Below the pieces are notes generated by a model, which made no database searches, had not been told where the DNA came from, and was given only the letters and a program-made list of their open reading frames with translations. The position numbers and the translations under genes are program-made. Below, in pieces: positions 1 through 13,082 of a DNA stretch of 13,082 nt. How positions within the stretch are numbered: position 1 is the stretch's first letter; each line of letters opens with the position of its first letter. This DNA is from Arthrobacter sp. (GTDB taxonomy: Bacteria > Actinomycetota > Actinomycetes > Actinomycetales > Micrococcaceae): positions 1 to 13,082 of the forward strand of contig JAODMS010000004.1 of the NCBI GenBank assembly GCA_025464925.1. Reading direction: 5' to 3'.

Positions 1-219
1 GGCCATCTCTCCGAGCGCCCACATGACGAGGATGATCAGCGTTCCGGCGACGAGATAGGAGATCAGGACGGCGGGGCCGGCGGCCTGGACGCCCGCTCCC
101 GAGCCGAGGAACAGGCCGGCGCCGATCGCGCTGCCCAGTCCCATCATGGTGAGCTGGCGGGGCTTCATGGTGTGGCCGAGTTCCAGGGCCGGGCGCTCCG
201 CTGTGGACTTCATTGTCAT
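1..219 (-). CDS. Amino acid permease (APC superfamily), N-terminal part
   Basis: The gene reads off the left edge, so only the first 73 codons are present. They encode a short cytoplasmic N-terminus, a KPRQLTMMGLGSAIGAGLF motif (about residues 19-37), then a hydrophobic segment ending in ALGEMA at the edge. This is the TM1 signature of APC-type amino acid:cation symporters, in which the unwound GSAIGAGLF helix binds the substrate backbone. The protein should sit in the inner membrane and import an amino acid; substrate cannot be told from this part. Two in-frame ATGs lie at 219 and 213; a GAAGG at about ten bases upstream favours 219. It is divergent from the Lrp-type regulator at 407, a common arrangement in which the regulator controls the transporter. 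Family call is firm; substrate unknown. Confidence 0.9.
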   Translation of the reverse strand, partial: MTMKSTAERPALELGHTMKPRQLTMMGLGSAIGAGLFLGSGAGVQAAGPAVLISYLVAGTLIILVMWALGEMA

Positions 220-406
220 ACTGGCGAACCTTCGTGTGGTTTGGATCGGGGGGTCCTTATGGGACCTATTGAATTTACCGCCTTTGGCCGGCCGCTTCGG
301 GCCATCGGGGGACCGCGGGCGTGAGAGCATGATGGCAGTTTGTTAGTCGCAACGGGGGAAGCGGTTGCGTTTTGCCCGCCATAAGGACCTTCAGGAGGAA
401 GAATCG
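220..406. promoter_or_regulatory. Divergent control region, permease / Lrp-type regulator
   Basis: This 187-bp stretch separates two divergent genes and has three arrangements typical of a regulator's binding sites. GGTCC-N5-GGACC occupies 252-266. GGTCCTTAT (252-260) is repeated exactly in inverted orientation as ATAAGGACC (381-389), just before the regulator's Shine-Dalgarno. CGCAAC-N10-GTTGCG lies at 348-369. A TAAATT hexamer (minus strand, 277-272) could be the permease -10, without a convincing -35. Which repeats are true operators is inference. Confidence 0.5.
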
Positions 407-880
407 ATGGACGTTGATACTCTCGATGCGAAAATTGTCCGATTCTTCACGGACTCCCCGCGGGCTTCGGTCCTGGAGGCCTCGCGGGTGCTGAACGTCG
501 CCCGCGCCACCGTCCAGTCGCGGCTTGACCGGATGCAGGACAGCGGCGTCATCAGCTCATGGGTGCCCCAGCCGGACCCGGCGCACTTCGGCTTTCCCGT
601 GGTGGCCTTCTGTTCCCTGACAATCAACCAGGACCTGGGGCACGACGCCGTCGTGGAGGCCCTCGCAGAGATTCCCGAACTGATCGAGATCCACACCGTC
701 TCCGGCAGCTCGGACCTGATGGCCCGCATCGCCGCCCGCTCCAACCCGGACCTGCAACGGGTGCTCGACGCCATGATCGCCACCCGGACGGTGCTGCGCT
801 CCTCCTCGGTGATTGTGCTCAACACCCACTTTCAGGGCCGCACCCTGCCACTGCTGGAAGCCGCGGCCCGCGGCCGGTGA
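407..880 (+). CDS. Lrp/AsnC-family transcriptional regulator
   Basis: A 157-residue protein, the usual size for Lrp/AsnC (feast/famine) regulators. The N-terminal winged helix-turn-helix starts with LDAKIVRFFTDSPRASV and has its recognition helix near RATVQSRLDRM (about residues 34-45). A C-terminal RAM-type domain follows, containing EIPELIEIHTVSGSSDLMARI (about residues 87-107), where these proteins bind an effector amino acid and form dimers or octamers. The ATG at 407 is chosen because AGGAGG (393-398) lies eight bases upstream; an in-frame TTG at 365 is less likely. Divergence from an amino acid permease gene suggests that it regulates that transporter and itself in response to an amino acid. 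The helix-turn-helix is a divergent member, so the exact subfamily is open. Confidence 0.9.
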   Translation: MDVDTLDAKIVRFFTDSPRASVLEASRVLNVARATVQSRLDRMQDSGVISSWVPQPDPAHFGFPVVAFCSLTINQDLGHDAVVEALAEIPELIEIHTVSGSSDLMARIAARSNPDLQRVLDAMIATRTVLRSSSVIVLNTHFQGRTLPLLEAAARGR

Positions 881-914
881 GCGTGGCGGGCAGGCGGCGG
901 GGCAGGCGCTGGCG

Positions 915-1538
915 CTAGACGACGCTGAGGTTTCCGGGCAGACCGGTCCGGCCGGTGAGCAGGAGCAGCAGGTCCCCGGCGGACGGCAGCCGGGCGCCGA
1001 TGGCTCCGGTGAGTTCCAGGGACGCCGCGATCGCGGGGTTCAAGGAAGCGGGCACCGGGAGCTCCAGGGCGCGCGCCAGGTCCAGGCTGTGGACGGCCAG
1101 TTCGAAGGTGCGGGTCGGCAGGTAGTCGATGAGCGTCATCGCTCCCGCGGGGGTGGCAAGGGTGGCATCATCCGGAGTTCGCTCTACAAGTTCCGTGATC
1201 CGCTGGACGAGTTCCTGGACGGCCGCCGCGGGGCTTGCGCCCAACGCCTCCCCGGTGTCCCGGCCACGCTGGGCGATGGCGTCCGCGGTCGTGCCGCCGC
1301 GAACGGTGAGGAAATACGCCACCGGGCCTTCCACCCGCTGTCCGGAGGCCGGGGCGGCGAGGTAGGTCTCCACTGTGGTCAGCGCGCGGCTGGCATGGGC
1401 GGTCAGCCCACGGACATCCCATTCCCCCAGAGCCGGTCGTGACCAGGCGGTGTCCGGCACCTGTCGGACCAACTCCTGGAATGCCGCTGCCGCTCCGAGG
1501 TAGACAAGTTTAGCCGTGTCACCGTCCATAGCGTCCAT
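915..1538 (-). CDS. Maleylpyruvate isomerase-type, mycothiol-dependent DinB-fold protein
   Basis: A 207-residue protein resembling the MDMPI/DinB-fold family, metal-dependent thiol transferases using mycothiol in Actinobacteria. The expected three metal ligands are visible: His48 in LTAHASRAL, and Glu146 and His150 in RTFELAVHSLDL, close to the His52/Glu144/His148 pattern known from the Corynebacterium maleylpyruvate isomerase. An N-terminal four-helix bundle (with WDVRGLTAH at the start of helix 2) precedes a short C-terminal extension. ATG 1538 is chosen; ATG 1529 is an alternative, and neither has an ideally spaced ribosome site (GGGAG ends three bases before 1538). The gene is convergent with the Lrp-type regulator and divergent from the NAD operon, and no gentisate or maleylpyruvate genes are beside it, so true isomerase activity is doubtful. 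Substrate unknown. Confidence 0.8.
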   Translation of the reverse strand: MDAMDGDTAKLVYLGAAAAFQELVRQVPDTAWSRPALGEWDVRGLTAHASRALTTVETYLAAPASGQRVEGPVAYFLTVRGGTTADAIAQRGRDTGEALGASPAAAVQELVQRITELVERTPDDATLATPAGAMTLIDYLPTRTFELAVHSLDLARALELPVPASLNPAIAASLELTGAIGARLPSAGDLLLLLTGRTGLPGNLSVV

Positions 1539-1609
1539 TGACTCCCGGCCAACCTCGATCGTCAACCCCCGCCGGCCCAGCACCAGGATCGGCTAGGTGC
1601 TGAAACACT

Positions 1610-1637
1610 TTGCGCCCGGCGGCCGGCGACGTACAAT
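1610..1637 (+). promoter_or_regulatory. Candidate NAD operon promoter
   Basis: TTGCGC (1610-1615) and TACAAT (1632-1637) are separated by 16 bases and would start transcription near 1644, at the edge of the 15-bp palindrome. A second possible -10, TATAAC (1657-1662), overlaps the palindrome's right arm but has only a poor -35. Either choice would let a repressor on the palindrome block initiation. Start site not provable by reading alone. Confidence 0.4.
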
Positions 1638-1643
1638 CAGTTC

Positions 1644-1658
1644 TAGTCAATTTGACTA
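1644..1658. promoter_or_regulatory. Probable NrtR operator (15-bp perfect palindrome)
   Basis: TAGTCAA-T-TTGACTA is a perfect inverted repeat with 7-bp arms, AT-rich in a GC-rich background, located 81 bases before the inferred nrtR start. NrtR regulators are known to bind palindromes upstream of NAD genes and to be released by ADP-ribose, a NAD breakdown signal. Because the first gene of this operon encodes an NrtR-type protein, autoregulation of the whole nrtR-nadABC-nadS unit is the simplest reading. The same palindrome could also influence the divergent gene at 1538. No second copy was noticed in the window. Confidence 0.75.
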
Positions 1659-1739
1659 TAACTAATCCGGCGGTCGGGCCGGAACTTCCTTGCAGGCCCA
1701 GCGGGCCTGCCCGGCGCGCGGAATCCGGGGTGGACCACC

Positions 1740-2447
1740 ATTTACACGACAGCAGCCAACGTCTCGGAGCGCCAGCTTGCGCCGCCCTCGCTGGCCATTT
1801 CCACCGTGATCTTCGCGCTCCGCCCAAGCGAGCGCTCCGGACGACCCACCCTCTGGATCCCGCTGGTGCGCCGGATCCGTGAACCGTTCAAGGGCCTGTG
1901 GGCGCTTCCCGGCGGACCGCTGACCCACTCCGAGTCGCTGCAGGATGCCGCATCCCGGAACCTGCGTGAGACCACGGGCCTCGCGCCGAGCTACCTCGAA
2001 CAGCTCTACGCCTTCGGCGGCCTGCACCGCTCGCCAACCCAGCGCGTCGTGTCGATCGTCTACTGGGCGCTGGTCCAGCCCACCGAGGCAGCCCTCGCCG
2101 ACGAATCCGAGAATGTCCGGTGGTTCCGGGCGGACCGGCTCGGGGAGCTGGCCTTCGACCACAACGCGATCATCGACTACGCCCTCTGGCGGCTGCGCAA
2201 CAAGATGGCCTACGGGTCCATCGCGTACCACCTGCTCGGCGAATACTTCACCCTGGCCCAGGTCCGGGAGGTCTACGAGGCGGTCCTGGACCGGGAACTG
2301 GATCCGGCGAACTTCCGCCGCCAGATCATTGCCACGCCCGAGATCGAAGAAACCGACCAGTACCTGCAGGGCGGCAAACACCGGCCGCCCCGCCTTTACC
2401 GCTTTACCGGCCGCCCGGGCCTTGACCCAGACAACAGGAGCACATGA
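1740..2447 (+). CDS. nrtR: NrtR-type Nudix-derived transcriptional regulator of NAD synthesis
   Basis: About 235 residues: an N-terminal Nudix fold followed by a winged-helix DNA-binding domain (roughly residues 158-220, with FTLAQVREVYEAVLDRE). The Nudix box spans about residues 59-81. It keeps the first Gly-x5-Glu but reads RNLRETTGL where catalytic Nudix enzymes have RE-U-x-EE-x-G-U, so key acidic residues are replaced and hydrolysis is unlikely; this fits a ligand-sensing domain as in NrtR, which binds ADP-ribose. It is first in the NAD operon and overlaps nadA by one base. The start is a problem: no ATG, GTG or TTG lies in frame between the stop at 1659 and a GTG at 1806. Starting at 1806 would delete the first beta strand (PSLAISTVIFALR). 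The best compromise is ATT at 1740, preceded by GGGGTGG six bases upstream. Product call good, start weak. Confidence 0.82.
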   Translation: MYTTAANVSERQLAPPSLAISTVIFALRPSERSGRPTLWIPLVRRIREPFKGLWALPGGPLTHSESLQDAASRNLRETTGLAPSYLEQLYAFGGLHRSPTQRVVSIVYWALVQPTEAALADESENVRWFRADRLGELAFDHNAIIDYALWRLRNKMAYGSIAYHLLGEYFTLAQVREVYEAVLDRELDPANFRRQIIATPEIEETDQYLQGGKHRPPRLYRFTGRPGLDPDNRST

Positions 2448-3766
2448 TGAGCAGCGTCAACACAGCCATCCAGCTGATCACCCGCGAGCAGGCCACCCGG
2501 CAGCCGGCGGGCCCGGCGGCTGGCACCGGGGCTACCGCCTGCAGCCCGGCGCTCGCCCGCGGCCCCTGGGACTACGATCTCGCCGAGTCCCTCGCCGGCG
2601 TGCCCGCCTACGGACCCGGCGCCTCCGCCGCCGACGCCGCCCCGGCCTCGACTCCGCGGCAGGGCCAGCTGCCCGAGGAATACAAGCTGGCCAGCGACGC
2701 CGAGCTCGACGCCCGGATCCGGGCCGCGAAAGCCACCCTGGGGGACCGCGCGGTGGTCCTGGGGCACTTCTACCAGCGCGATGAAGTGGTCGAATACGCG
2801 GATTTCGTGGGCGACTCCTTCCAGCTGGCCAACGCCGCCCTGACCCGGCCGGATGCGGAGGCCATCATTTTCTGTGGCGTGCACTTCATGGCCGAGACCG
2901 CGGATATCCTCTCCCGGGCGGACCAGGCCGTGATCCTTCCCAACCTCGCGGCGGGCTGCTCGATGGCGGACATGGCGGACATCGACTCCGTCACCGAATG
3001 CTGGGAACAGCTGGAGGAACTGTTCGGCACGGAGCCGGACGCCGAGGGCCGGGTCCCGGTCATCCCGGTCACCTACATGAACTCCTCCGCCGCCCTGAAG
3101 GGCTTCTGCGGCGAGCGCGGCGGGATTGTCTGCACCTCTTCGAATGCCGCCATGGTGCTGGACTGGGCCTTCGAGCGCGGCCAGCGCGTGCTGTTCTTTC
3201 CGGACCAGCACCTGGGGCGCAACACCGCCAAGGCCATGGGCGTGCCGCTGGAGCAGATGCCGATGTGGAACCCGCGCAAGGACCTCGGCGGCAACGCCGA
3301 ACAGGCCCTGCTCGACTCCCGGGTGATCCTCTGGCATGGCTTCTGCTCCGTGCACAAGCGCTTCAACGTGGGGCAGATCGCAAAGGCCCGCGCCGAGTTC
3401 CCCGGCGTCCAGGTCATTGTGCACCCCGAATGCCCCATGGAGGTGGTGGATGCGGCGGACTCCGCCGGTTCCACTGACTTCATCCGGAAGGCCATTGCCG
3501 CGGCCACCGTACCGACGGCCTTTGCCGTGGGGACGGAGATCAATCTCGTCAACCGCCTCGCCGCCGAGTATCCGCAGCACACCATCTTCTGCCTGGACCC
3601 GGTGATCTGCCCCTGCTCCACGATGTACCGCATCCACCCGGGCTACCTCGCCTGGGTGCTGGAGGCACTCGTCCGCGGCGAGGTGGTCAACCGCATCACC
3701 GTGGAGGACGGCGTCGCGGCTCCGGCCCGGGTGGCCCTGGAACGGATGCTGGCGGCGCGGCCATGA
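2447..3766 (+). CDS. nadA: Quinolinate synthase A
   Basis: Condenses iminoaspartate with dihydroxyacetone phosphate to quinolinate in the cytoplasm, the second step of de novo NAD synthesis, using a 4Fe-4S cluster. The 439 residues comprise a variable Ala/Pro-rich N-terminal extension of about 80 residues, then the triplicated NadA core. Conserved landmarks are VVLGHFYQRDEVVEYADFVGD, FCGVHFMAETADIL, AGCSMADMA (cluster Cys near 171), HPECP (Cys near 329), and ICPCSTMYRI (last cluster Cys near 388-390). Two adjacent ATGs (2444, 2447) are possible; AGGAG at 2436-2440 is better spaced from 2447. It overlaps nrtR by one base (four if 2444 is used) and nadB by four, so translation is probably coupled. 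All three cluster cysteines are present and the frame is intact. Confidence 0.95.
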   Translation: MSSVNTAIQLITREQATRQPAGPAAGTGATACSPALARGPWDYDLAESLAGVPAYGPGASAADAAPASTPRQGQLPEEYKLASDAELDARIRAAKATLGDRAVVLGHFYQRDEVVEYADFVGDSFQLANAALTRPDAEAIIFCGVHFMAETADILSRADQAVILPNLAAGCSMADMADIDSVTECWEQLEELFGTEPDAEGRVPVIPVTYMNSSAALKGFCGERGGIVCTSSNAAMVLDWAFERGQRVLFFPDQHLGRNTAKAMGVPLEQMPMWNPRKDLGGNAEQALLDSRVILWHGFCSVHKRFNVGQIAKARAEFPGVQVIVHPECPMEVVDAADSAGSTDFIRKAIAAATVPTAFAVGTEINLVNRLAAEYPQHTIFCLDPVICPCSTMYRIHPGYLAWVLEALVRGEVVNRITVEDGVAAPARVALERMLAARP

Positions 3767-5472
3767 CCCGGCGGCTGGTGGTGGTGGGCAGCGGGATCGC
3801 CGGACTCTACGCCGCGCTGCTCGCTTCCGACGCGGTTGACACCGCGACGGCCGGCAGGGACGCCGTCGAGGTGGTGCTCCTGACCAAGGGGACCCTCGAA
3901 CAAAGCAATACCTTCTACGCCCAGGGCGGCGTCTCCGCCGTGCTGTCGCCCGGGGAGGCCTTCCCGGGCGATTCCGTGGCGGCGCACATTGCCGACACGC
4001 TGGCGGCGGGCGCCGGGCTGAACGACCCGGAAGCAGTGCGGATCCTGTGCACCGAAGCCCTCCGGGATATCGCCGGACTGCAGCGGTTCGGAGTCCAGTT
4101 CGACGCCGGTCCGGGCAGCGGTCCGGCGCTGGGGCTCGAAGCCGCCCATTCGGCGCCCCGCATCCTGCATGCCGGCGGCGATGCGACCGGTGCCTTGACC
4201 TCCCGCGCCCTCGGTGCCGCCGTCCTCCGGCGGGCAGCCGAGGGAAGGCTCCGGGTGGAGACCGGAGCCTTCGTGACCGAACTGCTGGCCGGGAGCAACA
4301 CTCCGGCGGTCAGCGGCGTCGCCTACCTTGCGGGCGGGGAGCCGAGGCAGCTCGCCGCGGACGCGGTGCTGCTTGCCACCGGGGGCGCCGGGCAGTTGTT
4401 CGCCCGCACCAGCAACCCCACCGTTGCCACCGCCGACGGCCTGGCTCTGGCCTGGCGTGCGGGGGCGGCGGTGCGGGACCTTGAGTTCTTCCAGTTCCAT
4501 CCCACCACCCTGGCCGCGGCCGAGATTCCGGGCGGGCCCCCGGCGCTGCTGATTTCCGAGGCGGTCCGCGGCGAGGGGGCGGTGCTGCTGGACGCCGCCG
4601 GCTACCGCTTTCTGCCGGACTACCACCCGGACGCGGAACTGGCCCCGCGCGACATCGTTTCCCGCAGCATCGCCCTGCATCAGGCCGCCGCGGGAGCTCC
4701 GGCCGACAGCGCCGTCTATCTGGACGCCCGGGGCGTCGAGGCAGCCCGCGGACCGGGCTTCCTCGCGCGGCGTTTCCCCACCATCAGCGCGGCCACCCGT
4801 GCGGCCGGCTAAGACTGGACGGACGAACCGCTCCCCGTGTCCCCGGCCGCCCACTATTGGATGGGCGGCGTGTCCACCGACCTCTGGGGCCGCACCTCCG
4901 TTCCGGGCCTGTACGCCGCCGGCGAGGTCGCGTGCACCGGAGCCCAGGGCGCCAACCGGCTGGCCAGCAACTCGCTCCTGGAAGGGCTCGTGTTCGGCCG
5001 GCGCGCGGTCGAGGCCTTCCTCGGCGGACCGGGGACGAAGCCCGCCCCTGCGGCATCCGCTGCCGGGAGCAGGGACGACCTTCCGATTGCCGAGCCGGGG
5101 GATGCCACAGTTCCGTTCAGCCGGGACGCCCTGCGGCGCCTTCTGACCAGGACCGCGGGTGTGGTGCGCACCGGAGCCGGGCTCGAGGCCGCCGCGGCCC
5201 GGCTCGCGGAATGGGCGGCAGCCGCCCGGGCCGCGGATGCAGGGGCCACCCTCGACCAGGCAACCCACGAGGACCGGAACCTGCTGCTGGCCGCACAGCT
5301 GCTCGTGGCAGCGGCCCGGACGCGGACCGGTTCCGTCGGCGCGCACCACCGCGCCGACGCCCCCGCGTGCCCTGCGGTGCTCGCCGCCCCCGCGCGCACC
5401 ACCTCGTCGGCCGGCAGGACCGGCCACCGTTCTAACTCCGCGCCCCGCCGCCAGCAAAGGATTTCCTCATGA
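3763..5472 (+). pseudogene. nadB: L-aspartate oxidase, interrupted by one in-frame TAA
   Basis: Oxidises L-aspartate to iminoaspartate with FAD, feeding NadA. Read through the stop, it would be 569 codons, a normal NadB length. The first part (349 residues) has the FAD-binding GSGIAGLYAA (residues 9-18), QFHPTTL (His246), EAVRGEG (Arg269) and APRDIVSR (Arg296). Codon 350 is TAA at 4810-4812. The same frame then continues with [19 protein letters not shown] (His364) and [13 protein letters not shown] (Arg399), the helical C-terminal domain and a TGA overlapping nadC by four bases. His364 and Arg399 match E. coli NadB His351 and Arg386, with identical 35-residue spacing. The truncated product would lack these catalytic residues and part of the FAD site. 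No indel or other lesion is seen, so this is a very recent nonsense mutation, a base-call error, or readthrough. A GTG at 4837 could restart translation but has no evident ribosome site. Confidence 0.88.
4810..4812 (+). other. nadB: In-frame TAA stop inside nadB
   Basis: Frame 1 reads Gly (4807-4809), TAA, then Asp-Trp-Thr-Asp-Glu-Pro. In E. coli NadB the aligned stretch is G-I-D-L-T-Q-E-P, so the stop falls on a normally hydrophobic codon at the junction of two domains. Flanking sequence on both sides aligns without a shift. Confidence 0.9.
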
Positions 5473-6443
5473 CAGCATCCGCTGCTACAGCTACAGCTAC
5501 AGCTACAGCCACAGCCACACGCACCGTCGCCGCGGCGCTCGCCGGAACCCTGCCGGCCGCCGCCGTCGAAATCGTGCTGCGCGCCGCCCTCCAGGAAGAC
5601 GCACCGTACGGCGACATCACCTCCCAGACGCTGATCCCGGCTGATGCCGGGGCAACAGCGGTGCTGGCCGCCCGGGTCCCCGGGGTGTTCAGCGGCGGAG
5701 AGGTGTTCGCTGCCGCGATGAAGCTGACCGATCCCGACGCCGCCGTCGACCTCCTCGTTCCGGACGGTACCGCCTTCGCCGCCGGAACACCGCTCGCGAG
5801 GGTGAGGGGGAACGCCCGGGCCGTGCTCCTGGCCGAACGCGTCGCCCTGAACCTGGTCCAGCGGATGAGCGCCATTGCCACGAAGACGGCGGAGTTCGTG
5901 GCCCTCGTGGACGGCACCGGCGCCCGGATCACCGACACACGGAAGACGACACCCGGGCTGCGCGTGCTGGAACGCTACGCCGTCCGCTGCGGCGGCGGCT
6001 CCAACCACCGCTTCGGCCTCTCCGACGCGGTACTCGCCAAGGACAACCATCTGGCAGTCCTCACCGGCGGAGACGCCTCGAAGCTCACGGCGGTCCTGCG
6101 GGATGCCAGGGCGCGGCTGGGCCATACAACGCACTTCGAGGTGGAGGTGGACAGCATGGAGCAGATCGAGCCGGTGCTGGCCGCCGGCGTGGACACCATC
6201 ATGCTGGACAACTTCACCCTGGCGGAGCTCGCCGCCGGTGTGGCACAGGTCGGCGGGCGTGCCCGGGTGGAAGCCAGCGGCAACGTCACTCTGGCCACCG
6301 TGGCCGGCATCGCCGCCACCGGGGTGGACGTCATCTCGATCGGCACGCTCACCCACAGCGTCACCGCCCTGGACCTCGGGCTCGATATTGAACTCGCGAC
6401 TGCCGGCTATACCGGGCACACTGCCGGCCGGGGGCCGTCATGA
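5469..6443 (+). CDS. nadC: Nicotinate-nucleotide pyrophosphorylase (carboxylating)
   Basis: Converts quinolinate and PRPP to nicotinate mononucleotide, CO2 and pyrophosphate, the step where the de novo route joins the common NAD pathway. The 324 residues open with an Ala-Thr repeat tail (residues 6-18) absent from typical NadC, then the QPRTase N-terminal domain (about 28-140; [16 protein letters not shown]) and a TIM-barrel-like C-terminal domain. Recognisable active-site motifs are [17 protein letters not shown] (156-172), [10 protein letters not shown] (175-184), LAKDNH (Lys191), FEVEVDS (Glu224), MLDNF (Asp247) and EASGN (268-272). The start at 5469 overlaps nadB by four bases and is preceded by AAAGGA about seven bases upstream. 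The frame is intact. The upstream nadB stop may reduce its coupled translation. Confidence 0.96.
5484..5519 (+). repeat. Hexanucleotide tandem repeat at the nadC 5' end
   Basis: Six contiguous hexamers, four GCTACA followed by two GCCACA, encode six Ala-Thr pairs. The unit is two codons, so gain or loss of copies would leave the nadC frame intact. The four identical units could slip during replication. It lies in a dispensable-looking N-terminal tail 15 bases into the gene. Confidence 0.9.
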
Positions 6444-7600
6444 TATTCCTGGACGCTGCCGCCACCACCCCGGTCCGCCGCGAGGTGCTTGAGGCCATGT
6501 GGCCGTACCTCACGGGGGAGTTCGGCAATCCCTCGAGCCACCATTCGCTCGGTGATGTGGCCGCCACGGCGCTCGCAGGGGCCCGGACGGCCGCGGCCAC
6601 GGCACTGGGCTGCCGCCCGGGCGAGGTCATCTTCACCTCCGGCGGCACTGAAGCGGACAACCTGGCGGTCAAGGGCATTGCCCTGGCGCGCCGCGCCGCG
6701 GACCCGCGGCTGGACCGGGTGGTGATCAGCGCAGCCGAGCATCCCGCCGTGACGGAATCAGCCCGGTACCTCGAACGGGTCCACGGCTTCGCCGTCGACG
6801 TGGTTCCCGTGGACCCCTACGGCCGCGTCACTGTGGCAGCCCTCGCCGCGGTGCTCCGGCCCGAGACTGCGCTGGTCAGCGTTCTGTACGCCAACAACGA
6901 GGTGGGCACGGTGCAGCCCATCCCGCGGCTGGCTGCACTGGCCCGCGCGCAGGGCACCCCGTTCCATACCGACGCCGTCCAGGCCGCCGGCTGGTTGCCG
7001 CTCGACTCCGCCGCGCTCGGCGTGGATGCGCTGAGCATCTCAGGCCACAAGTTGGGGGCGCCAAAGGGAAACGGCGCCTTGTTCGTGCGGAGCCGGGTCA
7101 AGCTGGAAGCGGTGATCCACGGCGGCGGGCAGGAGCGCGGGCGCCGCTCGGGCACCGAAAACGTCGCCGGAGCTGTGGCGCTTGCCACGGCGCTCACGCT
7201 GGCCAAGGGTTTCCAGCGTGAGCTGGCTGCACGGGTTAGCGCCCTGCGCGATGACTTCATCGGCAGCGTGCTGGCCGGTGTCCCCGGCGCGGTCCTTACC
7301 GGCCACCCCACCGAGCGGCTTCCGTCGGTGGCGTCGTTCTGCTTTCCGGGGACCAGCGGCGAGTCCGTGCTGCTGGAACTCGAGCGCCAGGGAGTTCTCT
7401 GTTCCAGCGGCTCCGCCTGCGCTGCGGGTTCCGACGAGCCGTCCCCGGTGCTGGTCGCCATGGGGATCGACGCCGCAGTCGCGCAGACGGCGGTGCGGTT
7501 CAGCTTCGATTCAACCATCACCGCGGCCGAGCTGCAGGAAGCGGCGGCCGCGGTCCGCACCGCCGTCGGCAGCGTCCGGTCGCTGGGCGCAACTCGCTAG
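6440..7600 (+). CDS. nadS: Cysteine desulfurase of the NAD operon (NadS type)
   Basis: A PLP-dependent class V aminotransferase of 386 residues that removes sulfur from cysteine as an enzyme persulfide. Visible landmarks are LDAAATTP (4-11), SGGTEADNLA (67-76), AAEHPAV (His101), DAVQAAG (Asp178, Gln181), the PLP lysine in SISGHKLGAPKGNG (Lys204), RSGTENVAG and the active-site cysteine in SSGSACAAGSDEPS (Cys327). It looks like the IscS/NifS group. Its place as last gene of the nad operon, overlapping nadC by four bases, fits NadS, which is thought to supply sulfur for the NadA 4Fe-4S cluster. No scaffold gene (iscU/sufU) is next to it. Catalytic residues are all present and the frame is intact. 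A role in tRNA thiolation cannot be excluded. Confidence 0.92.
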   Translation: MIFLDAAATTPVRREVLEAMWPYLTGEFGNPSSHHSLGDVAATALAGARTAAATALGCRPGEVIFTSGGTEADNLAVKGIALARRAADPRLDRVVISAAEHPAVTESARYLERVHGFAVDVVPVDPYGRVTVAALAAVLRPETALVSVLYANNEVGTVQPIPRLAALARAQGTPFHTDAVQAAGWLPLDSAALGVDALSISGHKLGAPKGNGALFVRSRVKLEAVIHGGGQERGRRSGTENVAGAVALATALTLAKGFQRELAARVSALRDDFIGSVLAGVPGAVLTGHPTERLPSVASFCFPGTSGESVLLELERQGVLCSSGSACAAGSDEPSPVLVAMGIDAAVAQTAVRFSFDSTITAAELQEAAAAVRTAVGSVRSLGATR

Positions 7601-7608
7601 CGGCTGTT

Positions 7609-7638
7609 GGCGCTTGCGGCGGCGGGACAACAAGCGCC
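7609..7638. terminator. Possible bidirectional terminator hairpin
   Basis: GGCGCTTG (7609-7616) and CAAGCGCC (7631-7638) form a perfect 8-bp stem with a 14-base loop, between convergent nadS and the GtrA-family gene. No T-run follows on either strand, so it is either a stem-only actinobacterial terminator or a chance hairpin. Confidence 0.45.
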
Positions 7639-7653
7639 GCGCGCCGGGTGGCC

Positions 7654-8154
7654 TCAACGGTGCCGGGCCCGCCGGAAGATCCAGTGCCGCAGCAAGGTGA
7701 AGCGCACGGCCGTGGCAACGAAACCGGAAAGCGTCGTGGTCCAGAGCTCGTCGGCCACGGTGGCATCCGGGTTGAGCCATTGCAGGACGCCCAGGCTACC
7801 GCCGGTGATCAGCAGCGCCACGAGGATCACGACCAGCCCGTTGAGGTGGTCCCGTTTCATCCGCCGGCGCTCGGTGATCTTGAATGTCAGGCGACGGTTC
7901 AGCGCGGTGTTCATCAGCGAGGTGAGGATCAGGGCTGCGGCATTGGCGGGCTGCGCTCCGATCCACGGCCGGAAGACGGCGTACAGGGCCAAGGACGTCA
8001 GCGTGCAGACGATGCCAACGGCGGTGAACCGCAACAACTGCCGGGCCAAGGGGTAGCGAAAAATTCCGCGGCGGCGATGGACCGGAGTGCGGACTGTCGC
8101 CGCGGGAGGGGGCTGCTGGTCGAGCTCGGCCGCGGGGGCGACAGGGGATTCCAT
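7654..8154 (-). CDS. GtrA-family membrane protein
   Basis: A 166-residue protein with four hydrophobic segments (about 43-60, 70-88, 107-125 and 137-155), separated by a basic loop (FKITERRRMKR, 91-101) and ending in a basic tail. The NTALNRRLTF stretch (82-91) matches the NxxxNRxxTF signature of the GtrA family, small proteins linked to export or flipping of lipid-linked sugars for cell-surface polymers. A Pro-rich cytoplasmic N-terminus of about 35 residues precedes TM1. ATG 8154 is chosen over an upstream alternative at 8211 because the family-like part begins after it. CAGGCT sits six bases upstream, a weak variant of the leaderless pattern seen in the neighbouring genes. No glycosyltransferase gene is beside it, so its substrate is unknown. 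Confidence 0.85.
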   Translation of the reverse strand: MESPVAPAAELDQQPPPAATVRTPVHRRRGIFRYPLARQLLRFTAVGIVCTLTSLALYAVFRPWIGAQPANAAALILTSLMNTALNRRLTFKITERRRMKRDHLNGLVVILVALLITGGSLGVLQWLNPDATVADELWTTTLSGFVATAVRFTLLRHWIFRRARHR

Positions 8155-8264
8155 CCGTCTAGCCTGCCACAACGCGGTCCGGTCCCCGGCTAAGGGCCGG
8201 GCCAGGGGCAATCAGGACGCGGCGGCCGCCGGAGCTAAAGACTCGTCGACGGTGGTGCCGGCCG

Positions 8265-8939
8265 TCAGTACAGCTCGCCGGCCGGGATTTCCACGGCTAG
8301 CCGGTTGGACGGACCGGCGAGGGGACATGCCCAGGCCTCGTTGTAGGCGCAGGAGGGGTTGTAGGCGAAGTTGAAGTCCAAAACGAACTCCGCGCCGGGG
8401 CCGGAACCCCGCACGCCGTGGAAGGCGCCCTTGATCGTGTCCAGGAGGTAGCGCCCGGCACCGTAGCTGCCCCCGGGCTGTCCTGCGGTTGCATCGCGGA
8501 ACGGCACGAAGATGCCGCCACCGTAGCCGTTCAGCTTCCAGACGGCCAGCTGACCCATCTCCGGAAGGTCGAAGGTCCCCAGCCGGATGAAGCGCACTAC
8601 GCCGTCGGTCCCGGTCTCCACGTTCATTTCCCGCCCGGCGCCCTCCTTGGTCAGGGGGACGTGGAAGCGGTAGATCGGATCGTAGTCCGCCGTCTTCAGG
8701 CCGGCGAAGCTGGACTTGGCGGCAGCTGTCAACGCAGAGGCGGGGTGGGTGCCGAACATCCGGTCCCGCTCGTGGCGCCAGTAGGAATGGGCTTCGGCAG
8801 GACTGTCCTCGGCGATTTTCCGCACGTTGGCGTAGAGGGCAAAAGTGCGGAGCCGCCAGTCTGCAATGTCCGCGGCGGAGATATCCGCCACGGTGTCCTG
8901 GTCCTCAAACTGCGTTCCGTCAATATGCTGTTCCGCCAT
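8265..8939 (-). CDS. DUF1684 domain protein
   Basis: A 224-residue soluble protein with no signal peptide or membrane segment. It resembles the DUF1684 family, which typically has an N-terminal acidic region, a WRxxR-type stretch (here YWRHERDRMFGTHPASAL, about residues 54-71) and a C-terminal CAYNEAWACPLAGPSNRLAV signature ending in PAGE. Members are common in Actinobacteria; no biochemical function is established that I can name. The conserved Cys-rich NPSCAYNEAWACPL segment and YDPIYRFHVPL stretch are intact. ATG 8939 is chosen because family similarity starts soon after and because a TACGCT hexamer lies exactly six bases before it. It reads in the same direction as the GtrA-family gene, 110 bases upstream of that gene's start, and is divergent from the lipoprotein gene. 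Confidence 0.82.
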   Translation of the reverse strand: MAEQHIDGTQFEDQDTVADISAADIADWRLRTFALYANVRKIAEDSPAEAHSYWRHERDRMFGTHPASALTAAAKSSFAGLKTADYDPIYRFHVPLTKEGAGREMNVETGTDGVVRFIRLGTFDLPEMGQLAVWKLNGYGGGIFVPFRDATAGQPGGSYGAGRYLLDTIKGAFHGVRGSGPGAEFVLDFNFAYNPSCAYNEAWACPLAGPSNRLAVEIPAGELY

Positions 8940-8945
8940 GTCCCC

Positions 8946-8951
8946 AGCGTA
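8946..8951 (-). promoter_or_regulatory. -10 element for a leaderless DUF1684 transcript
   Basis: On the minus strand TACGCT is followed by six bases and then the ATG at 8939. TANNNT with this spacing puts transcription start at or next to the A of the ATG, the pattern of leaderless mRNAs that are common in Actinobacteria. No clear -35 is seen. Confidence 0.5.
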
Positions 8952-9163
8952 GCCCTCTTTTTCCAGACGAATCGCGAGGCTGGCGCCGGGTCTGCACCTA
9001 GGCTTTCGCGCATGCACGATACGGCGCCTCCCGGCGCCGTGACGGCGGAGATGCTCCGGCGCTTCGGCCCCGCACGCCTGTCCGCTTCCACGGGAGCGCC
9101 GTGGCGTCCGCTGCTACGAAACGCTGATCCGGCACCTCTGAGCGGCCGCCGATATCACGACGG

Positions 9164-9169
9164 TAGGCT
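9164..9169 (+). promoter_or_regulatory. -10 element for a leaderless lipoprotein transcript
   Basis: TAGGCT, then six bases (GGCACC), then ATG at 9176. The spacing predicts transcription starting at the initiation codon, and no strong Shine-Dalgarno is present. The -35 region is unconvincing. The spacing is the same as at 8946-8951 on the other strand. Confidence 0.55.
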
Positions 9170-9175
9170 GGCACC

Positions 9176-10003
9176 ATGACTGGGACGGCACTATTCCGCG
9201 GGATCCGGATCGCCACTGCGCTCGCGGTCGCCGCGGCTGCGATTTCCGGCTGCAGCAACGGGGGCGGGACCCCGGCATGGACGGCGGGCGGCAGCCCGAG
9301 CGGAACGGCGACGTCGGACGGTGCCACCGCGGGCGCGACGCCGGGCGCCACTACCGGCGCGACGGCGGAGCCCACGGCCTCCGGCAGTGCATTCGGCAAC
9401 AGGTCCGCCGCTCCCGGCGCGACGGCGTCGGCCTGGAAAGTCTTTACCGATCCCGGGAAGAGCCTGGCTTTCGAGCTGCCGGAGGAGTGGATTGCCCAGT
9501 CCGTGGCTCCGGACCAGGGAACGATGCCCGGGGCGCTCAAGATCGAGGTCAAGGACGGCAAGGGCGGTTACCTGGCCACATTGCAGACCGGACTTCAGCC
9601 GCAGCCCGTTCCGGCCTGTGCCGAGGAAGCCGCCCGGCCTTACGTCGTGGTCAGCAGCGTCCCGGCTGAGCTGCCGCACCGGGGCGGCGAGGGGACCATC
9701 GAGCCCCGGGTGGTGTTCCGCGTGATCCAGGGCTACAAGTACTTCGGCTCCTACGGCATCACCAACATGGTGGGCGGCGCCGGCGGCAAGAGCTGCGCGC
9801 TGCAGAACGTGGTTCGCGGCCCGGAGGGCAAGGGCGACTACTCTTTCGGTGACCTGGCGGCGCTGAAGTCGTTCGCTCCGGACCAGAAGGTAGCCCCGGC
9901 GAAGTCCTTCGACACTCTCGACCAGGCGGCCAAATACGTCAACGAGGGGTCCGAATTCGCCAACGTCCAGCGGATGCTAATGTCTCTGGAGATCAAAGAT
10001 TAG
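9176..10003 (+). CDS. Putative secreted lipoprotein of unknown function
   Basis: A 275-residue protein. A basic N-terminus, a hydrophobic segment (ATALAVAAAAI, about 13-23) and the lipobox ISGC place the lipidated cysteine at residue 26, so the mature protein should be anchored on the outer face of the membrane. Residues 27-85 are a low-complexity Gly/Ala/Thr/Ser/Pro linker with repeated GAT units, as in many actinobacterial cell-wall lipoproteins. The globular part (about 86-275) begins with FTDPGKSLAFELPEEW, reminiscent of small domains found in lipoproteins with a PsbP-like or similar beta fold, though I do not recognise a named family. Two cysteines (PACAEEA and KSCALQ) may form a disulfide. 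The downstream transglutaminase-like gene starts 73 bases later in the same direction. Function unknown. Confidence 0.82.
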   Translation: MTGTALFRGIRIATALAVAAAAISGCSNGGGTPAWTAGGSPSGTATSDGATAGATPGATTGATAEPTASGSAFGNRSAAPGATASAWKVFTDPGKSLAFELPEEWIAQSVAPDQGTMPGALKIEVKDGKGGYLATLQTGLQPQPVPACAEEAARPYVVVSSVPAELPHRGGEGTIEPRVVFRVIQGYKYFGSYGITNMVGGAGGKSCALQNVVRGPEGKGDYSFGDLAALKSFAPDQKVAPAKSFDTLDQAAKYVNEGSEFANVQRMLMSLEIKD

Positions 10004-10076
10004 TCCCGCTCTGCCCGTAGACCTGATGGGCCGACGACGGCGACACCACCTGCCGTCAACTCGTACCCGGAGATAC

Positions 10077-10883
10077 ATGGAACGCACTGTGGCCACCCGG
10101 ATGGCCTTCAAGACCGTCGCCGACACCAAGGTCGCCATGGCGGTGGCCGTAGCCCGGAACGCAGGCTACGACTCCTTCCAGGAATCGCTCTCCGTCACGG
10201 TGGACGGGGAAGAGGTGGCCCTCACGGAGTTGAGTGACGAGCACGGCGGACGCTTCCACTACATGGAATTTGCGGAGCCTTCGGAAGTGCTGGTGGACTA
10301 CACGGCCACCGTCGCTGGTTTTGCCCTGCCGGAAGAACCCGGGCTGATGGAACTCATCCGCTATGTCCGGCCCAGCCGTTACGCGGAGTCCGACAGGCTC
10401 CTGCCGACGGCCTACGCCGAATTCGGCGGGCTCCAAGGCGAAGAGCTCCTGCACGCGGTGCGCAACTGGGTCTTCCGGGAGCTCCGCTACGTCAGTGGGT
10501 CCTCCCGGGGGACTGACGGGGCCGTGGAGACCCTGCTGCACCGGCGCGGCGTGTGCCGCGACTACGCCCATCTCGCCATCTCCCTGCTGAGGTCAAAGAA
10601 CGTCCCGGCCCGGCTGGCTGCCGTGTACGCTCCGGGCCTGAGCCCGATGGACTTCCACGCGGTGGCCGAGGCCCACATCAACGGGGCCTGGCATGTCATC
10701 GATCCCACCGGCCTGGCACCGCGTGAAAGCATGCTGCGGATCACGGCCGGGCGCGACTCCGCCGATACGGCGTTCCTGTCCACGGTGGGCGGCAGCCTGT
10801 ACCTCAGTGAACTCAGGGTCACGGCCCTAGTCCACGGCAAGCTGCCGGAAGAGGATCCGGCGAAGCTCGTCGCCATCAGCTAG
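10077..10883 (+). CDS. Transglutaminase-like cysteine protease-fold protein
   Basis: A 268-residue cytoplasmic-looking protein with no signal peptide. An N-terminal beta-rich region of about 100 residues precedes a transglutaminase core: the catalytic Cys160 in RRGVCRDYAHLA, His194 in MDFHAVAEA and Asp209 in HVIDPTGLA form the expected Cys-His-Asp triad. Such bacterial proteins can be amide hydrolases, proteases or peptide-processing enzymes; the substrate is unknown. ATG 10077 is chosen since GGAG (10069-10072) lies four bases upstream; an upstream in-frame ATG at 10026 would add a basic, unlikely tail. It may be co-transcribed with the lipoprotein gene, which ends 73 bases earlier. It is convergent with the MarR-family gene, with 30 GC-rich bases between the two stops and no clear terminator. 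Confidence 0.88.
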   Translation: MERTVATRMAFKTVADTKVAMAVAVARNAGYDSFQESLSVTVDGEEVALTELSDEHGGRFHYMEFAEPSEVLVDYTATVAGFALPEEPGLMELIRYVRPSRYAESDRLLPTAYAEFGGLQGEELLHAVRNWVFRELRYVSGSSRGTDGAVETLLHRRGVCRDYAHLAISLLRSKNVPARLAAVYAPGLSPMDFHAVAEAHINGAWHVIDPTGLAPRESMLRITAGRDSADTAFLSTVGGSLYLSELRVTALVHGKLPEEDPAKLVAIS

Positions 10884-10913
10884 GCGCAGGCCGCCCGCCG
10901 GCGCAGGTACCGC

Positions 10914-11390
10914 TCAGCGCGACGCCACCGACGCCCGCAGCTTCTCCGTGAGGCGAAGCAGCTCCTGCTGCTCGGCGGCCGTGAGGGCCGGGGTCACGAG
11001 GCTGGCGATGTCGCGGACATGTTCACGGCCGATCTCCTTTTGCAGTTCCCACCCGGCCTCGGTGAGCTGAACCAGGATCCCGCGGCCGTCGTCGGGGGCC
11101 GGTGTCCGCTCCACGAGTCCGCGTTTTTCGAGGCGTTCCACGAGCCGGCTCAGGCTGGACTGGCTCAGCAGCACATGGTCGTTGAGCTCGTTCAGGCGGA
11201 GCCACCCGGACGGACACCGGGAGAGCGTGAAGAGGACGTCGTACTCGTTGACGGCGAGGCGCTTGAATGCGGGGCCCGCCTGCAGCCGACGCATCACAGC
11301 CACCTGGGCGCGGAACAGCGATTCCCAGGTCTCCGCAGCCAGGCGAACGGGCGATTCTGTTGTCTTCGGCGACGTTGACTTCGCGGACAT
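10914..11390 (-). CDS. MarR-family transcriptional regulator
   Basis: A 158-residue winged-helix protein, the normal MarR size. After a short polar N-terminus come a dimerisation helix (WESLFRAQVAVMRRLQ), the helix-turn-helix LRLNELNDHVLLSQSSLSRLVERLEKRGLVER (about residues 65-96) and the wing with the family-typical DDGRGILVQLTEAG (about 100-113), then a C-terminal dimerisation helix. Two adjacent ATGs exist (11393 and 11390); AGGAA is better spaced from 11390, so that start is used. If 11393 is used, the gene overlaps the stop of the upstream monooxygenase gene by four bases. Either way it is the second gene of that operon, so it probably represses it in the absence of a ligand. Ligand unknown. 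Confidence 0.9.
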   Translation of the reverse strand: MSAKSTSPKTTESPVRLAAETWESLFRAQVAVMRRLQAGPAFKRLAVNEYDVLFTLSRCPSGWLRLNELNDHVLLSQSSLSRLVERLEKRGLVERTPAPDDGRGILVQLTEAGWELQKEIGREHVRDIASLVTPALTAAEQQELLRLTEKLRASVASR

Positions 11391-12496
11391 CATGCTTCCT
11401 GGTCGGCGGGCTGGCCGGCTGCCGCCAGGGAGGCTGCGACGCGTCCGGCGTGGGTGGGCGGCTCCGGGAGGTGGGCCGGGGTGAGAGCGGCGTATTCCTT
11501 CCGCAGGACCGGCAGGACCTCCTCGCCGAACAGGTCGAGCTGTTCGAGCACGGTCTTCAGCGGAAGGCCGGCGTGGTCGATCAGGAACAGCTGGCGCTGG
11601 TAGTCCCCGAAGTACTCCCGGAAGGTGAGGGTCTTCTCGATGACTTCCTGCGGGCTGCCGACGGTCAGCGGGGTCTGCGAGGTGAAGTCCTCCAGCGAGG
11701 GGCCGTGGCCGTAGACGGGTGCGTTGTCGAAGTAGGGGCGGAACTCGTTGACCGCGTCCTGGGAGTTTTTCCGCATAAAGAACTGCCCGCCAAGGCCCAC
11801 GATCGCCTGGTCTGCCTTGCCGTGGCCGTAGTGCTCATAGCGTTCGCGGTACAGGCCGATCAGCTGCTGGTAGTGCTCCTTGGGCCAGAAGATGTTATTC
11901 GCGAAGAAGCCGTCACCGTAGTACGCGGCCACCTCCGCGATCTGCGGCGTGCGGATGGAGCCGTGCCAGACGAAGGGGGCGACGCCGTCGAGCGGGCGGG
12001 GCGTAGAGGTGAAGTTCTGCAGCGGAGTCCGATGCTTGCCGGACCAGTTGACCGTGTCCTCGTCCCAGAGCCGGCGCAGCAGGCTGTAGTTCTCGATGGC
12101 AAGCTCGATCCCGTCCTGGATGTTCTTGCCGAACCAGGGGTAGACGGGGGCAGTGTTGCCGCGTCCCAGCACCAGGTCCACGCGGCCGTCCGCCAGGTGC
12201 TGGAGCATCGCGAAGTCCTCGGCGATCTTCACCGGGTCATTGGTGGTGATCAGCGTGGTGGCCGTGGACAGGATGATGCGTTCTGTCTGGGCTGCGATGT
12301 AGGCCAGGGTGGTGGTGGGGGAGGAGGAGAAGAACGGCCGGTTGTGGTGCTCGCCGATGGCATAGACATCCATGCCGATTTCTTCAACCTTCTTGGCGAT
12401 CGCCACGGACGCCTTGATCCGCTCGTGCTCCGTGGGTGTACGGCCCGTGGTGGGGTCGGTGGTGATGTCGCTGACGCTGAAGACGCCGATCTGCAT
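11390..12496 (-). CDS. LLM-class flavin-dependent oxidoreductase (luciferase-like)
   Basis: A 368-residue TIM-barrel monooxygenase of the bacterial luciferase superfamily, using reduced FMN or F420. Visible marks are MQIGVFSVSDI at strand 1, VYAIGEHHNRPFFSSSP (about 42-58), the TATTLITTNDPVKIAEDFAMLQHLADGR segment (about 78-105), the LVLGRGN strand and the conserved WHGS and PLTVGSPQEVIEKTL motifs. It resembles the subgroup called CE1758-like from corynebacteria, which is often paired with an FMN reductase; no reductase gene lies next to it here. ATG 12496 is chosen because GGAAAGG is well placed six bases upstream, and the extended frame back to 12769 looks noncoding. The gene overlaps the MarR gene that follows it. 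Substrate unknown; the subgroup assignment is from memory. Confidence 0.88.
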   Translation of the reverse strand: MQIGVFSVSDITTDPTTGRTPTEHERIKASVAIAKKVEEIGMDVYAIGEHHNRPFFSSSPTTTLAYIAAQTERIILSTATTLITTNDPVKIAEDFAMLQHLADGRVDLVLGRGNTAPVYPWFGKNIQDGIELAIENYSLLRRLWDEDTVNWSGKHRTPLQNFTSTPRPLDGVAPFVWHGSIRTPQIAEVAAYYGDGFFANNIFWPKEHYQQLIGLYRERYEHYGHGKADQAIVGLGGQFFMRKNSQDAVNEFRPYFDNAPVYGHGPSLEDFTSQTPLTVGSPQEVIEKTLTFREYFGDYQRQLFLIDHAGLPLKTVLEQLDLFGEEVLPVLRKEYAALTPAHLPEPPTHAGRVAASLAAAGQPADQEA

Positions 12497-12538
12497 GGGG
12501 TGCCTTTCCGTGGCCGGTCTGATTCGGAAGCTGTTTCC

Positions 12539-12567
12539 ACTGTAGCCGATTTGCATGCATTTGCATG
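12539..12567 (-). promoter_or_regulatory. Monooxygenase promoter with candidate MarR operator
   Basis: ATTTGCATG occurs twice (12549-12557 and 12559-12567), start-to-start 10 bp, so both copies face the same side of the helix. Each contains TGCATG and the pair includes the palindrome TGCATGCA (12552-12559). A possible minus-strand -10, TACAGT (12544-12539), lies just downstream, so the repeats would overlap the -35/spacer region. Binding by the MarR protein encoded by the same operon is inference. Confidence 0.55.
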
Positions 12568-12958
12568 TATCGTGCGGTACAACGCCCGCCGCGGCCAAAT
12601 ATTCCCGGGGCTTTCCCCACAGGGGTACTACACGCCCTCCTGACCGACATCGCCCGGCACCCAGAATCTCCGATGTCGTGGCGGCCGGGTTTTCGAAAGC
12701 AGCCGGGCGCCGCTGGGTCGAGTGGTGCAGCTCCGCCGAACAGGTAGTTAAGTAGCCGCGTACGTTCAAAGTCAGGTAATGGCTACGCGTGAACCCGGGG
12801 AAGGCCGCACATAGAGTATTGACCGTAGGTAGGCAAGAGAAGCTGAGGGCACCCTTGCATATACCGAACCACTTCCCCTCCCGTGACGATTCCGGAAGTT
12901 TGGGCTGTGTCCATTCGTGGAAAAATTCGCCCCTCGCATCAGCAGAAGGAATCTGCTC
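12568..12958. other. Long intergenic leader before the ectB-like gene
   Basis: No convincing gene is present. Structure seen: an inverted repeat CGACATCG/CGATGTCG (12645-12652 and 12671-12678, 18-base loop), GTAGCC/GGCTAC (12752-12757 and 12781-12786), ACTTCC/GGAAGT (12871-12876 and 12894-12899), a TTGACC at 12819-12824 without a matching -10, and a hairpin at the ribosome site. Base composition drops in GC from about 12740 onward, as expected for a promoter region. Confidence 0.5.
12941..12957 (+). promoter_or_regulatory. Hairpin presenting the ectB ribosome binding site in its loop
   Basis: AGCAGA-AGGAA-TCTGCT is a perfect 6-bp stem with a five-base loop, and the loop is the Shine-Dalgarno core. 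The ATG begins two bases after the stem. It could modulate initiation, or be chance; a 6-bp stem is modest. Confidence 0.5.
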
Positions 12959-13082
12959 ATGGATATTTTCGAAACCCTGGAGTCTGAAGTCCGTTCTTAT
13001 TGCCGCGGCTGGGACACCGTGTTTGAGCGGGCGTCCGGCAGTGTGCTTTACAGCGAGGACGGCCGGGAGTATCTGGATTTCT
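12959..13082 (+). CDS. ectB: EctB-like diaminobutyrate-2-oxoglutarate aminotransferase, N-terminal part
   Basis: Only 41 codons plus one base are inside the window. They read MDIFETLESEVRSYCRGW, then a stretch ending SEDGREYLDF, the characteristic N-terminus of EctB, a PLP enzyme that makes L-2,4-diaminobutyrate from aspartate-semialdehyde in ectoine synthesis. AAGGA (12946-12950) lies eight bases before the ATG. In most ectABC operons ectA comes first, but nothing like ectA precedes it here; it may lie downstream, elsewhere, or the diaminobutyrate may serve another product such as a siderophore. Related diaminobutyrate aminotransferases cannot be fully excluded from so short a segment. Confidence 0.8.
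   Translation, partial: MDIFETLESEVRSYCRGWDTVFERASGSVLYSEDGREYLDF

Follow-up and report, generated by a model that had tools for sequence, protein, structure and literature searches.

A lone in-frame TAA in nadB, private to one contig, probably reflects a base error or a very recent loss in a single strain

The L-aspartate oxidase gene nadB of this NAD operon is interrupted by a single TAA at codon 350, and the stop is private to the contig among the homologues, loci and genus genomes compared, a near-identical copy included. Because it is private, the interrupted nadB is neither a case of translational recoding nor a conserved split gene, and it is probably the product of a wrong base or of a very recent loss in one strain rather than a new biological feature. 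The TAA is read here as a one-off single-base difference, and a wrong consensus base is, by a narrow margin, its most probable source, with a probability of about 0.5. We infer that the fault lies in the base and not in the organism, whose living gene would in that case encode an ordinary, intact NadB. The first-pass annotation of this DNA had named the same pair of options, decay that has just begun or an erroneous base, and both survive the comparison, in which the stop occurs in this contig alone.

The window, i.e., the whole stretch of DNA analyzed, is a contig of 13,082 bases, placed in Arthrobacter by its relatives, that carries the gene run nrtR-nadA-nadB-nadC-nifS. The features discussed below are as follows.

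1806..2447, plus strand: NrtR-like regulator of the Nudix/winged-helix type, at the head of the run (Pfam NUDIX and NrtR_WHD, over cut-off)
2444..3766, plus strand: nadA, quinolinate synthase (NF006884, 827 bits, over cut-off)
3763..4812, plus strand: nadB as written, which stops at the TAA and gives a truncated product of 349 residues (translation, profile match)
4810..4812, plus strand: in-frame TAA, codon 350, aligning with E. coli NadB residue 337 (translation, 1chu alignment)
4813..5472, plus strand: remaining nadB frame, codons 351–569 and TGA, with His364 and Arg399 (translation, profiles, alignment)
5469..6443, plus strand: nadC, carboxylating nicotinate-nucleotide diphosphorylase (TIGR00078, 292 bits, over cut-off)
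6440..7600, plus strand: NifS-like cysteine desulfurase, last gene of the run (TIGR03402, 412 bits, under the 530.75 cut-off)

The NrtR-like product is 96–99% identical to its counterparts in four relatives from genus genomes (L131–L134) and scores 120 bits against NCBIfam NF050029, under the 400-bit cut-off of that model. All four junctions of the run in the window (nrtR/nadA, nadA/nadB, nadB/nadC and nadC/nifS) are ATGA overlaps, and the description of an otherwise intact NAD operon with 4-base overlaps was thus accurate. In the relatives, the overlap is found at the nrtR/nadA and nadA/nadB junctions of all four, at nadB/nadC in three and at nadC/nifS in one. Judged by where the hits fall, genes follow one another in the same order from lrp to a luciferase-like monooxygenase gene in all of these relatives, with mdmpi lacking a match in L133. 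Across the 13 complete genes of the window (3,937 sense codons, nadB included), no internal stop was found outside nadB; a second stop in the tally was the terminal stop of mdmpi itself, and the gene cut by the window start was left out of the count. Close to the NadC start, six copies of GCTACA at 5484–5519 encode an Ala-Thr run that may vary in length; the alignments of the four relatives start between NadC residues 15 and 41.

Translation of positions 3763–5472 gives a nadB frame of 569 codons that opens with ATG at 3763 and closes with TGA at 5470–5472. The TAA at 4810–4812 is the sole stop within it, and codons 351–569 contain no second one, as the first-pass annotation had reported. The L-aspartate oxidase profile PRK07804 is matched along the protein by two successive halves rather than by one continuous reading frame: residues 5–349 cover profile positions 21–343 and the piece translated from 4837 covers positions 354–520. 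Scanned separately, the halves score 309 and 158 bits, each under the curated cut-off of 639. The frame aligns over residues 6–535 with E. coli NadB (PDB 1chu/1knp; Pfam FAD_binding_2 and Succ_DH_flav_C), and it shares with the E. coli enzyme both His364 and Arg399, at the positions of His351 and Arg386, which we take to be active-site residues. This equivalence, also claimed at first pass, was recovered by the 1chu alignment, in which codon 350 corresponds to residue 337 (correspondences counted by hand from the printed alignment). The window further resembles known NadB loci in that nadA and nadC adjoin the gene; it differs from E. coli NadB in the single TAA that breaks the frame.

By homology, the stop would fall just before the chain leaves the capping domain and re-enters the FAD domain. 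In the homologous fumarate reductase FrdA, the capping domain spans residues 233–351, and His355 and Arg390 are substrate-contacting residues of the flavin domain, according to the FrdA study (PMC5773532). On this basis, the 349-residue product is predicted to lack the last part of the capping domain, the resumed FAD-domain segment with His364 and Arg399, and the C-terminal domain. The truncated product is represented by a single entry in the protein database (P0122).

Alignment of nadB from relatives, one of the checks proposed together with the first-pass annotation, revealed a sense residue in column 350 of all 120 homologues, identical in 115 of them, and a sense codon at this position in each of 110 loci (L001–L110, which are not all separate genomes; G001, for instance, contains both L001 and L110). 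A stop retained at the same place in relatives, the mark of translational recoding, was therefore absent from all 120 homologues and all 110 loci. The window's own product is the only truncated one among the 120 proteins listed, the other 119 having at least 500 residues. The protein closest to the read-through frame, P0002 (“MAG: nadB [Arthrobacter sp.]”), is intact, has 569 residues and is encoded on a contig of 12,498 bases. Compared at the protein level, P0002 and the window disagree at 4 of 569 positions, namely residues 29, 298, 350 (the stop) and 496. Residues 29 and 496 fall in columns that vary among homologues; at residue 298, a near-invariant column, the window carries a conservative substitution relative to 118 of 119 other homologues, which fits base error and relaxed selection equally.

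At the level of the genus to which G001 belongs, codon 350 lies within an open frame in 199 of 206 genomes; this figure comprises 150 of 150 listed rows, 45 of 45 further genomes and four genomes (G043, G180, G103 and G105) found open on re-reading. Five of the 150 rows carry stops, and re-reading placed them at residues 553–563 in two loci and found none up to residues 532–543 in the other three rows. The last 11 genomes, the lowest-scoring of the 206, were re-examined: besides the four open ones, four have broken nadB frames (G042, G089, G081 and G087) and the remaining three give a fragmentary match or none (the G120 match ends in a fragment, G157 shows nothing but a fragment and a distant relative, and G156 has no match). 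No other nadB interrupted by nonsense alone was found among the 206 genus genomes.

The substitution pattern of nadB shows no clear relaxation. Compared pairwise with the four relatives, dN/dS is 0.15–0.18 for codons 1–349 and 0.21–0.26 for codons 351–535, alongside 0.145–0.190 for nadC, 0.125–0.151 for nifS, 0.06–0.10 for nadA and 0.02–0.06 for nrtR; the post-stop value is the highest of the run, and, being pairwise over long branches, it is not assignable to the lineage of the window. In columns conserved at 99% or more, deviations number 1 of 242 for the window and 1 of 243 for P0002, and the 119 other homologues have 0–4 (median 1). With no other break in nadB and dN/dS well below 1, the further damage or relaxed selection expected of a pseudogene is not seen; a null may be too recent for such signs to have appeared.

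The four broken frames elsewhere in the genus fall into two groups. In G042, G089 and G081 (L140, L142 and L143), the damage extends to nadA and the niacin salvage gene, together with nrtR in G042 or nifS in G089 and G081, and because these other genes are also damaged the three look like error-rich assemblies. Automatic annotation would label such broken genes pseudogenes. The nadB break of G042 lies at residues 353–355, near the stop of the window; since other genes of G042 are broken too, we regard this proximity as coincidence rather than as a shared event. The fourth genome, G087 (L141, G087:C1:1010500-1023500), has frame changes in both nadA (about 4140–5454) and nadB (about 5516–7312) and a stop in nadA, but no stop at codon 350 of nadB. 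Its nrtR, lrp, nifS, gtrA and duf1684 are open and its niacin salvage gene is intact; an aspartate dehydrogenase domain was not found in this genome. One stop also lies in the nadC match (residue 314 of 324) and one in the match to the hypothetical gene at 9176. G087 may represent a real loss of the de novo NAD pathway (nadA and nadB), and local assembly error is possible there too. The broken pair resembles the window in operon, genus, open neighbours and the presence of the salvage enzyme; it differs in having frame changes in two genes and a nadA stop, as opposed to a lone TAA at codon 350. G087 implies that not every nad break in the genus can be called error, and it therefore lowered our probability for a base error in the window from 0.55 to 0.50 and raised that of a real null by the same step.

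The weighting of error against null is a judgement. A wrong consensus base is favored by the intact, near-identical P0002, by the sense codon in all homologues and loci compared, by the dN/dS values, by the 199 of 206 genus genomes that are open and by the absence of damage in any other complete gene of the window. Against it, the contig is not error-dense, with no further internal stop in 3,937 codons, and a single error that happens to make a stop is improbable because only 2.4% of the possible substitutions in the window's genes do so; G087, with nadA and nadB broken and most neighbours open, also speaks against error as a general account. A nonsense nadB is likewise improbable a priori, given the same 199 open genomes. 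We nevertheless place a real, very recent, strain-level null, with NAD drawn from niacin salvage, just short of even odds. The stop is clean and stands in a contig with no other complete gene broken, the nadB/nadC overlap recurs in three of four relatives, and G087 appears to have lost nadA and nadB independently while retaining salvage. Such a null would be survivable, as each of the 61 sampled genus genomes has a putative nicotinate phosphoribosyltransferase, and so do the 3 closer ones tried; nadA or nadB nulls with a niacin requirement are known elsewhere, according to PMC8207962. What tells against it is the lack of any other nonsense-only nadB among the 206 genus genomes, 199 of them open across codon 350, the intact sister copy P0002, and the nature of the G087 precedent, which consists of frame changes plus a nadA stop rather than one stop and may itself be an assembly error.

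Very improbable, in comparison, is a stop that is real and leaves NadB activity in place, whether by read-through or by two peptides rebuilding a discontinuous FAD domain; both routes had been raised at first pass, and neither gained support. Read-through or reassignment of the TAA would yield full-length NadB and would agree with a frame conserved on either side of the stop and with pairwise dN/dS well below 1, but a recent origin by itself accounts for the conserved frame. No relative compared has a stop at codon 350, no other complete gene of the window has an internal one, and the base after the TAA is G; we consider this route extremely unlikely. The most improbable of the readings is that NadB is made as two assembling peptides, the second starting at GTG 4837. 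This codon lies 24 bases past the TAA and would leave His364 and Arg399 on the second peptide, and its best anti-Shine-Dalgarno duplex (-5.5 kcal/mol) is comparable in strength to those of nadB (-4.8) and nadC (-5.6). However, the match lies 14–22 bases upstream, an unusual distance next to 7–15 for nadB and nadC, 5–13 for nifS and 3–11 for nadA. The GTG also encodes a Val that all 120 homologues share, so no start function is needed to explain it; the stop is unshared, and the break would, judging from homology, split the discontinuous FAD domain.

If the stop is real, de novo NAD synthesis would halt at aspartate oxidation, without iminoaspartate. Because the nadC start overlaps the normal nadB stop, about 660 bases would remain untranslated ahead of nadC, which could uncouple the translation of nadC and nifS (polarity). 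Niacin salvage is the likelier bypass, since the putative nicotinate phosphoribosyltransferase (TIGR01513) was detected in all 61 sampled genus genomes, over the cut-off in 60, and the aspartate dehydrogenase domain (PF01958) in 6 of 61; these counts describe other genomes of the genus, not the strain of the window. TIGR01513 was preferred as the test for salvage over the Pfam NAPRTase model, which matched 35 of the 61 genomes, most near its cut-off. An aspartate dehydrogenase bypass, also suggested at first pass, is accordingly possible and would be uncommon for the genus.

The kind of event at issue, a nad-gene null causing niacin auxotrophy, is already known, since niacin auxotrophy in several species arises mostly from mutations in nadA and nadB, as stated in PMC8207962. 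If the stop is real, the window would be of the same kind as the Shigella and E. coli NC101 niacin auxotrophs described there, with a de novo NAD gene altered and a dependence on salvage. NC101 carries a missense change in nadA, as opposed to a stop in nadB, and the bacterium of the window is, judging by its relatives, an environmental actinobacterium known from assembled sequence alone. A real stop would mean that a soil bacterium is beginning to abandon de novo NAD synthesis, a pathway nearly universal in the genus (open here in 199 of 206 genomes); G087 might then show a more advanced stage of such a loss. If the stop is an error, the case illustrates that a lone stop in one contig needs checking against the sister assembly before auxotrophy is inferred.

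Two further genes of the window deserve mention. The luciferase-like monooxygenase ORF (11390–12769, minus strand) carries about 90 codons upstream of its family match (residues 92–446), and its true start may be internal, although the alignments of relatives start at residues 30–85. The product of the gene at 9176–10003, 275 residues long, matched no Pfam family at E 0.001, and it is present in all four relatives at 68–78% identity.
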